64,000 nucleotides of DNA, from positions 682,001 to 746,000 of the forward strand of contig NZ_KE386573.1 of the NCBI RefSeq assembly GCF_000427685.1. Direction: 5' to 3'. Of the stretch, positions 1 to 64,000 are shown one piece after another (positions within the stretch are counted from its first letter, which is position 1; each line of letters begins with the position of its first letter). The DNA is from Haloplanus natans DSM 17983. GTDB taxonomy: Archaea > Halobacteriota > Halobacteria > Halobacteriales > Haloferacaceae. The notes under the pieces were generated by a model. The model ran no database searches, had not been told where the DNA came from, and worked only from the letters and a program-made list of their open reading frames with translations. The translations under genes and the position numbers were made by a program.

Positions 1-1
1 C

Positions 2-160
2 GCCTGTGAGTGGTTGGAGTTCGATCCGACGGATTTCGAGGTGTACGAACCGCTCTTCAAGACGCCGCCCGAAATCGAGGACGGCCGGATCGCGCTGCCG
101 GAGGAACCGGGACTGGGCGTCCACCTCGACGAGGACGTGATCGGGGAGTACCGCGTCTGA
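2..160 (+). CDS. Enolase-superfamily (mandelate racemase/muconate lactonizing) protein, C-terminal end
   Basis: The window opens inside a gene. The last 52 residues are readable and end at TGA (158-160). The tail has the pattern '[19 protein letters not shown]' followed by 'IGEYRV', the usual closing segment of mandelate racemase/muconate lactonizing enzymes, where a beta strand packs back on the capping domain. The catalytic Lys and metal-binding acidic residues lie outside the window, so the substrate (sugar acid, dipeptide or muconate) cannot be assigned. It lies 44 bp upstream of aspS on the same strand, and aspS has its own TATA-like box. Confidence 0.65.
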
Positions 161-175
161 TCGGAAACGGGCGCG

Positions 176-181
176 TTTAAG
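176..181 (+). promoter_or_regulatory. TATA-like box of aspS
   Basis: TTTAAG about 25-29 nt before the aspS ATG. This is the distance expected when transcription starts at or next to the start codon, the usual leaderless arrangement in haloarchaea. Confidence 0.5.
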
Positions 182-204
182 ACGCGCGATACACACGAAC
201 GGGT

Positions 205-1506
205 ATGGAACACCGAACCCACACGGCCGACGTCGTCGCCGGAGAGACGGCGACGGTCGCCGGCTGGGTCCACGAGATCCGGGACCTCGGCGGCATCGCC
301 TTCCTGATCCTTCGGGACAAGACCGGCAAACTCCAGGTCAAATTCGAGAAAGACGAGATGGACGAGGACCTCGTCGAGACGGGGCTGGGCGTCCACCGCG
401 AGAGCGTCGTCGCCGTCACCGGCGCGGTCGAGGAGGAATCGCGCGCGCCCACGGGGCTCGAGATGGTGCCCGACTCGGTCGACGTGTTGGCCGAGGCCGA
501 CCCCGAACTCCCGCTCGACCCCTCGGGGAAAGTCGACGCCGAACTCCCGACCCGGCTCGACAACCGGACGCTCGACCTCCGCAAGCCCGAAGTGAAAGCC
601 ATCTTCGAGATCCGGAGCGAGATCCTGCGCTCGGTGCGGGAGTACTTCCGCTCGGTCGGCTCGACGGAGATCAACACGCCGAAAATCGTCGCCACCGGGA
701 CCGAGGGCGGCACCGAGCTCTTCCCGATCACCTACTTCGGCAAGGAGGCGTTCATGAACCAGTCGCCACAGCTGTTCAAACAGCTGATGGTCGGCAGCGG
801 GCTGGAACGGGTCTTCGAAATCGGCCCCATCTTCCGCGCGGAGGAGCACAACACGCCCCGCCACCTCAACGAGGCGACGATGATCGACTTCGAGTCGGCC
901 TTCGTCGACCACCACGAGGCGATGGACGTGTGCGAGGGGACGCTCAAGGCGGCCTACGAGGGCGTCGCCGAGAACTGCGCCGAGGAACTGGAACGTCTCG
1001 GCTACGACGACTTCGCGGTTCCGGACGCCGACTTCCCCCGGCTCACCTACGAGGAGGCCATCGAGCGCATCAACGCGACGGGCGCACTCGACGAGCAGTT
1101 GGTGTGGGGCGACGACCTGCCGACCGAGGCCGAGAAGGCCCTCGGCGACGACGTCGGCGGCCACTACTTCATCACCGACTGGCCATCCGAGATCAAGCCG
1201 TTCTACATCCAGGATTACGACGACGACCCGCAGCTGTCGAAGGGGTTCGATCTGATGCACCCGCGGATGGAACTCGTTTCGGGCGGGCAGCGCGAACACC
1301 GCTACGACGAACTCGTCGCCGGCTTCGAACAGCAGGGACTCGACCCCGCGCAGTTCGACTACTACACGAAGATGTTCAAATACGGGATGCCGCCCCACGC
1401 CGGGTGGGCCTACGGCGTCGAACGGCTGGTGATGACGATGCTCGACTTGGGGAACATTCGGGAGGCCGTCATCTTCCCACGCGACCGGCAGCGACTGAGC
1501 CCATAG
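205..1506 (+). CDS. aspS: Aspartyl-tRNA synthetase, archaeal type
   Basis: Charges tRNA-Asp (and, in non-discriminating enzymes, tRNA-Asn) with aspartate in the cytoplasm. The 433 residues match the archaeal genus, which lacks the bacterial GAD insertion. Residues 1 to about 100 are the OB-fold anticodon-binding domain ('[14 protein letters not shown]'). The class II catalytic core follows, with motif 2 around residues 210-230 ('[16 protein letters not shown]') and motif 3 near the end ('[11 protein letters not shown]'). A TATA-like TTTAA at 176-180 lies about 27 nt before the ATG, so the transcript is probably leaderless. The last 29 bases of coding sequence recur downstream at 1563-1591. 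Confidence 0.97.
1474..1502 (+). repeat. Direct repeat, copy 1 (3' end of aspS)
   Basis: A 29-nt stretch encoding the C-terminal residues PRDRQRLSP of AspRS. It is repeated exactly at 1563-1591, 89 bp downstream. After one mismatch both copies continue with TA, so both end in a stop codon (TAG here, TAA in copy 2). Confidence 0.9.
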
Positions 1507-1562
1507 GGCGACGCGGTCCGGGAGCGTGGGTGCAGGGAGTGGAGTGCAACGGAACGACCGTG

Positions 1563-1591
1563 TTCCCACGCGACCGGCAGCGACTGAGCCC
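1563..1591 (+). repeat. Direct repeat, copy 2 (duplicated aspS 3' end)
   Basis: Exact 29-nt duplicate of the aspS 3' end, followed by a TAA stop in the same reading register. It lies in the short gap between aspS and the convergent LURP-one-like gene. It has no coding role and looks like a recombination or insertion scar. Confidence 0.9.
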
Positions 1592-1598
1592 GTAACCG

Positions 1599-2177
1599 CT
1601 AGTTTCCCTGAATCGCGTCGATGACCATCGCCGCGACGACGACGGCGTCCCGCGGAACGTCGCCGGCGTCGTCGATAGTGATGTCGTACGTGTCCCGCAG
1701 GGAGAGTTGGCCGTCGATGCGTCCGACGTGTCCACCCTGGGCGTCGGTGATTTCGTACTTATGCGGGATGAGTTCGCCGAACGGAAGGAGGTTCCGCGCG
1801 AGCGTCACCACGGCCCCGCGCGAGGTGATCTTCGCTAACGCCGCCTCCGTCTCGCCGTCACGAATCGTCCAGGTGTCCCGGAGGAGGGAATAATCGTTGT
1901 CGAGGATCGCCACCCGCTTGCCGGTCTCGGCGTCGACGATAGCGTAGTTCCCGGCGATGTCGAGAACCCCACCGGCCTTGACGGTGAACACTTCGTTCCC
2001 GTCGGCGTCGACGAAGGGGAACTCCTCTTTCAGTTTGAACAGTTTCTGTTTCGCCCGGAGGACGAGGGTGCCGTTCTCGTCGTACGCCGCGTACTTGTTG
2101 CGGATGAGCGACTGCTCGACGGTGTACCGATTCCCGCGCAGTTCGATGGCCGAGAAGCCGCCGTCGTCGACCGACAT
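1599..2177 (-). CDS. LURP-one-related (tubby-like barrel) protein
   Basis: 192 residues resembling the LURP-one/YxjI family: a beta-rich barrel around a central hydrophobic helix, related to the C-terminal domain of tubby and scramblases. Supporting segments are 'YTVEQSLIRNKYAAYDENG', 'LKEEFPFVDADG' and repeated 'DAETGKRV'/'DAQGGHVG' turns. No signal peptide or clear membrane span is visible before the hydrophobic C-terminal helix ('AVVVAAMVIDAIQ'). The family has no settled biochemical role in archaea. It is convergent with aspS and divergent from pantoate kinase. Confidence 0.75.
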   Translation of the reverse strand: MSVDDGGFSAIELRGNRYTVEQSLIRNKYAAYDENGTLVLRAKQKLFKLKEEFPFVDADGNEVFTVKAGGVLDIAGNYAIVDAETGKRVAILDNDYSLLRDTWTIRDGETEAALAKITSRGAVVTLARNLLPFGELIPHKYEITDAQGGHVGRIDGQLSLRDTYDITIDDAGDVPRDAVVVAAMVIDAIQGN

Positions 2178-2275
2178 ACACCAACCTGTCGGCGCTATCG
2201 GTTATTAATGGTGGCCTGCAGGGCCGCCCGCGCAGTTTCGACAGGGCTTAACGACTCCCTGCCAGTCTCGAAGAC

Positions 2276-3127
2276 ATGAGCGAGGAGTCACGGGGCGACG
2301 ACGCCACCGCGTTCGTCCCCGGCCACGTCACCGGCTTTTTCAGCCCTTGCCCGGACGACGATCCGGCGCGGGCGGGGTCGCGCGGCGCCGGCCTCACCCT
2401 CACCGACGGCGTGGACGTGACCGTCAGCGCGACGGGCGACCCGGGCGCCGTCCTCGACGGCGAGCCAATCACGATGCCGCCGGTCGAGACGGTGCTCGAC
2501 CGGCTGGGCGTGGCCGACCGGGCGCGGGTCGTCGCGGAGAGCGACCTGCCTCTGGGGACGGGCTTCGGCGTCTCCGGGGCGATGGCGCTCGGGACGGCGC
2601 TGGCAGCCAACGCCCGCTTCGACCGTGACCGCTCGGCGAACGACCTCGTGACGCTTGCCCACCGCGCGGAGGTAGAGGCGGGGACTGGCCTCGGCGACGT
2701 GGTGGCACAGGCTCGGGGCGGCCTCCCGATCCGGCTCGATCCCGGCGCGCCGGCGTACGGCCGCCTCGACGGCGTGCCCGCGGCCCCTCGCGTCGAGTAC
2801 GTCACCTTCGGTGACCTCTCGACGGCGTCGGTGTTGGCGGGCGACACCGACCCCCTCGTCGCCGCGGGCGACGCGGCGCTTTCCCGGCTGATCGACCGGC
2901 CGACGCTCGCAACGCTCGTCGACGAATCGCGGCGCTTCGCCCGCGACGCCGGCTTGCTCACCGATCGGGTGCGCGAGGTCGTCGACGCCGTCGTCGACGC
3001 CGGAGGCGAGGCGTCGATGGTCATGCTCGGGGAGACGGTCTTCGCGCTCGATTCGGGCCTCACGGACGCCGGCTTCGACGCCGAGGCGTGTCGGACGTGT
3101 GCCGCCGGCGCGCACCTCCGGGGCTGA
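2276..3127 (+). CDS. Pantoate kinase (GHMP family)
   Basis: Phosphorylates pantoate to 4-phosphopantoate in the archaeal route to coenzyme A, which phosphorylates before condensation with beta-alanine, the reverse of the bacterial order. The 283 residues begin with the substrate segment 'AFVPGHVTGFFSP' and carry the GHMP phosphate-binding loop 'LPLGTGFGVSGAMALGTAL' around residues 85-104. A CTTAAC box at 2247-2252 lies about 26 nt before the ATG, suggesting a leaderless transcript. The next enzyme of the pathway is encoded directly downstream. Confidence 0.9.
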   Translation: MSEESRGDDATAFVPGHVTGFFSPCPDDDPARAGSRGAGLTLTDGVDVTVSATGDPGAVLDGEPITMPPVETVLDRLGVADRARVVAESDLPLGTGFGVSGAMALGTALAANARFDRDRSANDLVTLAHRAEVEAGTGLGDVVAQARGGLPIRLDPGAPAYGRLDGVPAAPRVEYVTFGDLSTASVLAGDTDPLVAAGDAALSRLIDRPTLATLVDESRRFARDAGLLTDRVREVVDAVVDAGGEASMVMLGETVFALDSGLTDAGFDAEACRTCAAGAHLRG

Positions 3128-3165
3128 TCGGGGCGTTTTTTACCCGTCACGGCTACCGACGCGAT

Positions 3166-3924
3166 ATGGCCGAGGGCGACGACATTCCGGCGACCCACCC
3201 CCGCCACGACTCGCTGGTGACGCGCCACCGCATCGAGGCGGGCGTCGAGGCCGGCATCACGAGCAAGCAGGGCCTCATCGCCGAGGGACGGGGCGAGGCG
3301 TTCGACTACCTGCTCGGAGAGCGGACGCTCCCCTCGGCGGACGCGGCGGCGCGGGCGGCCGCCGCCCACCTCCTGCTCGCTCGCCATCCCGTCATCTCGG
3401 TCAACGGGAACGCTGCGGCCCTGGTGCCCGACGAACTCGTCGCCCTCGCGGCGTCCGTCGGCGCCGACCTGGAGGTGAACCTGTTCAGCCGGACCGACGA
3501 GCGGATGGCCGCCATCGCAGACCACCTCCGTGACCACGGCGCGAGCGAAGTGAAGGGGCTCGACGCCGATGCGCGGATTCCTGATCTCGATCACGAACGG
3601 GCGAAAGTCGACGCCGACGGCATCGCCGACGCCGACGTGGTGCTCGTCCCCTTGGAGGACGGCGACCGGGCCGCGGCGCTCGCGGCCCTCGGCAAGGTGG
3701 AACTCGTCGTCGACCTGAACCCGCTCTCCCGATCCGCGCAGGTGGCGGACGTGCCCATCGTCGACAACATCCTGCGTGCGATACCGAACGTCACCGCCCA
3801 CGCCCGGGAGTTGGCGGGTGCGGACCGTGCGGAACTCGAACGGATCGTCCGCGAGTTCGACGCGGCGGCGGCACTCGACGACGCCGAGCGGGCGATCCGA
3901 AGCGGCGACCTCATAGACCGCTGA
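3166..3924 (+). CDS. 4-phosphopantoate--beta-alanine ligase (phosphopantothenate synthetase)
   Basis: Condenses 4-phosphopantoate with beta-alanine using ATP, giving 4'-phosphopantothenate for CoA synthesis. The 252 residues match the archaeal family: 'HDSLVTRHRIEAGVEAGITSK' at the N terminus, 'ISVNGNAAALVPDEL' in the middle, and 'VVDLNPLSRSA' with 'VDNILRAIPNVT' near the end. The reading frame stays open upstream, but the ATG at 3166 gives the family N terminus and has a T-rich TATA-like element (3135-3141) about 28 nt upstream. It follows pantoate kinase by 38 bp. Its 3' end overlaps the convergent molybdopterin oxidoreductase gene by 14 bp. Confidence 0.92.
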   Translation: MAEGDDIPATHPRHDSLVTRHRIEAGVEAGITSKQGLIAEGRGEAFDYLLGERTLPSADAAARAAAAHLLLARHPVISVNGNAAALVPDELVALAASVGADLEVNLFSRTDERMAAIADHLRDHGASEVKGLDADARIPDLDHERAKVDADGIADADVVLVPLEDGDRAAALAALGKVELVVDLNPLSRSAQVADVPIVDNILRAIPNVTAHARELAGADRAELERIVREFDAAAALDDAERAIRSGDLIDR

Positions 3925-4972
3925 CGAAGATGTCGATCCACCGTCGCGGATCGGGTCGGCGCCCGACCTCGACCGCTTCGACCCACTTCACCCACTGGAA
4001 GCCGCGTCGATCGGGGGCGACGAGCCGAATCGGGTAGCCGTGGCCGTGATCGAGTCGGTCGCCGGAGAGGTGGGTGGCGAGCAGGGCGTTTCTCGCCTCG
4101 TCGAGCGGGAGGCTCCACCGGTAGCCCGTCACGGAGCGGACGGTGACCCACGCGGCGTCGTCCGTGACCCCTGCCTCGTCGAGCAGGCCGCCGAGCCTGA
4201 CCCCGCGCCAGTCTCGTTCGGCGTACCAGCCGCTCGTACAGTCGAGCAGCGCCCGGCGCTCGGCCGTCGCATCGAGGTCGTCGAGCTCCAGTTCGAGCGG
4301 TCGGGCGACCAGTCCATCGACCGAGAGCGTCCAGGTCGCCGGGTCGACGGGGTCGGGGTCGTCCGCGACCCAGCTGGTGACGGGCAGGTCGGCGTCGGCG
4401 TCGAGCGCCCGTGACCCGGTGAATCGGCGGGTCGCCGCGGGCGTTCCGAGTCGGGCCGCCAACCACCGCAGGAGCGCCGAGGTGACCCCCGCGGCGGCGA
4501 CGAGGCCCGCGTACTGGAGCGCCACCCGTCGCTCGCGCACGTCGACGCGGCGGAGCGGGCGGTAGCGGGCGCGCAGGTGGACGAGCAGGACGGGAACGAG
4601 CAGCAAGCCGAACAGGATGTGGAGGTTGAGGAGGGTCCAGAACCCGAGCGGGACGGTGACGCCGACGGCCCACGCGACACCCGTGCCCGCGGCGGCGACG
4701 GCGACGGCTGCGAGGAGAATCGAGAGCGGTGTCGCGTGGTCCCACGCCCGCCGGTCGCGGACCCGCCCGGCGACGCGACGGAATTTGAGGGCGAGAAGCG
4801 GGGGGATCGAGAGGCCGGCGACGGCGTGAATCCAGAACAGCGCCGCGCCGGATGGGTGGCCGACCCAGAAGCTCGTGATCCCGGTGGCGACGGCGAGGCC
4901 GACCAGCGCGAACAGCGACCAGTCGACGAGCCGCGGCGGGGGCGAGCGGCCGAGGCGCACCCGGAGGGACAT
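3911..4972 (-). CDS. Molybdopterin-dependent oxidoreductase fused to a cytochrome b-like membrane domain
   Basis: About 353 residues with two parts. Residues 1 to about 165 hold four or five hydrophobic spans with His residues in or near the membrane ('FWIHAVAG', 'NLHILFGLLLVP', 'LLVHLRAR'), resembling a cytochrome b/YedZ-like anchor. The remainder is a sulfite-oxidase-type molybdopterin domain: 'DLPVTSWVADD', 'WTLSVDGLV', the conserved Cys in 'LLDCTSGWYAERDW', and 'YPIRLVAPDRRGFQWVKWV'. In bacteria the catalytic subunit and heme anchor are usually separate proteins (MsrP/MsrQ). Substrate unknown; reduction or oxidation of a sulfur compound at the cell surface is plausible. A GTG 15 bp upstream is an alternative start. 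Confidence 0.82.
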   Translation of the reverse strand: MSLRVRLGRSPPPRLVDWSLFALVGLAVATGITSFWVGHPSGAALFWIHAVAGLSIPPLLALKFRRVAGRVRDRRAWDHATPLSILLAAVAVAAAGTGVAWAVGVTVPLGFWTLLNLHILFGLLLVPVLLVHLRARYRPLRRVDVRERRVALQYAGLVAAAGVTSALLRWLAARLGTPAATRRFTGSRALDADADLPVTSWVADDPDPVDPATWTLSVDGLVARPLELELDDLDATAERRALLDCTSGWYAERDWRGVRLGGLLDEAGVTDDAAWVTVRSVTGYRWSLPLDEARNALLATHLSGDRLDHGHGYPIRLVAPDRRGFQWVKWVEAVEVGRRPDPRRWIDIFVSGL

Positions 4973-5013
4973 AAGGACTGGTATCACCCATCGGGCAAAG
5001 AACCCGTCGCGGC

Positions 5014-6171
5014 CTACGCGTCCGCGATGGCGCGTTCGATGCGATCGAAGCCTTCTTCCAGGCGGTCGAGACTGTTGGCGAAGCTCAGGCGGAGCCAGCC
5101 CTCGCCGACGTCGCCGAATCCGTCGCCGGGGGCGAGGACGACGCCGTACTCCCGGAGGAGGTGTTCGGCCATCTCGAGACTCGAACCCGGCAAATCGGGG
5201 TCGAGGAAGGCGTAGAAGGCGCCCTCCGGCCGGGGGCCGGTCAGCCCGTCGATGTCGGCGACGCGGTCGACCACGTAGTCGCGGCGTTCGCGGAAGGCGT
5301 CGTACATCTCGGCGGCCGCGTCGTCACCGTCGGTGAGGGCGGCGATAGCGGCGTGTTGGCTCACGCTCGGCGCACACGACGTGGTCGACTCGCTGACTTT
5401 CGTCGCCTGATCGATTATATCCGTCGTCCCTGCGAGCCAGCCAACGCGCCACCCCGTCATGGCGTAACGCTTCGAACAGGAGTTGACCGTGAGGACGTTC
5501 TCGGGGTTGCCGGTCATGGCGGCGACGCTCGTGGGGTCGCGGTCGTAGGTGAGGCCGAGGTACACTTCGTCGGCGACGACGTAGGCGTCGTTCTCGGCGG
5601 CGGCGTCGACGACGGTTCGCACGGCCGCGGGGTCGAACGTCCGCCCCGTTGGGTTGTTGGGCGAACAGAGGATCACCAGAGCGGTGTCGGGACCGATGGC
5701 GTCGACGAGGCGGTCGGCGTCGAGGGCGAAGCCATCCGCGGCGGGCATGGGGACCGGACGGGGGACGCCGTCGGCCAGCCGTGCCTGTACCCAGTAGTTC
5801 GGGAAGCCCGGCGTCGGGAAGACCACCTCCTCGCCGGGCGAGACGGTGCTCACGGCGGCGAGGTGAAGCGCCTCCATCCCGCCGATCGAGACCATGATCT
5901 CGTCGGCGTCGACCCGGACGCCGTAGTCGTCGTCCATGTGGGCGGTGATCGCGTCGCGAAGCGCCGGGAGGCCGGCGTTGGTGGTGTAGCTGGTGTGGCC
6001 GGCACGCGCCGCCTCACAGGCCGCCTCGGTGACCGCCTCCGGCGTCTCGAAATCGGGGACACCCACTTCGAGTCGAACGAGGTCCCCGTCCATCCCCTCC
6101 GCGATGTCGAACATATAACGGATGCTGGAGCGGTCGACGTTGCGGACGCGGTCGGTGGGACCGAGAGTCAT
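5014..6171 (-). CDS. Pyridoxal-phosphate aminotransferase, class I/II
   Basis: 385-residue fold-type I aminotransferase, probably acting on aspartate or another amino acid. It shows the substrate Arg/Gly region ('LEVGVPDFETPEAV'), 'HTSYTTNAGLPALRDA', the PLP-binding 'CSPNNPTGRTF', 'VVADEVYLGL', the Schiff-base lysine in 'NSCSKRYAMTGWRVGWL' and the carboxylate-binding Arg in 'WLRLSFANS'. Exact substrate specificity cannot be read from sequence. It is transcribed divergently from the methyltransferase at 6253. Confidence 0.92.
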   Translation of the reverse strand: MTLGPTDRVRNVDRSSIRYMFDIAEGMDGDLVRLEVGVPDFETPEAVTEAACEAARAGHTSYTTNAGLPALRDAITAHMDDDYGVRVDADEIMVSIGGMEALHLAAVSTVSPGEEVVFPTPGFPNYWVQARLADGVPRPVPMPAADGFALDADRLVDAIGPDTALVILCSPNNPTGRTFDPAAVRTVVDAAAENDAYVVADEVYLGLTYDRDPTSVAAMTGNPENVLTVNSCSKRYAMTGWRVGWLAGTTDIIDQATKVSESTTSCAPSVSQHAAIAALTDGDDAAAEMYDAFRERRDYVVDRVADIDGLTGPRPEGAFYAFLDPDLPGSSLEMAEHLLREYGVVLAPGDGFGDVGEGWLRLSFANSLDRLEEGFDRIERAIADA

Positions 6172-6252
6172 ACTGGGCGGTCGCCCGGCGGTGCGAAAAG
6201 GGGTTCGATCCCCCCGTCAGCTACATCCCACGGCGCGGCCACACTGTGAGTG

Positions 6253-7008
6253 ATGCGACTCCGACCGACCTACTTTTTCGGCGTCTACCACTGGCGCGAG
6301 CGGCTGTCACGGATCGCGCTCTCGGCGCTGCTGATCTGCGCGGCGGCCGCGGTCGTTCGGCGTGGTCGTCGGCTCGTCCGACTCGCCGCAGTCGCCGTCG
6401 GCCTCGGTGCGGCCTACCGCGGCGGCGACGCCGCCCGTCGCCTCCTCACGCCGCCCCCGTGGGCGCTCGACCGCGCGAAATACGACGGGCTGGCGTCGGT
6501 GCTTCCGCTCGACGATATCGACCGCCACCTCGACGTGGGCTGTGGCTCCGGCCGGTCGCTGGTCGGCCTGGCGCCCCACCTGCCAGACGGCTGTACGGTG
6601 GTCGGCCTCGACACCTTCGACGACCGGGTGATCCTCGGCAACGGCCCGGCGTTGGCGCGGCAAAACGGTGCCCGCGCGGGCGTCGATGTATCGCCCGTCG
6701 CCGGCGACGCCTCCCGCCTCCCCTTCGCCGACGGCCGCTTCGACGCCGTGACCGCCTGTCGGGTCGTCCACGACATTCCCGAGGATCGGCGGGCGGCGGC
6801 CGTCGACGAACTCCGGCGGGTGTGTGCCGACGACGGGGTCGTTGGCCTGCTGGAACTCCCGATCACGCCCGAGGGCGTCGACGATTACGAGGCGTACTGG
6901 CGGCGGTGTCTGGAGGATGCGGGGCTTCGCGTCGAGCGTGTGACACGGGTCGAGCGCCCACGGCGGCCGGGAAAGCCGTACGTCGCCATCGCCGCGACGC
7001 CGCGGTGA
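6253..7008 (+). CDS. Membrane-anchored class I SAM-dependent methyltransferase
   Basis: 251 residues. The N terminus has one or two hydrophobic stretches ('LSALLICAAAAVV', 'LVRLAAVAVGLGAAY'), then a Rossmann methyltransferase domain: motif I 'HLDVGCGSGRSL' (about residues 95-106), 'VVGLDTFDDR', the acidic 'AGDASRLPFADGRFDAV' and 'ELRRVCADDGVVGLLELP'. The substrate is unknown; the anchor hints at a lipid or quinone-type molecule, but that is inference. The ATG at 6253 is preceded in frame by a GTG at 6250, which is equally possible. Confidence 0.85.
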   Translation: MRLRPTYFFGVYHWRERLSRIALSALLICAAAAVVRRGRRLVRLAAVAVGLGAAYRGGDAARRLLTPPPWALDRAKYDGLASVLPLDDIDRHLDVGCGSGRSLVGLAPHLPDGCTVVGLDTFDDRVILGNGPALARQNGARAGVDVSPVAGDASRLPFADGRFDAVTACRVVHDIPEDRRAAAVDELRRVCADDGVVGLLELPITPEGVDDYEAYWRRCLEDAGLRVERVTRVERPRRPGKPYVAIAATPR

Positions 7009-7038
7009 GTGGTCGACCGTTCGAACTGGGAGCGTCTC

Positions 7039-7120
7039 GCCGTTTCCGATACGGTTTCTTCTACGGTGGGCGCCAGGACGGTCCGGCGACCTATCGGTAC
7101 ACAGTCACGAGAGTCCGTCC
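7039..7120. repeat. Degenerate copy (F) of the 82-nt two-stem palindrome family
   Basis: Within the 248-bp gap after the methyltransferase gene. The core 'GGTGGGCGCCAGGACGGTCC' followed by GGCGACC and CGGTAC (7065-7099) lines up with the inner arms and 12-nt loop of copies B and E. The arms pair only partly and the outer arms are not recognisable, so this is either an eroded copy or chance similarity. Confidence 0.4.
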
Positions 7121-7256
7121 GAGACCACGGCCCAGTTGAACCCCTCGATCGACGATCGGTTTCGGCGGCCGTGCTGACTACGGGGCGCGTACTCGACACG
7201 GGCAGAGCCGAACGCGGAGTCGGCTCACGTGACCGGCCGGCGATGTATCTATCCGT

Positions 7257-7670
7257 TCAGTCGAGTGTGACGCTGACTCCGGTCTCGTGTCCGACGTTGT
7301 CGGTGACCGGACACCGCTTTTCGACGGCCGAAAGCCACGCGTCGAGGTCGGCGTCGCCCTCCGTCTCGACCGAGAGGGATACGTCCAGTCCTTGTAACCC
7401 CGGACGGTCATCGGACTCCTTGCCCAGATACTTCGCGTAGTTCACGTCCCCTTCGACCGTCGCCTCGAGTGAGACGATGTCGATATCCATGTCGCGGGCG
7501 ACCATCGTCCCGGTCGAGTTGAGACAGCCCAGGACGGATCCGAGGAGATACTCGACGGGATTTACGTCGTGTCCGACGACGAACTCCCCGTCTTCGGTCG
7601 TCACTCGGCTCCGGTGCGGACTGACACGCGACGCACTGACCTCGTAGTGGGTTAGTTTGGAATCGCCCAT
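7257..7670 (-). CDS. OsmC family peroxiredoxin-like protein
   Basis: 137 residues of the OsmC/Ohr fold, which reduces organic hydroperoxides through a Cys pair, or in related subfamilies has less defined roles. The first conserved Cys sits in 'LLGSVLGCLNSTGTMVARDM' and the second in 'AVEKRCPVTDNVGHETGVSV', the normal family spacing. 'EFVVGHDVNPVEYLL' precedes the first. The reading frame extends 28 codons further upstream, but the ATG at 7670 gives the usual OsmC N terminus. With the DmdA-like gene it forms a small insertion between core genes. Confidence 0.9.
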   Translation of the reverse strand: MGDSKLTHYEVSASRVSPHRSRVTTEDGEFVVGHDVNPVEYLLGSVLGCLNSTGTMVARDMDIDIVSLEATVEGDVNYAKYLGKESDDRPGLQGLDVSLSVETEGDADLDAWLSAVEKRCPVTDNVGHETGVSVTLD

Positions 7671-7990
7671 ACGACTGTTTCTCCGTTGAATACGGTATAG
7701 TTTGGGACCGGGGAAGTGTTGACGACACTGAGCCGCCTCGAAGAGCGAGGACACGGGATCTCCCGCCCCTATATGAATGGGTTATACGAATAAGCTACAG
7801 AGACATACAGTCACCGATGTGCCATTCGGAGGGATGGCACGTACACACGATGACGGCGACCGAGCCAGAACTACCGAAGTACCGCTCTCCCTCTCCGAGG
7901 CAGTCGTCACTGCATTCGACGCCAGTCGGTGCAGGCGTCTCTGGACGACGGTAGTCGGCCATTGCGCTGGAGCACCGCAATAGATCAACA
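7671..7990. other. Intergenic region between divergent OsmC and DmdA-like genes
   Basis: 320 bp, visibly less GC-rich than its neighbours. It holds AT-rich segments near 7690-7704 and 7768-7792 ('CTATATGAATGGGTTATACG') that could serve as TATA boxes for the divergent genes. Short open frames here lack family resemblance and I do not call them genes. No tRNA, repeat or palindrome copy is visible. Confidence 0.5.
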
Positions 7991-9388
7991 ATGACGAGTA
8001 ATCAACACCACCCGAACCACCCCAATATCGACCAATCGGATCGCACCGTTCCCAGAAATCTCCGTCAGACGGGCGACGCGGACGTCGACCTCCTGATATC
8101 GACCCGCGTTCGGCAGTCTCCGTTCTGGCACCTCTCCGTCGAGGCGGGGTGTCGGCAGGCGACGGTCTACAATCATATGTACCACCCGCGGGCGTATATC
8201 GACCCCGACGAGGGCGGGTTGGACGCCGAGTACGGTCTGTTGGTCGACGAGGTGACACTGATGGACGTCGCGGTCGAGCGCCAGATCCGTGTCCAGGGGC
8301 CCGACGCCGAGGCGTTCGTCAACTACGTCATCACGCGGGACGCGACCGAAATCGAGTCGATGCGTGGGAAGTACGCCATCTGCTGCAACCGGGACGGCGG
8401 TATCCTCAACGACTTCGTTCTGTTACGACTCGCCGCCGACGAGTTCTGGTTCTCGATCGCAGATGCCGACCTGAAACAGTGGCTGCAAGGGGTCACGGTC
8501 GACTCCGAGTTCGAGGTCGACATCGACGAGATCGACGTCTCGCCGATGCAAGTTCAGGGGCCGAAATCGCCTGCTGTGATGGAATCGCTCGTCGGAGACG
8601 TGATCGAGGACATCCCGTACTACGGACTGATGGAAGCCACGATCAACGACATCCCGGTGCTGGTGAGTCAGACCGGCTTTTCCGGAGAGGCGGGATTCGA
8701 GATATACGTCCGTGAGGCGACGAAAAACGCCGAAGCAGTGTGGAACCCGGTCCTCGAAACGGTCGAAGCCCACGGCGGTGGCGTGACGGGGATATCGCAT
8801 CAACGACGGATCGCTGCCGGGATCATGTCGCTGGGACAGGACATGGACGACGAGACATCGCCGTTTCAGGTCAACCTCGGCTTTCAGATCCCCGACGACA
8901 AGGACGCGGACTACGTCGGTAAAACCGAACTGGAACGCCAGCAGGAAGCCATCGAGAACGGTGAGTTCCCGTTCACACACAAACTGGTCGGCCTGAAGAT
9001 GGCCGGCGAACCGATCCGGGACTACGCCCCCGACTTCTGGCTCGTCTCGGATCCGGAGACCGGCGACGAGTGTGGCTACCTGACCTCGGCGTGGTGGAAT
9101 CCGGAACTCGAGACCAATATCGGCCTCGGATTCGTGCCCGCCGAGAAACTGCAGGCCGCGACCGACGTTCCGCTCGACGACTCGGTGTACGACGCGGACG
9201 TGGATCTGGAGTTCGAAGTCCACCTCCCGGACGAGTTCGCCGAGGAGGCCGGCGAGCCAGTGTATGCGACGGTAGCGAAGGTTCCGTTCAAGCAGTCCGT
9301 CAATCCAAGCGCTCGCGAACAGGCCAAGATTCACGCCAGGGACGATATGAACGATTCGGAGTCCCGGTCGTCCGACAATCGAGAATAG
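7991..9388 (+). CDS. GcvT-family protein, DMSP demethylase (DmdA)-like
   Basis: 465 residues of the glycine-cleavage T/aminomethyltransferase fold, which transfers a methyl or methylene group to tetrahydrofolate. It resembles DmdA more than GcvT: 'SPFWHLSVEAGCRQATVYNHMYHP' near the N terminus and 'QRRIAAGIMSLGQDMDDETSP' around residue 275, where DmdA has a similar RRIEAG...GxDM segment. 'AICCNRDGGILNDFVLLRL', 'MQVQGPKSPAVMESL' and 'QTGFSGEAGFEIYV' are family hallmarks, and a C-terminal barrel follows (about residues 345-440). The reaction may be DMSP demethylation or use another methylated compound; the name alone is not proof. The last 25 residues are an acidic/polar tail. Confidence 0.8.
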   Translation: MTSNQHHPNHPNIDQSDRTVPRNLRQTGDADVDLLISTRVRQSPFWHLSVEAGCRQATVYNHMYHPRAYIDPDEGGLDAEYGLLVDEVTLMDVAVERQIRVQGPDAEAFVNYVITRDATEIESMRGKYAICCNRDGGILNDFVLLRLAADEFWFSIADADLKQWLQGVTVDSEFEVDIDEIDVSPMQVQGPKSPAVMESLVGDVIEDIPYYGLMEATINDIPVLVSQTGFSGEAGFEIYVREATKNAEAVWNPVLETVEAHGGGVTGISHQRRIAAGIMSLGQDMDDETSPFQVNLGFQIPDDKDADYVGKTELERQQEAIENGEFPFTHKLVGLKMAGEPIRDYAPDFWLVSDPETGDECGYLTSAWWNPELETNIGLGFVPAEKLQAATDVPLDDSVYDADVDLEFEVHLPDEFAEEAGEPVYATVAKVPFKQSVNPSAREQAKIHARDDMNDSESRSSDNRE

Positions 9389-9543
9389 ATCCCGAACTCA
9401 CGGACTGGCTACGTACGCATACCCGCGCCAGTCGTCGCGTCGGTCGGCACCTCGCCGATGGGCCACACGGATTTCCGGTGTTGCGATCGGTTCTCGGTCG
9501 CTCTCGCGGAGGCGTTCGACGACCTACCCCCCATCGGGCGTCG

Positions 9544-9625
9544 ACGAGTAACGTTCCAACTGTCTGCACGTCCGATCGCGAGACTGCGTTCGATCGGGGC
9601 GTACACTGACTTACAGAGGCTACTA
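9544..9625. repeat. Copy D of the 82-nt two-stem palindrome family
   Basis: In the 293-bp gap between the DmdA-like gene and metG. Inner left arm 9564-9578, 12-nt loop 9579-9590 (CGAGACTGCGTT), inner right arm 9591-9605, then CTGACTTACAGAGGCTACTA. It shares the CCGATCG/CGATCGG arm ends, the AGACTGCGT loop and TGACTTAC with copy A, but the outer arms are eroded. Its length and layout are exactly those of copies A and B. Confidence 0.8.
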
Positions 9626-9681
9626 CAATCGTCGCACGCCGAACCGGCGGGCTTTAGGGTCGCATCCTCCTGTGAACGCGT

Positions 9682-11793
9682 ATGAGCCACGAGGAGTTCC
9701 CCACGGATCGGCCGGCGGTGGTGACCTGCGGGTTGCCCTATGCCAACGGCGACCTCCACATCGGGCACCTGCGGACGTACGTCGGCGGCGACACCTACGC
9801 TCGCGCCCTGCGCAAACTCGGGCAGAAGACGGCCTTCGTCTCGGGGTCGGATATGCACGGTACCCCCGTCGCGGTCAACGCCGAACAGGAGGGCGTCTCG
9901 CCGGAGACGTTCGCCCTGGAGTGGCACGAGACCTACGAGGCGACGTTTCCGAAGTTCGGCGTCGACTTCGACAACTACGGCCACACCCACGACGCGACGA
10001 ACGTCGAGACGACGACCGACGTCGTCCGGACGCTGGAGGAGAACGGCCACGTCTACGAGAAGGAGATCATGGTGGCCTACGACCCCAAAGAGGAGCAGTC
10101 GCTCCCGGACCGCTACGTCGAGGGGACCTGTCCCTACTGCGGCGCCAAGGCACGCGGCGACGAGTGTGACGAGGGCTGTGGGCGCCACCTCGAACCCGGC
10201 GAAATCGAGGGCCCGGTGAGCACCATCACGGGCAACCCCGCCGAATACCGGGAACAGACCCACAAGTTCTTCCGCGTCTCGGCGTTCCAGGACTACCTCG
10301 CCGAGTTCATCGACCGCCTCGACGGCACGTCGAACGCGCGGAATCAGCCCCGTGAGTGGATCGAGGGGGAGCTCCGTGACTGGTGTATCACCCGCGATAT
10401 GGACTGGGGGATCGACTATCCCGAAAGCGAGGAGTCAGGCTCCCCGGAAGACACACGGTCCGGTGATGGCGAGGGCGCGGACGACCTCGTCCTCTACGTC
10501 TGGGTCGACGCGCCCATCGAGTACATCTCCTCGACCAAGCAGTACACCGACCGGGTCGGCGCCGACGCGTACGACTGGGCGGAGACGTGGCGTGAAGGGG
10601 GAGAGATCGTCCACGTCATCGGCCGCGACATCATCCAGCACCACACGGTGTTCTGGCCCGCCATGTTGCGGGGAGCGGGCTACAGCGAACCCCGCGCGGT
10701 GATGGCAAGCGGGTTCATCACCCTGAATGGCAAGGGTTTCTCGACCTCCCGGAACCGTGCCGTCTGGGCCGACGAGTATCTCGACGAGGGGTTCGATCCC
10801 GACCTCCTGCGCTACTATCTCGTCACCAACGGCGGGTTCCAGCAGGACGTGGACTTCTCGTGGGAGCGCTTCCGCGAACGCGTCAACAACGAACTCGTGG
10901 GCACGGTCGGCAACTTCGCGTACCGCGCGCTGCTCTTTGCCCACCGGGAGTTCGGCGGGACGCCCGAGACACCCCTCTCCGACGAGGTGCGTGAACGCAT
11001 CGAGGTGGCGCAGGCGGACTTCGCCGCGGCCGTCAACGACTACTCGGTTCGGGAGGCGGGCGACGCCGCCCGCGCCCTCGCGGGCTTTGGCAACGAGTAT
11101 ATCCAGCGCAACGAGCCGTGGAACCTCGTCGACGACGACCCGGAGCGGGCGGCGCAGGTGATCCGCGACTGCGTCCAGATAGCGAAGGCAGTCGCCGTCC
11201 TCTTCGCGCCGGTCGCCCCCGGCACCTGTGAGCGCCTGTGGTCACAGGTCGGCGGCGAGGGATCGGTCCACGACGTGACCGTCGACGCGGCGCTCGAATC
11301 GCCCGCTTCGGATCTCGACGAACCGAGCGAACTCTACGAGAAGATCCCCGAAGAGCGCGTCGAGGAACTGAACGCGAAACTGGAAGCGCGCGTCGCGGAG
11401 GCGGAGGCGGACACCGACGACGGGAGTGATTCGGACACGACGGAGACGGATATCGACTTCGACCCCATCGAATCCGACCGTATCGACTTCGAGACGTTCC
11501 AGGACCTCGACATCCGCGTCGGGGAGATCCTGGAGGCCGAGGGCATCGAGGGCGCGGACAAACTCGCCCGTCTCGTCGTCGACATCGGCGTCGAGGAGCG
11601 CCAGATCGTCGCGGGCATCAAACAGCTTCACGACCTCGACACGCTGCCGGGGACGCGCGTGATCGTGCTCGCCAACTTGGAGCAGGCGGAACTGTTCGGC
11701 GTCGAGTCGAACGGGATGGTGCTGGCGGCGGGCGAGGCGGCCGACCTGCTGACGACGGTCGGCGACGCGGTGCCGGGCGAGCGGGTTCGATAG
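9682..11793 (+). CDS. metG: Methionyl-tRNA synthetase with C-terminal tRNA-binding domain
   Basis: Charges initiator and elongator tRNA-Met. The 703 residues start with the class I signature 'PYANGDLHIGHLRTY' (HIGH, residues 18-32). A zinc-binding insert follows with 'CPYCGAKARGDECDEGCG' (about residues 151-168), and then a KMSKS-equivalent 'GKGFSTSRN' near residue 350. After an acidic linker ('DTDDGSDSDTTETD', about residues 572-585) comes an OB-fold EMAP-II/CsaA-type tRNA-binding domain ('LDIRVGEILEAE', 'RQIVAGI') to the end. This fused dimerization/tRNA-binding domain is split off in some archaea. Confidence 0.97.
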   Translation: MSHEEFPTDRPAVVTCGLPYANGDLHIGHLRTYVGGDTYARALRKLGQKTAFVSGSDMHGTPVAVNAEQEGVSPETFALEWHETYEATFPKFGVDFDNYGHTHDATNVETTTDVVRTLEENGHVYEKEIMVAYDPKEEQSLPDRYVEGTCPYCGAKARGDECDEGCGRHLEPGEIEGPVSTITGNPAEYREQTHKFFRVSAFQDYLAEFIDRLDGTSNARNQPREWIEGELRDWCITRDMDWGIDYPESEESGSPEDTRSGDGEGADDLVLYVWVDAPIEYISSTKQYTDRVGADAYDWAETWREGGEIVHVIGRDIIQHHTVFWPAMLRGAGYSEPRAVMASGFITLNGKGFSTSRNRAVWADEYLDEGFDPDLLRYYLVTNGGFQQDVDFSWERFRERVNNELVGTVGNFAYRALLFAHREFGGTPETPLSDEVRERIEVAQADFAAAVNDYSVREAGDAARALAGFGNEYIQRNEPWNLVDDDPERAAQVIRDCVQIAKAVAVLFAPVAPGTCERLWSQVGGEGSVHDVTVDAALESPASDLDEPSELYEKIPEERVEELNAKLEARVAEAEADTDDGSDSDTTETDIDFDPIESDRIDFETFQDLDIRVGEILEAEGIEGADKLARLVVDIGVEERQIVAGIKQLHDLDTLPGTRVIVLANLEQAELFGVESNGMVLAAGEAADLLTTVGDAVPGERVR

Positions 11794-11836
11794 CCGCGTC
11801 GCCCGCCTTTTTCACCCACCCCGTCGAAGGGCGGAT

Positions 11837-13591
11837 ATGCGACGTGCGAAAATCGTCTGTACGTTGGGCCCCGCGTCCGACGACAGGCACACGATCCGCG
11901 AACTCGCGGACGCCGGGATGGCCGTCGCCCGACTCAACGCGAGCCACGGCACCCACGAGGACCGCGCGGCGGTGATCGAGCGCGTCCACGATGTGGACGC
12001 CGCCACCGACGATCCGCTCGCGTCGATGCTCGACCTCCAGGGACCGGAGGTCCGAACAGCAGACATCGACGAGCCGATCGACCTGCCGGCCGAGTCGACC
12101 GTCCGGTTCGTCGAGGGCGATACGGCGACCCCCGAGGAGGTCGGCCTCTCCTACCCCATCGCCGCCGTCGAACCGGGCGACCGTGTCCTCCTCGACGACG
12201 GCCGGATCGAGACGACCGTCGAATCGGTCGACGGCGAAACGGTGACCGCCCGGGTCGTCTCCGGCGGCGAGTTGGGGAGCCGCAAAGGAGTCAACATCCC
12301 CGGCGTCGACCTCGACCTCGAGGTGGTGACCGACCGCGACCGGCGGGACATCGAGGTGGCGGTCGAGGGCGACGCCGACTTCGTGGCGGCGAGTTTCGTC
12401 CGCGACGCCGACGATGTCTACGCGGTCACCGACGCCATCGAGAACGCGGGCGGCGACATCCCGATCGTCTCGAAGATCGAGCGGGCGGGTGCGGTGGAGA
12501 ACATCGACGAAATCATCGAAGCGTCCTACGGCGTGATGGTCGCCCGCGGTGACCTCGGGGTGGAGTGTCCGCTCGAACACGTCCCGATGGTACAGAAGCG
12601 GATCATCCAGGGCGCACAGGACGCGGGCGTTCCGGTCATCACGGCGACCGAGATGCTGGATTCGATGGTCCACTCGCGGCGGCCGACGCGGGCCGAAGCC
12701 TCCGACGTGGCCAACGCCGTCCTCGACGGGACGGACGCGGTGATGCTCTCGGGTGAGACGGCCATCGGCGACCACCCGGTTCGCGTCGTCGAGACGATGG
12801 ATCGCATCGTCCGCGAGGTGGAGGGAAGCGAGGAGTACGCCGAGACGCGGGAGGGTCGGGTACCGCCGGCGGCAGCAGGATCACAGACGGAGGCGCTGGC
12901 GCGGGCGGCCCGGTTTCTCGCCCGCGACCTGGGCGCTGCGGCCATCGTCGCCGTCTCGGAGTCGGGATATACGGCGCGGACGACGGCGAAGTTCCGTCCC
13001 GGCGTGCCGGTGGTGGCGACGACACCGCGGGATCGGGTGCGCCGGCAACTCGCGCTCTCGTGGGGCGTCGACGCCCAGTACGCCGCCTATCGCGAGGACA
13101 TCGAGGGGATGATCGACGCGGCGGTCGACACCGCCATCGCGGCCGGCGCGGCCGAGAGCGGCGACACCGTGGTCGTGCTCTCGGGGATGATGACCGAGCT
13201 CGAGGGGACGAACACCACGAATATGCTGAAAGTCCACATCGCCTCGGAGACGGTGGCGACGGGGCGAAGCGTCGCGCGCGGTCGGGTGTCCGGCCCCGTC
13301 TTCCGTTGCCCGGACGGCGACCTCTCCGAGGCGCCGTCGGGGGCCGTCGTCGTCCTCCCGGCCACCTTCGACGGGGAGTTCGTCGGCGACACCGGCCGGA
13401 TCGGCGGCATCGTCGACGCCCGGCCGGGGATGACGAGTTACGCGGCGCTGGTGGCGCGGGAGCGCGGCGTGCCGATGATCAGCGGTGCGCCCCTGCCGGA
13501 CGACGTGGTCGAGGGCGCGACGGTGACGTTGCACGCCGACCGGGGCGTCGTCTACGAGGGCGACGTGACGCCGCGGGAACACCAGCGGTAG
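11837..13591 (+). CDS. pyk: Pyruvate kinase with C-terminal PEP-utilizer-like domain
   Basis: Last step of glycolysis: PEP plus ADP gives pyruvate plus ATP. Residues 1 to about 340 form the barrel with inserted B domain: 'TLGPASDD', 'ARLNASHGTHEDR', the catalytic Lys in 'PIVSKIERAGAVENIDEI', 'MVARGDLGVECPLEHVP' and 'ATEMLDSMVHSRRPTRAEASDVANAVLDGTDAVMLSGETA' split across this block. The regulatory domain follows to about 465, then an extra PEP-utilizer-type domain ('GRVSGPVFRC' ... 'GMTSYAALVARERGVPMISG', about residues 480-575), as in Bacillus-type enzymes. That domain's usual TSHAA has Tyr in place of His. A T-rich box (CTTTTTC) about 28 nt upstream of the ATG is a likely promoter. Confidence 0.96.
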   Translation: MRRAKIVCTLGPASDDRHTIRELADAGMAVARLNASHGTHEDRAAVIERVHDVDAATDDPLASMLDLQGPEVRTADIDEPIDLPAESTVRFVEGDTATPEEVGLSYPIAAVEPGDRVLLDDGRIETTVESVDGETVTARVVSGGELGSRKGVNIPGVDLDLEVVTDRDRRDIEVAVEGDADFVAASFVRDADDVYAVTDAIENAGGDIPIVSKIERAGAVENIDEIIEASYGVMVARGDLGVECPLEHVPMVQKRIIQGAQDAGVPVITATEMLDSMVHSRRPTRAEASDVANAVLDGTDAVMLSGETAIGDHPVRVVETMDRIVREVEGSEEYAETREGRVPPAAAGSQTEALARAARFLARDLGAAAIVAVSESGYTARTTAKFRPGVPVVATTPRDRVRRQLALSWGVDAQYAAYREDIEGMIDAAVDTAIAAGAAESGDTVVVLSGMMTELEGTNTTNMLKVHIASETVATGRSVARGRVSGPVFRCPDGDLSEAPSGAVVVLPATFDGEFVGDTGRIGGIVDARPGMTSYAALVARERGVPMISGAPLPDDVVEGATVTLHADRGVVYEGDVTPREHQR

Positions 13592-13634
13592 CCAGGCCGG
13601 TATCCCTTTCCGTCGTTACCCCCTACCGACGCCT

Positions 13635-13835
13635 ATGAGTGCGCTGTCCGACGACGAACGCGACGACGACGAGTCGCCCTGGCGGTTCGCCCTCGACGAG
13701 GTCGGCGAAGACGCCGAGAAACCGGAGTCGGAGGTCATCGAGCCCGAACGGCTGGAACTGGAGCACGTCGCCTTCGTCCTTCTCGGCGTTGCGCTCTCGG
13801 CGTTTGCCTTCTACGCCGCGTTCGGCAGCCTGTGA
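13635..13835 (+). CDS. Small acidic single-span membrane protein
   Basis: 66 residues: a highly acidic N-terminal half ('SDDERDDDESPW', 'EVGEDAEKPESE') followed by one transmembrane helix ('VAFVLLGVALSAFAFYAAF', residues about 44-62). It matches a small family of uncharacterised haloarchaeal proteins as far as I recall. It lies 43 bp after pyk on the same strand. Palindrome copy A starts 3 bp after its stop codon. No function is known. Confidence 0.7.
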   Translation: MSALSDDERDDDESPWRFALDEVGEDAEKPESEVIEPERLELEHVAFVLLGVALSAFAFYAAFGSL

Positions 13836-13838
13836 GAT

Positions 13839-13920
13839 ATAGTAGCGTCTGGACCTGTTTGCACAGCCGATCGCAAGACTGCGTCCGATCGGCTGTGCAA
13901 TGACTTACGAACGCTACTAT
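13839..13920. repeat. Copy A of the 82-nt two-stem palindrome family
   Basis: An almost ideal double palindrome. The outer arms TATAGTAGCGT/ACGCTACTATA (13838-13848 and 13911-13921) pair over 11 bp. The inner arms 13859-13873 and 13886-13900 pair perfectly over 15 bp (TTGCACAGCCGATCG). The loop is CAAGACTGCGTC (13874-13885). The right spacer carries the family motif TGACTTAC. It begins 3 bp after the stop of the small membrane protein and ends about 20 bp before the promoter of the NfeD-like gene. Confidence 0.92.
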
Positions 13921-13974
13921 AGCCGTCGGGACCGCGGCCGACAGTATAAACGCCTCCGGCCCAAACGTCGGCGC

Positions 13975-14589
13975 ATGGCCGTATCGACGGGCGCCCTCCA
14001 GATGGGGTTGGGACTCGGGCCGGAGACGCTGCCCCTCCTGCTGATCGTGGCCGGATTAGGACTCTCCATCGCCGAGGCGATGGCCCCCGGTGCCCACTTC
14101 GCGGTTCTCGGGGTGGCCTTGCTCGCTGCGGGCATCGTCGGCTTCCTCCTCGGGCCGCTGGCCGGGCCGCTCGTCCTCGCGGCGCTCGTCCTCTTCTTCG
14201 GGAGCCTCGCGCTCGTTGGCTACCGGCGGTTCGACTTCTACGGCGACGCGGGCGCGGGGCAGACGAGCGATTCGGCGTCGCTCCGCGGCCGCACGGGCCG
14301 GGTGACCGAGCGGGTCACCCCACAGTCCGGCGGCGTCAAACTCGACCGCGGTGGGTTCAATCCCAACTACGCTGCCCGCTCCATCGACGGCGAGATTCCC
14401 GTCGGGACCGAGGTACTGGTGGTCGACCCCGGCGGCGGCAACGTGTTGACCGTCACGTCCTTAGAGGACGTGCAAGACGACATCGACGCGGAACTGGCGC
14501 GGGGGCGGGCGGCGATGGACGCCGAGACGGAGGGCGACGAGTCGACCGGCTCCGACCCCACACGCGAGGACGAACCGGAGCGGGCGTAG
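13975..14589 (+). CDS. NfeD-like membrane protein
   Basis: 204 residues from the ATG at 13975, chosen because a TATA-like TATAAA (13944-13949) lies about 26-31 nt upstream; the frame is open further upstream through palindrome copy A. Residues 10-90 contain three to four hydrophobic helices rich in Gly and Pro ('LLLIVAGLGLSIAEAMAPG', 'LLAAGIVGFLLGPLAGPLVLAALVLFFG'). A soluble OB-fold NfeD domain follows ('LRGRTGRVTERVTPQSGGVKL', 'GTEVLVVDPGGGNVLTVTS'), then a short acidic tail. NfeD proteins partner with stomatin-type or ClpP-class membrane proteases in membrane quality control; no such partner is adjacent here. Confidence 0.85.
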   Translation: MAVSTGALQMGLGLGPETLPLLLIVAGLGLSIAEAMAPGAHFAVLGVALLAAGIVGFLLGPLAGPLVLAALVLFFGSLALVGYRRFDFYGDAGAGQTSDSASLRGRTGRVTERVTPQSGGVKLDRGGFNPNYAARSIDGEIPVGTEVLVVDPGGGNVLTVTSLEDVQDDIDAELARGRAAMDAETEGDESTGSDPTREDEPERA

Positions 14590-14638
14590 CGCCCCCGCAC
14601 CGTGGCGTTTAAATCGCGGCCGCTCCGAACGGACCACA

Positions 14639-15163
14639 ATGGCTTTTGAGGAGCTGCTGAGCGATCCGGTGATCCAGAAGTACCTCCACGAACTCGTCGG
14701 ACCGACGGGGATGCCGGTCGCGGCCGCGCCGCCGGACGGGGAGGTGACGGACGAGGAACTCGCCGAGGAACTGGGCCTGGAGCTCAACGACGTGCGCCGC
14801 GCCCTCTTTATCCTCTACGAGAACGACCTCGCCAGCTACCGCCGCGTCCGCGACGAGGACTCGGGGTGGCTCACGTACCTCTGGACGTTCGAGTACGAGA
14901 ACATCCCGGAGAACTTAGAGGAGGAGATGTACCGCCTGCTCGACGCCTTAGAGGAGCGACTGGAGTACGAACGGACCCACGAGTTCTACCTTTCGGAACC
15001 GGCGGGCATCCGCTTCGAGTTCAGCGAGGCCATGGAGTTCGACTTCCAGTGTCCGGAGACGGGCGCCCCGCTCGAACCGATGGAGAACGACGACCTCATC
15101 GAGGCGACCGAACGCCGCATCGAGGAGCTTCGGAACGAGCTCAACGTGGAAATCACCCGCTGA
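14639..15163 (+). CDS. tfe: Transcription factor E, alpha subunit, with degenerate zinc ribbon
   Basis: TFE binds RNA polymerase and stabilises the open promoter complex with TBP and TFB. The 174 residues have the conserved haloarchaeal N terminus and extended winged helix ('DPVIQKYLHELVGP', 'LELNDVRRALFILYENDLASYRR', residues 1-95) and a C-terminal segment equivalent to the zinc ribbon ('THEFYLSEPAGIRFEFSEAMEF', 'CPETGAPLEPMEN', residues 115-150). The ribbon normally has two CxxC pairs. Here the first pair reads S-E-P-A and the second C-P-E-T, leaving one Cys of four. The gene overlaps the DUF2110 gene by one base (TGATG), so the two are translationally coupled. Confidence 0.92.
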   Translation: MAFEELLSDPVIQKYLHELVGPTGMPVAAAPPDGEVTDEELAEELGLELNDVRRALFILYENDLASYRRVRDEDSGWLTYLWTFEYENIPENLEEEMYRLLDALEERLEYERTHEFYLSEPAGIRFEFSEAMEFDFQCPETGAPLEPMENDDLIEATERRIEELRNELNVEITR

Positions 15164-15831
15164 TGGTCGTCCTCGCAACCAAATGTTACGTCGAGGGGTC
15201 GGCTCGGGAACGGGCACTCGACGGGATGAACGCCCTCGTCGACAACGCCATCGGCGGCCTCGACGTGGAGTGGGAGGTCGGCGTCCGCCACGACGACTTC
15301 GTCTCGGTGACGGTCACCGGCGACGACGCGGTGGTCGCCCGCAACGTCCTGGGCGAGGAGTGGGGCGAGATCGGCACCGGGTTCGAGGACGGCGAACTCT
15401 ACGTCGGCACGCTCGAGTCGTGGGACGAGAACGGGTTCGTCCTCGACGCGGGCGAGCGGGTTCGGATTCCGGCCGACGAGTTGGGGCTCGGGCCGGGGTC
15501 GCCGTCACAGATCCGGGATCGGTTCGGCCTCGTCCAGCATCTGCCCCTCCGGTTCGTCGCGGGCGAGCCGCCACGACTGGCGGACGCGGAGCGCGACCGC
15601 CTCTTCGAGTGGACACGAAGCGACAACGGACGCCTGAACGTCAACAGCGCGACCCGGGGCGAAGTGCGGGCGACGCTGAATCGCGCGGGTCACGCCCGCG
15701 ATATCGTCACCGTCGAACGGCTGGGCTTGCTCGAACAGAGCGTCGTCTGCGCGGAGGGCACCGACCCGCCGGGCTTGCTCGCCAGCGTCGGCGAATACTT
15801 GCCCGCGGAGCTCAAATGTGTCATTCCCTGA
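15163..15831 (+). CDS. DUF2110 family protein
   Basis: 222 residues matching the archaeal DUF2110 family, which I remember being encoded beside tfe in many genomes; its role is unknown. The sequence starts 'MVVLATKCYVEGSARERAL', contains 'GLGPGSPSQIRDRFGLVQHLPLRF' and ends 'LLASVGEYLPAELKCVIP'. It is soluble with no signal peptide. The start codon shares its A with the tfe stop codon, so co-expression with TFE is very likely and a transcription-linked job is a reasonable inference. Confidence 0.85.
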   Translation: MVVLATKCYVEGSARERALDGMNALVDNAIGGLDVEWEVGVRHDDFVSVTVTGDDAVVARNVLGEEWGEIGTGFEDGELYVGTLESWDENGFVLDAGERVRIPADELGLGPGSPSQIRDRFGLVQHLPLRFVAGEPPRLADAERDRLFEWTRSDNGRLNVNSATRGEVRATLNRAGHARDIVTVERLGLLEQSVVCAEGTDPPGLLASVGEYLPAELKCVIP

Positions 15832-15834
15832 GTG

Positions 15835-16623
15835 ATGAACCGTCGGTACCTGCTCCCCCTCGCGCTCGTGGCGCTCGTTCTCACCTCCGGCTGTCTGGGC
15901 TTTTTCGGCTCGCAGTCGGTTTCCGGCGACCGGCTCGACGAAGACCCGCCCGAACCGTACGTCTGGGACAGCGGCGTGAACGCCCACATCACGATCACGG
16001 AGAACGCACGGTTTCAGGCGGTCTATCGACTGAATCGCTCGTCGGTCGAGCTGTTCCGCCGCGACGGCTTCGGCGGCCGTAACTCCATTCCCGTCTCGGC
16101 GGTGCGCTATCGCTACCCCAACGGGACGGTCATCTCCGGCACCGAGCTTCGAGCACGCGGCGGCGCCGTCGACCGCTCGCGTTCGCGGGTGTCGGTCACC
16201 CTCCCGTCGGGCGCCGAGGGTGGAAAACTCGCGTTCACCTCCTCCAGTACGCCCAAGCGGTTCAGCCTCCCGACGTTCGTCAACGGCTCCTACGCGGTCG
16301 TATTGCCGCCGAACCGCCGCGTCGAGGTGTTCCCATTCGGGAAGGTCAACCCCGGCGGCTACACGGTCGAGAGCGACGGTGACCGGCGGATCATCCGGTG
16401 GGACAGCGTCGAAACCGACTCCATCTCCGTCCAGTTCTACCTCCAGCGCGACCTGTTCATCTTCGGCGGTGCCGCGGCCGTCCTCGCTGCCGTCGGCGCC
16501 GGGGGCCTCTTTTATTACAAGCGCCGGATCGAGGCGCTCCGCGAGCGACGCGAGGAACTCGGCCTCGACGTCGACACCGAGGACGACGAGTTCAGCGACG
16601 ACCCGCCGCCTGGGATGGGGTAG
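15835..16623 (+). CDS. Haloarchaeal lipoprotein with C-terminal membrane anchor (DUF5803-like)
   Basis: 262 residues. The N terminus is a lipoprotein signal: RR, hydrophobic core 'LLPLALVALVLTSGC' with the lipobox Cys at about residue 20. An extracellular beta-rich region follows, then a second hydrophobic helix near the C terminus ('FIFGGAAAVLAAVGAGGLFYY', residues about 206-226) and a charged cytoplasmic tail. Being both lipidated and spanning is typical of this haloarchaeal family of unknown function. A GTG at 15832 is an alternative start. It follows DUF2110 with a 3-bp gap and is probably in the tfe operon. Confidence 0.72.
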   Translation: MNRRYLLPLALVALVLTSGCLGFFGSQSVSGDRLDEDPPEPYVWDSGVNAHITITENARFQAVYRLNRSSVELFRRDGFGGRNSIPVSAVRYRYPNGTVISGTELRARGGAVDRSRSRVSVTLPSGAEGGKLAFTSSSTPKRFSLPTFVNGSYAVVLPPNRRVEVFPFGKVNPGGYTVESDGDRRIIRWDSVETDSISVQFYLQRDLFIFGGAAAVLAAVGAGGLFYYKRRIEALRERREELGLDVDTEDDEFSDDPPPGMG

Positions 16624-16671
16624 CCCCCACGGGACGCGACTGTTTTCAACCCGGCCCCCCTACCCGTTCGC

Positions 16672-17355
16672 ATGCGAGTTGCGGTCGTCACCGTCGGCGA
16701 CGAACTGCTGTCCGGGGACACGGTCGACACGAACGCCGCGTGGCTGTGTGACCGCCTCGACGAGCGTGGCGTGTCGGTCGAGCGAGTCACGACCGTCCCG
16801 GATCGGGTCGCCGACATCGCCCGCGTGGTCAACGAGTACCGCGCCGAGTACGACGCGGTGATCGTCACCGGCGGCGTCGGGCCGACACACGACGACGTGA
16901 CGATGGACGGCGTCGCCGCGGCGTTCGGGCGCGAGGTGGTCCCCAACGCGGACGCGGAGGCGTGGCTCGACGACCACGGCGACTACGCCGTCGCCGACCT
17001 CACGGCGGGGACGACCCACCTCCCTGCGGGGGCGCGGATGCTCCCGAACCCCGAGGGGGTAGCGCCCGGCGCGGTCGTCGAGAGCGTCTACGTCATGCCC
17101 GGTGTGCCGACGGAGATGAAGGGAATGTTCGAGACGGTGATCGGGGAGTTCGAGGGCGACCCGACCTACGTCGAGGAGGTGCGGACGAGCGAACCGGAGA
17201 GCGCGCTGCTGGACCGGATCGAGGCCGTGCGCGAGGCGTTCGACGTGACGATCGGGAGCTATCCGGGCGAGGAGGTGCGGCTGAAAGTGATGGCCGCGGA
17301 CGCGGAGACGGCGGCGGCGGCGGCCGCGTGGCTCCGCGACCGGGTCGACGCCTAA
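16672..17355 (+). CDS. CinA-like MoaB/Mog-domain protein
   Basis: 227 residues of the competence/damage-inducible (CinA) N-terminal domain, a molybdopterin-binding-type fold also found in NMN deamidase and ADP-ribose pyrophosphatase fusions. It shows 'VTVGDELLSGDTVDTNAAWL', the phosphate-binding 'VIVTGGVGPTHDDVT', and 'VYVMPGVPTEMKGMFE'. As usual in archaea, the C-terminal deamidase domain is absent. The likely role is hydrolysis of damaged pyridine or ADP-ribose nucleotides, by analogy only. Confidence 0.88.
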   Translation: MRVAVVTVGDELLSGDTVDTNAAWLCDRLDERGVSVERVTTVPDRVADIARVVNEYRAEYDAVIVTGGVGPTHDDVTMDGVAAAFGREVVPNADAEAWLDDHGDYAVADLTAGTTHLPAGARMLPNPEGVAPGAVVESVYVMPGVPTEMKGMFETVIGEFEGDPTYVEEVRTSEPESALLDRIEAVREAFDVTIGSYPGEEVRLKVMAADAETAAAAAAWLRDRVDA

Positions 17356-17462
17356 CGGTTCAGATACAGCAGCCAGAGGACGGTGACGAGGAGGCTGACG
17401 AGCAACACGACGGCGCCGGTTTCCGCGATGGGGAGGGGTTCCCCGGACTGAAGCGGGAGCAT
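17352..17462 (-). CDS. Very small single-span membrane protein
   Basis: 36 residues: a short polar start ('LPLQSGEPLPIAETG') and one strong transmembrane helix ('AVVLLVSLLVTVLWLLYL') ending NR. Its 3' end overlaps the convergent CinA-like gene by 4 bp. A CTTAAG box lies about 25 nt before the ATG (17488-17493 on this strand), supporting a real leaderless gene. The frame is open further upstream but without the TATA spacing. Function unknown. Confidence 0.55.
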   Translation of the reverse strand: MLPLQSGEPLPIAETGAVVLLVSLLVTVLWLLYLNR

Positions 17463-17545
17463 ACGCGCCCCTATCGGCGGCAGTCGCTTAAGTGTTGATT
17501 CCCGCGAGCCGCGACCCTTTTCACCGCGCCCGCGTAGCCACACGC

Positions 17546-18604
17546 ATGCGACTCGGGTTCGTAGTCAACCCCATCGCCGGCATGGGCGGACGGGTCGGCC
17601 TCAAAGGCACCGACGACAAGGTCGAGGAGGCACGCGCCCGCGGTGCGACGCCACGCTCGCCGCCCCGCGCCGAGCGTGCCCTCGCGGCCATCCGGGAACG
17701 ACTCCCCGACGTGACGCTGTTGACCTGGGGCGAGCCGATGGGGGCGACGCTCGCGCGCGAGGCGGGGTTCGATCCCGAGGTGCTCGGTCATCCCGAGGGC
17801 GACGAGACGACGGCGGCCGACACCCGCGCGGCCGTGTCGGCCTTCCTCGATGCCGAGGCCGACCTGATCTCGTTCGTCGGCGGCGACGGCACCGCCGCCG
17901 ACGTGGCCGACGCCCTCGAAGGAACCGACACGCCGATGCTGGGGATTCCCGGCGGCGTGAAGGTGTACTCCTCGGTCTTTGCCGTCTCGCCGGAGGACGC
18001 CGCGGACGTGTTGGCCTCCTTCGAGCGGACCGAGCGCCGGGAGGTCATGGACATCGACGAGGACGAGTACCGCGAGGGGTCGGTGATCCCCGAACTCCGG
18101 GCCGTGGCGTGGGTGCCGGTTGGCGAGGACCTGCAGTCGTCGAAACAGACCGGGAGCGGGAACGTCGAGGCGGTGGCCGAAGGGGTCGCCGCGGAGGTGG
18201 AGTCGGGCGTCACGTACGTCCTCGGTCCGGGGAGTACGGTCGGTGCGGTCAAGGAAGCGCTGGGCTTTGCGGGGTCGCCCCTCGGCGTCGACGTCTGGCG
18301 CGACGGCGCAGTGCTCGCCCGCGACGCGACGGAGGCGGAGATTCTGGACGCCCTCGGCGACCGGAACGTCATCGTCGTCTCGCCCATCGGCGGGCAGGGG
18401 TTCATCTTCGGCCGCGGGAACCCACAACTCTCGCCGGCGGTGATCCGTCAGTGCGAGGTTCAAGTGGTCGCCTCGCGGTCGAAACTCGACGACATCGGGG
18501 CGCTCCGGGTCGACACCGACGACCCGGAACTCGACGCCGACCTCCGTGGCTGGACGCGGGTCCGGGTCGGCCGTTTCGAGTCCCGGCTGTTGGAAGTTCG
18601 GTAA
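17546..18604 (+). CDS. ATP-NAD kinase family protein (COG3199 type)
   Basis: 352 residues related to NAD kinase and diacylglycerol kinase catalytic folds. It begins 'RLGFVVNPIAGMGGRVGLKGTD', carries the nucleotide-binding 'LISFVGGDGTAADVADAL' (GGDGT, about residues 112-116), 'MLGIPGGVKVYSSVFA' and 'VSPIGGQGFIFGRGNPQLSP'. The start at 17546 is chosen for the family N terminus; an upstream in-frame ATG at 17492 would add 18 non-conserved residues. It may phosphorylate NAD, but this subgroup is not well characterised, so substrate remains uncertain. Confidence 0.85.
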   Translation: MRLGFVVNPIAGMGGRVGLKGTDDKVEEARARGATPRSPPRAERALAAIRERLPDVTLLTWGEPMGATLAREAGFDPEVLGHPEGDETTAADTRAAVSAFLDAEADLISFVGGDGTAADVADALEGTDTPMLGIPGGVKVYSSVFAVSPEDAADVLASFERTERREVMDIDEDEYREGSVIPELRAVAWVPVGEDLQSSKQTGSGNVEAVAEGVAAEVESGVTYVLGPGSTVGAVKEALGFAGSPLGVDVWRDGAVLARDATEAEILDALGDRNVIVVSPIGGQGFIFGRGNPQLSPAVIRQCEVQVVASRSKLDDIGALRVDTDDPELDADLRGWTRVRVGRFESRLLEVR

Positions 18605-18652
18605 AACCGCCACACCTCAACATCATTCATGAGGTATAATGACGCATAGTCA

Positions 18653-18660
18653 AGATTAAG
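18653..18660 (+). promoter_or_regulatory. TATA-like box of the PhoU-type regulator
   Basis: AGATTAAG about 25 nt before the ATG at 18685. Just upstream (18615-18634) the sequence CCTCA-N10-TGAGG forms an interrupted palindrome followed by an AT-rich GTATAATGA, which could be an operator. Confidence 0.45.
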
Positions 18661-18684
18661 GTCGCTGGAACAGATACGTGTGGT

Positions 18685-19716
18685 ATGGAAACACGCAAAG
18701 TGCAACGGTTGGGCCCTTCGACGCTGGCGATGACCCTCCCAGCCGAGTGGGCCAAGGAACACGACGTCGAGAAGGGCGACGAGGTGTCCCTTCGGATGGG
18801 CGGAAAGGGGACGCTGACGGTCCTCCCCGAGTCGGCGAGTACGGAGGGGGCAACGGCGACGATTCACGCCGACAACCTCGACTCCCGGGCGCTCGAACGC
18901 GCCATCGTCGCCCAGTACGTCCTTGGCCGGCGCGTCATCCACATCGAGAAGTCGGAGGGCGCCCTCGACAGCGAACACATCAACGCCGTCTACCGCGCGG
19001 AGACGCAGTTGATGGGTCTCGGAGTCATCGAGGAGACGCCCGAACGCATCGCTATCCGGTGTTCGGTCGATCCCGAGGACTTCACGCTCGACAACCTCCT
19101 CGAACGCCTCGAAAACACGGGGAGTACGATGCGTGGCGAGTCGATCAAGGCGATCGCCCACGGTAACGCCGATCTGGCCGAACGGGCGCTGAACCGCGAA
19201 CGGCAGGCGAACAAGATTTTCGTCCTCCTCCTGCGACTGATTTTCATGGCCTATCAGAACCCCAACCTCGCGCGGGCGGTCGGCCTCGAATCCGGGTTTC
19301 CCCTCATCGGCTACCGCTCCGTCGCGAAGAACCTCGAACTCACCGCCGACAACGCCGAGGACATCGGAAACATCGCGCTGGACGCCACGAACAACACCCT
19401 CGACGTCGACGGGTCGACGATGCGACGCATCCGCGAGTTCACGGATCAGGTCGACGAGATTACCGTCACGGCGGTCGAGGCGGTCGTCGAACGCGACTAC
19501 GACAAGGCCATCGCCGTCGGACGGATGTACGAGGAGATCACCGACCGCGAGATGGAACTGATCCGGAGCCTCCCGGATATGCCGAAAGTCGAACTCCTGC
19601 GGACGCGGGAGGTACTCGTGAGCCTCCAGCAGACCGCGCAGTATGCGATGCGAAACGCCGAAATCGCGGCGAACCTCGCGCTCAACGAGGAATCCGACCA
19701 CGTCACGATCGAGTAG
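18685..19716 (+). CDS. PhoU-domain protein with N-terminal AbrB-like DNA-binding domain
   Basis: 343 residues. Residues 1-45 form a SpoVT/AbrB swapped-hairpin ('RKVQRLGPSTLAMTLPAEWAKEHDVEKGDEV'), a DNA-binding fold. The rest has two PhoU-type helical bundles ('ERALNRERQANKIFVLLLRLIF', 'EVLVSLQQTAQYAMRNAEIAANLAL'). In haloarchaea this architecture is linked to regulation of phosphate uptake genes. No pst operon is adjacent, although a PiT-type transporter lies 40 kb away. It has its own promoter and appears monocistronic. Confidence 0.88.
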   Translation: METRKVQRLGPSTLAMTLPAEWAKEHDVEKGDEVSLRMGGKGTLTVLPESASTEGATATIHADNLDSRALERAIVAQYVLGRRVIHIEKSEGALDSEHINAVYRAETQLMGLGVIEETPERIAIRCSVDPEDFTLDNLLERLENTGSTMRGESIKAIAHGNADLAERALNRERQANKIFVLLLRLIFMAYQNPNLARAVGLESGFPLIGYRSVAKNLELTADNAEDIGNIALDATNNTLDVDGSTMRRIREFTDQVDEITVTAVEAVVERDYDKAIAVGRMYEEITDREMELIRSLPDMPKVELLRTREVLVSLQQTAQYAMRNAEIAANLALNEESDHVTIE

Positions 19717-19730
19717 CCCCGTTTCGACTG

Positions 19731-20915
19731 CTATCGAACCGGCGCGTCCGGCACCGTTCGGCCCGGCCCCCGGATGGAGAGCAGACCGCCGTCGTCGGTG
19801 GGAGTCGGCGTCGGCGTCGGCGTCGCGGTCCCGTCGTCGCTCGGTGTGGCTGTCGGCGTCGTCGTTCCGTCGTCACCGTCGAGGAGGCCGTCGTCGTCGG
19901 TGGGTGTCGGCGTGGGCGTTGGCGTCCCTGCCGGCGTCTCGGTCCCATCACTCTCCGCTCCCGATCCGTCGTCGGGCTTGTTGTCGAAGATGTCCGTCTC
20001 GATGGTTCGGGTGTAAGCCAGCGGATCGAGCGGCACCTCGATCGTCCCCGTCGGGAGTCCGAACCGCGCCGAGAAGTCGATACGGAGGTCGGTCGTCTGG
20101 TCGTTCTGCAGGTGGCTCACCCACCACTCGTCGATGTGCTGGTTGTCCAAGGTCGTCGTCGCCTCGATGCTCCGGGTTTCACCCGGCGGAATCACGCCCT
20201 GATCTTCGGTCGTTCCCGACCCCATCTCGATCCCGTTCATCGTCGCCCGGTAGCCGAGTTCGGAGACGGGAATCGGGTAGGCGTTGGGGTTGTAGACGAC
20301 GAATCGCATGTCGATGTTCGTCTCCGCGGCGCTCACCTCCCCCCACTGCGCGCTGGTCTCGCGGATGACGAGGAGGGGGCCGCCGGTCGGCGACGAGCCG
20401 ACGGGACGCTCCTCCGTGGAGTTGAACGCGGAGATGATGTCCGTCTCGATCTCCCGGGTCACCTTCGGGGCGCCGAAGGAGGTGCCGAGCGCCGCGGAGT
20501 GTACGTCGGCGTTGATGGCCAGGGTCGTCCGCTCGCCGTTGCGGACGTGGCTCACCCACCAGGTCGGGATGCGTTCGTTCGCGAGGCGGGTCGACATCGG
20601 GACCGTCGACTGCCCCTGTGGGATCGAGAGGCCGCGTTTCGTCCCCGTCGCCATCCGGATGCCGTTCATGTCGATGGCGTAGTCGACGGTGAGACCGCCC
20701 AGCGTGGCGCCGACGGGGTTCGGATTCCGAACCTGCAGGTCGCTCTCGACGATGGTTGCCGTCTCGTTGACGGCGCCGAAGCGGTTGTCGACGCCGGCGA
20801 CGGACGGTTGGCTGAAAACGAAGACGGCGACCCCCGCGGTGAGGATCAGGGCGACGGCGGCCAGCGTCACCGCTCGTCTCGTCGTCGACACGAGCCAGCG
20901 GAGCCGGGAGAACAT
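19731..20915 (-). CDS. Membrane-anchored protein with two LEA14/WHy domains and a Thr-Pro linker tail
   Basis: 394 residues. There is one N-terminal transmembrane helix ('AVTLAAVALILTAGVAVFVF', residues about 15-34). Two WHy-type LEA14 domains follow ('LQVRNPNPVGATLGGLTVDYAIDMNG' broken into conserved NPNP/NG turns, and 'FVVYNPNAYPIPVSELGYRATMNG'), each with 'WWVSH.RNGERTT'-like repeats, so the domains arose by duplication. The last 90 residues are low complexity with (TP)n tracts and Asp/Gly, probably a glycosylatable spacer. The domain is known from desiccation-related proteins. Convergent with the PhoU gene, 14 bp apart. Confidence 0.8.
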   Translation of the reverse strand: MFSRLRWLVSTTRRAVTLAAVALILTAGVAVFVFSQPSVAGVDNRFGAVNETATIVESDLQVRNPNPVGATLGGLTVDYAIDMNGIRMATGTKRGLSIPQGQSTVPMSTRLANERIPTWWVSHVRNGERTTLAINADVHSAALGTSFGAPKVTREIETDIISAFNSTEERPVGSSPTGGPLLVIRETSAQWGEVSAAETNIDMRFVVYNPNAYPIPVSELGYRATMNGIEMGSGTTEDQGVIPPGETRSIEATTTLDNQHIDEWWVSHLQNDQTTDLRIDFSARFGLPTGTIEVPLDPLAYTRTIETDIFDNKPDDGSGAESDGTETPAGTPTPTPTPTDDDGLLDGDDGTTTPTATPSDDGTATPTPTPTPTDDGGLLSIRGPGRTVPDAPVR

Positions 20916-21028
20916 ATCGGCCCGACGGGTGTCGGGGAGATACGGTTTGTGGCTCGGCGACGGCCGCTTCGCCCGAAATCGCCCACGAGACTTTTTAACC
21001 CCTCGGTCGTAACCCGCAACCGCTCCGA

Positions 21029-22102
21029 ATGTCTCGACACGCAGCTAGACCGCCCGGTGACCGGGCCGACCTCGACTGGTGTCACGAGGCGGTGCAGGGC
21101 GTCTCCCGAACGTTCGCCTTGACCGTCGACGTGCTCGACGAACCGATGGCGTCGTACATCTGTATCGGCTACCTCCTCTGTCGCGTTCCCGACACCATCG
21201 AGGATGCGGACCACATTCCCCCGGCCGACCAGGCCCGTCTCCTCCGCGAGTACGACCGGGTGCTCGATCCGGACGCCGACGCCGACGCCGACGACTTCCG
21301 GGCGTCGGTCGACGAGTGGCTCCCCGACCCGGACGAGCGATCGGAGGACTGGACCGTCGTCGCCAGCACGCCTCGGGTCGTCCGTACCTTCGAGGCCCTT
21401 CCCGCGGACGTGCGCGCGGCGGTGACGCCACCCGCCCGCGAACTCGTCCAGGGGATGGCGATGTTCGTCGAGCGCTACGCCGACGAGGGCGGACTCCGCA
21501 TCCAGTCCCGCGAGGAACTGGAGGAGTACTGTTACTACGCCGCCGGCACCGTCGGCAACCTGGTCACTAACCTGCTGGCGCGGGGCGACCTGAGCGACGG
21601 GCGCCGCGCCCGACTCTACGACACCGCCGAGGAGTTCGGCCTCCTGTTGCAACTGGTCAACGTCGCCAAGGACGTCTACGACGACTACACCGAGGAGGAC
21701 AACGTCTACCTGCCCGCCGAGTGGTTGGCCGCCGAGGGCGTCCCGCAGGACGAGGTGCTCGCCCCCGAACACGAGTCGGGTGCGGCCGCCGTCGTCCGGC
21801 GCACCGCCCGCCACGCACGCTCCTTCCTCGACGACGCCCAGACGTATCTGGAGACGGTGCCGACGACCGACGGCAACACCGTCGCGGCGTGGGCCATTCC
21901 CTTCCTGCTCGCGGTCGGGACGCTCCGCGAACTCCTCGCGCGCCCCGAGGACGCCCTCTCCTCGACCGGCGTCAAAATTTCGCGCCAAGAGGTGTTCGCC
22001 GTCGTCACCGAGATGACGGGTGCCTCCTCCGGTTCGCTCGCCGACCTCCGGGAGGATATCGCGGGCCAGCCGTACCACCGGACGCGTGGCTCCGCCGACT
22101 AG
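21029..22102 (+). CDS. Squalene/phytoene synthase family protein
   Basis: 357-residue head-to-head prenyl synthase that condenses two isoprenoid diphosphates. The first Asp-rich motif is 'CRVPDTIEDADHIP' (DTIED, about residues 55-59), the second 'LLLQLVNVAKDVYDDYTEED' (about residues 207-226), and 'YCYYAAGTVGNLVTNLL' precedes it. Length and the presence of NVAKDV favour a squalene synthase-type enzyme (membrane squalenes are major haloarchaeal lipids), but phytoene synthesis for carotenoids cannot be excluded. A TTTTTAACC box about 30 nt before the ATG is its likely promoter. It ends in a 4-bp overlap with the convergent zinc-finger gene. Confidence 0.88.
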   Translation: MSRHAARPPGDRADLDWCHEAVQGVSRTFALTVDVLDEPMASYICIGYLLCRVPDTIEDADHIPPADQARLLREYDRVLDPDADADADDFRASVDEWLPDPDERSEDWTVVASTPRVVRTFEALPADVRAAVTPPARELVQGMAMFVERYADEGGLRIQSREELEEYCYYAAGTVGNLVTNLLARGDLSDGRRARLYDTAEEFGLLLQLVNVAKDVYDDYTEEDNVYLPAEWLAAEGVPQDEVLAPEHESGAAAVVRRTARHARSFLDDAQTYLETVPTTDGNTVAAWAIPFLLAVGTLRELLARPEDALSSTGVKISRQEVFAVVTEMTGASSGSLADLREDIAGQPYHRTRGSAD

Positions 22103-22368
22103 GTCACCACCGCGTACGTCATCAGGAAGCCGAAGTAGATAGCCACCAGCCCAGCGAGCGCGAGGAGTCTGAACCGACGGAGCTCCGCGACTTCCTCTTC
22201 CAGTGCCGTCTCGTACGCCGCCCGTTCCGTCTCGGACAGCGTGTCCTCGTGGTCGAGGCCACGGTGAAGCGCCAGATGCGTCTCGTCGGCGAACGGCCGC
22301 CCGCAACGGTCACAGACGACGGGCGTTTCGTCGGCCGGCACGTCCGTCTCGGGGGTTGGTTCCGTCAT
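22099..22368 (-). CDS. Small C2H2 zinc-finger protein with one membrane helix
   Basis: 89 residues: a C2H2-type finger near the N terminus ('VVCDRCGRPFADETHLALHRGLDH'), a charged helical stretch ('ETALEEEVAELRRF'), then a transmembrane helix at the C terminus ('LLALAGLVAIYFGFLMTYAVV'). The larger frame it lies in extends far upstream, but translation from the ATG at 22368 starts 2 bp after the stop of the polytopic membrane protein, which indicates one operon. Function unknown. The finger would face the cytoplasm if the N terminus stays inside. Confidence 0.75.
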   Translation of the reverse strand: MTEPTPETDVPADETPVVCDRCGRPFADETHLALHRGLDHEDTLSETERAAYETALEEEVAELRRFRLLALAGLVAIYFGFLMTYAVVT

Positions 22369-22370
22369 GA

Positions 22371-23759
22371 TCAGGAGGCGATGAAAGGCGGTGCGACGTA
22401 CGGTTCGGTGACGATCCAGAGGCTGAGCATGGTGTACCCGACCATGACGGCGGTGACGCCGTACTGGCTCCGGACGGCCTGTAAGCGCGACGGAAAGAGG
22501 TCGTAGGCGGTGGCGTGGGCGACCCAGACGGCGAGCAGGTGGCCGAGGAGGACGAACGCGAGTTCGAGGCCGCCGAACCAGGCGGGGAGGCCGGCTAGCT
22601 GTGGCGGCGACGGCGGCGGGGCGAGTGGCGACGCGGCGACGGCGGCGACCGTCGGCGAGAGTACGAGCACCGTCCCGAGGTTGTGCGCGAGGTGGTAGCC
22701 GGCGGCGATGGGAAGTAGCGACGGCGCGAAGCGGCGGGCGAGATACGTCGTGGAGAGGTACGTATCCGCGCGCCGACGCCCGAGGCGGGCCGACGCCCGG
22801 TAGGCGAGATAGAAGCCGGCGACGCCGACGAGGTACGCACCGAGGTAGACCAGTAGCGGCGGGACGCCGACGCCGACGGCGGCGCGAACGCCGCCCGCCC
22901 ACGGGCCGGTGGCAACGAAGCCGTCGTAGGTCGTGACAAAGAGGAGGGTGACGACGAAGGCCACGTCGTCGCGGCCGTCGAGAATCGTCCCGGGGAGCGC
23001 GCCGCCGGGGAGGCGCAGGCGGAGCCGACCGTCCTCGACCCCGACGGGGGCGAGGTGGCCGTAGAACCGGAAGACGCGCGCTAGGGGGTCGACGTGTTCG
23101 AACCAGCTGTCGGGGCCGACGACGACGGCGCCGGCGACGGTGACGACGGTGTACGCCCCGAGCACCGCCGCGAGCAACCGCGGGTCGTCGGCCAGGGGGG
23201 TCACGACTTCGATCCAAACGAGGAGGAGGAGGCCGGCGACGCTCGGCCACGCGCCGAGACGGTCGGGGTAGGGGCGGTCGAGCGACGGGAGCGCCTCGGC
23301 GAGCGTCCGGAAGGGGTTGAGCGTCGGCCAGGTGTTCCCGAAGAGGTACGTCGAGGCGACGTAGCCGCCCCACCAGACGACCCAGACGACGAGGATGGCG
23401 AGGTTTCGGACGCCGTCGGTGCGGTCGAGGGCCCCGACGAGGAGTGTCAGGGCCAAGACGCCCACGGCGGCGAGGCGGACGAGCACGCTGAGGACGCGCC
23501 CGGGGTCGGGGAGCGACCGCCCCCAGTCGTGGACGGCGTCGACGAGGCGGCGGTCGGTGACGAAGCTGGCGAGCAGGAACGAGACGCCGACGACGCCGCC
23601 GCCGGTGAGCAAGAAGAGCCACATCGGGACGGCGATCGGATCGCGCGTCGCGCGGAGGCTCCCGCTGTGGGCGGCGGCCACCCCGGCCCACGCCGAGAGG
23701 CCCAGGGTGGCGGCGAGGGCGAGTCGCATCGCCCGCCGACTGCGGGGGACCGGGACCAT
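22371..23759 (-). CDS. Polytopic membrane protein of unknown function
   Basis: 462 residues with about ten predicted transmembrane helices, beginning with a possible signal or first helix ('LALAATLGLSAWAGVAAAHS'). Characteristic segments include 'WVVWWGGYVASTYLFGNTWPTLNPFRTL', 'VFRFYGHLAPVG', 'HNLGTVLVLSP' and 'YTMLSLWIVTEPYVAPP'. I recognise no catalytic family; His residues ('AGYHLAHNLG', 'LLGHLLAVWVAHATAYD') could bind a cofactor or metal. It is divergent from oxidase subunit III (98 bp), and the zinc-finger gene follows it, so a respiratory link is possible but unproven. An internal ATG at 23729 is an alternative start. Confidence 0.75.
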   Translation of the reverse strand: MVPVPRSRRAMRLALAATLGLSAWAGVAAAHSGSLRATRDPIAVPMWLFLLTGGGVVGVSFLLASFVTDRRLVDAVHDWGRSLPDPGRVLSVLVRLAAVGVLALTLLVGALDRTDGVRNLAILVVWVVWWGGYVASTYLFGNTWPTLNPFRTLAEALPSLDRPYPDRLGAWPSVAGLLLLVWIEVVTPLADDPRLLAAVLGAYTVVTVAGAVVVGPDSWFEHVDPLARVFRFYGHLAPVGVEDGRLRLRLPGGALPGTILDGRDDVAFVVTLLFVTTYDGFVATGPWAGGVRAAVGVGVPPLLVYLGAYLVGVAGFYLAYRASARLGRRRADTYLSTTYLARRFAPSLLPIAAGYHLAHNLGTVLVLSPTVAAVAASPLAPPPSPPQLAGLPAWFGGLELAFVLLGHLLAVWVAHATAYDLFPSRLQAVRSQYGVTAVMVGYTMLSLWIVTEPYVAPPFIAS

Positions 23760-23856
23760 TATCCCTCGCTTGGGGCGTCCCCGAGGAGTAGCTTCCGGAA
23801 CCGACTCACCGCGTCGGTTGGGAGGATTTTTGGTAGTTGAATCGCAACGGGGGGGT

Positions 23857-24714
23857 ATGAGTACGGATCACGGTGACGATCACGGACACGGACACCACCT
23901 TCCGGCCGTCGAAGACTGGCCACGAGGGTTCGGCGAGGCAAGCTGGTGGCCCTTCATTACGGCGCTGGGTGGCGCCGGTATCTACGCCGCTGCTGCCCTC
24001 TTTATCGTCGCGGGCGGTAGCGAGTCGACCATCAACCCGATGTTCGCGCCGCTCGCGGCGGCCGCGAGCGTCGGGACCTTCCTTCTCGGGCTGTACGGCT
24101 GGCTGTACCACGCCTTCGTCGCCGAGTTCTGGTCGCGCGGGACCAACGAGACGGGCGCGAACGCGCTCCGCTGGGGGATGATCGCCTTCCTCGGCTCCGA
24201 ACTCGCCACCTTCGGCGCCGTGTTCACCTACTACTTCTTCATCCGAGCGGGGACGTGGCCGCCACAGGAGCTGCCGCACCTGACCGGCTCGCTCGTCATC
24301 ATCAACACCGCCATCCTGGTGGCCTCCAGTCTGACGCTCCACTGGGCCCACGTCGCCATCCGCAAGAACGACCGTCGGAAGTTCGTCCTCGGACTCCTGG
24401 CGACGCTCCTGCTCGGCATCGTCTTCATCGGCGGGCAGGTGTACGAGTACTACGAGTTCATCGTCCACACCGAGTTCACGGTCACGTCCGGCGTCTTCGG
24501 CTCGGCCTTCTACGGCCTGACCGGGCTCCACGGGCTCCACGTCTCGCTTGGCGGCGCGCTGCTGGCTATCGTCACCATTCGGGCGCTCGCGGGGCAGTAC
24601 TCCGCCGAGCGTCACGTCTCGGTCAGTACCGTCTCGATGTACTGGCACTTCGTCGACGTGGTCTGGATCTTCCTCGTCGTCGTCCTGTACGCCGGCGCGT
24701 CGCTCGGAGCCTGA
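23857..24714 (+). CDS. Heme-copper oxidase subunit III
   Basis: 285 residues with seven likely transmembrane helices, the normal number for subunit III. A His/Asp-rich N terminus ('DHGDDHGHGHHLP') precedes 'WPFITALGGAGIYAAAALFIV'. Later segments are typical of the family: 'MIAFLGSELATFGAVFTYYFF', 'QVYEYYEFIVH', 'FYGLTGLHGLHVSLGGALLAI' and 'MYWHFVDVVWIFLVVVLY'. Subunit III stabilises the oxidase but is not catalytic. Subunits I and II are not in this window, so here it stands alone. The upstream frame is open, but the ATG at 23857 gives the family N terminus. Confidence 0.93.
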   Translation: MSTDHGDDHGHGHHLPAVEDWPRGFGEASWWPFITALGGAGIYAAAALFIVAGGSESTINPMFAPLAAAASVGTFLLGLYGWLYHAFVAEFWSRGTNETGANALRWGMIAFLGSELATFGAVFTYYFFIRAGTWPPQELPHLTGSLVIINTAILVASSLTLHWAHVAIRKNDRRKFVLGLLATLLLGIVFIGGQVYEYYEFIVHTEFTVTSGVFGSAFYGLTGLHGLHVSLGGALLAIVTIRALAGQYSAERHVSVSTVSMYWHFVDVVWIFLVVVLYAGASLGA

Positions 24715-24803
24715 TACGGGCCGCCGGAACCGGCTTCGAACGGTCCGAACGTGTCGGCGTTCGGCGCCGTGGATTTATGTACTCTCACGCGACAGTCGTG
24801 AGC

Positions 24804-25031
24804 ATGGACGACCTCGATACGCTCGTGTCGTCGCTGACGCCCCGTGAGGAAAACGACGAGATCAAACTGTACCAGAACACCGTCTCGGTCGCGTGTCCGG
24901 TCTGTGAGGAGCCGTTCGACGATCTCGTGGTGTGTAAGAACCAGGCGACAAGCCTCGAACAGATCGAACCGCTCGACATCTGTGTCTCCGTCTACGAGGG
25001 GAGTCCGCTCCTGTTTACGCACAAACACTGA
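24804..25031 (+). CDS. Small zinc-ribbon-like protein
   Basis: 75 residues containing one CxxC pair followed by a third Cys ('SVACPVCEEPFDDLVVCKN') and a His-terminated tail ('LLFTHKH'), suggesting a zinc-binding ribbon. It belongs to a conserved haloarchaeal group of unknown function as far as I recall. A TTTA element at 24773 lies about 30 nt before the ATG at 24804; an in-frame ATG at 24777 would add nine residues but leaves no room for the promoter. Confidence 0.68.
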   Translation: MDDLDTLVSSLTPREENDEIKLYQNTVSVACPVCEEPFDDLVVCKNQATSLEQIEPLDICVSVYEGSPLLFTHKH

Positions 25032-25075
25032 TCCCCTGTCCAAGCACGTAAGGGGCCACACGCCCAGTCCGGGAT

Positions 25076-25297
25076 ATGGCACGCGAAGTCACCCACACTG
25101 CGACCGGCCCGAAAATCATCACGTTCGAGGACATCGACGACGAGAAAGGCGACGTGGCGGTCTGTCTCTGTGGTCTGAGCGAGTCCTACCCCTTCTGTGA
25201 TGGCTCCCACCGCCGGACCGAGGACGAGGACCCCGACGAGCGCTACAAATACGTCGACGGGGAGCGGCGGCGGGTGTCCGTCGAGTTCGAGGAGTGA
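25076..25297 (+). CDS. CDGSH-type iron-sulfur protein
   Basis: 73 residues with the CDGSH binding motif for a 2Fe-2S cluster with 3Cys-1His ligands: 'VAVCLCGLSESYPFCDGSH' (residues about 28-46), where the ligands are Cys-x-Cys, the Cys of FCDGSH and its His. These proteins act in iron or redox homeostasis. A single motif and no membrane anchor make it the short soluble bacterial/archaeal type. It follows the zinc-ribbon gene by 44 bp. Confidence 0.93.
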   Translation: MAREVTHTATGPKIITFEDIDDEKGDVAVCLCGLSESYPFCDGSHRRTEDEDPDERYKYVDGERRRVSVEFEE

Positions 25298-25440
25298 TAC
25301 CGCTGGCCGCGAGTCGACCGGATCGTTCACCGCCCCGTGGCACCGTCGGCGTCTCGGCTCCGGCCCGCCGGTCGTAACGGACGACGACGCGCGAGAGGCG
25401 CCGGAAACTATTTGACTCGCTTTCGTGCATCCCTACACAA

Positions 25441-27378
25441 ATGGACGGTGAGATTCTCGACGTGGTGACCGAGTGGGGGACCCGCCCCGTGGCGGACGGC
25501 GTCAGCGGTCTGTACGAGTTGGCCGACGGGGAGTTCTCCGGCGCCGTCACCGACGGGACGGCGTGGGCGTTCGTCCTCAACGGTCGCTTCGTCGGGGTGT
25601 TCGACGGCACCATCGAGGACTTCGAGGACGCCTCGCTGACGGCCTACACCGCCCCAGATATGGCACTGCCGCTCCTCTACGCCATGCAGGCCCGCGGCGG
25701 CGAGGTCCGTGGACGGTACTACTCGAACGACACGCCGCTCTCCGAAATCGACGGGACGCTCTCCTCGGGCAACTTCGTCGGCTACGTCGAACTCTCCGAG
25801 AACGTGCTCTCGGGCGACTACTACGTCGTCTACTACGGCGGCCGTGCGCTCCCTGTGGCGTACGTGGGGAACAACCGCCGCCTGCTCTCCGGCGACGAGG
25901 CGTTCGAACGCGCCGCCGACGAGGTGGGTATCTACGCCGTCGTCGACGCCGATATCGAGGTGGTCGACCTACCGGAGCGGCCGGCAGGGATGGGGGCGGT
26001 GGCGTCCGAATCGGAGACGGCTGATGCCGGTGACACCGACGACACCGCATCCCCCGCCGCCGGCGTCGGCGCCGACGCATCGACCGCGACCGACACCGAC
26101 GACGGGGCGGCGGGCGCCGACACGGCCGCCGCCAACGACGGGGAGGCGCCACCGTCGACCACAACCACGGAAGACGAGTTCCGCTCTCTGGGCGAGCTAT
26201 CGGGTGTCGACGACGCCCCGACGACCGACGCCGAGGCGTCGACGACGGGCGCCGACGCGGAGTCGTCCGAGACGCCGAGCGAATCCGCCGAGACGGAGGC
26301 GGCATCGTCGACGGCCGACACCGAAGCGACGCCTGACGCCGAGGGCGACGAGGTAGACGCCCCGACCGACGACGTGGTGATCGGTGACGCGACGGCGGAC
26401 GAGTCGTCGACCGACGCCGACGCGACGGCCACGCCCGAGGAACTCGACCGCCTCCGCAGCGAACTCGACGCCCTGCGCGCGGCGAAGGCGGAGATAGCGT
26501 CGGAGCGCGACCGGATCGCCAGCGAGCGTGACGACCTCCGCGCGGAGGTCGATCGCCTCCGTGATCGAGTCGCGTCGCTGGAGGCGGAGATCGAACGGCT
26601 CGAACGCGAGGCGGACGGTGCCGACGACGCCGGTGCGGCGCCAGCACAGGAGCTCTCCCCCGCCGAGGCGCTCTCGAAGACGAACCTGTTCGTCCGATAC
26701 GAGGACAAGGCGGCGGGGACGCTCGAACGCGCCGCCGAGGGCCGGATTTCGCCGGCCGAGCTCCGCGACAACCTCCGTCTGAACTACCACACCGAGTTCG
26801 AGACGGGCGGCGTCACGGTCGACGGCCAGCCCTTCGAGCCGTTCCTCCGTGGGACCCCCGAACACCGCTTTGCCGAGTGGCTACTGACCACGGTCACCCA
26901 CGAAATCCGACGGACGGACACGCGGGCCGAGCTGTCGAAACTGTACGAGGCCATCGAGTCCGTCGATCGGATCGACCTCGACGGCGAGGTCGACGTGGCG
27001 GTCGAGGACGCGGAGGGCGAGGTCGAGACCACGACGATGGCGTTCGACGTGGTGTTCCGGGACAAGATGGGCGATCCGCTGTTCGCGGCGGCCTTCGACG
27101 ACTCCCGCGATCCGACCCGTGCGGAGACGATCCGGTCGCTCCTCGACGGAGCGCGGTCGGTGAGTCGGGCGGTCGAGTCCTTCGCCGCCGCGTTCGTCGT
27201 CACGACGAGTTTCTTCGACGCCGACGCGATGGAGGTCGCGATCGACGCCACCCGGGGCGGGCTCTTCAGCCGGAGTTCACGGAAGAGCTACGTCAAACTG
27301 TCGCGCAAGTCCGGGTTCCATCTCTGTCTGGTCGAGGCGCGAGACGAGGACTTCTTCCTGAGCGTCCCGGAGCTCTAG
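25441..27378 (+). CDS. Large acidic haloarchaeal protein with disordered centre and coiled coil
   Basis: 645 residues, not recognised as any characterised family. Residues 1-180 are a globular beta-rich domain ('GVSGLYELADGEFSGAV', 'YYVVYYGGRALPVAYVGNN'). Residues about 185-335 are low complexity, almost only Asp, Glu, Ala, Thr and Ser. Residues about 338-395 are a heptad-like coiled coil ('LDRLRSELDALRAAKAEI', 'DRLRDRVASLEAEIERL'). A conserved-looking C-terminal domain follows ('TNLFVRYEDKAAGTLERA', 'FDVVFRDKMGDPLFAAAFD', 'GGLFSRSSRKSYVKLS'). No membrane span or signal peptide. The two globular ends with an oligomerising middle suggest a scaffold. A TATTTGAC element lies about 31 nt before the ATG. 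Confidence 0.75.
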   Translation: MDGEILDVVTEWGTRPVADGVSGLYELADGEFSGAVTDGTAWAFVLNGRFVGVFDGTIEDFEDASLTAYTAPDMALPLLYAMQARGGEVRGRYYSNDTPLSEIDGTLSSGNFVGYVELSENVLSGDYYVVYYGGRALPVAYVGNNRRLLSGDEAFERAADEVGIYAVVDADIEVVDLPERPAGMGAVASESETADAGDTDDTASPAAGVGADASTATDTDDGAAGADTAAANDGEAPPSTTTTEDEFRSLGELSGVDDAPTTDAEASTTGADAESSETPSESAETEAASSTADTEATPDAEGDEVDAPTDDVVIGDATADESSTDADATATPEELDRLRSELDALRAAKAEIASERDRIASERDDLRAEVDRLRDRVASLEAEIERLEREADGADDAGAAPAQELSPAEALSKTNLFVRYEDKAAGTLERAAEGRISPAELRDNLRLNYHTEFETGGVTVDGQPFEPFLRGTPEHRFAEWLLTTVTHEIRRTDTRAELSKLYEAIESVDRIDLDGEVDVAVEDAEGEVETTTMAFDVVFRDKMGDPLFAAAFDDSRDPTRAETIRSLLDGARSVSRAVESFAAAFVVTTSFFDADAMEVAIDATRGGLFSRSSRKSYVKLSRKSGFHLCLVEARDEDFFLSVPEL

Positions 27379-27680
27379 CTCTGAATCTCGGCTGTCTCCT
27401 CGATCTTCATGGTGTCGAGTTTCTCGACGATCGCGTCGATCTTCTCGTCGAGTTCGTCCACGAAGTCAGCGGTGTCCTCGGTGGTGATCGCCCCCTGGCT
27501 CGACGGTTCGATGAGGTTCTCCTCTTCGAGGACACGGAGCGAGTACCGGACCTTGTGGTGTGGGTACCCGGTTTCGTTCGACATCTTCACGATGCCTATC
27601 GGTTCGTTCCCGATCACCATCTTCAATACCTGCAGATGGCGTTCGAGCATATCGACTTCTTTCTCGAGCCTGTCTATCAT
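27375..27680 (-). CDS. Winged-helix transcriptional regulator with C-terminal coiled coil
   Basis: 101 residues: an N-terminal helix ('DRLEKEVDMLERHLQVLKMVI'), a winged helix-turn-helix ('GIVKMSNETGYPHHKVRYSLRVLEEENLIEPS') and an acidic C-terminal helix that may dimerise ('DFVDELDEKIDAIVEKLDTM'). The start at 27680 is supported by a TTTTAAAA TATA box centred 27710, about 28 nt upstream. Its last bases overlap the convergent gene by 4 bp. Target genes unknown. Confidence 0.85.
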   Translation of the reverse strand: MIDRLEKEVDMLERHLQVLKMVIGNEPIGIVKMSNETGYPHHKVRYSLRVLEEENLIEPSSQGAITTEDTADFVDELDEKIDAIVEKLDTMKIEETAEIQS

Positions 27681-27705
27681 GACACTTGTTAACTTGTCGT
27701 TGCGG

Positions 27706-27715
27706 GTTTTAAAAG
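27706..27715 (-). promoter_or_regulatory. TATA box of the winged-helix regulator
   Basis: CTTTTAAAAC on the minus strand, about 26-35 nt before the ATG. The GACACTTGTTAACTTGTC segment between box and start codon (27680-27698) contains a GTTAAC centre and could be an autoregulatory site. Confidence 0.55.
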
Positions 27716-27812
27716 TTGCTGTGAGACCCGGTCGACGGAAACCAGTCACCTGAGACTCGGGTTGAGAGTAGTTAACGATTCGGGTCGCGGTGGTTCGTGT
27801 GGCGGGCGTCTG

Positions 27813-27863
27813 ATAGTGTTTATTATAACTGGTTACCGGTGGGTCGCCAAGACGGTCCGGCGA
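27813..27863. repeat. Half copy (E) of the two-stem palindrome family, upstream of purA
   Basis: The left outer part (27813-27832), inner left arm TTACCGGTGGGTCGC (27833-27847) and loop CAAGACGGTCCG (27848-27859) are present. The 38 nt from 27811 differ from copy B at only two positions. After GCGA the right half breaks off into unrelated sequence. The rest of the 304-bp gap (27681-27984) holds the promoter of the regulator and, near 27946, an AT-rich TATCGTAATCGG likely serving purA. Confidence 0.85.
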
Positions 27864-27984
27864 GAGGCGACGGACGGGTCGCCGAATCGTCGTGGAAGCG
27901 ACCGCACGCGGGCAGTCGGTCGCTCCAGCGACCGTGAGAATATCGTAATCGGTTTAGCGAGTGGGGTGGAATCCCCGGCCGGAT

Positions 27985-29313
27985 ATGACTGTCACTATCG
28001 TCGGGTCCCAGCTCGGCGACGAGGGCAAGGGTGCCCTCGTCGACCTGTGGGGTGGGAGCGCCGACATCGTGGTCCGGTACCAGGGCGGCGACAACGCCGG
28101 CCACACCGTCGTCGAAGGCGGCGAGGAGTACAAACTCTCCCTGGTGCCGAGCGGTGCGATTCGCGGGAAGGTCGGCATCCTCGGGAACGGCTGCGTGGTC
28201 AACCCACGGACGCTGTTCGACGAACTCGACACGCTTCACGAGCGGGGACTCGACCCCGACGTGCGCGTCGCGCGCCGCGCTCACGTCATCATGCCGTACC
28301 ACCGCGTCCTCGACGGCATCGAGGAGGAGGCGAAAAGCGACGACGACCTGGAGGCCGGCACCACGGGGCGTGGCATCGGCCCCACCTACGAGGACAAGGT
28401 CGGTCGACGCGGGATTCGCGTCGGCGACCTGCTCGACCCCGACGTGCTCCGGGACCGACTGGAGTACGTCGTCCCGCAGAAGCGCGCGCTCGTCGAGGAC
28501 GTCTTCGGGATGGAACCCGGCGAGGAGTTCGACATCGACGCCCTCCACGAGGAGTTCGCCGATGTCGGCCGCCGACTCGACGCGGCGGACATGACGGTCA
28601 ACGCGGGCGATTTCCTCGGCGACGAACTCGACGACGGTGCGAACCTGCTGTTCGAGGGCGCCCAGGGTACCTCGATCGACATCGACCACGGCATCTACCC
28701 CTACGTCACCTCCTCGAACCCGACCGCGGGCGGCGCGTCGACGGGGACGGGCGTCGGGCCGACGGTGATCGGGCAGGGCGAAGTGGTCGGCATCGTGAAA
28801 GCCTACCTCTCCCGGGTCGGCACCGGGCCGCTCCCGACCGAACTCGACGGCGAGGATGAGGATCTGGCCGACTACATCCGCGAGAAAGGCGGCGAGTTCG
28901 GCACCGTCACCGGCCGGCCACGCCGGATCGGCTGGCTCGACGTGCCGATGCTCCGCCACGCTTCGCGGGCCAGCGGCTTCACCGGCATCGCGGTCAACCA
29001 CCTCGACGTGCTCGCCGGTCTGGACGAGGTGCAGGTCGGCGACGCCTACGAACTCGACGGCGAGCGCGTGGAGACGATGCCCGCGACGACCGAGCGCTGG
29101 GCCGACTGCGAGCCGATCCTGAAGGAGTTCGAGCCGTGGCCCGAGGTGGACTGGGGCGGCGTCGCCGACGACGGCTACGACGCCCTCCCCGACGCGGCAC
29201 AGGAGTATCTCGACTACCTGAGCGACGAGGTCGGCGCCCCCGTCTACGCCGTGGGCGTCGGGCCCGACCGCGCCGAGACCATCGAACTCGTCGATCCGTT
29301 CGATCGGGACTGA
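27985..29313 (+). CDS. purA: Adenylosuccinate synthetase
   Basis: First committed step from IMP to AMP: joins aspartate to IMP using GTP. The 442 residues contain the GTP loop 'GDEGKGALVDLW' (about residues 10-21), 'GDNAGHTVV' with the catalytic His, 'GTTGRGIGPTYEDK', 'LFEGAQGTSIDIDHGIYPYVTSSN', and the C-terminal 'FGTVTGRPRRIGWLD'. The ATG at 27985 is chosen because GxQLGDEGKG then starts at the usual position. It is flanked by palindrome copies: half copy E upstream and full copy B, which begins at its stop codon. Confidence 0.95.
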   Translation: MTVTIVGSQLGDEGKGALVDLWGGSADIVVRYQGGDNAGHTVVEGGEEYKLSLVPSGAIRGKVGILGNGCVVNPRTLFDELDTLHERGLDPDVRVARRAHVIMPYHRVLDGIEEEAKSDDDLEAGTTGRGIGPTYEDKVGRRGIRVGDLLDPDVLRDRLEYVVPQKRALVEDVFGMEPGEEFDIDALHEEFADVGRRLDAADMTVNAGDFLGDELDDGANLLFEGAQGTSIDIDHGIYPYVTSSNPTAGGASTGTGVGPTVIGQGEVVGIVKAYLSRVGTGPLPTELDGEDEDLADYIREKGGEFGTVTGRPRRIGWLDVPMLRHASRASGFTGIAVNHLDVLAGLDEVQVGDAYELDGERVETMPATTERWADCEPILKEFEPWPEVDWGGVADDGYDALPDAAQEYLDYLSDEVGAPVYAVGVGPDRAETIELVDPFDRD

Positions 29314-29394
29314 TAGTGTGTATTGTAACTGGTTACCGGTGGGTCGCCGGACCGTCTTAGCGACCCGCCGGTAATGACTTACAATACACACTAT
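29313..29394. repeat. Copy B of the 82-nt two-stem palindrome family
   Basis: The outer arms ATAGTGTGTATTGTAA/TTACAATACACACTAT (29313-29328, 29379-29394) pair perfectly over 16 bp. The inner arms TTACCGGTGGGTCGC/GCGACCCGCCGGTAA (29333-29347, 29360-29374) pair over 15 bp with one G-U type difference. The loop is CGGACCGTCTTA (12 nt) and the right side carries TGACTTAC. Its first base is the last base of the purA stop codon. Confidence 0.93.
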
Positions 29395-29444
29395 GACTCG
29401 TCAGCAGGGCAATCGTTTTAGCCCCCGCTCGTGGACGTACACGC

Positions 29445-29585
29445 ATGGTGACCACGACCGAGCGGGACGGCATGACGTGGTACGAGTGTGAGATCTGCGG
29501 GATGTTGTTCGACGCCGAGGAGGACGCCAAACAGCACGAGGAGACGTGTGACGACGACACCGCCGATCCGTCCTACCTGCAGTAA
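29445..29585 (+). CDS. Very small CCHC-type zinc-finger protein
   Basis: 46 residues encoded from the ATG at 29445 to TAA. Residues 14-35 form one finger: 'YECEICGMLFDAEEDAKQHE' followed by ETC, i.e. C-x2-C-x12-H-x3-C spacing. The rest is acidic. A TTTTA box at 29415-29419 lies about 30 nt before the ATG, supporting a genuine leaderless mRNA. Such micro zinc-finger proteins are frequent in haloarchaea and some affect stress or biofilm behaviour; the role of this one is unknown. Confidence 0.72.
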   Translation: MVTTTERDGMTWYECEICGMLFDAEEDAKQHEETCDDDTADPSYLQ

Positions 29586-29631
29586 CCGTCGTCGACGAGC
29601 GATCCGTGTCGCGCTCCCACTCGCGACGGCG

Positions 29632-30063
29632 CTACTCCGCCGCGACCAGTTCGTACGACTCCTCGCCCCAGTCGTCCTCGACGAACACGAACACTCGCCC
29701 ACGGGCCACGTCGAGGTCGGCCTGAATCCGACACCGCATCCCGTCCGGCGTGGCGACGGTGACGCCCGGGAAGATCTCCTCCGCCTCGCCGCCGTCGAGG
29801 ACGATCCGACCGACGCCGGTCGACTCCAGAATGTCGTCGTGGGTCTTGCGGTCGTTGACGTACATCATCACGCCCTCGGTCCCGTCGGGGTCGGTCACGA
29901 GGACGTGGACCTCCTTACCCGGCGCGGCCGTGAGCGTCTCCTCGGCCTTCCGCGGGACGCCCCGATACAGCGTCGTTCGGCCGTCGAGATACTCGACCTG
30001 TACGCCCTCCTCGAAGAACTCGACGGGGAGCGTACTCGGCGCCACGTCGCTACGGATGCTCAT
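29632..30063 (-). CDS. DUF5796-like haloarchaeal protein
   Basis: 143 residues, soluble, with beta-rich pattern: 'VEFFEEGVQVEYLDGRTTLYRGVP', 'KEVHVLVTDPDGTEGVMMYVNDRKTHDDILESTG' and 'VFVFVEDDWGEESYELV' interrupted by acidic loops. It resembles a conserved single-copy haloarchaeal family (DUF5796 as I recall). No catalytic motif is evident. The start at 30063 (MSIRSD) is preferred over an upstream in-frame ATG, which adds only five residues. Function unknown. Confidence 0.7.
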   Translation of the reverse strand: MSIRSDVAPSTLPVEFFEEGVQVEYLDGRTTLYRGVPRKAEETLTAAPGKEVHVLVTDPDGTEGVMMYVNDRKTHDDILESTGVGRIVLDGGEAEEIFPGVTVATPDGMRCRIQADLDVARGRVFVFVEDDWGEESYELVAAE

Positions 30064-30113
30064 ACGCCACCTAGCCACCCGTGTGGCAAAAGCGTCGCGT
30101 CATAGGGATACGG

Positions 30114-30119
30114 TTATAT
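30114..30119 (+). promoter_or_regulatory. TATA box deciding a leaderless GTG start
   Basis: TTATAT, 24-29 nt before the GTG at 30143. This spacing is why the 40-residue membrane protein is called from GTG and not from the long upstream open frame. Confidence 0.55.
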
Positions 30120-30142
30120 CGCCCCCACCCTTTCGACCGATC

Positions 30143-30265
30143 GTGTCCGTTTCGAATCCCGCCTGGCGCACCGCCGCCGCCACCGGCATCGCGTATCTCG
30201 TCGCGCTCGTCGCGCTGTTCGTCCTGCTTTTCGTCGGCCCGTACGTCGTCTTCGGCGCCGTTTGA
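30143..30265 (+). CDS. Very small single-span membrane protein, GTG start
   Basis: 40 residues: a short polar start (SVSNPAWRTAAATG) and one transmembrane helix ('IAYLVALVALFVLLFVGPYVVF') ending GAV. It lies between divergent DUF5796-like and convergent PAN genes, in 217 bp that otherwise hold no gene. The well-placed TATA box supports expression. No function can be inferred; similar micro-proteins are often missed in annotation. Confidence 0.6.
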   Translation: MSVSNPAWRTAAATGIAYLVALVALFVLLFVGPYVVFGAV

Positions 30266-30280
30266 AAAGAGCCGCGTCGA

Positions 30281-31495
30281 CTACGCGAACGCGCGGGACG
30301 CGCCGTCGTCGTCCGTCTCGGCGCTGATCTTCTCCCACGCCGACACGAAGTCGTCCATGTAGATTTCGGTGCGGTCGTCGCGGATGGCGAACATCCCGGC
30401 TTCGGTGCAGATCGCCTTGATGTCGGCGCCGGAGGCGTCGGCAGCCATGTCGGCCAGTTCCGTGAAGTCGACGTCGTCGGCGACGTTCATGTTGCGGGTG
30501 TGGATCTGGAAGATGATCTCGCGACCCTCCTCGTCCGGCTTGGGCACCTCGATGAGGCGGTCGAACCGGCCGGGGCGGAGGATGGCGGGATCGAGCATGT
30601 CGAAGCGGTTGGTCGCGGCGATAATCCGGACATCGCCCCGCTCTTCGAAGCCGTCCATCTCCGAGAGGAGTTGCATCATCGTCCGCTGGACCTCGGCGTC
30701 GCCGGAGGTTTTCGAGTCCGTCCGTTTCGACGCGATGGCGTCGATTTCGTCGATGAAGAGGACGGCGGGTTCGTTCTCGCGGGCCACCTCGAAGAGGTCG
30801 CGGACGAGTTTCGCGCCCTCGCCGATGAACTTGTGGACGAGTTCCGAGCCGGCCATCTTGATGAAGGTGGCGTCGGTCTGGTTGGCAACCGCTTTGGCAA
30901 GCATCGTCTTCCCCGTCCCTGGCGGGCCGTGGAGGAGGACACCCGACGGCGGCTCGATGCCCACCTGCTCGAACATCTCGGGGCGGTCTAGGGGCATCTC
31001 GACTGTCTCCCGGACCTCCTGCATCTGTGCTTCGAGGCCGCCGATGTCGGCGTAGGTCACGTCGGGGCTGTGGTCCACCTGCATCACGCGGGCCCGCACG
31101 TCCGTCTCCTTATCGAGCCGTTTGACGATGGAGAGGGAGTTGTTCACCGCGACGCGCGAGTCGGGTTCGAGCTCCGATTTCATCTCCTCGGTGACCTCGG
31201 TGAGGGCCTCCTGGTTGTTGCCGTGCTGTTTGATGATGACGCCCTCGTCGTTTACCTCCTGTACCGTCGCGACGAACAGCGGCGACTGCTTGAGCTTCTT
31301 GTTCTCGTGGGTCAGCCGCTCCAACTTCTGCTGGTACTTGTTGTTCTCGGCGTTGGCGTCCAGCAGTTTGTCGCGCATCTCCTCGTTTTGCCCCTCTAGC
31401 ACGTCGAGTCGCTCGCGGAGGGCCTCGATTTTTTCCTGCTGCGACGTCGCCTCGTCGTCGTACGGGAGGTCGACATCGTCCACAGTGTCGGTCAT
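30281..31495 (-). CDS. pan: Proteasome-activating nucleotidase (PAN)
   Basis: 404-residue AAA+ unfoldase that feeds proteins into the archaeal 20S proteasome. Residues 20-75 are the N-terminal coiled coil ('KIEALRERLDVLEGQNEEM'), then an OB domain ('LFVATVQEVNDEGVIIKQHG'). The AAA core has Walker A 'LLHGPPGTGKTMLAKAVA', Walker B 'VLFIDEIDAIASKR', the SRH 'RIIAATNRFDMLDPAILRPGRFDR', and the pore loop 'FIKMAGSELVHKFIGEG'. The C terminus reads 'DDDGASRAFA', without the HbYX ending that docks many PAN proteins into the 20S ring. Divergent from the HTH gene at 31634. Confidence 0.95.
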   Translation of the reverse strand: MTDTVDDVDLPYDDEATSQQEKIEALRERLDVLEGQNEEMRDKLLDANAENNKYQQKLERLTHENKKLKQSPLFVATVQEVNDEGVIIKQHGNNQEALTEVTEEMKSELEPDSRVAVNNSLSIVKRLDKETDVRARVMQVDHSPDVTYADIGGLEAQMQEVRETVEMPLDRPEMFEQVGIEPPSGVLLHGPPGTGKTMLAKAVANQTDATFIKMAGSELVHKFIGEGAKLVRDLFEVARENEPAVLFIDEIDAIASKRTDSKTSGDAEVQRTMMQLLSEMDGFEERGDVRIIAATNRFDMLDPAILRPGRFDRLIEVPKPDEEGREIIFQIHTRNMNVADDVDFTELADMAADASGADIKAICTEAGMFAIRDDRTEIYMDDFVSAWEKISAETDDDGASRAFA

Positions 31496-31633
31496 TACCC
31501 GTTTTAAGAGGCTGATTCATAAGAGACTTCGGGTGGCTGCGGAGTTCGCCGTGGTCCGTCCACTGGAAATAACTGTGAAGCATCAAAATCGATAGCAAAT
31601 ATTATCATCTTGTATGCGTGAGAACGATACAGG
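31496..31633. promoter_or_regulatory. Divergent promoter region between pan and the winged-helix gene
   Basis: 138 bp, clearly AT-richer than its flanks. For pan, the minus strand reads ATGAATCAGCCTCTTAAAACGG before the ATG, with CTTAAAAC about 12-16 nt from the start. For the HTH gene, ATAGCAAATATTATC (31589-31603) lies about 32-45 nt upstream of 31634. Confidence 0.45.
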
Positions 31634-31894
31634 ATGAGTACGACCGAAGCAGTCACCCGTGACGAGGGCGCGGATCGGTGGGCCGACGTGCGCGACCTGC
31701 CGCCGAGTGCGAAACTCGTCGCGAAGGTCCTCGACTACAACGAGACGCTGAGCCAGAGTCAGTTGGCCGAGGAGACGCTGTTGCCGCCGCGGACGGTCCG
31801 CTACGCGCTGACGCGACTGGAGGACGCCGACGCCGTCGAATCGCGGTTCTCCTTCTCCGACGCGCGCAAGCGCCTCTACTCGCTGAAGATTTAA
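31634..31894 (+). CDS. MarR/TrmB-type winged-helix protein
   Basis: 86 residues dominated by one winged helix ('SAKLVAKVLDYNETLSQSQLAEETLLPPRTVRYALTRLEDADAVESRFSF' in pieces), ending 'DARKRLYSLKI'. There is no effector domain. The pattern matches short haloarchaeal transcription regulators. It is divergent from pan and 26 bp upstream of a small gene that is translationally coupled to mre11, so a role in proteasome or DNA-repair regulation is a guess only. Confidence 0.82.
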   Translation: MSTTEAVTRDEGADRWADVRDLPPSAKLVAKVLDYNETLSQSQLAEETLLPPRTVRYALTRLEDADAVESRFSFSDARKRLYSLKI

Positions 31895-31920
31895 GAGCGG
31901 TGACGCGGCCACCGGGAGGC

Positions 31921-32256
31921 GTGACCGACGCCGATACCGACACGTCCGTCCGCGCGGCGCTTCGCGCTCTCGCGACCGACGACGCCGACGCCCCGGCCGT
32001 GGACACCCCCGCCATCGACGAGGCCGCCGCCGCCCTCGACGACGTTCGGGACGCCGCGGCGTTCGTGGCCGAGGGCGGCCTCGCCCGACTCCGCCGGGAC
32101 ATCGAACGCGCCGACCGTGCCGGCGACGCGGCCGCCGCCCGGCGTGGACGGGACACCCTCGCCGCCATCGAGCGGTGTCGACGCGCCGCCGCCGACCACT
32201 TTCGCTCCGGTCGCGGAACGGTTTTGAGCGACGGGACACAAGAGCGGTCAGGATGA
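31921..32256 (+). CDS. Small helical protein upstream of mre11
   Basis: 111 residues from a GTG start, rich in Ala, Asp and Arg and almost entirely helical ('AAALDDVRDAAAFVAEGGLARLRRDIERADRAG', seen in pieces). No family is recognised with confidence. Its TGA overlaps the mre11 ATG (ATGA), so it is translationally coupled and very probably part of the mre11-rad50 operon. The codon pattern (GC at third positions) supports it being real coding sequence. It could be a small accessory factor of the repair complex. Confidence 0.65.
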   Translation: MTDADTDTSVRAALRALATDDADAPAVDTPAIDEAAAALDDVRDAAAFVAEGGLARLRRDIERADRAGDAAAARRGRDTLAAIERCRRAAADHFRSGRGTVLSDGTQERSG

Positions 32257-33467
32257 CACGGGTGATTCACACCGGCGACACCCACGTCGGCTACCGACAG
32301 TACCACTCGCCGGAGCGCCGGCAGGACTTCCTCGACGCGTTCGAGGCGGTGATCGACGACGTGATCGCGGGCGATATCGAGGCCCTCGTCCACGCCGGCG
32401 ACCTCTTTCACGACCGCCGGCCGGACCTCCCCGATCTGCTGGGCGTGCTCTCCGCGCTCCGCCGCCTCGACGCCGCCGACGTGCCTTTCCTCGCGGTCGT
32501 CGGCAACCACGAGGCGACCCGCGGGAGCCAGTGGCTCGACCTCTTCGAGGATCTCGGCCTGGCGACCCGACTCGGCGACGAGCCGACCCTCGTCGGCGAC
32601 ACCGCGTTCTACGGCCTGGATCACGTCCCCCGCTCGCGTCGCGACGACCTCGACTACGACTTCGCTCCCCCACCGGCCGACGCCGCGGCGACGGCCCTCG
32701 TCGGTCACGGCCTCTTTACCCCCTTCGCCCACGCCGACTGGGACACCGAGGAACTGCTCGACGCCGCCACCGTCGACTTCGACGCGGTCTTGCTCGGCGA
32801 CAACCACGTCCCGGACACGGCCCAGGTGAACGACACGTGGGTCACCTACTGCGGTTCGACCGAGCGAGCGAGCACGGACGAACGCGACGCCCGCGGCTAC
32901 AACCTCGTCGAGTTCGGCGCCGACGCGGGCGGGGACGCGGCGGTCGATATCCGCCGTCGCTCGCTCGACACCCGCCCGTTCGCCTTCGTCGACGTGGAAC
33001 TGTCCGAGGGCGAGGGTGTCGAGCGCGTCCGCGATCGCGTCCGCGAGTACGACCTCTCGGAGGCGGTGGCGGTGGTCTCCATCACGGGCGACGGCGACCC
33101 CGTCACGCCCGCGGCCGTCGAGGACGCGGCCCTTGACGAGGGCGCCCTTCTCGCTCGCGTGACGGATCACCGGGCGGTCGGCGGCGACACGGCAGCGGCG
33201 ATACCCGACGTCGACTTCGCCGACCCCGACGCGGCGGTTCGTGAGCGCGTGCGCGAGATGGACCTCTCCGACCTCGGTCGGCGCCTCGACGAGACGATTC
33301 GGGACGACGCGGTGGCCGACTCGAACGTCCGCGAGCGGGTGGCCTCGGCCGTCGGTGACGCCGTGGACGACGGGGCGCTCGAGGGGTCTTCGGCGACGGA
33401 CGCCGAGTCGACGACGGACGACGACGGCGGCAAACGGGATCAGGTCTCCATGGAGGACTTCTCGTGA
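32253..33467 (+). CDS. mre11: DNA double-strand-break repair nuclease Mre11
   Basis: 404 residues. The metallophosphoesterase nuclease domain covers residues 1 to about 250: '[19 protein letters not shown]' (metal ligands Asp and His), '[15 protein letters not shown]', 'VVGNHE' and '[10 protein letters not shown]'. A cap region follows, then an acidic C-terminal tail ('[16 protein letters not shown]') that may bind DNA or Rad50. With Rad50 it tethers and processes DNA ends; in haloarchaea it restrains homologous recombination, from published Haloferax and Halobacterium work as I recall. Its stop overlaps the rad50 start. Confidence 0.95.
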
Positions 33468-36151
33468 AGTTCGACCGGATTCGACTGCGGAACTTCCGGC
33501 CGTACGCGGACGCCGACCTCGACTTGCGCGACGGCGTGACGGTCATCCACGGGCTCAACGGGAGCGGGAAATCCTCGCTCCTGGAGGCCTGTTTCTTCGC
33601 GCTCTACGGCTCGACGGCGCTTTCGGGGACGCTCGACGACGTGGTGACCAACGGCGCCGAGGAGACCGAGATCGACCTCCGGTTCACCCACGCCGACGCG
33701 GCGTATCACGTCCACCGCCGCCTCCGGGCGTCGGGCGAGCGGACGACGACCGCCGACTGCACGCTCGAGGGGCCGGACGCGACGGTCGAGGGCGCCCGCG
33801 ACGTGCGGGCGTTCGTCGTCGACCTGCTCCGGATGGACGCCGAGGCCTTTGTCAACTGCGCGTACGTCCGCCAGGGCGAGGTGAACCAGTTGATCAACGC
33901 GTCGCCGGCCCAGCGCCAGGACGTGATCGACGACCTCCTGCAGTTGGGGCGGCTGGAGGAGTACCGCGAGCGGGCCGGCGACGCCCGCCTCGGTGTCGAG
34001 GACGTACGCACCGGGAAACGGGCCGAACTCCGGAAGGTGGAGTCACGAATCGAGGAGAAAGAGGGAAAGAACCTCTACGGCGCACTCGACGATCTGGAGT
34101 CGACGCTGTCCGAGGTGGATTCGAAGATCGACCGCTACGAGACACAGCGCGAGAAGGCCGAGGAGACGAAAGCGGCGGCCGAGTCGACCCTCGAGGAGTA
34201 CGCGGAGAACCGCGCCGAACTCGACTCGATCGAGGGGGATATCGAGGAGCTGGAGTCGACGATCCGGGCGGCCGAATCGGAGCGCGAGACGGAGCGCGAG
34301 CGGATCGTGGCGGCGCGCGAGCGGATCTCGGAGCTGGAGGCCGAGCTCGACGACTGCCTCGACCCGGCGGGGCTGGACGCGGCGACCGAGGCGGCCGTCG
34401 AGACGCGGCGCGCCGAACTCGACGAGCGCGAGGCCGAGTATCGCGAGGCCCGAACCGAGGCGAACGCCTCGGCGACGGGGCTCCGGAACCAGGCGACGAA
34501 CCTGACGGAGAAGGCCGACGACTTGGCCGAACGGGCCGACCGGGCGGCGGAGCGCGCCGACGAGTTGCGCGACGACGCCGACGACGCCGAGGCGGCGGCC
34601 ACGGAGCGCGAGGAGCGCGTCGCCGAACTGGAGCGCGAGGCGGCGACGCTGGCCACCCGGTTCGAGGACGCGCCGGCCGACCGCGGCGAGGCTGCGGCCC
34701 GCCGGGCCGACTGCCGCGAGCGGCGTGGCGAGATCCGCGAGCGCATCGCGGAACTGGAGGCCAAACTGGAGTCGGCAGAGGAGCGCGTCGCCGAGGCCGA
34801 GGCGCTGCTGGCGGCCGGCAACTGCCCCGAATGCGGCCAGCCGGTCGAGGACGCCCCGCACGCCGATCCCGCACAGCACCGAGAGCGCGTCGCGGAGTTG
34901 GAGGCCGACCTGGCCGACGCCCGCGACGAGGCGTCGGCCCTCGACGATCGGATCGACGCCCTCGACGACTTGGTCGACGCCGAGGATCGACTCGCCGAAG
35001 TCGAGGCGGAGCGCGACCGACTCGGCGAGCGGGCCACGGAGAAACGCGAGGAGGCGGCGACGCTGCGCGAACGGGCCGAGGAACGGGCGGCGGCGGCGAC
35101 GGACCTGCGCGAGCAGGCGGCCGAGACGCGCGAGGTGGCCGCGGCGAAACGCGAGGAAGCCGAGGCGGCCGCGGAGCGCGTCGAGTCGCTGACCGCCGAT
35201 CTGGAGTCGATCGCCGACCGCCGGGAGCGGGTCGACGCCGTCGCGGATCGACTGGAGCGGATCGCCGACCTCGAAGACGAGATCGAGCGCCGTCGCGAGC
35301 GCGCCGAGAGCATCGCGGAGACCAACGACGAGCGTCGGGAGCGGTTGGCCGAGAAACGGACCCGCCGCGACGAACTCGACGCGGCCGTCGACGAGGACGC
35401 TATCGAGGCCGCCCGCGAACGGAAGGCGAACGCCGAGGAGTATCTGGAGAACGTCGACGCGGAACTCGACACGCTCGCGGAACGACGCGACGGGATTCAG
35501 ACGAAGATCGGCGGCGTCCGGAGCGAGATCGAGACACTGGAGTCGCTGCGGACGGAGCGCGCGGAACTCGCCGAGCGGGTCGCCGCCCTCGACGACCTGC
35601 ACGCGGAGGTCGAACGGCTCGAAGCGACCTACGGCGACCTGCGCGCGGAACTCCGCCAGCGCAACGTCGAGACGCTCGAACGCCTCCTGAACGAGACGTT
35701 CGACCTCGTCTACGGCAACGACGCCTACGCCCACCTGCGCCTGAACGGCGAGTACGAACTCTCGGTCGTCCAGAAAGACGGAAGCGAACTCGACCCGACC
35801 CAGCTCTCGGGCGGGGAGCGAGCCCTGTTCAACCTCAGCCTCCGGTGTGCGATCTACCGGTTGCTGGCGGAGGGTATCGACGGCGCGGCGCCGATGCCGC
35901 CGCTCATCCTCGACGAACCCACCGTGTTCCTCGATTCGGGGCACGTCTCGCGGCTGGTCGATCTGGTCGCCGAGATGCGCGATCTGGGCGTGGCCCAGAT
36001 CGTCATCGTCAGCCACGACGAGGAACTCGTGGGCGCGGCCGACGACCTCGTGCGCGTCGAGAAGGACCCGCGGACGAATCGTTCGACGGTGTCCCGGTCG
36101 GAGACCGACACGCTCGATGCCGCGGCGGTGGCCGGGGAGTCGGGCGACTGA
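33464..36151 (+). CDS. rad50: DNA double-strand-break repair ATPase Rad50
   Basis: 895-residue SMC-like ATPase partner of Mre11, started by GTG inside the mre11 stop (GTGA). Walker A is '[23 protein letters not shown]' (residues about 27-40). A very long coiled coil occupies residues about 170-740 and is split near the middle by the zinc hook '[12 protein letters not shown]' (about residues 449-460), where two molecules join through Zn. The C-terminal lobe has the signature '[14 protein letters not shown]' and Walker B '[13 protein letters not shown]', then '[10 protein letters not shown]'. All catalytic elements are intact. Confidence 0.96.
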
Positions 36152-36163
36152 TCGCTCGGCTGA

Positions 36164-36592
36164 CTACTTCCCGCCGGCACGCAGCCGTGCCACGGCGTCG
36201 TGTGTCGTCTCGGTCGCCTCGTAGCCGCGCTCGCCCGCGACGCGTGCCTCGTCGATCAGGCCGGCCGCCCGGAACTCCGCCAGCAACCCGTGTAGGTCGC
36301 TCTCACAGAGGTCGTATGCGTCGAGGAGGGTTCGTACACCGGTTGGCCCCCGGTCGACGAGTTCGACGAGGAGGCCGAGTGCGCGGTCGTTCGGCGTCGC
36401 GGTGAGGACGCGCCGGACTGGGCCGGGAACCGCTTCGGCGGCGGTCGAGAGCGGCGACGCTTCGCCGACCGTGAGGTCGGCGTTCGGCACGTAGCGCTCC
36501 TCGCCGGTGTCGGGGTCGCGAACGAGGCTCGACTCCGACGACCGCTTCACGAGCAGGTAGCGCCGGCCCTCGTCGTCCCGGACGGTTCGCAT
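36164..36592 (-). CDS. Haloarchaeal winged-helix-like protein of unknown function
   Basis: 142 residues. The N terminus ('RTVRDDEGRRYLLVKRSSESSLVRDPDTGEERYV') is a small beta domain; residues about 60-140 are helical and look like a winged helix ('DRALGLLVELVDRGPTGVRTLLDAYDLCESDLHGLLAEF', seen in pieces). Conserved in haloarchaea to my memory, without assigned role. It is convergent with rad50 (12 bp) and lies 25 bp downstream of the membrane gene at 36618, likely the same operon. Confidence 0.7.
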   Translation of the reverse strand: MRTVRDDEGRRYLLVKRSSESSLVRDPDTGEERYVPNADLTVGEASPLSTAAEAVPGPVRRVLTATPNDRALGLLVELVDRGPTGVRTLLDAYDLCESDLHGLLAEFRAAGLIDEARVAGERGYEATETTHDAVARLRAGGK

Positions 36593-36617
36593 ACAGGTTG
36601 GGAGCGGCGCCGCGGAG

Positions 36618-36989
36618 TTAGGCGTTCCGCTCGGGGTCGGCGTCGTCCTCGCCGGCGTTGTGACGCCGGTCGAAGGCGCGGTAATGCTGGGACACCCGGA
36701 AGCCGGCGAGGGCGCCGAGGGCGACGGCTGCGCCGCCCCACAGCCACCACCCGCGGAAGTAGACGAGCATCGGGCCGAGGCTGAGACCGAAGAGGGCGAC
36801 GTTGGCGAGGACGACGCTCCGCCAGAACGTCTCCAGAATCTCGGGGTCGACGTCTTTCTCCTCTACCGACGGCGTCGGAATCCGTGGTAGGTCACGCTCC
36901 GGGTCGCCCCAGCGCGACTCCGGGTCCGTCTCCTCGGGTTCGTCGGGCCACGGATCGAACACACTCTCCGAGAGCGAACGGGACGGCAA
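36618..36989 (-). CDS. Two-span haloarchaeal membrane protein
   Basis: 123 residues: an acidic, Pro-rich N-terminal cytoplasmic part ('DPWPDEPEETDPESRW', 'DLPRIPTPSVEEKDVDPEIL'), two transmembrane helices ('SVVLANVALFGLSLGPMLVYF' and 'WWLWGGAAVALGALAGF') and an acidic tail. No catalytic residues are evident. It belongs to a small haloarchaeal family without known role. Upstream partner of the gene at 36164. Confidence 0.7.
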   Translation of the reverse strand: MPSRSLSESVFDPWPDEPEETDPESRWGDPERDLPRIPTPSVEEKDVDPEILETFWRSVVLANVALFGLSLGPMLVYFRGWWLWGGAAVALGALAGFRVSQHYRAFDRRHNAGEDDADPERNA

Positions 36990-37007
36990 AAGGGTTCGGT
37001 TGGCGCG

Positions 37008-37187
37008 TTAAGCGAGTTCGCGTATCGGCACAGCGGCCGACGACTCCACCCACGCGAGCGGGTTCTCCGCGTCGTACAGTACGGTTCCGTCCTCCACTTC
37101 GTAGGCTTCGACGGTGTCGATACCGTCGTGATCCGGACGCCGCGTGTCCGCACTGTCCCACCGGCCTGCGTCGACGTGGTCGGACAT
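37008..37187 (-). CDS. Small acidic haloarchaeal protein
   Basis: 59 residues ('SDHVDAGRWDSADTRRP', 'GIDTVEAYEVEDGTVLYDAENPLAWVESS') with a compact beta-rich pattern; a similar short family occurs next to polB in related genomes as far as I recall. An in-frame ATG two codons upstream is possible. It is divergent from polB across a 107-bp promoter region that contains the interrupted palindrome GACAT-N5-ATGTC (37213-37227). Function unknown. Confidence 0.65.
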   Translation of the reverse strand: MSDHVDAGRWDSADTRRPDHDGIDTVEAYEVEDGTVLYDAENPLAWVESSAAVPIRELA

Positions 37188-37294
37188 CGTCACGGACCGT
37201 GGTACGAAATGACATGGTATATGTCTTGTTGTCGTGGCAGGAGTTCCGCGGGCGAGTGGCGGGGTTTTTACCGGGGAGTGCCGAAGGGGCCGGC

Positions 37295-40200
37295 ATGACT
37301 CAGACCGAACTCACCGGGTCTTGGGAGACGGCGGATTCCGAGAGGCCCGACGCTGAGGCGGTCGCCGTCGCGGGCGACGCCGTGCAGTCGGTCAGTGAAG
37401 TGATCGACGCATCGGAACTGAAGTTCCCCGATCCCGACGGGACGGTCGACCTCGCGGTCACGCAGGTCGACTACACCGTCGAGGGCCAGGGTAGCGACGA
37501 GTACCCCGTCGTCCACCTGTTCGGTCGGACGCCGGACGGCGACGCCGAACACGTCCGCGTACTGGGGTTCGAGCCGTACTTTTACGCGCCGACCGCGAGT
37601 CTCGACGACGACGACCTCGACCGCGACGTGATCACGCGGACCGAAGACGGCTACGAGAGCATCCGTGGCGAGCCGCTGACGAAAATCTGCACCCGGACGC
37701 CCCGCGACGTGGGGCAGATTCGCGACGAGTTCGACCACTTCGAGGCGGACATCCTCTTTCCCAACCGCCTGCTGATCGACAAGGACATCGGCAGCGGCGT
37801 TCGGGTTCCGGTTCGACGCTTGGAGAGCGGGTCGATACAGGTTCCACACGACGAGATTCGGGCCGTCGAGGTGCCGACCGACCTCCGGGTCAACACCTTC
37901 GACATCGAGGTCGACGACCGCTCGGGCTTCCCGGAGGACGGCGAGGAGCCGATCATCTGTCTCACCAGCCACGACTCGCGGCGTGACGAGTACGTCGTGT
38001 GGCTCTTCGATCCGGATACGGGGGTCACACCACCGGAGGCGCTTGACGGGTACGAACCCTTCGGGGACGAACTCGAAGCCGACGTGCGCGTCTTCGAGAC
38101 CGAGGAGGCCATGATCGACGCGTACGTCGAATACGTCGAGAGCGAAACCGATCCCGACGTAATAACGGGCTGGAACTGTCTTCCCGGCGACACCCCGGTC
38201 CTTTTGACCGATGGCACGGAGCGTAAAATTCGCGACATTCAGATCGGCGACACCGTCGTCGGCAACGAGGACCGACGAACGACCGCCGCGGAAGTGACTG
38301 ACAAGTGGAAGAGTGAAAAACCGGTTCTCGAGTTCACTCTCTCCGACGGGACTTCACTCCGGTCGTCGAGCGAACATCAAGTCATGGTCGGCGACGACGA
38401 CTCAGTCGACTGGAAAGAAGGCGGGGATATCGAACCGGGGGAGTACGTTCTCAAACCTAGAAAACTGACCGTTGAAGACGAATCCGTCCCGGTGCTCTCG
38501 GAGTTGGTTCCAATCGAAAACCAGCGATTCGCCGATGCGGATTCTGTCAAGGCGTTCAAAGAGGCGCTCCCGCACGGCGCCGTCACCGACCTCGCGGACC
38601 AGTTCGACCTCGCGACGGGAACGCTCTACCACCCGCGGACGGATGTGTGGACGCCGAAACGATGTTCGATCGCTGCCGAGAAGTACGATATCCCGCTTCC
38701 GGATGGAGGCCGGACGTATCGTCGTACTCGTGCCGACCTCGACAGGCGACTCACCGAACGGGAGGCGTATCTCGCTGGACTCGTCTTGACGGACGGGACG
38801 ATGTCAGCCGAGGGCGGGATTCGGTTTTACAATACTTGCGAGGAGCTACACAACCAGTTCCCTGGTGAGAACAAGCTACAGCCGGACGGGACGGGGTGTT
38901 ATAAACAGAACGTCCTCGACTACGCGATGTTGCATGCGTTCAACGGGCTGGGAATCCCGTTCGGTGACAAAAACGACGGCCCTGTCGATCTCTCGACGGT
39001 GTACGAACTGCCCGAGGAGTACATTGCCCGGTTCCTCGCGGGCGCCATTGATGGCGACGGCAATGTTTCGAACTCGGTTACGGTCGCAGCTGAAAACCGG
39101 TCCATCGGCAAGTGGTACGCCAAACTGTTCCGACGGCTCGGCGTCTACGCCCAACAACGAGAGAACGTCGTTCGAGTTCCCGATGCCGAGCGCGACATTG
39201 AGCGACTGAAGCGAACTGTTCTCCCGCATATGTGTCACCCGGAGAAATCACGGGCACTTTCGAACCTCAGTGGCGGAAAAAGCGGACGAACGGAGGACAT
39301 CCCGTACGCGCTCTTCGAGGCCGAATCGGGCAGTGACGCTCGGCGCATCGCTCGGGACAAGCATCGGCGAGGAATCGCACTCAAGCGTCACGAAACAACC
39401 GTCGAGGCGTGGGAAGAGTACGTCTTCGTGGCCGTCGAGAACGTCGAGCAGGTAGGAACCGAAACGACGTACGACATCGAGACGACCACACACAACTTCA
39501 TCGCTGACGACTGTCTCGTTCACAACTGTGACGACTTCGACGCGCCGTATCTCATCGACCGGATGGAGGAACTGCAGGGTCGCCACCACGATTACGACCT
39601 GAACCCCGACCGCCTCTCGCGGGTCGGCGAGGTGTGGCGGAGCGACTGGGGTGGGCCGACGATCAAGGGCCGGGTCGTCTTCGACCTGCTCTACGCCTAC
39701 AAGCGCACGCAGTTCACCGAACTGGAGTCCTACCGCCTCGACGCGGTGGGTGAACAGGAACTCGGCGCCGGCAAGGAGCGCTACGCGGGCGACATCGGCG
39801 ACCTGTGGGAGGAGGACCCCGAACGACTGCTGGAGTACAACCTCCGGGACGTGGAACTGTGTGTCGAACTCGACCGCAAGCGCGACATCATCTCCTTTTG
39901 GGACGAGGTGCGGACGTTCGTCGGCTGTAAGCTGGAGGATGCCCCGACGCCCGGGGACGCGGTGGACGTCTACGTCCTCCACAAGGTCCACGGGAACTTC
40001 GCCCTTCCCTCGAAGGGCCGGGCGGACGCCGAGGACTACGAGGGCGGGGCCGTCTTCGACCCGATCACGGGGGTCAAAGAGAACGTAAGTGTTCTTGATC
40101 TGAAAAGTTTGTATCCGATGTGCATGGTGACGATCAACGCCTCCCCGGAGACGAAAGTCGATCCCGAGGGCTACGACGGCGACACCTACCACGCCCCCAA

Positions 40201-41347
40201 CGGCACCCACTTCCGGAAGGAACCGGACGGCGTCATCCGGGAGATGGTCGACGAGTTGCTGGAAGAACGGGAGGAAAAGAAGGCCGAACGGAACGCCAAC
40301 GACCCCGGCAGCGAGGCGTACGAGCAGTACGATCGGGAACAGCAAGCTGTCAAAGTTATTATGAATTCTTTATATGGGGTGTTGGGATGGGATCGCTTCC
40401 GTCTCTACGACAAGGAGATGGGCGCAGCCGTCACGGCGACGGGACGCGATGTAATTGAATACACCGAGCGGGTCGTAAACCGAAATGACAAAAAAGTTAT
40501 ATATGGCGATACTGACAGCGTTATGATAGAATTGGGGGCGGGTGTCTCCACTGAGGACGCAATCGAGCAGTCCTTCCAAATCGAGGAACGCATCAACGAC
40601 TCCTACGACGAGTTCGCACGCGACGAACTGAACGTCGCCCTAGACGAGGGCGAAGAACACCGCTTCCAGATCGAGTTCGAGAAGCTCTATCGACGGTTCT
40701 TCCAGGCAGGGAAGAAGAAACGCTACGCGGGCCACATCGTCTGGAAGGAGGGCAAACACGTCGACGACATCGACATCACGGGCTTCGAGTACAAGCGCTC
40801 GGACATCGCGCCGATCACGAAGGAAGTCCAGCGTCGGGTGATCGAGATGATCGTCACCGGCGACGACGTGGACGACATCGAGGAGTACGTCTACGACGTG
40901 ATCGAGGATTTCGAGGCGGGGAACGTCGACTTGGACGACGTGGGGATTCCGGGCGGCATCGGCAAGCGTCTGGGCGCCTACGACACCGACACGGCACAGG
41001 TCCGGGGCGCGAAGTACGCGAACCTCCTTCTCGGCACCAACTTCCAGCGCGGGAGCAAGCCCAAACGCCTGTACCTGAAGAAGGTTCACCCGGACTTCTT
41101 CCGCCAACTGGAGGAGGAGGGCCGCTTCGACCCACAGACCGATCCGCTCTACGCCGAGTTCAAGCGTGATCCGGACGTGATCTGTTTCGAATACGCCGAT
41201 CAGGTTCCGGACGCGTTCGAAATCGACTGGGACAAGATGCTGGAGAAGACGCTCAAAGGGCCGATCGAGCGGATTATCGAGGCGCTCGGCCTCTCGTGGA
41301 ACGAGGTCAAAAGCGGGCAGCGACAGACCGGACTCGGCCAGTTCTGA
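37295..41347 (+). CDS. polB: B-family replicative DNA polymerase, intein-containing precursor
   Basis: 1350-residue precursor that would give a 900-residue polymerase after removing the 450-residue intein (codons 295-744). The exonuclease domain has Exo I 'VNTFDIEVDD' and Exo II 'DVITGWN' split by the intein from 'CDDFDAPYL'. Polymerase motifs are region II 'LDLKSLYPMCMV', region III 'KVIMNSLYGVLGW' and region I 'VIYGDTDSVM' (catalytic Asp pair). The ATG at 37295 follows a TTTTTA box by about 25 nt; the frame runs far upstream but has no promoter or homology there. Three stretches (40085-40123, 40343-40390, 40449-40540) use unusually AT-rich codons. Confidence 0.96.
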   Translation: MTQTELTGSWETADSERPDAEAVAVAGDAVQSVSEVIDASELKFPDPDGTVDLAVTQVDYTVEGQGSDEYPVVHLFGRTPDGDAEHVRVLGFEPYFYAPTASLDDDDLDRDVITRTEDGYESIRGEPLTKICTRTPRDVGQIRDEFDHFEADILFPNRLLIDKDIGSGVRVPVRRLESGSIQVPHDEIRAVEVPTDLRVNTFDIEVDDRSGFPEDGEEPIICLTSHDSRRDEYVVWLFDPDTGVTPPEALDGYEPFGDELEADVRVFETEEAMIDAYVEYVESETDPDVITGWNCLPGDTPVLLTDGTERKIRDIQIGDTVVGNEDRRTTAAEVTDKWKSEKPVLEFTLSDGTSLRSSSEHQVMVGDDDSVDWKEGGDIEPGEYVLKPRKLTVEDESVPVLSELVPIENQRFADADSVKAFKEALPHGAVTDLADQFDLATGTLYHPRTDVWTPKRCSIAAEKYDIPLPDGGRTYRRTRADLDRRLTEREAYLAGLVLTDGTMSAEGGIRFYNTCEELHNQFPGENKLQPDGTGCYKQNVLDYAMLHAFNGLGIPFGDKNDGPVDLSTVYELPEEYIARFLAGAIDGDGNVSNSVTVAAENRSIGKWYAKLFRRLGVYAQQRENVVRVPDAERDIERLKRTVLPHMCHPEKSRALSNLSGGKSGRTEDIPYALFEAESGSDARRIARDKHRRGIALKRHETTVEAWEEYVFVAVENVEQVGTETTYDIETTTHNFIADDCLVHNCDDFDAPYLIDRMEELQGRHHDYDLNPDRLSRVGEVWRSDWGGPTIKGRVVFDLLYAYKRTQFTELESYRLDAVGEQELGAGKERYAGDIGDLWEEDPERLLEYNLRDVELCVELDRKRDIISFWDEVRTFVGCKLEDAPTPGDAVDVYVLHKVHGNFALPSKGRADAEDYEGGAVFDPITGVKENVSVLDLKSLYPMCMVTINASPETKVDPEGYDGDTYHAPNGTHFRKEPDGVIREMVDELLEEREEKKAERNANDPGSEAYEQYDREQQAVKVIMNSLYGVLGWDRFRLYDKEMGAAVTATGRDVIEYTERVVNRNDKKVIYGDTDSVMIELGAGVSTEDAIEQSFQIEERINDSYDEFARDELNVALDEGEEHRFQIEFEKLYRRFFQAGKKKRYAGHIVWKEGKHVDDIDITGFEYKRSDIAPITKEVQRRVIEMIVTGDDVDDIEEYVYDVIEDFEAGNVDLDDVGIPGGIGKRLGAYDTDTAQVRGAKYANLLLGTNFQRGSKPKRLYLKKVHPDFFRQLEEEGRFDPQTDPLYAEFKRDPDVICFEYADQVPDAFEIDWDKMLEKTLKGPIERIIEALGLSWNEVKSGQRQTGLGQF
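38177..39526 (+). mobile_element. Intein with LAGLIDADG homing endonuclease in PolB (Exo II site)
   Basis: 450 codons inserted between GWN and CDDFD. Block A is 'CLPGDTPVLLTDG' with Cys as first residue. Block B is around 'SSSEHQVMVG'. The two LAGLIDADG-type endonuclease motifs are 'YLAGLVLTDGTM' and 'FLAGAIDGDGNV'. Block F/G is 'TYDIETTTHNFIADDCLVHN', ending in His-Asn, with Cys as the +1 extein residue. All splicing residues are present, so it should excise itself, and both endonuclease catalytic acidic residues (TDG, DGDG) are retained, so homing may still be active. Its GC content is visibly lower than that of the flanking polymerase. Confidence 0.95.
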
Positions 41348-41353
41348 AACTCT

Positions 41354-41358
41354 CTTTT
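41354..41358 (+). terminator. T-run after polB
   Basis: TTTTT about 10 bases after the polB stop codon, in the C/T-rich stretch CTCTCTTTTTC. Archaeal termination often occurs at such U-tracts without a hairpin. Confidence 0.4.
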
Positions 41359-41365
41359 TCGCTGC

Positions 41366-41451
41366 GAAAATAATAGTTATCGAAGGAAGAACTCGAAGGG
41401 GGAGAATGCGTAAGCATTATGCGTCTAACAACCTACCTTCACGGTAGGGTT
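41366..41451 (+). promoter_or_regulatory. Promoter and leader hairpins of the suf operon
   Basis: An AT-rich promoter (AATAATAGTTATC, 41367-41379) is followed by two short inverted repeats before the sufC ATG. The first is AATGC-GTAA-GCATT (41405-41418). The second is AACCTACC-TTCAC-GGTAGGGTT (41430-41451), whose right arm runs into the start codon. These could be operators for an iron-dependent repressor or leader hairpins controlling translation. Confidence 0.55.
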
Positions 41452-42369
41452 ATGGCAACACTACAGATCAACAATCTTCACGCGAAAGTCGCAGAAGAGG
41501 GCGGCGAAACCATCCTTCGCGGCGTCGACCTGGAGGTCGATTCGGGCGAGATTCACGCCCTGATGGGACCGAACGGATCGGGCAAGTCGACGACGGCGAA
41601 GGTGATCGCCGGCCACCCGGCCTACGAGGTCACCGACGGGGAGATCACGCTCCTCCTCGACGACGAGGACGTCGCCGACATCGACGAGGAGGTACCCGCC
41701 GAGAAGCGCGAGTGGGACCTGCTCGCCCTCGAACCGAACGAGCGCGCGGCGCTCGGCATCTTCCTCGGCTTCCAGTATCCGGCCGAAATCGAGGGTGTCA
41801 CCATGACGAACTTCCTCCGACAGGCGCTCAACGCCAAATCGGAAGAGCGCGAGGAACTGTTCGAGAACGAGGAGGAAGCCGAGGCCGACGCGGACGAGGA
41901 GTCGGGCTACGACACCTCCCCGATGGAAGGTCCCGCGGACGACGGCGACATCGGCGTCGCCGAGTTCCAGCAGCTCCTGAAAGGGAAGATGGAACTGCTG
42001 GACATGGACGAGAAGTTCGCGCAGCGTTACCTCAACGCCGGCTTCTCCGGCGGCGAGAAGAAACAGAACGAGGTGCTCCAGGCCGCGATCCTCGAGCCGG
42101 CCATCGCCGTGCTCGACGAGATCGACTCCGGGCTGGACATCGACCGCCTGCAGGACGTCTCCGAGGGGATCAACGCCCTCCGCGACGAGCAGGGGACGGG
42201 CGTCCTCCAGATCACACACTACCAGCGCATCCTCGACTACGTCGAACCGGATCACGTTCACGTGATGATCGACGGCGAGATCGCACAGAGCGGCGGTGCG
42301 GACCTGGCGAAGAAACTCGAGGACGAGGGGTACGACTGGGTCCGCGAGCAGGTCTACGAGACAGCGTAA
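41452..42369 (+). CDS. sufC: Fe-S cluster assembly ATPase SufC
   Basis: 305-residue ABC-type ATPase of the SufBCD scaffold, which assembles Fe-S clusters in the cytoplasm. Walker A is 'LMGPNGSGKSTTAKVIAGHP' (about residues 38-57), the signature 'FSGGEKKQNEVLQAA', Walker B 'IAVLDEIDSGLDID', and the H-loop 'VLQITHYQR'. Compared with bacterial SufC there is an extra acidic insert ('ENEEEAEADADEESGYD', about residues 140-160), a common haloarchaeal salt-adaptation feature. The ATG at 41452 gives the family N terminus ('ATLQINNLHAKV'); the frame is open upstream through the leader hairpins. Confidence 0.95.
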   Translation: MATLQINNLHAKVAEEGGETILRGVDLEVDSGEIHALMGPNGSGKSTTAKVIAGHPAYEVTDGEITLLLDDEDVADIDEEVPAEKREWDLLALEPNERAALGIFLGFQYPAEIEGVTMTNFLRQALNAKSEEREELFENEEEAEADADEESGYDTSPMEGPADDGDIGVAEFQQLLKGKMELLDMDEKFAQRYLNAGFSGGEKKQNEVLQAAILEPAIAVLDEIDSGLDIDRLQDVSEGINALRDEQGTGVLQITHYQRILDYVEPDHVHVMIDGEIAQSGGADLAKKLEDEGYDWVREQVYETA

Positions 42370-42395
42370 TACGGCTGCAGCCACAACACCAAACC

Positions 42396-43826
42396 ATGAG
42401 CTCAGATCAAGATCACCTACAAGAGACCGACACCGAAGCCCGCTTCGAGTTCAAGAAGGAGGAGCGGTCCTCCTTCCAGGCCGAGAAGGGGCTGACCGAG
42501 GAGACGATCCGCGTCATCTCGGAAGACAAGGGCGAGCCGGAGTGGATGCTGAAGCGCCGGCTTCGCGCGCTCGAACAGTTCCAGAAGATGCCGATGCCGA
42601 CGGATTGGCCGGGCCAGCCCGACCTCTCGGAGGTCGACGTCGACCAGATCATCCCGTACATCCGACCGGACGTCGAGACGCGCGAGAGCGTCGACGACTG
42701 GACGGACCTGCCCGACGACATCAAAGACACCTTCGACAAACTGGGCATCCCCGAAGCCGAGAAGAACGCACTCTCCGGCGTGGGGGCGCAGTACGAGTCC
42801 GAGGTCGTCTACCAGAATATGCAGGAACAGTGGGAGGAGAAAGGCGTCATCTTCTGCAACATGGACGAGGCCGTCCAGGAGCACGAGGACCTCGTCCGCG
42901 AGCACTTCATGACGAAGTGTGTCCCCCCGAGTGACAACAAGTTCGCGGCGCTCCACGGCGCGATCTGGTCCGGCGGGTCGTTCGTCTACGTGCCCGAGGA
43001 CACGGTCGTCGAGATGCCCGTACAGGCGTACTTCCGGATGAACTCCGAGGGGATGGGCCAGTTCGAACACACGCTCATCATCGCCGAGGAAGGGTCGGAA
43101 GTCCACTACATCGAGGGCTGTTCGGCCCCGAAGTACTCCGCGTTCAACCTGCACTCCGGCGGCGTGGAAGTGTTCGTCGGCGAGGACGCTCACGTCCAGT
43201 ACTCGACCGTGCAGAACTGGTCGAAAAACACCTACAACCTGAACACGAAGCGAGCGCTCGTCGAGGCCGACGGGCGCATGGAGTGGATTTCGGGATCGAT
43301 GGGATCGAAGGCGACGATGCTGTACCCCGCCTCGATCCTCAAGGGCCGTGGCGCCTCCGACAACCACATCACCATCGCCTTCGCGGGCGAAGGGCAGAAC
43401 ATCGACACCGGGGCGAAGGTGTATCACAACGCCCCGAACACGAAGTCGACCATCGAGTCCAAGTCGATCAGCAAGGACGGCGGCCGCACCAACTACCGCG
43501 GACTGGTTCACATCGCCGACGGCGCGTCGGACTCCTCGACTGCCGTCGAGTGTGACGCACTGATGTTCGACAACGAGTCCACCTCGGACACCATGCCGTA
43601 CATGGAGATCAACGAGTCGAAGGTCGACGTGGCCCACGAGGCGACCGTCGGAAAGATCGGCGACGAGGACATCTTTTATCTCCAGAGCCGTGGCCTCGAC
43701 GACGACGACGCCAAGCAGATGATCGTCTCCGGCTTCATCGAGCCGCTCACCGAGGAACTGCCCATCGAGTACGCGGTCGAGCTCAACCGTCTCGTCGAAC
43801 TCGAGATGGAGGGGAGTCTCGGATAA
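42396..43826 (+). CDS. sufB: Fe-S cluster assembly protein SufB
   Basis: 476 residues. The N-terminal segment 'GLTEETIRVISEDKGEPEWML' and the beta-helix core with 'HYIEGCSAPKYSAFNLHSGGVEVFV', 'YNLNTKRALVEADGRMEWISGSMGSKATMLYP' and 'SSTAVECDALMFDNES' are typical. The Cys in 'VECDALMFD' corresponds to the one proposed to hold the nascent cluster with SufD. It lies 26 bp after sufC and 2 bp before sufD, forming one operon sufCBD. Confidence 0.95.
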   Translation: MSSDQDHLQETDTEARFEFKKEERSSFQAEKGLTEETIRVISEDKGEPEWMLKRRLRALEQFQKMPMPTDWPGQPDLSEVDVDQIIPYIRPDVETRESVDDWTDLPDDIKDTFDKLGIPEAEKNALSGVGAQYESEVVYQNMQEQWEEKGVIFCNMDEAVQEHEDLVREHFMTKCVPPSDNKFAALHGAIWSGGSFVYVPEDTVVEMPVQAYFRMNSEGMGQFEHTLIIAEEGSEVHYIEGCSAPKYSAFNLHSGGVEVFVGEDAHVQYSTVQNWSKNTYNLNTKRALVEADGRMEWISGSMGSKATMLYPASILKGRGASDNHITIAFAGEGQNIDTGAKVYHNAPNTKSTIESKSISKDGGRTNYRGLVHIADGASDSSTAVECDALMFDNESTSDTMPYMEINESKVDVAHEATVGKIGDEDIFYLQSRGLDDDDAKQMIVSGFIEPLTEELPIEYAVELNRLVELEMEGSLG

Positions 43827-43828
43827 TC

Positions 43829-45043
43829 ATGAGTACGCAGGTACCAGCAGACCTCTCGGAAGCGACCGTCCACGAGATTGCCAACAGCCGCGACGAGCCG
43901 GACTGGCTCCGCGAGACGCGGCTCGCAGCGCTCAAGGCGATGGACGATCTGGCGATGCCCGACGTCATCCAGACGCCCGGCCGCCGGTGGACGAATCTCG
44001 ACCAGCTCGACTTCGACGAGCTGGCCGATCCGCTGACCCAGTCGGACACCACCGAGCGCGTCACCGACGAGGGCGTCGAGGTGCTGCCGTTCACCGAGGC
44101 GGTGGAGGAACACCCCGAACTGATGCAGTCCACGTTCGGCTCCGTCATCGATCCGGAGACGAACTACCTGACTGCGCTGTCGGTCGCGCTGTTCACGACG
44201 GGCACGTTCATCTACGTCCCCGAGGGTGTCGACGCCGAGGACGTGACCATCCGGACGGAGATGAACTCCCGGTCGCTGTTTAGCCACACGCTGGTCGTCA
44301 CCGAGGACTCGTCGTCGGTGACGATCCTCGAACGGATCAGCTCCGGCGACGAGGCCGTCGACGGCGAGCGCTACTACAGCAACCTCGTCGAAGTCGACGC
44401 GGGCGAGAACAGCTACGTCCAGTACGGCTCCCTCCAGACGCTCGACGAGGACACGTACAACGTCACGCTGAAACGCGGCGACGCCGACACGTACTCGACG
44501 ATCAACTGGATCGAGGGGAACATTGGCTCGCGGCTCACCCGCTCCGACGTCGAGACGGTGCTCGACGGCGACGGCTCGGAGAGCAAGATCGTCGGCGCCT
44601 TCTTCGGCCACCACGACCAGCACTTCGACGTGAACGCGCGGGTCTGGCACCGGGCCGAGCACACGACGGCCGACCTCGTCACCCGCGGCGTCCTCGACGA
44701 CACCGCCCGCTCGGTGTACGAGGGCGTTCAGGACGTGGGGCGCGAGGCGTGGGACACCAGTTCCTACCAGCGCGAGAACACGCTGATGCTGAGCGACGAC
44801 AGCGAGGCCGACGCCTCGCCGAAGCTCATCATCAACAACCACGACACCGAGGCCTCCCACTCGGCGACGGTCGGACAGGTCGATCAAGAGGACCTGTTCT
44901 ACCTGACTTCCCGGACGATCCCCGAACGGGACGCCCGAAACATGCTCGTCGAGGGCTTCTTCGTGCCCGTTTTCGAGGAGATCGAGGTCGACGAGCTCCG
45001 TGAGGACCTCGAAGCGCGGATTGCGGCCCGCCTGCGCGAGTAG
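43829..45043 (+). CDS. sufD: Fe-S cluster assembly protein SufD
   Basis: 404 residues, paralogous to SufB and forming the SufB-SufC2-SufD scaffold. Diagnostic parts are 'EPDWLRETRLAALKAM', 'VLPFTEAVEEHPELM', 'FGHHDQHFDVNARVWHRAEHTTADLVTRGVLDDTARSVYEG' (in pieces) and 'FYLTSRTIPERDARNMLVEGFF'. The conserved His in 'FFGHHDQHFD' is among residues that matter for cluster assembly in bacterial SufD. It follows sufB with a 2-bp gap. Confidence 0.94.
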   Translation: MSTQVPADLSEATVHEIANSRDEPDWLRETRLAALKAMDDLAMPDVIQTPGRRWTNLDQLDFDELADPLTQSDTTERVTDEGVEVLPFTEAVEEHPELMQSTFGSVIDPETNYLTALSVALFTTGTFIYVPEGVDAEDVTIRTEMNSRSLFSHTLVVTEDSSSVTILERISSGDEAVDGERYYSNLVEVDAGENSYVQYGSLQTLDEDTYNVTLKRGDADTYSTINWIEGNIGSRLTRSDVETVLDGDGSESKIVGAFFGHHDQHFDVNARVWHRAEHTTADLVTRGVLDDTARSVYEGVQDVGREAWDTSSYQRENTLMLSDDSEADASPKLIINNHDTEASHSATVGQVDQEDLFYLTSRTIPERDARNMLVEGFFVPVFEEIEVDELREDLEARIAARLRE

Positions 45044-45118
45044 GTCCCTCACAGGGAACCGCTTAAGTTCCTTTCTCCCCGAGGTAGCGTATGATCGTCC
45101 CGGCCACACGCATCGATC

Positions 45119-45125
45119 GGAGGTG
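45119..45125 (+). promoter_or_regulatory. Shine-Dalgarno site of the ferritin-like gene
   Basis: GGAGGTG, ending 9 nt before the ATG at 45135, complementary to the 16S rRNA 3' end. A CTTAAG TATA box at 45062-45067 places the transcript start near 45090, so this mRNA would have a leader of about 45 nt, unlike most genes in the window. Confidence 0.6.
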
Positions 45126-45134
45126 TCGACCCCC

Positions 45135-45629
45135 ATGAGCGTCAGCCATCGGGTCGGCTCCGACCACCAGCTCGCGCGACTCCTCCAGATCGGTATCGTT
45201 CTGGAGGAGGTCGTCGAGGCGCGAGCCCACCACCACTACCAGTCGCTCGCCGACGAGTCGGCGCTCGATCCCGAAATCGAGGCGCTCCTCTCCGATGCAG
45301 CCGAGGAATCGGCCGACCACCGCGACCGGCTGGAGGCGTTGATCGCCGACCTCGACGCGGAGTCCATCCCGTTCGAGGACATCGAGGCGCTCGTCGAGGC
45401 ACAGTACGCCCAGACGAAACCCGAGGATTTCGACGGGGTTCTCTACGACCAGCTCTGTAACGAGGAGACGGCGTACAAGTTCTACGACGACCTCGTCACC
45501 GCCATCGAGGAGAGCGAGGCGCGGTTCTCGGTCGATCGGACCCGACTGGTCGAGACACTGCGAGCGATTCGCGAGGAAGAGGCCGAGGGCGTCGAAGACG
45601 TGACGAACGTTATGGAGACACGGGAATGA
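45135..45629 (+). CDS. Ferritin-like/rubrerythrin-type di-iron protein
   Basis: 164-residue four-helix bundle with metal-ligand patterns: 'VLEEVVEARAHHHYQSLADES' (Glu, then E-x2-H type), 'SDAAEESADHRDRLEALIADL' and 'LCNEETAYKFYDDLVTAIE'. It most likely binds two irons and could store or detoxify iron, or reduce peroxide. Its stop overlaps the ATG of the DtxR-type regulator (ATGA), so the two are co-translated. Together with the suf operon just upstream, this makes an iron-homeostasis block. Confidence 0.85.
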   Translation: MSVSHRVGSDHQLARLLQIGIVLEEVVEARAHHHYQSLADESALDPEIEALLSDAAEESADHRDRLEALIADLDAESIPFEDIEALVEAQYAQTKPEDFDGVLYDQLCNEETAYKFYDDLVTAIEESEARFSVDRTRLVETLRAIREEEAEGVEDVTNVMETRE

Positions 45630-46060
45630 ACACGGCAGATCAGTATCTCAAGACGATTTACCTGATTCAGGAGATGGAGGACGGACCGGCGTCGACCGGG
45701 TCGCTCGCGGACATGCTCGACGTGAGTCCGGCGAGCGCCAACGAAATGATCGGCAAACTCGAATCGCGTGGTCTCGCGGATCACGAGAAGTACAAGGGCG
45801 TTCGCCTCACCAAGGAAGGAATCGTCCGCGCTCGCGACGCACTCCAGACGTACTGCATCATCGAACGCTTCCTCGCGAACGTCCTCGACGTGGAGGATTT
45901 CCGGGGCGAGGCACGCGAACTCGAAGCGGTCATCGACGACACGGTGGCCGACCGCCTCGATACGATCATCAACCGCAACCCGAACTGTCCGGACTGCTTC
46001 GACGCGGAGACTGACGCCTGCGCGGAGTTGGACATCGAGTGCGAGAAGCCGGCGGACTGA
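45626..46060 (+). CDS. DtxR/SirR-type metal-dependent transcriptional regulator
   Basis: 144 residues. The N-terminal winged helix ('ADQYLKTIYLIQEME', 'SLADMLDVSPASANEMIGKLESRGLADHEKYKGVRLT') is followed by a dimerisation/metal-binding domain ('RARDALQTYCIIERFLANVLDVED', 'EAVIDDTVADRLDTI') and a Cys-rich end ('NPNCPDCFDAETDACAELDIECEKP') with four Cys that may bind a metal. Haloarchaeal relatives repress iron uptake or manganese transport genes. It is coupled to the ferritin-like gene and may control that gene and sufCBD; this is inference. Confidence 0.9.
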   Translation: MNTADQYLKTIYLIQEMEDGPASTGSLADMLDVSPASANEMIGKLESRGLADHEKYKGVRLTKEGIVRARDALQTYCIIERFLANVLDVEDFRGEARELEAVIDDTVADRLDTIINRNPNCPDCFDAETDACAELDIECEKPAD

Positions 46061-46420
46061 GACGGATAGATTTTCCCGCTCTGCCAGTACGATACTCCAA
46101 ATAGCAGGCGGCGGCAACAGACGGTATAGACTGTCCGTCGTGCGATAAAACGCTCGCATCCGAGCGAGGGATTCGCCAACATCACGCTACAGCGCACGAC
46201 ATACCGCTTCCGAATCGGACTTGTAAGGATGTGGTTCTGACTTTCAAAAACCCCGACAAAGCTCACCGGCTGTCAAACGTCATAACTCTCTGTCGTTCGT
46301 GTCACCAGCACGTGGAGGCTGGCAATATCCCCACTCCTTCTCAGGACTCAGAAGGATAATTTATTATGTGTCGGCTGGTTACCTGACGCCGCGGGTTCCG
46401 GTTGCTGAGGACTCACGAGC
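46061..46420. other. Gene-free region before tRNA-Gln
   Basis: 360 bp with mixed composition and no convincing coding frame on either strand. It holds a small hairpin GCTCG-CATC-CGAGC (46152-46165) and a pronounced AT-rich stretch GATAATTTATTATG (46352-46365), the only TATA-like element before the tRNA although it lies about 55-70 nt upstream. I see no transposase or repeat copy in it. Confidence 0.5.
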
Positions 46421-46524
46421 AGTCCCGTGGTGTAGCGGCCAATCATCTGGGCCTTTGGACGTGTTCGGGGATTGCCCCGCACGGAAGACAGCCCAGGACG
46501 GCGGTTCGAATCCGCCCGGGACTA
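46421..46524 (+). tRNA. tRNA-Gln(UUG) with a 31-nt intron
   Basis: The acceptor stem AGTCCCG (46421-46427) pairs with CGGGACT (46517-46523), discriminator A at 46524. Removing an intron after position 37 gives anticodon stem TGGGC/GCCCA and loop CTTTGGA, anticodon TTG. The intron (46459-46489) lies between loop positions 37 and 38, the canonical archaeal site, and can form the bulge-helix-bulge structure cut by the splicing endonuclease. The T arm is GGCGGTTCGAATCCGCC. A similar-sized intron is known in haloarchaeal tRNA-Gln, from memory. CCA is not encoded. Confidence 0.95.
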
Positions 46525-46605
46525 CTACATCTGTGGCGAGCCGAACGGCGAGCCACGAATTCGTGACGGAGACCGGATTCGAATCAGAGGGTGGTGCAAA
46601 GCGTC

Positions 46606-46653
46606 ACGACCCCACCCGCAAGCGCGAGGGCGTCAGCCCGAGCGTGGGGTCGT
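46606..46653. repeat. Perfect 10-bp inverted repeat between tRNA-Gln and the BREX remnant
   Basis: ACGACCCCAC (46606-46615) and GTGGGGTCGT (46644-46653) flank a 28-nt spacer. The right arm ends exactly at the stop codon of the helicase remnant. It could be a transcription-terminator-like hairpin for the BREX operon or the end of a lost insertion (the spacer resembles right-end sequence of IS200/IS605-type elements in haloarchaea, from memory, low confidence). Confidence 0.6.
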
Positions 46654-47050
46654 TCACATTGGGATAGCTAGACAGACGGTCTCGACTTCGGGGGCCAACG
46701 AAATCACCTGTGCCTTCCGTTGCAGTTCTCCTCGACGGTTCTCGATCCGCTCTTCCAACTTCGAGAGTCGATCCCGCTGTCTCCGGATCGCGAGGTCCAT
46801 ATCCGATCCCGCTTTTGCTTTCCGCTCGTCGTCCGCGATGAACGTCTCGATCCGCTCGCGTTCGGCTTCCGCGTAGGCCTCGAGATCGTCGAGTTCTTGC
46901 TGTGTCTCCTCTCGACGGCGCTCCCGGAGTTTGTCGCGCCGTGACTCGATGCGTCGACTGACGTATCGATCGGCGGACGAACGCAGCTCGCTCCGGTTCG
47001 CAAGTAGCATTCGCACACGGTCTCTCTCGGGGGTGCCCTTGATTCCCGCG
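46654..47050 (-). pseudogene. C-terminal remnant of a SNF2/DEAD-type helicase (BrxHII-like)
   Basis: About 115-130 codons: from a GTG at 47016, or read through from 47050, to TGA at 46654. The charged helix 'SRRIESRRDKLRERRREETQQELDDLEAYAEAERERIE' (in pieces) and the ending 'LQRKAQVISLAPEVETVCLAIPM' resemble the C-terminal tail of BREX/DISARM-type SNF2 helicases, where a similar coiled segment is followed by PPEV-like text. No helicase motif remains; the upstream neighbour pglZ ends 4 bp from it, so the whole motor part is gone. It could alternatively be a small independent coiled-coil protein. Confidence 0.6.
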
Positions 47051-47053
47051 ACT

Positions 47054-49216
47054 TTAGGCGTGGGAGGAGGTCAAGGTGACGAAGTTCAGCACGAACTCCT
47101 GTGGGAGGACGCCACCGTGGTAGAACCGAGCGTCGGGGAGGCCCTGATTACGGAACCGCTGGATCGGGTCTGCGAGGATGCTGACTCCGGCGTCTTCGTC
47201 GAGATAGCCCAGATGGGTGTCCTCGTCGAGCAACGCCCCCGGTGCATCGTCGTCGAGGTTCTTCCCTGCGATCCACCGGCGAGTCACCGTCTCCGCTTCG
47301 TCGGGCGGGTGTAGGTCGTCGATGTCGACGTGCCTCGGGAGCGAGACGAACCCATGATCGGAGAGGATGTACGCACGGTCCCACTCTCCTTTCCGCAACT
47401 TCTCGCAGATGATGCGAGAGATGGCGTCAATTCGGTCGCTGAACAGCTCCTCGAAGTTCGTCAGCTCCTGCTCTCCGGTCTCGTCGATGTCGTTCCAGTA
47501 GTACGCGACGCGGGTGTTGCTCCAGCCCATCTCGTCGTCTTCGTCTTTCACGATGTAGCTCCAGCCGTCGTTTTCCAGGAGCGTCTTCCGACGGTAGTTG
47601 CTAATCGCCCGTCCGTTACGCTCGGGGATCAGCTCTCCGTCCTCGAAGTCGATATTGAAGCTAAACTTGCTGCCGGGCGTGAGCGCAGCCTTCCCGAACT
47701 CGGTGTCGGACGGAAGTGTTCCAACCCACGTGCTTTCTTCGACCTCGAGTGTGGGTATCTCACGTCGGATGGACTCCGCGAGTTCGTGCGCGAGGTCGAA
47801 GCGCAACGCGTCGATGATGAACAGGGCGACGCTCTGGCCGCTCTGGATGTGCTCTTGCTCCTCGGCGAAGAACTGGTGGGCGTGATTCTCGCCGACGAAC
47901 GGAGATTCGGCGTCGATCCGGTCGACGACGAGATCGCCGAGATCGGTGAGATATTCGAGATACTTCGACTCGACCAGCGAGGATCGAAGATCGTCGAGCG
48001 TGGCAGTCGCCGGGTGCTCTTCGGGGAGTTGCTCCTCGGGGTCACCCGAGACGACGAGGTTGAATACCGCGTTGTCGATTTGCCAGGTTCCCTCGTCGAT
48101 GTCGCCGTAGAGGTCGACGACGTCGCTCGTGTCGCCACGCTCGTCCCAGGTCTGGAGTTCGCCCGCGAGCGTCGCCACGTCGATGGCTTGCTCCCAGACG
48201 TTCGTCCACGGGACCTCACCGTACGTCGATTCGAGACGGTCGTGACGCCGCGTCGCGTTGGTGACACACGTCTCGTAGTCGCCACTGTGGAACGACTGGG
48301 TCCACTCGTCCCAGAGCCGATGTTCGATCGAGGCATCGACGGGGCAGTCGGCGAGGGCCCACGGGTCATCGTGGGTACGGAGGACCTCGTGCCAGAATCG
48401 CTGATTCGGGTCGAGATAGACGCTCGCCAGTTCCGCTTTCCGTTCGGTCTTGCTCAGCACCGACCGGAGCTCGGGTCTGGAGATTCCGAACGCTGTACTC
48501 CGTTCAGGCTGGTACTCTCGTGGCAGCAGCGACGTATCGAGGCCTTCGTCGACGAGCCACTCGGCGACCGCCCAGCGGCGCGTTCGTTCGACGATGGCCC
48601 CCGCGTCGGATTCGCCCTCGACGGCCGTGACGCCGTCGTCGACGAGCAAGTCCCGGATCTTCAGGAGGTCGTCGCCGTTCGGGAGGTTTCGGGTGCCGTG
48701 TTCGAGGACGAACTGGACGGGGTCGTCGTGACCGTCCAGCACGATTTTGGTCTGGAGCCCCTGAATCGACGGCAGGCCGCCCTCGCCGTTGAGCTCCTGA
48801 AAGAGCGTCTTCGCGATCTGCTCGCGTTCGCGCCCGCCGGCGTCCTCGTAGGCGACGCGGATCGACGCCGCTTGTATGGAGTCTCTCTCGAAACAGCGGA
48901 CTGCAAGCTTGCCGATGTGCTGTTCGACGACGCCACCGGTGTTCTCGATATCTCTGAACCAGTCCACGTCGTCGCTGTGGGCCCGTGGGACGTACCAGAC
49001 GGTTCGGTCGCGGGGCGCGTCGGCGCGTAGCTCCAGCGGCGTCCGTTCGGCTGCGTGGAACGCACAGCCCAGCGAGTGGCTCACGCTCTCGACGATGTCG
49101 CGGAGGTAGCCGCCGTCGTCCCACCAGATGACGACCGGATCGTCGTCGGCTGCGTCGTCGATGGCCGTCTCGATGGCGTCTTCGGTACACTCCGGGAGGG
49201 TCTTGGTTGCAGGCAT
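47054..49216 (-). CDS. pglZ: PglZ domain protein of BREX
   Basis: 720 residues with an alkaline-phosphatase-superfamily PglZ core. The N terminus 'DDPVVIWWDDGGYLRDIVE' is typical of the BREX family. The catalytic core has 'VALFIIDALRFDLAHELAES' (Asp metal ligands, residues about 450-470), 'GTLPSDTEFGKAALTPG' and 'YILSDHGFVSLP' (DHG metal ligand). The frame stays open for 85 codons upstream of the ATG at 49216, but that part overlaps the pglX remnant and lacks protein character. PglZ is required in known BREX systems; its target is unsettled. It starts 2 bp after the stop of the pglX remnant. Confidence 0.9.
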   Translation of the reverse strand: MPATKTLPECTEDAIETAIDDAADDDPVVIWWDDGGYLRDIVESVSHSLGCAFHAAERTPLELRADAPRDRTVWYVPRAHSDDVDWFRDIENTGGVVEQHIGKLAVRCFERDSIQAASIRVAYEDAGGREREQIAKTLFQELNGEGGLPSIQGLQTKIVLDGHDDPVQFVLEHGTRNLPNGDDLLKIRDLLVDDGVTAVEGESDAGAIVERTRRWAVAEWLVDEGLDTSLLPREYQPERSTAFGISRPELRSVLSKTERKAELASVYLDPNQRFWHEVLRTHDDPWALADCPVDASIEHRLWDEWTQSFHSGDYETCVTNATRRHDRLESTYGEVPWTNVWEQAIDVATLAGELQTWDERGDTSDVVDLYGDIDEGTWQIDNAVFNLVVSGDPEEQLPEEHPATATLDDLRSSLVESKYLEYLTDLGDLVVDRIDAESPFVGENHAHQFFAEEQEHIQSGQSVALFIIDALRFDLAHELAESIRREIPTLEVEESTWVGTLPSDTEFGKAALTPGSKFSFNIDFEDGELIPERNGRAISNYRRKTLLENDGWSYIVKDEDDEMGWSNTRVAYYWNDIDETGEQELTNFEELFSDRIDAISRIICEKLRKGEWDRAYILSDHGFVSLPRHVDIDDLHPPDEAETVTRRWIAGKNLDDDAPGALLDEDTHLGYLDEDAGVSILADPIQRFRNQGLPDARFYHGGVLPQEFVLNFVTLTSSHA

Positions 49217-49218
49217 GG

Positions 49219-49544
49219 TTACAGGACGTCGTCGTCGACGGTCTTCGGGACAATCTCGGCGTCGGCGAGCGGCGCGATGTTGATCTCGACGCCGTGTTTG
49301 TGGTTCGGTTGGTCGCCGGCCGTGGTGATTTCCGAGAGCGCGCGGTCGGCCCAGTCGGAGGAGATGTTGCTCGCGATCACGTCGCACGTGTCCGCGACCC
49401 CCTTCGCGAGCGCCTCGTACTCGTCGAGACCGCTCGCGAGTTCGGCACAGAGACGCTGTCGGTGCCCTCACCGATCCGTGTCCGATCGGCGTCCTCGAAC
49501 CGGTCGTAATCGTACGTCGTAAAGAGGATACCGTTGCGTGCCAT
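49219..49544 (-). pseudogene. pglX: pglX (BREX adenine methyltransferase) remnant, internally deleted and out of frame
   Basis: The ATG at 49544, 1 bp after the ATPase stop, opens 'MARNGILFTTYDYDRFEDAD', which reads on for about 30 codons and then turns to non-protein sequence. From about 49467 a different frame reads 'LCAELASGLDEYEALAKGV', 'CDVIASNISSDWADRAL' and 'KHGVEINIAPLADAEIVPK' to TAA at 49219. The ending resembles the C terminus of PglX-type methyltransferases (DDGVKVNIAPLQ-like). The catalytic part (FGG, NPPY), normally over 3 kb, is absent. A deletion with frame loss joining the two ends explains the pattern. Confidence 0.7.
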
Positions 49545-49545
49545 C

Positions 49546-52500
49546 CTACGATGACCTCCCTTCGACCAGTACGATGCCGCCGTCCTCGACGCCGTCCAGT
49601 GTCTCCCTGACCTCGCGGATTCGGGCCAACAGTTTCTCCGACTCGTCGAGGAGTTCCGTCGCCCGTTCATCGGTCGGCCGGTCGTCCGTGTCGACCAACT
49701 CCGTCACGTCGTCCGTGACGGCAGCGTTCGGAAGCTCCTGTCGGAGCTCCTCCGCGACACGCTGTAGCGCCGCCCACACGTCGTCGTCGGCCCCGGGCTG
49801 TTTGGGGTCTGTCGCTTCCTCGATGAGCTGTCGAACTCGCTGGATCGACGGCGGGCGCGAGGCATCGAGTACCGTAGCGACCGACTCGGTGGTCGGCGAC
49901 TCCCGGTGCTCTGCGCGGAGTTTTTCGTGGGCAGACCGTAGCTTCGACCACGGGCTCGGATCGCCCTCGAGGAGTTCTCGACCCCTCGCGTACGCTTCGG
50001 CCTGTCCTCTCACCGCCGAATCGACGAGCTCACCTTCGTCGATCCGATCGCCGTTCCACGCGAGGTCGAAGACCGACTCGAGATCGCCGAACGACACGCC
50101 GTCGAACGTCTCCGTGGCGTCGTCGATCAGCCCGTCGACCGCCGACTCGTTCTCCCGGAGCCACTCGGTCAGCTCCGTGCAGATTTCGTCCGGATCCGAC
50201 TTGGTCGGGGAGTCGCCCGCCACCCGACGGTACTGCGTCGAGAGTTCGTCGACGCGGTGGCCCGTCGCATCCGCGAGGCGTGCGGTCACGGTCGGCTTCG
50301 TCGGCACGGACCCGCTCTCGGCAGTCGTCTGCATTCGGCTGGTGATCGTCGCGTTGGGATACCACTCCTCCAGCCGTTCGAGTTCGGCGGTGAGTTGGTC
50401 CCAGAGCGTTTTTTCGCCGTCGACTACAGCGAAGAGTTCGCGTGCATCCGCGAACGTCTCTGCCGCCGATTGAACGTCGTCCTCGACCAACTCCGACGTG
50501 GTGATCTCGCCCCCACTGTACGCAGGCGACAGCACACGTTCGAGGGCGTCCAGCGACACGTCGAACGCCCGTGACGTGCGCTTGAACGCCCGCCTGACGA
50601 GCACACTGTTGTCGGCGACCCACGAGCCGAGTTCGGCCACCCACGCGTCGGGGTCACTGCCCGCCGGATCGTCCCCGAGGACCGTCGACACCACGGTGCG
50701 GATCTCCTTGGGATTGACCGTATCGACGCCGAACCGCACCTGAAGCGAGGTGAGTCCACCCTTCGTCCGGACCTGTCGGCCGATCGCGCTGGGGTCGGTC
50801 ACGTACTCGGTGTCGTGTTTGAGTGCGACCTGCTCGTTCGAGGTGGCTAGCGTGATGAGCAACGCCGCAATCGACTCCTGTGGCGTTCCTCGGTAGTCCC
50901 CGTTCGCCGTCCGTGTCTGCTGGAGCAACGTCTCGACGTCCACCGCTGTCTTCGACTCGTACTCGTCGATGAACTCCCGACACCACCCCGTCTCCGCGAG
51001 AGATGCGGTCGCGGTATCCACGCCAAGCAACACGGCGTCAGCGTCTGCGAGCGGCCACGGACCGCTGCCACGGAAGAACTGTGCCAGATCCTTCGCGTCC
51101 TCGACCTCGACGAGCGGTCGCGAGAGTACCGTCCGGGTCGCGCCGAAAACCCCTTGAACCTGCTCTTCGACGACCCCATCGAGGGTGGAGCGCTCTCCCT
51201 CGTAGTCGTCAACCGTATAGACCGACGCGTTCTCCAGAAGGTCGCTTACGGACGCCTCCAGCCGCCGTTTGTCCGTCCGGTGCTCGCGCTCTAGCTCCTC
51301 GTGGTTCTCCGTTTCTTCCTCGAGCACCTGGCCCATCCCGATGACGTTCCGAATCCTGTCCAGCGTCGATCCCGGAACGTCGATCGAGACGAGGATGTGT
51401 TCACCCCCGTCTCGGCCATCGTTCACGTCCTGCCAGGTTGCGACCTGCTCCGCAACGGTGTCCGGATCGTCCGCAAGGACACGGATCCGAACCGCGTCGT
51501 ATTCGGTCTTGGGTGCTCGGTCGACTGGGTCCAGGATCGAGTACTCGTATCGAAGCGGGACGAGCCGTTCGGTCCCAATATCGGCTTCGTGACGCGTCCC
51601 GTCGCTCCGGAAGAAGTCGTCGTTCTCTCGAAGGCGGGTTTCGAGCCAGGCAGACAGCTGGTGTGGCGAGATCCGTTCGGCTTTCGTCTGTGCCCGACTC
51701 AGGATACTCTCCTGTTCCTCGGAGACCAGCGTGTACACTTCGTCGCCCTGGTCGTTGGTTTCCGTGAGCGCCTTCCGTTTGTCGACGAGCGTGTTCAACG
51801 CGGACTGTGTCTCCTCGACTGCCCTCCCCACCGATGCGTCAACGTCATCGAGCATCAGTCGGCCCAGGTTCGCCGGCGTCGCCGGGACGGCGGGTGTCTG
51901 GTTCAGCAGGTACAGCGCCTTCGATACGCGCACCTCCCACGCGGCTTCGGTCCCATCGAACGTCGGGATCAGCGTGTTCTCGACCATCTCCTGGACCCAC
52001 AGTGGCACGTAGGTCGTCTCTTCGACGAGAAGGTCGAACAGCTCGTCCCAGGTGATCAGCTCGCCCACTTCGGTGTCCGCCCACCCGAACTTGGTGAACA
52101 GCGACCGCACCAACACGAGCAGCGCACGGCCCTGAATGTACTCCCGATCCGTGGCCCGGCCCTGTGTGATCAGCTCCTGCATCACCGTTCGCAGCAGCGT
52201 CAGGTCGTACTCACGGAAGGGGTAGGACTCGACGGCGTCGGGATCGGCACTCCCGACCGGCGCATACGTCTCCAGTGAGAGGTCGGGCATCGACGAGACG
52301 AGAGCGGAGACACGCTGTGTCCCGGCCCCGTCTTTCTGTAGCCACCGCTTTCGGACGATGATTTCCGTATCTGCGCCTTCGAGCGGCACCTGCTGATGTG
52401 TCCAGTGATCTTCGGGAGGCTCACCGACGAGGCTCTCTCGTGTCGCCGGCAGCGAGTACTGTCCCGTCGTTACGACCACTGGATTCGGCCCGTACTGGAG

Positions 52501-53361
52501 CGCTTCCATCGTCTCCTCGAACTCACGATAGCGATGGCTACTGTCACCGACGAACAGCGCCACCTCGTCGAGGCCCAACAGGAGTTCGGTGTGTGGGCCG
52601 TCCGCGTTCAGGACCTCGGTCACCGTCTCGACTCGGTCGACCAGTTCGTCCGGGTCGAACGATTCCGGCGCCACTTCGGCTTCCGCTCGTTCGATGGACG
52701 CTTTCACGCCCTCCCGACTGTCGAGATCCGTCCCCGTCGTCTCCGACATCGACGGGAGCGTCTCGTAGAGCCACTTTCGTAGGGACGCACGCTCTTCGAG
52801 AACGTCGTCGAACTCCTGGCCACGCTCGCCCGACGTGATGGCCGCCCAGACCCCGTCGTACTCCATATCCACGGTCCAGGCCCATTCCAACAGCCAGTTC
52901 GGATCGGTCGGATAGCCAAGCTCGCGTCCGATCGCCTCGAAGATGAGAAAGGGGAGGGGAGGCTCCTTCGACGCGTCGCGATCGAGGAGGTTCAGAAACA
53001 CCGGCTTGAGCCGATCGACGTGTGACTTTTCGATCGACTGCGCCAAGTTATCGAATCCGGGGCACTGCGCTGCCAACGTCTCTCCCAGGCGAGCAAACTC
53101 GGACTCGCTATCGGCGACGAGACCGATCAGTTTCAACAGGTGGGTCTTCCCGGATCCGAACGTCGCGTGGAGATAGAGGAATCGAGCGGCCTCTCCGGGA
53201 TGCGTTTCGATGACGTCACCGAGCGCGGTGAGTACACGCTTGGCACTCTCCGTTTCGTGGAACTCCGCAACGTCGGTCTCCGCTCGCTCGCGAGCGTTGA
53301 CCTTCTGGACCTCTTCGAGTTGGCGGGTTGGATCGCTGCGAAATAGCTCGTTGATACTCAT
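49546..53361 (-). CDS. BrxC/PglY-type P-loop ATPase, second copy
   Basis: 1271 residues. Walker A is 'YLHATFGSGKTHLLKLIGLV' (GSGKT, about residues 69-73) and Walker B 'ELLLGLDEVALFVGDSSH' (about residues 260-275), followed by 'NPVVVTTGQYSLPA', the sensor-like segment. The long C-terminal half is helical with little similarity to known domains. It starts MSINELFRSDPTRQLEEV and its ATG overlaps the brxB stop (ATGA). PglY/BrxC proteins are AAA-like motors needed for BREX defence. The absence of frameshifts over 3.8 kb argues that it is still under selection or only recently released. Confidence 0.85.
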   Translation of the reverse strand: MSINELFRSDPTRQLEEVQKVNARERAETDVAEFHETESAKRVLTALGDVIETHPGEAARFLYLHATFGSGKTHLLKLIGLVADSESEFARLGETLAAQCPGFDNLAQSIEKSHVDRLKPVFLNLLDRDASKEPPLPFLIFEAIGRELGYPTDPNWLLEWAWTVDMEYDGVWAAITSGERGQEFDDVLEERASLRKWLYETLPSMSETTGTDLDSREGVKASIERAEAEVAPESFDPDELVDRVETVTEVLNADGPHTELLLGLDEVALFVGDSSHRYREFEETMEALQYGPNPVVVTTGQYSLPATRESLVGEPPEDHWTHQQVPLEGADTEIIVRKRWLQKDGAGTQRVSALVSSMPDLSLETYAPVGSADPDAVESYPFREYDLTLLRTVMQELITQGRATDREYIQGRALLVLVRSLFTKFGWADTEVGELITWDELFDLLVEETTYVPLWVQEMVENTLIPTFDGTEAAWEVRVSKALYLLNQTPAVPATPANLGRLMLDDVDASVGRAVEETQSALNTLVDKRKALTETNDQGDEVYTLVSEEQESILSRAQTKAERISPHQLSAWLETRLRENDDFFRSDGTRHEADIGTERLVPLRYEYSILDPVDRAPKTEYDAVRIRVLADDPDTVAEQVATWQDVNDGRDGGEHILVSIDVPGSTLDRIRNVIGMGQVLEEETENHEELEREHRTDKRRLEASVSDLLENASVYTVDDYEGERSTLDGVVEEQVQGVFGATRTVLSRPLVEVEDAKDLAQFFRGSGPWPLADADAVLLGVDTATASLAETGWCREFIDEYESKTAVDVETLLQQTRTANGDYRGTPQESIAALLITLATSNEQVALKHDTEYVTDPSAIGRQVRTKGGLTSLQVRFGVDTVNPKEIRTVVSTVLGDDPAGSDPDAWVAELGSWVADNSVLVRRAFKRTSRAFDVSLDALERVLSPAYSGGEITTSELVEDDVQSAAETFADARELFAVVDGEKTLWDQLTAELERLEEWYPNATITSRMQTTAESGSVPTKPTVTARLADATGHRVDELSTQYRRVAGDSPTKSDPDEICTELTEWLRENESAVDGLIDDATETFDGVSFGDLESVFDLAWNGDRIDEGELVDSAVRGQAEAYARGRELLEGDPSPWSKLRSAHEKLRAEHRESPTTESVATVLDASRPPSIQRVRQLIEEATDPKQPGADDDVWAALQRVAEELRQELPNAAVTDDVTELVDTDDRPTDERATELLDESEKLLARIREVRETLDGVEDGGIVLVEGRSS

Positions 53362-53948
53362 CGTTGGAGATGCTCCTCCTGAACCGGCCCGGGAATTTGA
53401 TGCGCGGGGTAGTAGTGTCTCGAGTCGCCGCCAAAGAAACTCAACTTCCCCCCAACGTCGTCGCCTGGGAACGGAATTCCGATGGTCGATCCGACGTTCC
53501 GACGGTCGAGTTCGTCGAGTAGCTCGGAGGCGCGTGTGAACGGGTAGAGGCTCCCGAGATTGAGGAGCAAGACGACGTGGCTCTGCTGTGCCAGATGCTC
53601 TTCGTCGATCCTGTTTTGCATCATCTCTCGGACGAGCTCCTCGGCGAGCCGGTCTTGCATCGTCCCTTCGAGACGCTTCGGACTCGTCTCGCTACCGAGC
53701 GCGACACACAAGTTGTACACTTTGGTCCGTGGAAGTAGTTCGTCGAGCCAGATCGGTTGGACGGTGATGTCGCCGTCGATCACCGGCGGCTCGTCATTCC
53801 CCGTCGCCCACGCACCGAGGCGGTCCGCAGTTCGGTGTTCGAGCGCGGGGTCGACGGCCACGATAACGAACGGATTTCGGATGCCAGCTTGGCCCTTTGC
53901 GAACGTGCAGAGCTTCTCTTTGAACCCTCGATACGGTGATGTCGTCAT
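53358..53948 (-). CDS. brxB: BrxB (DUF1788) protein of BREX
   Basis: 196 residues: 'FVIVAVDPALEHRTADRLGAWA', then 'DELLPRTKVYNLCVALG', 'HVVLLLNLGSLYPFTRASELLDEL' and 'FPGDDVGGKLSFFGG' followed by YYPAH. The last three segments match the DUF1788 pattern (nLgsLyPf, yPG, LslFg, YYRA). It is a small cytoplasmic protein essential in type 1 BREX, role unknown. ATGA overlaps on both sides show tight translational coupling to the two ATPases. Confidence 0.88.
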   Translation of the reverse strand: MTTSPYRGFKEKLCTFAKGQAGIRNPFVIVAVDPALEHRTADRLGAWATGNDEPPVIDGDITVQPIWLDELLPRTKVYNLCVALGSETSPKRLEGTMQDRLAEELVREMMQNRIDEEHLAQQSHVVLLLNLGSLYPFTRASELLDELDRRNVGSTIGIPFPGDDVGGKLSFFGGDSRHYYPAHQIPGPVQEEHLQR

Positions 53949-56900
53949 CGGACGATCACCCCCGAATCCGTGGTCTCGATGTCTAGCTCTCGTTTTTCGA
54001 CGAGCCGCTCGAACTGGTCGTTCATCGACGGACGATCGTCAGGAAGCACACCGATCCGGTCGACCTCGTCGGGCGTCCGGTCGCCAACGATCTCCGCGAG
54101 TCGGTCGAATCGGGATTCGAGTTCTTTCACGTCGTGTTCGATCGCCTCAGCGAGTGGCTCCGCACCGGCGAAGTCGTCGGCCGCTGAAACGAGCGTGTCC
54201 TCGTCATCTGCAGAGAGCGACGACATCGCCTCGTCGATCGTTTCGTGCCACCGTCGAAGCTCTCGGAGCGGCGTGATGTACGCCCGCTCGAAAGTTATCT
54301 GCACCCCCGCTGGCAAGTCCGTGGCGGGAATAACCCACGGGTGCTCCGCGATCCGACCGACGAGGTCGGGGATGCCCTGTTCCGCGGCGTAGGTCGCCCA
54401 CGAATCCCGAATTTCCCCGTCGAGGCCTGTCGGTGTCGCTCCTACGAGCGCTTTCCAGCCGGCAGTCGTCCACCAGTCTCCATGGAAGGAATCGAGCGCG
54501 TCACGCTGAGCGGCGACGGACGACTGCACATCCCCATCGATCCACTCGAATCGGGTGTCTCCCGCGGTGAGTTGTGCATCGAACCGGTAGAGTGATTCGA
54601 GTCGCCGATTCCAGACATCTTTGACTTCGTCGAACCACTCCTGTCCCTCGTTTGTCCGCTCGATTGTCTCTCCGAGCCCATCACCCTGTGACCGAACCAC
54701 GGTCAATCGGTCGGCTGTCGCGTCGATGCGGTCGGACAACGCGTCGATGAGCGATTCGAGCAACCCGGAGACCGCATTCGAGTGGACATCGGTATCGACG
54801 ACCAACTGGACGTCTTCTCGCAACCCCGTGAGTGACGAGCGCAACCGTTCGTTCGCTTCCCGGAGGTCGATGAGCCCGTCCGCGACTGTTTCGGTCGTCT
54901 CTTTGAATCCGCCTTCCTCGAGCAGTTCCCCGATCGGTTCGCGTGGGAGCAGCCTGAGCCTCGTCGTCGAGAGGGCCTCCCGATCGAGGACGGCCTCGTT
55001 TGCCAGCGTATTCCCGCCTTCGTCGACGGGGACTAGACGCCCTTCCCGGCAGAAACCCCAGATGATTGCACGGAGTGCCGGTCGCGCCTCGTCGTAGAAC
55101 GGCTTCGTCGAGACGATTTCGTCGAGCACCGTGTTAATGTTGAGCCCGTCGTCGCGACCTTTCAGCTGTCTGCCCGTCAGCGCCAGCACGTTGCTCCGAA
55201 TAGTCCGTCTGCCCTGGCTGGTAGACGGGTCCGACGACGGTACCTGAATGGTGTGTGCCCACGCAGGGAGCGGTTCGTCGGGTGCGAGTTCCGCCAGTTC
55301 CTGCAGGCGGTCGTCTGTCACCTGCAGCATCATCGGGTGGAAGTCGTCGGGATAGCCGACACCGACGGCGGTCTGTACCGCGTTCGAGAGGCCGCCGATA
55401 TCCGCTCGGTCTTTCACGGTGTACGAACCGCTCCCCATCGCGCTCACGAGCTTGCTCCGAACGGCGTCTGCTCGTCGGGTGAGGTCCCGTTCGACGGCGG
55501 GTGGCGTCGTGTGGGTCGAGACTGCGTCCCGGAGCGCCCACCACCTGACCAGGTGTTTTCGAAGATCGTCCAGCCCGTCGGTGTCGATCGACCAGTACAG
55601 CGTCTCCTCATCACCAGTATCCTCGGTCGCATCCGGGCGAACGCCTTGCATCTCGATGGATACGTCGAGTCCCCCTTCGGCATCGACAGACGTCTCGAAA
55701 GGGGTCCCATCGATACCGAATCGATACGTGACGGGATATTCCTCGCCGGAGTCACCGTACGGGACCGAATCCGGGAGCGAGAGATCTCGGGTGATTCGGC
55801 TCCACAGATGCTCGTCCAGCGTTTCCAGTACGGCATCCCAGTCGGGGTTGCGCTCGTTGTCCTCTGCTTCGTCGTAGATGAGACGCTCTTCCTGGGTGGC
55901 GAACCGGTAGCGTGCACCGCTCTCGTCTTCGTTCGGTCGGATGAATTTCTGGAGTCGGTCGAGCGACTCCTCGACGCGGTTCTGCGTACTGATCCAGGCA
56001 CGTCCGTTGAGGTCCGACATTACCGAAACCGCAACGTTCCCTTCGTTGAGCGGAACGATGTCGTGGACGTGCTGTAGCAGCAACACGGCTTTCGCCACCT
56101 CGAGGTCGAACGGTTCCAACTCACCGTCCCGAACCTCGTCTGCGATGCCACGGCTCGCATCGAGTTCGTCGACATCCGTTACCTCGTCGTCTTCCCTACT
56201 GCGAGCCCCTTCGATGACACGCATATCCTGCGTGAGTATCTCTCGGAGTTCCGGCTCGATCTGCTCGTAAAAATCGACGAGGGAGATGACGTGATCCGGT
56301 TCGTCTTCCTCCACCCACGATTCCAGGAGGTCGTGCATCAGTGCGAGTATCGCCCGGGCGGTACCGGAGAAGATAGACTTCGCTGGGTCGCTCGCCTCCT
56401 GCCGGAGATTGAACAGGATTTCGAGGAAAAGCGGGGCGTGATAGGGTAAGAACGGGTAGAACTCGACGAGTTCCTCGTTGTCGATGCTGTCGAGTGGTGG
56501 TTTCGTGTTCTGTTTGATTTCGTTGTAGACCAGCGACTCCGTCGGCTTCACCGATGCTTCTTCGAGGACCTCGCGGACCGCTCGTTCCCCGAATTCGGAC
56601 TTCCGGAAGAGACGCCGCTTTGCAATATCACCGACGTGCTTACTGGGGAGCTGGTAACGGTGCGGGAAGCGATCTTTGACGATGCTGAAGTCCGCGCCGT
56701 GTGCGGCGAATTTCGGCTGCACGTCTTCGATTTTCGCCTGCGCGGTCGCGACTAATTGGATGTCGCCACCGCCGATGTCGTCGACGTTCTCCGCGAGTGT
56801 CTGAAGCTCGGTCAGACGCTCGAAGTCGGTCCCGATAAAGAGACTCACCTCGTCCAGTAGCACCACCAGCTTCACCGGTCTCTCCATCTCGTCTGCACGC

Positions 56901-57706
56901 TCGGATCGGAGTTCTTCGAGCCTGCCCACCACTTCTTCCGGGTCGATATCCGACGGTTGCAGGTCTGTGTACCCGTCCCGAGTGCCGTTGACCTCCTCGA
57001 ACAGTCGCGGGAGAACGACGTCTGCCAGCGCGCCGTATCTTTGAATATCCGTCCATAGTCCGTCCGTCTCCCAGTCGTACTCACGGGACGAGGCTCTCGT
57101 CCCCTCCAGCGCAGCCGCTGCACGGGCTTGGCGTTCGGGCCACGCATCCGTCGTGCGGAACCATTTCTCGAAATAGGCGACATCGAGCTGTGAAGACAAC
57201 CCTTCGGAGAGACCATCGTTCACGCCGGTCAGGTTGTGATCTTGATGTGCGTGCCTGAGAACGATCTCGCTGAAGCTCCGTTGCTTCTGCCCCTGGTATT
57301 TTAACAGGTTGACCGATATCGGGATCACGTAGTATTCGTCGTGGATCTCTTGCCAGTGGTCACGCAACTGGTCCAACGCCTCTTCACGAGCATCCCCCGC
57401 GAGATCGGACCAGACCGTGTCCTGCTTGCCCTCCAGCCACGTAGTATCGAGTAGTCCGTCGAGGACGGTCAGTAGGTGGCTCTTCCCACTACCGTAGTAG
57501 CCGTAGAGCCAATAGTTGGAGCCAGTCCGCATATCGTCTGCCCGGTCGAGGGTTCGGTCGACAAAATCCCTGATAAACCGCCGAGAGTCGGCCGTCATAT
57601 GGTACGACTGGATCGCCCGTTTCCGGTGATCGCGCTCCTTTCGGTCGATACGAACGGACTCCTCGAAGTCCTCGGGGAGATCGGTGAACCAGTTCCTGTC
57701 GACCAT
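53945..57706 (-). CDS. brxC: BrxC/PglY-type P-loop ATPase, first copy
   Basis: 1253 residues from the ATG at 57706, which overlaps the brxA stop (TAATG). Walker A is 'YWLYGYYGSGKSHLLTVLDG' (GSGKS, about residues 62-66), Walker B 'VKLVVLLDEVSLFIGTDFE' (about residues 265-280), followed by 'IQLVATAQAKIEDVQPKF'. 'HRYQLPSKHVGDIAKRRLF' and 'EFYPFLPYHAPLFLEIL' are strongly BrxC-like. Its N terminus and Walker A context differ from the second copy, so the two are distinct paralogs and not a recent duplication. A GTG nine codons upstream is less likely. Confidence 0.88.
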   Translation of the reverse strand: MVDRNWFTDLPEDFEESVRIDRKERDHRKRAIQSYHMTADSRRFIRDFVDRTLDRADDMRTGSNYWLYGYYGSGKSHLLTVLDGLLDTTWLEGKQDTVWSDLAGDAREEALDQLRDHWQEIHDEYYVIPISVNLLKYQGQKQRSFSEIVLRHAHQDHNLTGVNDGLSEGLSSQLDVAYFEKWFRTTDAWPERQARAAAALEGTRASSREYDWETDGLWTDIQRYGALADVVLPRLFEEVNGTRDGYTDLQPSDIDPEEVVGRLEELRSERADEMERPVKLVVLLDEVSLFIGTDFERLTELQTLAENVDDIGGGDIQLVATAQAKIEDVQPKFAAHGADFSIVKDRFPHRYQLPSKHVGDIAKRRLFRKSEFGERAVREVLEEASVKPTESLVYNEIKQNTKPPLDSIDNEELVEFYPFLPYHAPLFLEILFNLRQEASDPAKSIFSGTARAILALMHDLLESWVEEDEPDHVISLVDFYEQIEPELREILTQDMRVIEGARSREDDEVTDVDELDASRGIADEVRDGELEPFDLEVAKAVLLLQHVHDIVPLNEGNVAVSVMSDLNGRAWISTQNRVEESLDRLQKFIRPNEDESGARYRFATQEERLIYDEAEDNERNPDWDAVLETLDEHLWSRITRDLSLPDSVPYGDSGEEYPVTYRFGIDGTPFETSVDAEGGLDVSIEMQGVRPDATEDTGDEETLYWSIDTDGLDDLRKHLVRWWALRDAVSTHTTPPAVERDLTRRADAVRSKLVSAMGSGSYTVKDRADIGGLSNAVQTAVGVGYPDDFHPMMLQVTDDRLQELAELAPDEPLPAWAHTIQVPSSDPSTSQGRRTIRSNVLALTGRQLKGRDDGLNINTVLDEIVSTKPFYDEARPALRAIIWGFCREGRLVPVDEGGNTLANEAVLDREALSTTRLRLLPREPIGELLEEGGFKETTETVADGLIDLREANERLRSSLTGLREDVQLVVDTDVHSNAVSGLLESLIDALSDRIDATADRLTVVRSQGDGLGETIERTNEGQEWFDEVKDVWNRRLESLYRFDAQLTAGDTRFEWIDGDVQSSVAAQRDALDSFHGDWWTTAGWKALVGATPTGLDGEIRDSWATYAAEQGIPDLVGRIAEHPWVIPATDLPAGVQITFERAYITPLRELRRWHETIDEAMSSLSADDEDTLVSAADDFAGAEPLAEAIEHDVKELESRFDRLAEIVGDRTPDEVDRIGVLPDDRPSMNDQFERLVEKRELDIETTDSGVIVR

Positions 57707-58542
57707 TAGGCACTCCCCCCGTCTTGCACCCACGAGTACGGCTCGTCTGTGGGACGGAAGTCGAGTTCACCATGACGCTCCAGATACTCCCACGCCTCAG
57801 TGCTGGCGACGCGGTCGAAAAGTTCCGTCCACCGATCCGCCGGCTGGAAGAGATACAGTAGCCCGCGTGGCGCAGTGAGCCACTCCTCGTCGGCTCCGTA
57901 CGAGTAGTCCATCGAGACGAGCAGCGGAACATCGCCTATCGAAGGGGGTTCACCCACGGTGGCCCGCTGCCCGTCGAGGACACCGATTTCACGCATCACC
58001 GACCGGAACCCTTCGCACCATCGCTCGGTGGTCGACTCCGCATAGTCGAAACCGCTCCCGTCAGAACATTCGAGCCGATCGAGGATCCGGGTGAGCGTCT
58101 CGTTCGAGAACTCGAGCGGGTCCGTCTTCCCGTGCGCAACACGAGCGACGTATTCGTGGACGACATAGCGGACGAGTGCATCGTCCGCGATCAGGTACAG
58201 GGAGAGAATCTGGGCCGTATCACGCGTCGTCTTGCACTCGTCGAAGATTGCTGGAAGCGCACTCGGATTCGGGAGCGCGGCGGGAGCGTTTTTGAACCGC
58301 GATGTCAGGATACGATAGATCTTCTGTGAACTCCCTCTCGTACTCCGGTTGGATAACCGTTCGCCGAACCATCCCTCTTCGACATCGTTCCAGTTGCCGT
58401 GCTCGGCGTAGAGTCGAGCGAGTTCCTCAGCTCGCCCGACGAGCAGGCCACACATTGTCAAGTCCGTGGTCACGTCCGCCGCAGAAAGCCCGCGAGACAG
58501 CGACGGAAGTGGTGGGCACCTTCCGTCGGAAACGGGGACCAT
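57706..58542 (-). CDS. brxA: BrxA (DUF1819) protein of BREX
   Basis: 278 residues, first gene of the operon. The helical middle 'KTTRDTAQILSLYLIADDALVRYVVHEYV' with 'LTRILDRLECSDGSGFDYAESTTERWCEGFRSVMREIGVL' (in pieces) follows the DUF1819 pattern, in which a small helical protein with DNA-binding ability is found. From the ATG at 58542 an AAATATAAAG TATA box (58566-58575, minus strand) lies about 24-33 nt upstream, so the operon promoter starts here and the mRNA is leaderless. A weaker in-frame ATG lies 8 codons upstream inside the promoter. Confidence 0.85.
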   Translation of the reverse strand: MVPVSDGRCPPLPSLSRGLSAADVTTDLTMCGLLVGRAEELARLYAEHGNWNDVEEGWFGERLSNRSTRGSSQKIYRILTSRFKNAPAALPNPSALPAIFDECKTTRDTAQILSLYLIADDALVRYVVHEYVARVAHGKTDPLEFSNETLTRILDRLECSDGSGFDYAESTTERWCEGFRSVMREIGVLDGQRATVGEPPSIGDVPLLVSMDYSYGADEEWLTAPRGLLYLFQPADRWTELFDRVASTEAWEYLERHGELDFRPTDEPYSWVQDGGSA

Positions 58543-58565
58543 ACGTTGTAAATTAATCCGGTGCA

Positions 58566-58575
58566 CTTTATATTT
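58566..58575 (-). promoter_or_regulatory. TATA box of the BREX operon
   Basis: AAATATAAAG on the minus strand, the best TATA match in this region and at the right distance from the brxA ATG. The rest of the gap to the stress-protein gene (58576-58796) holds no further gene or palindrome copy. Confidence 0.6.
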
Positions 58576-58796
58576 CGTCTACGGGCGGAGGGTCGCGTCT
58601 CCCATCGTGGCGCCGGTCGGTTGGCGGCCACACTCGCGAAACATCCTGCAACTGCTGGTTGGAGACGTCTGCGCGTCGAGCCGTCACCGGTCGGGGCGAC
58701 GTGGAGGGGTTGGTTCCGGAAACCCGACCTGTCACACGACGATCCTCGGGGTTGCCCGACCGCGGGGAATATCTGTCCACGGGTCGATGGCTACCC

Positions 58797-59228
58797 ATGC
58801 CCCCATCTCACGTCCTCGTCCCCCTCGATGGCTCGCCGCTCGCGGACGCCGCGCTCGCGGAGGCGCTTTCCCTGTTCGACTGCCGGCTCACGGTCCTGAA
58901 CGTCGTGACACCGCTCGACGCGGGCATGAGCGAGGGTGGGATCCTCGACGCGGGCGAGGACCGTCGCGAGAGCGCACGCGACCGGGCCGAGCGTCTCGTC
59001 GAGCGGGCGCGGTCCCGGGCGGCCGAGGCCGATTGCACCGTCGACACCGTCGTCCGAGCCGGCGATCCGGCCGAGACGATCCTCGACTCCGTCGACGAGC
59101 ACGGTATCGACCGGATCGTGATGGGCGGGCACGGCGGCGAGCGCAACGCCGTTGCCCGCCGACTGCTTGGCACCGTCGCGACGACCGTCGTCGGCGAGGC
59201 GCCGGTGACGGTGACGGTCGTTCGTTGA
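58797..59228 (+). CDS. Universal stress protein (UspA family)
   Basis: 143 residues of one Usp domain: 'HVLVPLDGSPLADAALAEAL' at the N terminus (nucleotide-contacting Asp), 'AGDPAETILDSVDEHGIDRIVMGGHGGERNAVARRLLGTVA' (in pieces) containing the ATP-binding G-x2-G-x9-G pattern, and 'APVTVTVVR' at the end. Role: nucleotide-binding stress or transport-modulating protein. The upstream frame is open, but the ATG at 58797 gives the family N terminus. Palindrome copy C starts right after its stop codon. Convergent with the PiT transporter. Confidence 0.92.
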   Translation: MPPSHVLVPLDGSPLADAALAEALSLFDCRLTVLNVVTPLDAGMSEGGILDAGEDRRESARDRAERLVERARSRAAEADCTVDTVVRAGDPAETILDSVDEHGIDRIVMGGHGGERNAVARRLLGTVATTVVGEAPVTVTVVR

Positions 59229-59302
59229 GGGAGTATCGGAAGTCGTCAGGGATGCTCGCCGTGGCAGTCCGGCGAGCATCCCTGGACAGTTACGATACCC
59301 CC
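59229..59302. repeat. Copy C of the two-stem palindrome family, opposite orientation
   Basis: The inner arms 59246-59260 and 59271-59285 (TCAGGGATGCTCGCC/GGCGAGCATCCCTGG) pair over 14-15 bp around a 10-nt loop GTGGCAGTCC. The outer arms GGGAGTATCG/CGATACCCCC (59229-59238, 59293-59302) pair with one mismatch. On the minus strand it reads TAACTGT before the inner stem and GACTTCC after it, matching TAACTGG and GACTTAC of copy B. It fills the gap between two convergent stop codons almost exactly. Confidence 0.85.
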
Positions 59303-59304
59303 TC

Positions 59305-60507
59305 TTAGCCGAGGCCGGCCGCGAAGGCGCGGTAGAGGCCGAAGCCGACCGCGATGGAGGCGACGAGCGTGATCAGCCAGAACGCGAGGGTGACACCGAT
59401 TTTCCGCCTCGAGACGCCCGCCGAGCCGCCGGCGAGGCCGCCGCCGATGACCCCCGAGATGATGATGTTGTTGAAGGAGATGGGGATGCCGAGCGCGATG
59501 GCCAGTTGGGCGATGATGAATCCGGGCACCAGGGCGGCGATGGATCGGCGGACGCCGAGTTGGGCGTACTCCCGCGAGGTGGCCTGGAGGAGTCGGGGGG
59601 CGCCCATCCACGCGCCGGCGAGGATGCCCGTCGCGCCGAGGGTGAGGAGGACGATACCGGGCAGGCCGAGTTCGGTGCCGTAGAGGTTCTCTAGGGGCCC
59701 GGTCGCGAGACCGACCTGACTGCCCCCGCTGGAGAACGCGACGACGCTCCCGAGGAGGACGAGGAAGGTGCGGACGCCACCCTCGACGGAGGCCTGCGTC
59801 CGTCGGCGGATGAACTGGAAGCTCGCCGCCGCGGCGACGAGCGTGACGAGGACGACGGCGGAATCGACCGAGCCGACGGACGGTGCCGAGACCTGTCGTG
59901 CGAGAAAGCCGGCGATGGAGCTCTGGGTCGCGGTAGGGGGCGACGGGATCACGGCGAGTTCCACGTTGGCGACGATACCGCCGACGACGGCCGCGAGCAG
60001 CGGGACGCCGACGGTTTCGGGGATGTCGTCGCGTCGGAGGACGGTCGCGGTGAGGTAGGCGAGGCCGCCGGACGCGGGCGGGACGAGCGCCCAGAACGTC
60101 GCGATACGGCGGTAGGTGTCGATAGCGGGGTCGCCGCCGAGCGAGAGGCCGACGCCGACCATCGCGCCGGTGGTGGCAAAGGCCGCGGGGATGGGGTAGC
60201 CGGTGTAGACGCCGAGGGCCATGAAGCCCGTCGCGGTGAGCAGGCCGGCCGTCGCCGCCAGCGACGTGATCTGGACGCCGCCGACGAGGCCGGAGCCGAC
60301 CGTCTCGGAGATGGCGCCGCCTTGGGTCAAGGCGCCGAGCGCGGCGAGGATGCCGATGAGGAAGGCGGCACGCATCGTCGAGATGGCGTTGGCGCCGATG
60401 GCGGGGGCGAACGGTGGTGAGTTGCTGTTGGCGCCGAGCGCCCAGGCCGTGATGAGGCTGGTGAGTGTCGCGAGGACGACGAGCGCCCAGAAGCCGAGTC
60501 CGGGCAC
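59305..60507 (-). CDS. PiT family inorganic phosphate transporter
   Basis: 400 residues with about ten transmembrane helices. The two inverted signature repeats are visible: N-terminal 'ALGANSNSPPFAPAIGANAI' and C-terminal 'GIPISFNNIIISGVIGGGLAGG', where the family has GxNDxxNxxG-like motifs; a 'SSGGSQVGLATGPLENL' loop lies between. PiT proteins move phosphate (or sulfate/metal-phosphate) with protons or sodium. The ND of the usual GANDVAN motif is NS here, as in a haloarchaeal subgroup, so ion specificity is not certain. It is a single gene with no PhoU-like partner adjacent. Confidence 0.85.
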   Translation of the reverse strand: MPGLGFWALVVLATLTSLITAWALGANSNSPPFAPAIGANAISTMRAAFLIGILAALGALTQGGAISETVGSGLVGGVQITSLAATAGLLTATGFMALGVYTGYPIPAAFATTGAMVGVGLSLGGDPAIDTYRRIATFWALVPPASGGLAYLTATVLRRDDIPETVGVPLLAAVVGGIVANVELAVIPSPPTATQSSIAGFLARQVSAPSVGSVDSAVVLVTLVAAAASFQFIRRRTQASVEGGVRTFLVLLGSVVAFSSGGSQVGLATGPLENLYGTELGLPGIVLLTLGATGILAGAWMGAPRLLQATSREYAQLGVRRSIAALVPGFIIAQLAIALGIPISFNNIIISGVIGGGLAGGSAGVSRRKIGVTLAFWLITLVASIAVGFGLYRAFAAGLG

Positions 60508-60558
60508 GTCAGCCGCCCCGCTCCGATGTCACAGTCGTTCGCGCCCGTTGTGTGGCGA

Positions 60559-61233
60559 TCACGACTCATCACCGACGCCGGTCGCTCGCAGGTACTCCGC
60601 TAAGAGCCGTGGGAACTGCCCGCCGCGGACGTACCGGAGGCCGAACTCGTCGGCCCAGGAGACGATGCCACGATCCTCGGTGACGACGCCGGCGTCGAGT
60701 TCGCGCGCGAGAACGAGCAGGTCGAAGTCCTCCCGGGAGTCGAGGACGCCCTTCCTGAGCGCCCGGCGGTACTTATCGCGCATGTTGGAGAGGACGCGGT
60801 CCGCGGCGGTCATATACTCGTTCGGGTCGTCGGCGGTCAGATCCTCGGGCGAGAGCTGTTCGACTTCGCGGAGCGCCTCCTCGGAGACGCGGAGGCCGCG
60901 GTCGACCCGGTCGCTCATCTCGTCGATGAAGTCGTAGACGATGTTGGCGGGGATGGTCACGCCGTAGCGATCCGGGCTCTTGCGCACCACCCAGGTGTCG
61001 AGTCGGGAGAACACCTCGTCGTCGATGTCGCGGTCCCGGAGCATCGCCACGAGTTCGTCGTGGATCGAGGGCGGGACGTAACAGGAGATGTTGAGTTCGA
61101 GGCGGGCCGTCGCCACGAGGTCGAGCAGTCGGCGGACGGCCGCCTCCAGTGACTCGTCCTCGCGGCGGATCTCCTCGGTGAGAAACAGGGACGTATCGAG
61201 GACGAACCGCTGGCGTGGGAGCGACCCGGACAT
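60559..61233 (-). CDS. RNA ligase partner protein (PIN domain, UPF0278)
   Basis: 224 residues with a PIN-like nuclease fold: '[14 protein letters not shown]' (first Asp), '[10 protein letters not shown]', and the C-terminal '[34 protein letters not shown]' (in pieces) with the conserved acidic residues. The family is found next to or with the Rnl3-type archaeal RNA ligase; that ligase is not in this window. Possible role in RNA repair or processing. The ATG at 61233 is chosen over an upstream in-frame start for the family N terminus. Confidence 0.85.
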
Positions 61234-61298
61234 GGTCGGGGCTTCGTCGGTGGGGCACAAAAGCTAGCGCCTTGCCGACCGGCGACGAGCGAGGGGGT

Positions 61299-61697
61299 CT
61301 ACGGACGGTCCCGGGTGTCGTCGTCGCGGTCCCGCCGCGCCGGCGGCGTCTTCGAAACGACGAGCCCTAGCGTGTCGCGCCGGTCGGCGGCGAAGCGATA
61401 CGCCCGCTCGCGGAGGTCGGTGTAGTCGTCGAACTGTCGGAGGAAGTCGACGAGATGTCGTGCCTCGGCACCTTCCTCCGTCCGCACCAGCGCCTCCTCG
61501 ATGGCCGCGCCACAGGAGTAGACGGCGTCGTCGGTCACCAGATGCGCGCAGTCCGTGTAGTCCGCGGGCAGTCGTGCCTGCAGGTCGTCGTCGAGTTCGG
61601 CGAAGCCGACGATCCGCAGGTCGGTCCGTCGCGCGAACTGGTCGGCCCACCACGTGCAGAATCCGCAGTCGTCGTCGTAGACGAACGTCGGTTCCAT
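61299..61697 (-). CDS. DCC-type thiol-disulfide oxidoreductase (DUF393)
   Basis: 132 residues. The family name comes from the DxxC motif: here 'FVYDDDCGFCTWWADQFARR' with a CxxC (residues about 11-14), then 'RIVGFAELDDD' and 'LVTDDAVYSCGAAIEEALVR'. Thioredoxin-like fold, single domain, soluble. The C-terminal tail is charged and probably disordered. It starts 127 bp from the divergent gene at 61825. Substrate unknown. Confidence 0.88.
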   Translation of the reverse strand: MEPTFVYDDDCGFCTWWADQFARRTDLRIVGFAELDDDLQARLPADYTDCAHLVTDDAVYSCGAAIEEALVRTEEGAEARHLVDFLRQFDDYTDLRERAYRFAADRRDTLGLVVSKTPPARRDRDDDTRDRP

Positions 61698-61824
61698 ATG
61701 TCCGTCTGGGGGCGCCGATCGTATTTGTTCCTCGGTTCGCGCCGGCCGTTCGACGGCGCGGACCCGCTCCGTGGTTCGGACACACACCACAGACTCATGT
61801 TCGACATGCACGAAAGGGGAATCG

Positions 61825-62397
61825 ATGACCGACCGAGATGACGATGCCGAGGCGGACACCTCGGACGCGGACCGCACCGAGGACGAGGACAAAACCAACG
61901 TCGACGTCTCGGATGCGGGGACGGTCGAGCCGAAAGACCCGACCTGGGAGAAGCCGTCGGTTGACGACATTCCCGAGTTCGAGACCGGGGGTCGAAATCC
62001 AGCCGGCGACGTTCGACCGGACGCGACGGCGGGAAAACCGAACGACGCCCGGACGCCGGAATCGACGCGTCTGGGCGGAACTGACACCGAAGCGTACATC
62101 TCTGCACTGGAACTGTGTGCGCGCTTGCCCGACGAGTTGCGCCTTCCCGACCAGGCGGCCGACATCGTGCCGACCGCGTTCGAGGCCGAGCTGGAACAGG
62201 AGATTCAGGCTTTCGCCGCAACGGAGTTCGACAATCCGACACCGCACGTCGAAACGCTCTCGTTCGTCGAGGCCGACGGCGACATCTGGTTGAAACTCCG
62301 GCTCGGGGCTCCGGTCGAGACGTTCGATCAGCTGGCCGATCGGACCGTGGAACTGCGGGAGTACGCGCTCGAAGAGCTGGATTCGTTTCTCGAATGA
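61825..62397 (+). CDS. Acidic haloarchaeal protein of unknown function
   Basis: 190 residues. The first 90 are highly acidic and low complexity ('DDDAEADTSDADRTEDEDKTN'), then a compact domain with 'AYISALELCARLPDELRLPDQAADIVPTAFEAELEQEI' and 'VEADGDIWLKLRLGAPVETFDQLADRTVELREYALEELDSF' (in pieces). No family is recognised. The frame is open 18 codons upstream, but the ATG at 61825 gives the acidic start typical of halophilic proteins. Function unknown. Confidence 0.65.
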   Translation: MTDRDDDAEADTSDADRTEDEDKTNVDVSDAGTVEPKDPTWEKPSVDDIPEFETGGRNPAGDVRPDATAGKPNDARTPESTRLGGTDTEAYISALELCARLPDELRLPDQAADIVPTAFEAELEQEIQAFAATEFDNPTPHVETLSFVEADGDIWLKLRLGAPVETFDQLADRTVELREYALEELDSFLE

Positions 62398-62448
62398 GGC
62401 TGGTCGCCACCGAGCGGTCCAGTCCGACCGTCCGTCCCCCGACGCTCG

Positions 62449-63033
62449 TCACCCGCTGCCGATGCTCGCACGCCGGACGCCGAGATGCGCTGGCGGGTCC
62501 TCGCCGCGGAGTTCGGGTGGGACGACGTCGGCGGGCGTCTCCATGCGGTCGGGGACGACAGTCCGCCCGTCCGGTCGACTGAGAAAGAACGGTGCGGCCG
62601 ACATCGACGCGCGCCGGAATAGTTGCCGCCACGTCGACTCGCCGTGGAGGTAACACCCGAACGAGAACCGACCGTAACCTATCGCTTCGGCTTTATCAGT
62701 CATCACGTCCGCTTCGTCGGTTTCGAACTCGGCGTCACACATCCACGCGACGAACGGCGGTCCACCGGCGAGTCGGCCAACGAACGCGTCCCAGCCAGCG
62801 TCGTCCTCGAAGACGACCCACGCGTGTCGGTCGCCGACGGCGTCGATTTCGATACTGAACCGGTCTCCCTCCCAGACGAACGTCGCCTCGTGGCCGGGGA
62901 CGCGTGCGCCGCGGTGATGATAGACGACCCCCGCGACGTCGTACTCGACGGCCTCGGAGACGCGAAGCGCCCCGTTGCTCCGGAGTCGGTCACGAAACTG
63001 CGGGAGTGCGTAGAGGCTCTCCGAATCGCTCAT
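62449..63033 (-). CDS. Protein of unknown function
   Basis: 194 residues, soluble: 'LPQFRDRLRSNGALRVSEAVEYDVAGVVYHHRG', 'WVVFEDDAGWDAFVGRLAGGPPFVAWMCDAEFETDEADVMTDKAEAIGY' and 'GCYLHGESTWRQLFRRASMSAAPFFLSRPDGRT' (in pieces). The third-position GC pattern and length support it being real. I recognise no domain. An in-frame ATG four codons upstream is possible. It lies 48 bp from the next minus-strand gene and may share its transcript. Confidence 0.6.
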   Translation of the reverse strand: MSDSESLYALPQFRDRLRSNGALRVSEAVEYDVAGVVYHHRGARVPGHEATFVWEGDRFSIEIDAVGDRHAWVVFEDDAGWDAFVGRLAGGPPFVAWMCDAEFETDEADVMTDKAEAIGYGRFSFGCYLHGESTWRQLFRRASMSAAPFFLSRPDGRTVVPDRMETPADVVPPELRGEDPPAHLGVRRASIGSG

Positions 63034-63081
63034 GCCAGCGGCCACCTCGACTGAGCGGTGCGTGTCGGGACGCCGACGGGG

Positions 63082-63462
63082 TCACTCCGTCGTCGTCGCC
63101 GTTTGGCACACATCGTCCTCGTCCGCCTCGGGGTCGTGACACCAGCAATCCGGGCCACACTCGACGTGCGAGTGCCCCTCCTCGACGTGGCCGAACGTAT
63201 CGGCGAAACGCCGTTTGGCCTCGTACTCACCGCGGTCGGTCAATCCGTACCCACCCCTCGCCCGTTCGAACAGTCCGTCGTCGTCCAGTCGGTCGAACGC
63301 GGTGTGAATCTCGTCGTCCGTCGCTTCGAGAAACGCGCTGAGGTCGGCCGGTTCGACCGTGTCCGAGAGTTCTTCCTCTCGGAGCATCCAGTACGTCGCT
63401 TCGAGAATCTCGTCACGGAGTACTACGGCGTCCAACGAATCGCCGTTCGACTCGGAATCCAT
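63082..63462 (-). CDS. Winged-helix protein with Cys/His-rich metal-binding tail
   Basis: 126 residues: a helical start ('VVLRDEILEATYWMLREEELSD'), a winged helix ('SAFLEATDDEIHTAFDRLDDDGLFERARGGYGLTDRGEYEAKRRF' in pieces) and a tail with 'HVEEGHSHVECGPDCWCHDPEADEDDVC'-type content, i.e. three His and four Cys in 28 residues. This suggests a metal-sensing DNA-binding protein. It is divergent from the hydrogenase maturation protease (129 bp), so nickel- or metal-responsive control of that gene is plausible. Start at 63462 chosen; an in-frame ATG lies seven codons upstream. Confidence 0.75.
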   Translation of the reverse strand: MDSESNGDSLDAVVLRDEILEATYWMLREEELSDTVEPADLSAFLEATDDEIHTAFDRLDDDGLFERARGGYGLTDRGEYEAKRRFADTFGHVEEGHSHVECGPDCWCHDPEADEDDVCQTATTTE

Positions 63463-63591
63463 ACGGTCCTGTACCCATGTCAACTGAAAAAAGCTACCGC
63501 CGGTGTGGCCGCCTCCGACCGGCCGAGCGCGGGCGGCGTTCCGACGGTACCGGGGTAAGAGCCAATAGCAGGCTGTGCCGATGGATACGAC

Positions 63592-64000
63592 ATGGAGATA
63601 CTGGTCGCGTGTATGGGGAATCTCCTGCGTGGCGACGATGGATTCGGCGTGGCAGTGGCGGATGCGCTCCGTGACCGGGACTTTCCGGCGTCGGTCGACA
63701 TCGTCGAAGTCGGCATTTCGGGCGTCAGTATGGCACAGGAGTTACTCGACGAATACGACGCATTCGTCCTCGTCGATGCGATGGAAACGGGCGACGACCC
63801 CGGAACGGTCAGTGTCAGTCGGGCGTCGGTTCCGGACATCGACCAGTACTCCGACCGCGAGGTTGCGAGCTTTGCGGCGGACATGCACCAGACCGATCCC
63901 TCGAAGATACTCGTGTTGGGCGAGGCGCTCGGCGTCCTGCCGGACGTCGTCGTCTTGGTCGGGTGTGAGCCGACCGATACCGACGAACTCACCGACCGAT
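63592..64000 (+). CDS. Hydrogenase maturation protease (partial, C terminus beyond the window)
   Basis: 136 residues are visible from the ATG at 63592. The signature 'MGNLLRGDDGFGVAVADAL' (GNxLxxDDGxG, with the metal-binding Asp), 'VEVGISGVSMAQELLDEYDAFVLVDAM' (in pieces; second metal ligand Asp) and 'AADMHQTDPSKILVLGEALG' (His ligand) all match the HycI/HybD protease family, which cuts the C-terminal extension from the NiFe hydrogenase large subunit once nickel is inserted. No hydrogenase subunit is in this window, so the partner must lie beyond its right edge or elsewhere. Confidence 0.88.
   Translation, partial: MEILVACMGNLLRGDDGFGVAVADALRDRDFPASVDIVEVGISGVSMAQELLDEYDAFVLVDAMETGDDPGTVSVSRASVPDIDQYSDREVASFAADMHQTDPSKILVLGEALGVLPDVVVLVGCEPTDTDELTDR

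Follow-up and report, generated by a model that had tools for sequence, protein, structure and literature searches.

The window, the whole 64,000-nucleotide stretch of DNA that was analysed, contains six copies (A to F) of a short palindromic element without a gene. The copies, together with the parts of copy B, are as follows.

13840–13919, forward strand: copy A, 80-bp body TAGTAG...CTACTA, a strong palindrome and covariance-model match
29314–29393, forward strand: copy B, 80-bp body TAGTG...CACTA, a palindrome that G002 and other congeners lack at this site
29311–29313, forward strand: left target duplication of B, TGA, also the stop codon of the open reading frame (ORF) 27961–29313
29394–29396, forward strand: right target duplication of B, TGA
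29329–29332, forward strand: left half of the unpaired 4×4 block of B, CTGG
29375–29378, forward strand: right half of the unpaired 4×4 block of B, TGAC, the start of TGACTTAC
29348–29359, forward strand: apical loop of B, 12 nt, an invertible segment in the family
59229–59304 (start and end approximate), reverse strand: copy C, of a third family, the third strong palindrome and a covariance-model match
9544–9625, forward strand: copy D, a decayed A-type copy, 79% identity over 75 nt
27814–27863, forward strand: copy E, a B-type half copy, 95% identity over 39 nt, with TGA preceding it at 27811–27813
7039–7120, reverse strand: copy F, a degenerate copy, 80% identity over 46 nt, best match at about 7064–7108

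Copy A is flanked by TA on both sides (13838–13839 and 13920–13921), and copy C occupies all of the space between two convergent ORFs, whose ends lie at 59228 and 59305. The original prediction described A and B as two-stem inverted repeats with a 12-nt loop, which was confirmed by folding against shuffled sequences (z −7.5 for A and −10.4 for B; C reached −8.7, all three folding far better than their shuffles). A covariance model trained on B-type copies alone also picked out the window's copies A (E 2e-7) and C (E 4e-10), so that A, B and C are homologous. With D, E and F as decayed relatives whose folding no longer exceeds that of shuffles, the proposed grouping of all six into one family is borne out, as are the readings of E as a half copy and of F as a degenerate one. 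D was correctly given a length of 82 nt, but the pairing of its arms has been lost (z +0.5). The proposed limits of the elements were close, with a slight shift: the body spans 80 bp (TAG...CTA) and is bordered on each side by the duplicated T(G/C)A. An Rfam search of the window matched no family.

Empty sites, target duplication and nested insertions

The syntenic region was compared across eleven congeners. At the A site the element is absent from every member of the genus that aligns, and G002 and G009 lack it at the B site. Exact empty sites were few, the intergenic flanks being mostly too diverged. The clearest junction, at C7:158247, reads GGACTGA-[element]-TGAGCGCC in the host, against AGACTGAGCGCC in G002 and GGACTGAGCGG in G005, which delimits an 80-bp body (TAG...CTA) accompanied by a 3-bp duplication. 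Among the loci examined, a scan that demands matched flanks yielded 90 copies between identical T-N-A trinucleotides (TCA 48, TGA 40, TAA 1 and TTA 1), with bodies of 80 bp in 67 copies, 79 bp in 14 and 78 bp in seven. When matched flanks were not demanded, an exact TNA duplication was found in 46 of 63 copies, the rest being mostly A-type or decayed. TGA and TCA are one site read from opposite strands, and the target is symmetric, GWC-TSA-GWC (n = 88; G in 60 and C in 62 on the left, G in 53 and C in 52 at the mirror positions on the right). The target-site duplication for which the original prediction had suggested looking is therefore present, as 3 bp of T(G/C)A evident both from empty sites and from matched flanks. 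A-type copies have TA on both sides rather than TNA, as has one B copy that is inserted in an A arm; the length of the duplication is thus not uniform, and a 2-bp duplication may also occur besides that of 3 bp.

Elements of this kind also insert into one another. At L089 (G008) an element lies in an A arm with a TGA duplication, and at L042 (C7:155446) an element of one family lies in an arm of another, insertions that give relative ages. At two places, two species carry different copies at the identical TGA of a stop codon, a site at which closer relatives have no element (L116 5118–5199 with L126, and L116 19248–19329 with L129), which suggests recurrent insertion at one site. We also observed that L112 (G008), the place matching positions 25289–25399 of the window, apparently holds two adjacent related elements in an intergenic gap, where the window has none.

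Position relative to stop codons

With genes called heuristically from codon-position GC bias, 54 of the 80 testable copies had their TSA precisely on a predicted stop codon and the other 26 were intergenic; no predicted gene contained a copy. Of the remaining TSA trinucleotides in these flanks, 75 were at stop codons, 1580 intergenic and 1814 in genes, and the enrichment persisted among target-like sites, with an odds ratio of about 15. On the Natrialba magadii plasmid pNMAG01, a copy begins where an annotated FAD oxidoreductase gene ends. Because the duplication keeps the TGA of the upstream gene intact, this position is most simply explained by a target preference combined with the survival of insertions that do no harm; true targeting of stop codons is also possible.

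Copy number and distribution

The host genome (3.8 Mb) carries approximately 90 B-like copies, a number estimated as half of 184 arm matches, along with about 17 A-type and 12 C-type copies. The outer-arm pattern matched this genome 88 times in the forward and 96 times in the reverse direction and the reversed-pattern control 0 and 0 times, so the copy number is far beyond chance. The covariance search of haloarchaeal genomes proposed with the original prediction, run with the B-type model at E 1e-4, found homologs widely but patchily, 148 of 392 genomes and 47 of 95 genera of the order being positive. In a sample of the phylum (295 genomes), all 20 positive genomes were from Halobacteriales and none was seen outside the order. 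Carriers could be named from plasmid records as Natrinema, Natronorubrum, Natrialba, Halomicrobium, Halapricum, Halomontanus and Halococcus, with Halorubrum salinarum carrying a longer, 106-bp form. A strict-pattern scan of named genomes, which may leave out close relatives of the window, had Halobellus sp. Atlit-31R as its sole match. Viral, phage and plasmid collections gave no match to the B copy or the B arm pattern, and nothing beyond a chance-level bacterial match to a G040 copy; the plasmid matches arose when the 106-bp form or relatives in other genera served as queries.

The stems and the unequal block are specific to each genome group (for instance ACTG and GCCA in G040, GCGA and GGCC in G026). 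The relative of about 106 bp, with the same tips, unequal arms and a TSA duplication, was seen at L158, L162, L166, L170, L174 and L177 (G016) and at L201 1501–1619 on H. salinarum pHAR02. At four G026 loci (L172, L187, L188 and L190) a single copy carries arms of two types, TTGTAG and TTCTCG, as if subfamilies can swap arms.

Stem pairing, the unpaired block and the loop

Sixteen representative copies, two from the genus of the window and 14 from six genomes of other genera, were aligned without gaps over 80 columns. Stem cells were paired in 93.1% of cases against 69.3% in shuffles, a contrast that sequence relatedness can inflate and that includes copies partly selected on stem pairing, which raises the percentage paired. 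Double-change stem cells numbered 109 against 38 in shuffles. The block between the two stems (columns 16–19 with 62–65) behaved in the opposite way, with 25% pairing against a shuffle mean of 45%, and all 500 of 500 shuffles paired at least as much. These biases weigh less on the covariation counts and on the low pairing of the block, for which copies were not selected. Taken together, the pairing of the stems and the sub-chance pairing of the block indicate that the former are kept paired and the latter is kept unpaired. Covariation was also clear in 43 copies nearly all from the genus of the window. Invariant arm positions comprise the TA at the tip, G5, T8, T11, T13, T21 and CCG at 23–25, whereas the remaining positions vary between families yet still match the opposite arm.

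Within one genome, the B family had no covariation (91.6% paired against 91.1% in shuffles). Among single transitions, A-C mismatches (30) were not rarer than G-U pairs (21), so there was no preference for wobble pairs. The absence of compensation within a family, together with that of any G-U preference, argues that resident copies are not maintained as RNAs and that the constraint acts on the transposing lineage instead of on a folded RNA at each locus; resident copies therefore drift freely while moving elements are constrained. The changed but paired arms of the original prediction are thus real between families, and copies within a single one show no compensation.

When copies were oriented by arm type (ACTG or GTCA), the apical loop pointed one way in 27 and the other way in 25, with one tie. 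Such an even split requires inversion at the DNA level inside the palindrome, the candidate routes being recombination of the inner arms with each other, template switching and the transposition reaction itself, and it is a strong argument against an RNA loop with a specific sequence.

Discussion

Presence and absence at the same site in sister species, the 3-bp T(G/C)A duplication, mutual nesting, dispersal in large numbers and location at stop codons or between genes directly support the reading of these sequences as non-autonomous mobile DNA elements, that is, palindromic mini-transposons of 80 bp without a gene, probably moved by a transposase supplied in trans. The original prediction had left three options, an RNA, a protein-bound cruciform or a mobile element. 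The evidence favors the last and disfavors a resident RNA, and a putative protein-bound cruciform or hairpin is possible during transposition.

That the hairpins instead act as structured RNAs, or as terminators or 3′-UTR hairpins whose fold is selected at each locus, would agree with the strong RNA folds of A, B and C and with a position at stop codons that would place a hairpin at the 3′ end of the transcript. We consider this highly improbable, given the empty sites of sister species, the many decayed copies and the lack of an Rfam family, and we rejected an RNA function on the grounds of covariation, wobble pairing and loop orientation: resident copies do not covary, A-C mismatches are no rarer than G-U pairs and the loop occurs both ways round. 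Movement as a folded single-stranded hairpin cut by an HUH (Y1) enzyme, as proposed for REPINs and their RAYT enzymes, would make the TGA a carried cleavage tag and not a duplication. The REPIN-like length class, the hairpin form, the compensatory stem changes and conserved folding capacity (PMC3116915) agree with such a route, as do the active exclusion of pairing from the block between the stems and the fact that 88 of 90 copies have TGA as their tag when read on one strand. It is nevertheless unlikely, since the flanks are conserved symmetrically on either side of TSA, the two rare TAA and TTA copies match on both sides, and the TGA is oriented nearly at random relative to the asymmetry of arms and loop (30 TGA against 21 TCA); moreover, a published survey of Archaea saw Y1 enzymes of subclass 1.1 (IS200) alone and found no RAYT (PMC6006769).

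The matching changes in the arms might owe less to selection on the fold than to template switching between arms (quasi-palindrome correction) during replication or transposition, which would add to the mobile-element reading. Template-switch events alter both arms in one step, and the free inversion of the loop indicates that arm-to-arm events do occur. The same process should also repair the 4-bp block, which is unequal in every family examined and pairs below chance, and the arms of resident copies are no more alike than shuffles; we therefore regard this origin of the covariation as possible, if somewhat doubtful.

For the mini-transposons that we favor, a symmetric target with a matched short duplication suggests a transposase that joins the two ends over a stagger of 3 bp. 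Such an enzyme, most likely of the DDE type and acting in trans on double-stranded DNA, would recognize both arms. The 4-bp block may be kept different in the two arms so that the transposition complex can tell the ends apart, or to avoid a perfect palindrome, and resident copies would decay freely after insertion. Against this scheme speak the TA flanks of A-type copies, the scarcity of exact empty sites, the negative search for a transposase in G040, in G056 and among the arm matches listed in G000, and the pairing at positions that a protein binding double-stranded DNA should not need, which hints at a folded intermediate.

In the literature, the best match to these elements is provided by the short mobile repeats (SMRs) of Haloquadratum walsbyi, namely SMR-A (HqIRS42, HqIRS43 and HqIRS55, about 110 bp) and SMR-B, which includes the 80-bp HqIRS41 (PMC3119063). 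SMRs and the present elements are alike haloarchaeal, 80–110 bp long, geneless and present in many copies, with prominent terminal inverted repeats and strain-specific insertions; the mobilization of SMRs was termed enigmatic in 2011 (PMC3119063). As judged from the descriptions of SMRs, the two differ in that target duplications were reported absent from SMRs, with SMR-A inserting into the palindromes of PATEs and IS605-type transposons (PMC3119063), whereas the present elements, the 106-bp form of G016 included, duplicate T(G/C)A and, classed by gene position, lie at predicted stop codons (54 of 80) or between genes (26). The low-GC G016 may be a Haloquadratum, and its 106-bp form may be the published SMR-A.

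REPINs, which are mobilized by RAYTs, share with our elements a hairpin palindrome of about 80 nt with fixed length, compensatory stems, extragenic location, dispersal and the lack of a gene (PMC3116915). The 3-bp duplication at a symmetric target and the unequal 4×4 block set the present elements apart, in their integration and presumably in their enzyme. As for structured RNA families, neither covariation among resident copies nor an Rfam match was found.

Duplications of TNA or TA are known from IS5/PIF-type and IS630-type elements and related MITEs, a likeness that concerns the duplication. Common to MITEs and the 80-bp elements are terminal inverted repeats without coding capacity, a short target duplication, insertion polymorphism, nesting and high copy number. 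In contrast to MITEs, the present element is a single whole palindrome of nearly fixed length with a conserved unpaired block. No parent transposon, transposase or longer element with these ends was found in G040, in G056 or among the arm matches listed in G000; the associated transposase envisaged by the original prediction was thus not encountered there. Two candidates for an autonomous element were rejected: about 20 apparently lone ends turned out to belong to separate or decayed copies of 80 bp, and further lone ends inspected in G040 and G056 revealed no transposon either; a pair about 1 kb apart around a prephenate-dehydratase-like gene (L138, C7:617000–619600) consisted of one intact and one decayed copy. 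We found no description of this palindrome superfamily in the open-access literature, and SMRs, MITEs and REPINs are the closest known kinds, of which it appears to be a widespread relative.

A more specific and rather unlikely proposal, which we offer tentatively, is that these order-wide archaeal mini-elements are moved by a candidate transposase that recognizes DNA folded into a cruciform or hairpin, needs the stems paired and the 4×4 block unpaired, and leaves a 3-bp duplication, with the inner stem-loop inverting freely (27:25). The defined GWC-TSA-GWC target, the duplication, the near-exact length, the invariant positions and the unpaired block offer handles for finding the enzyme. Where copies sit at stop codons, many genes acquire a long hairpin at the 3′ end, which could shape their transcripts. 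Should movement require both the paired stems and the unpaired block, the superfamily would represent a structure-reading transposition system in Archaea.
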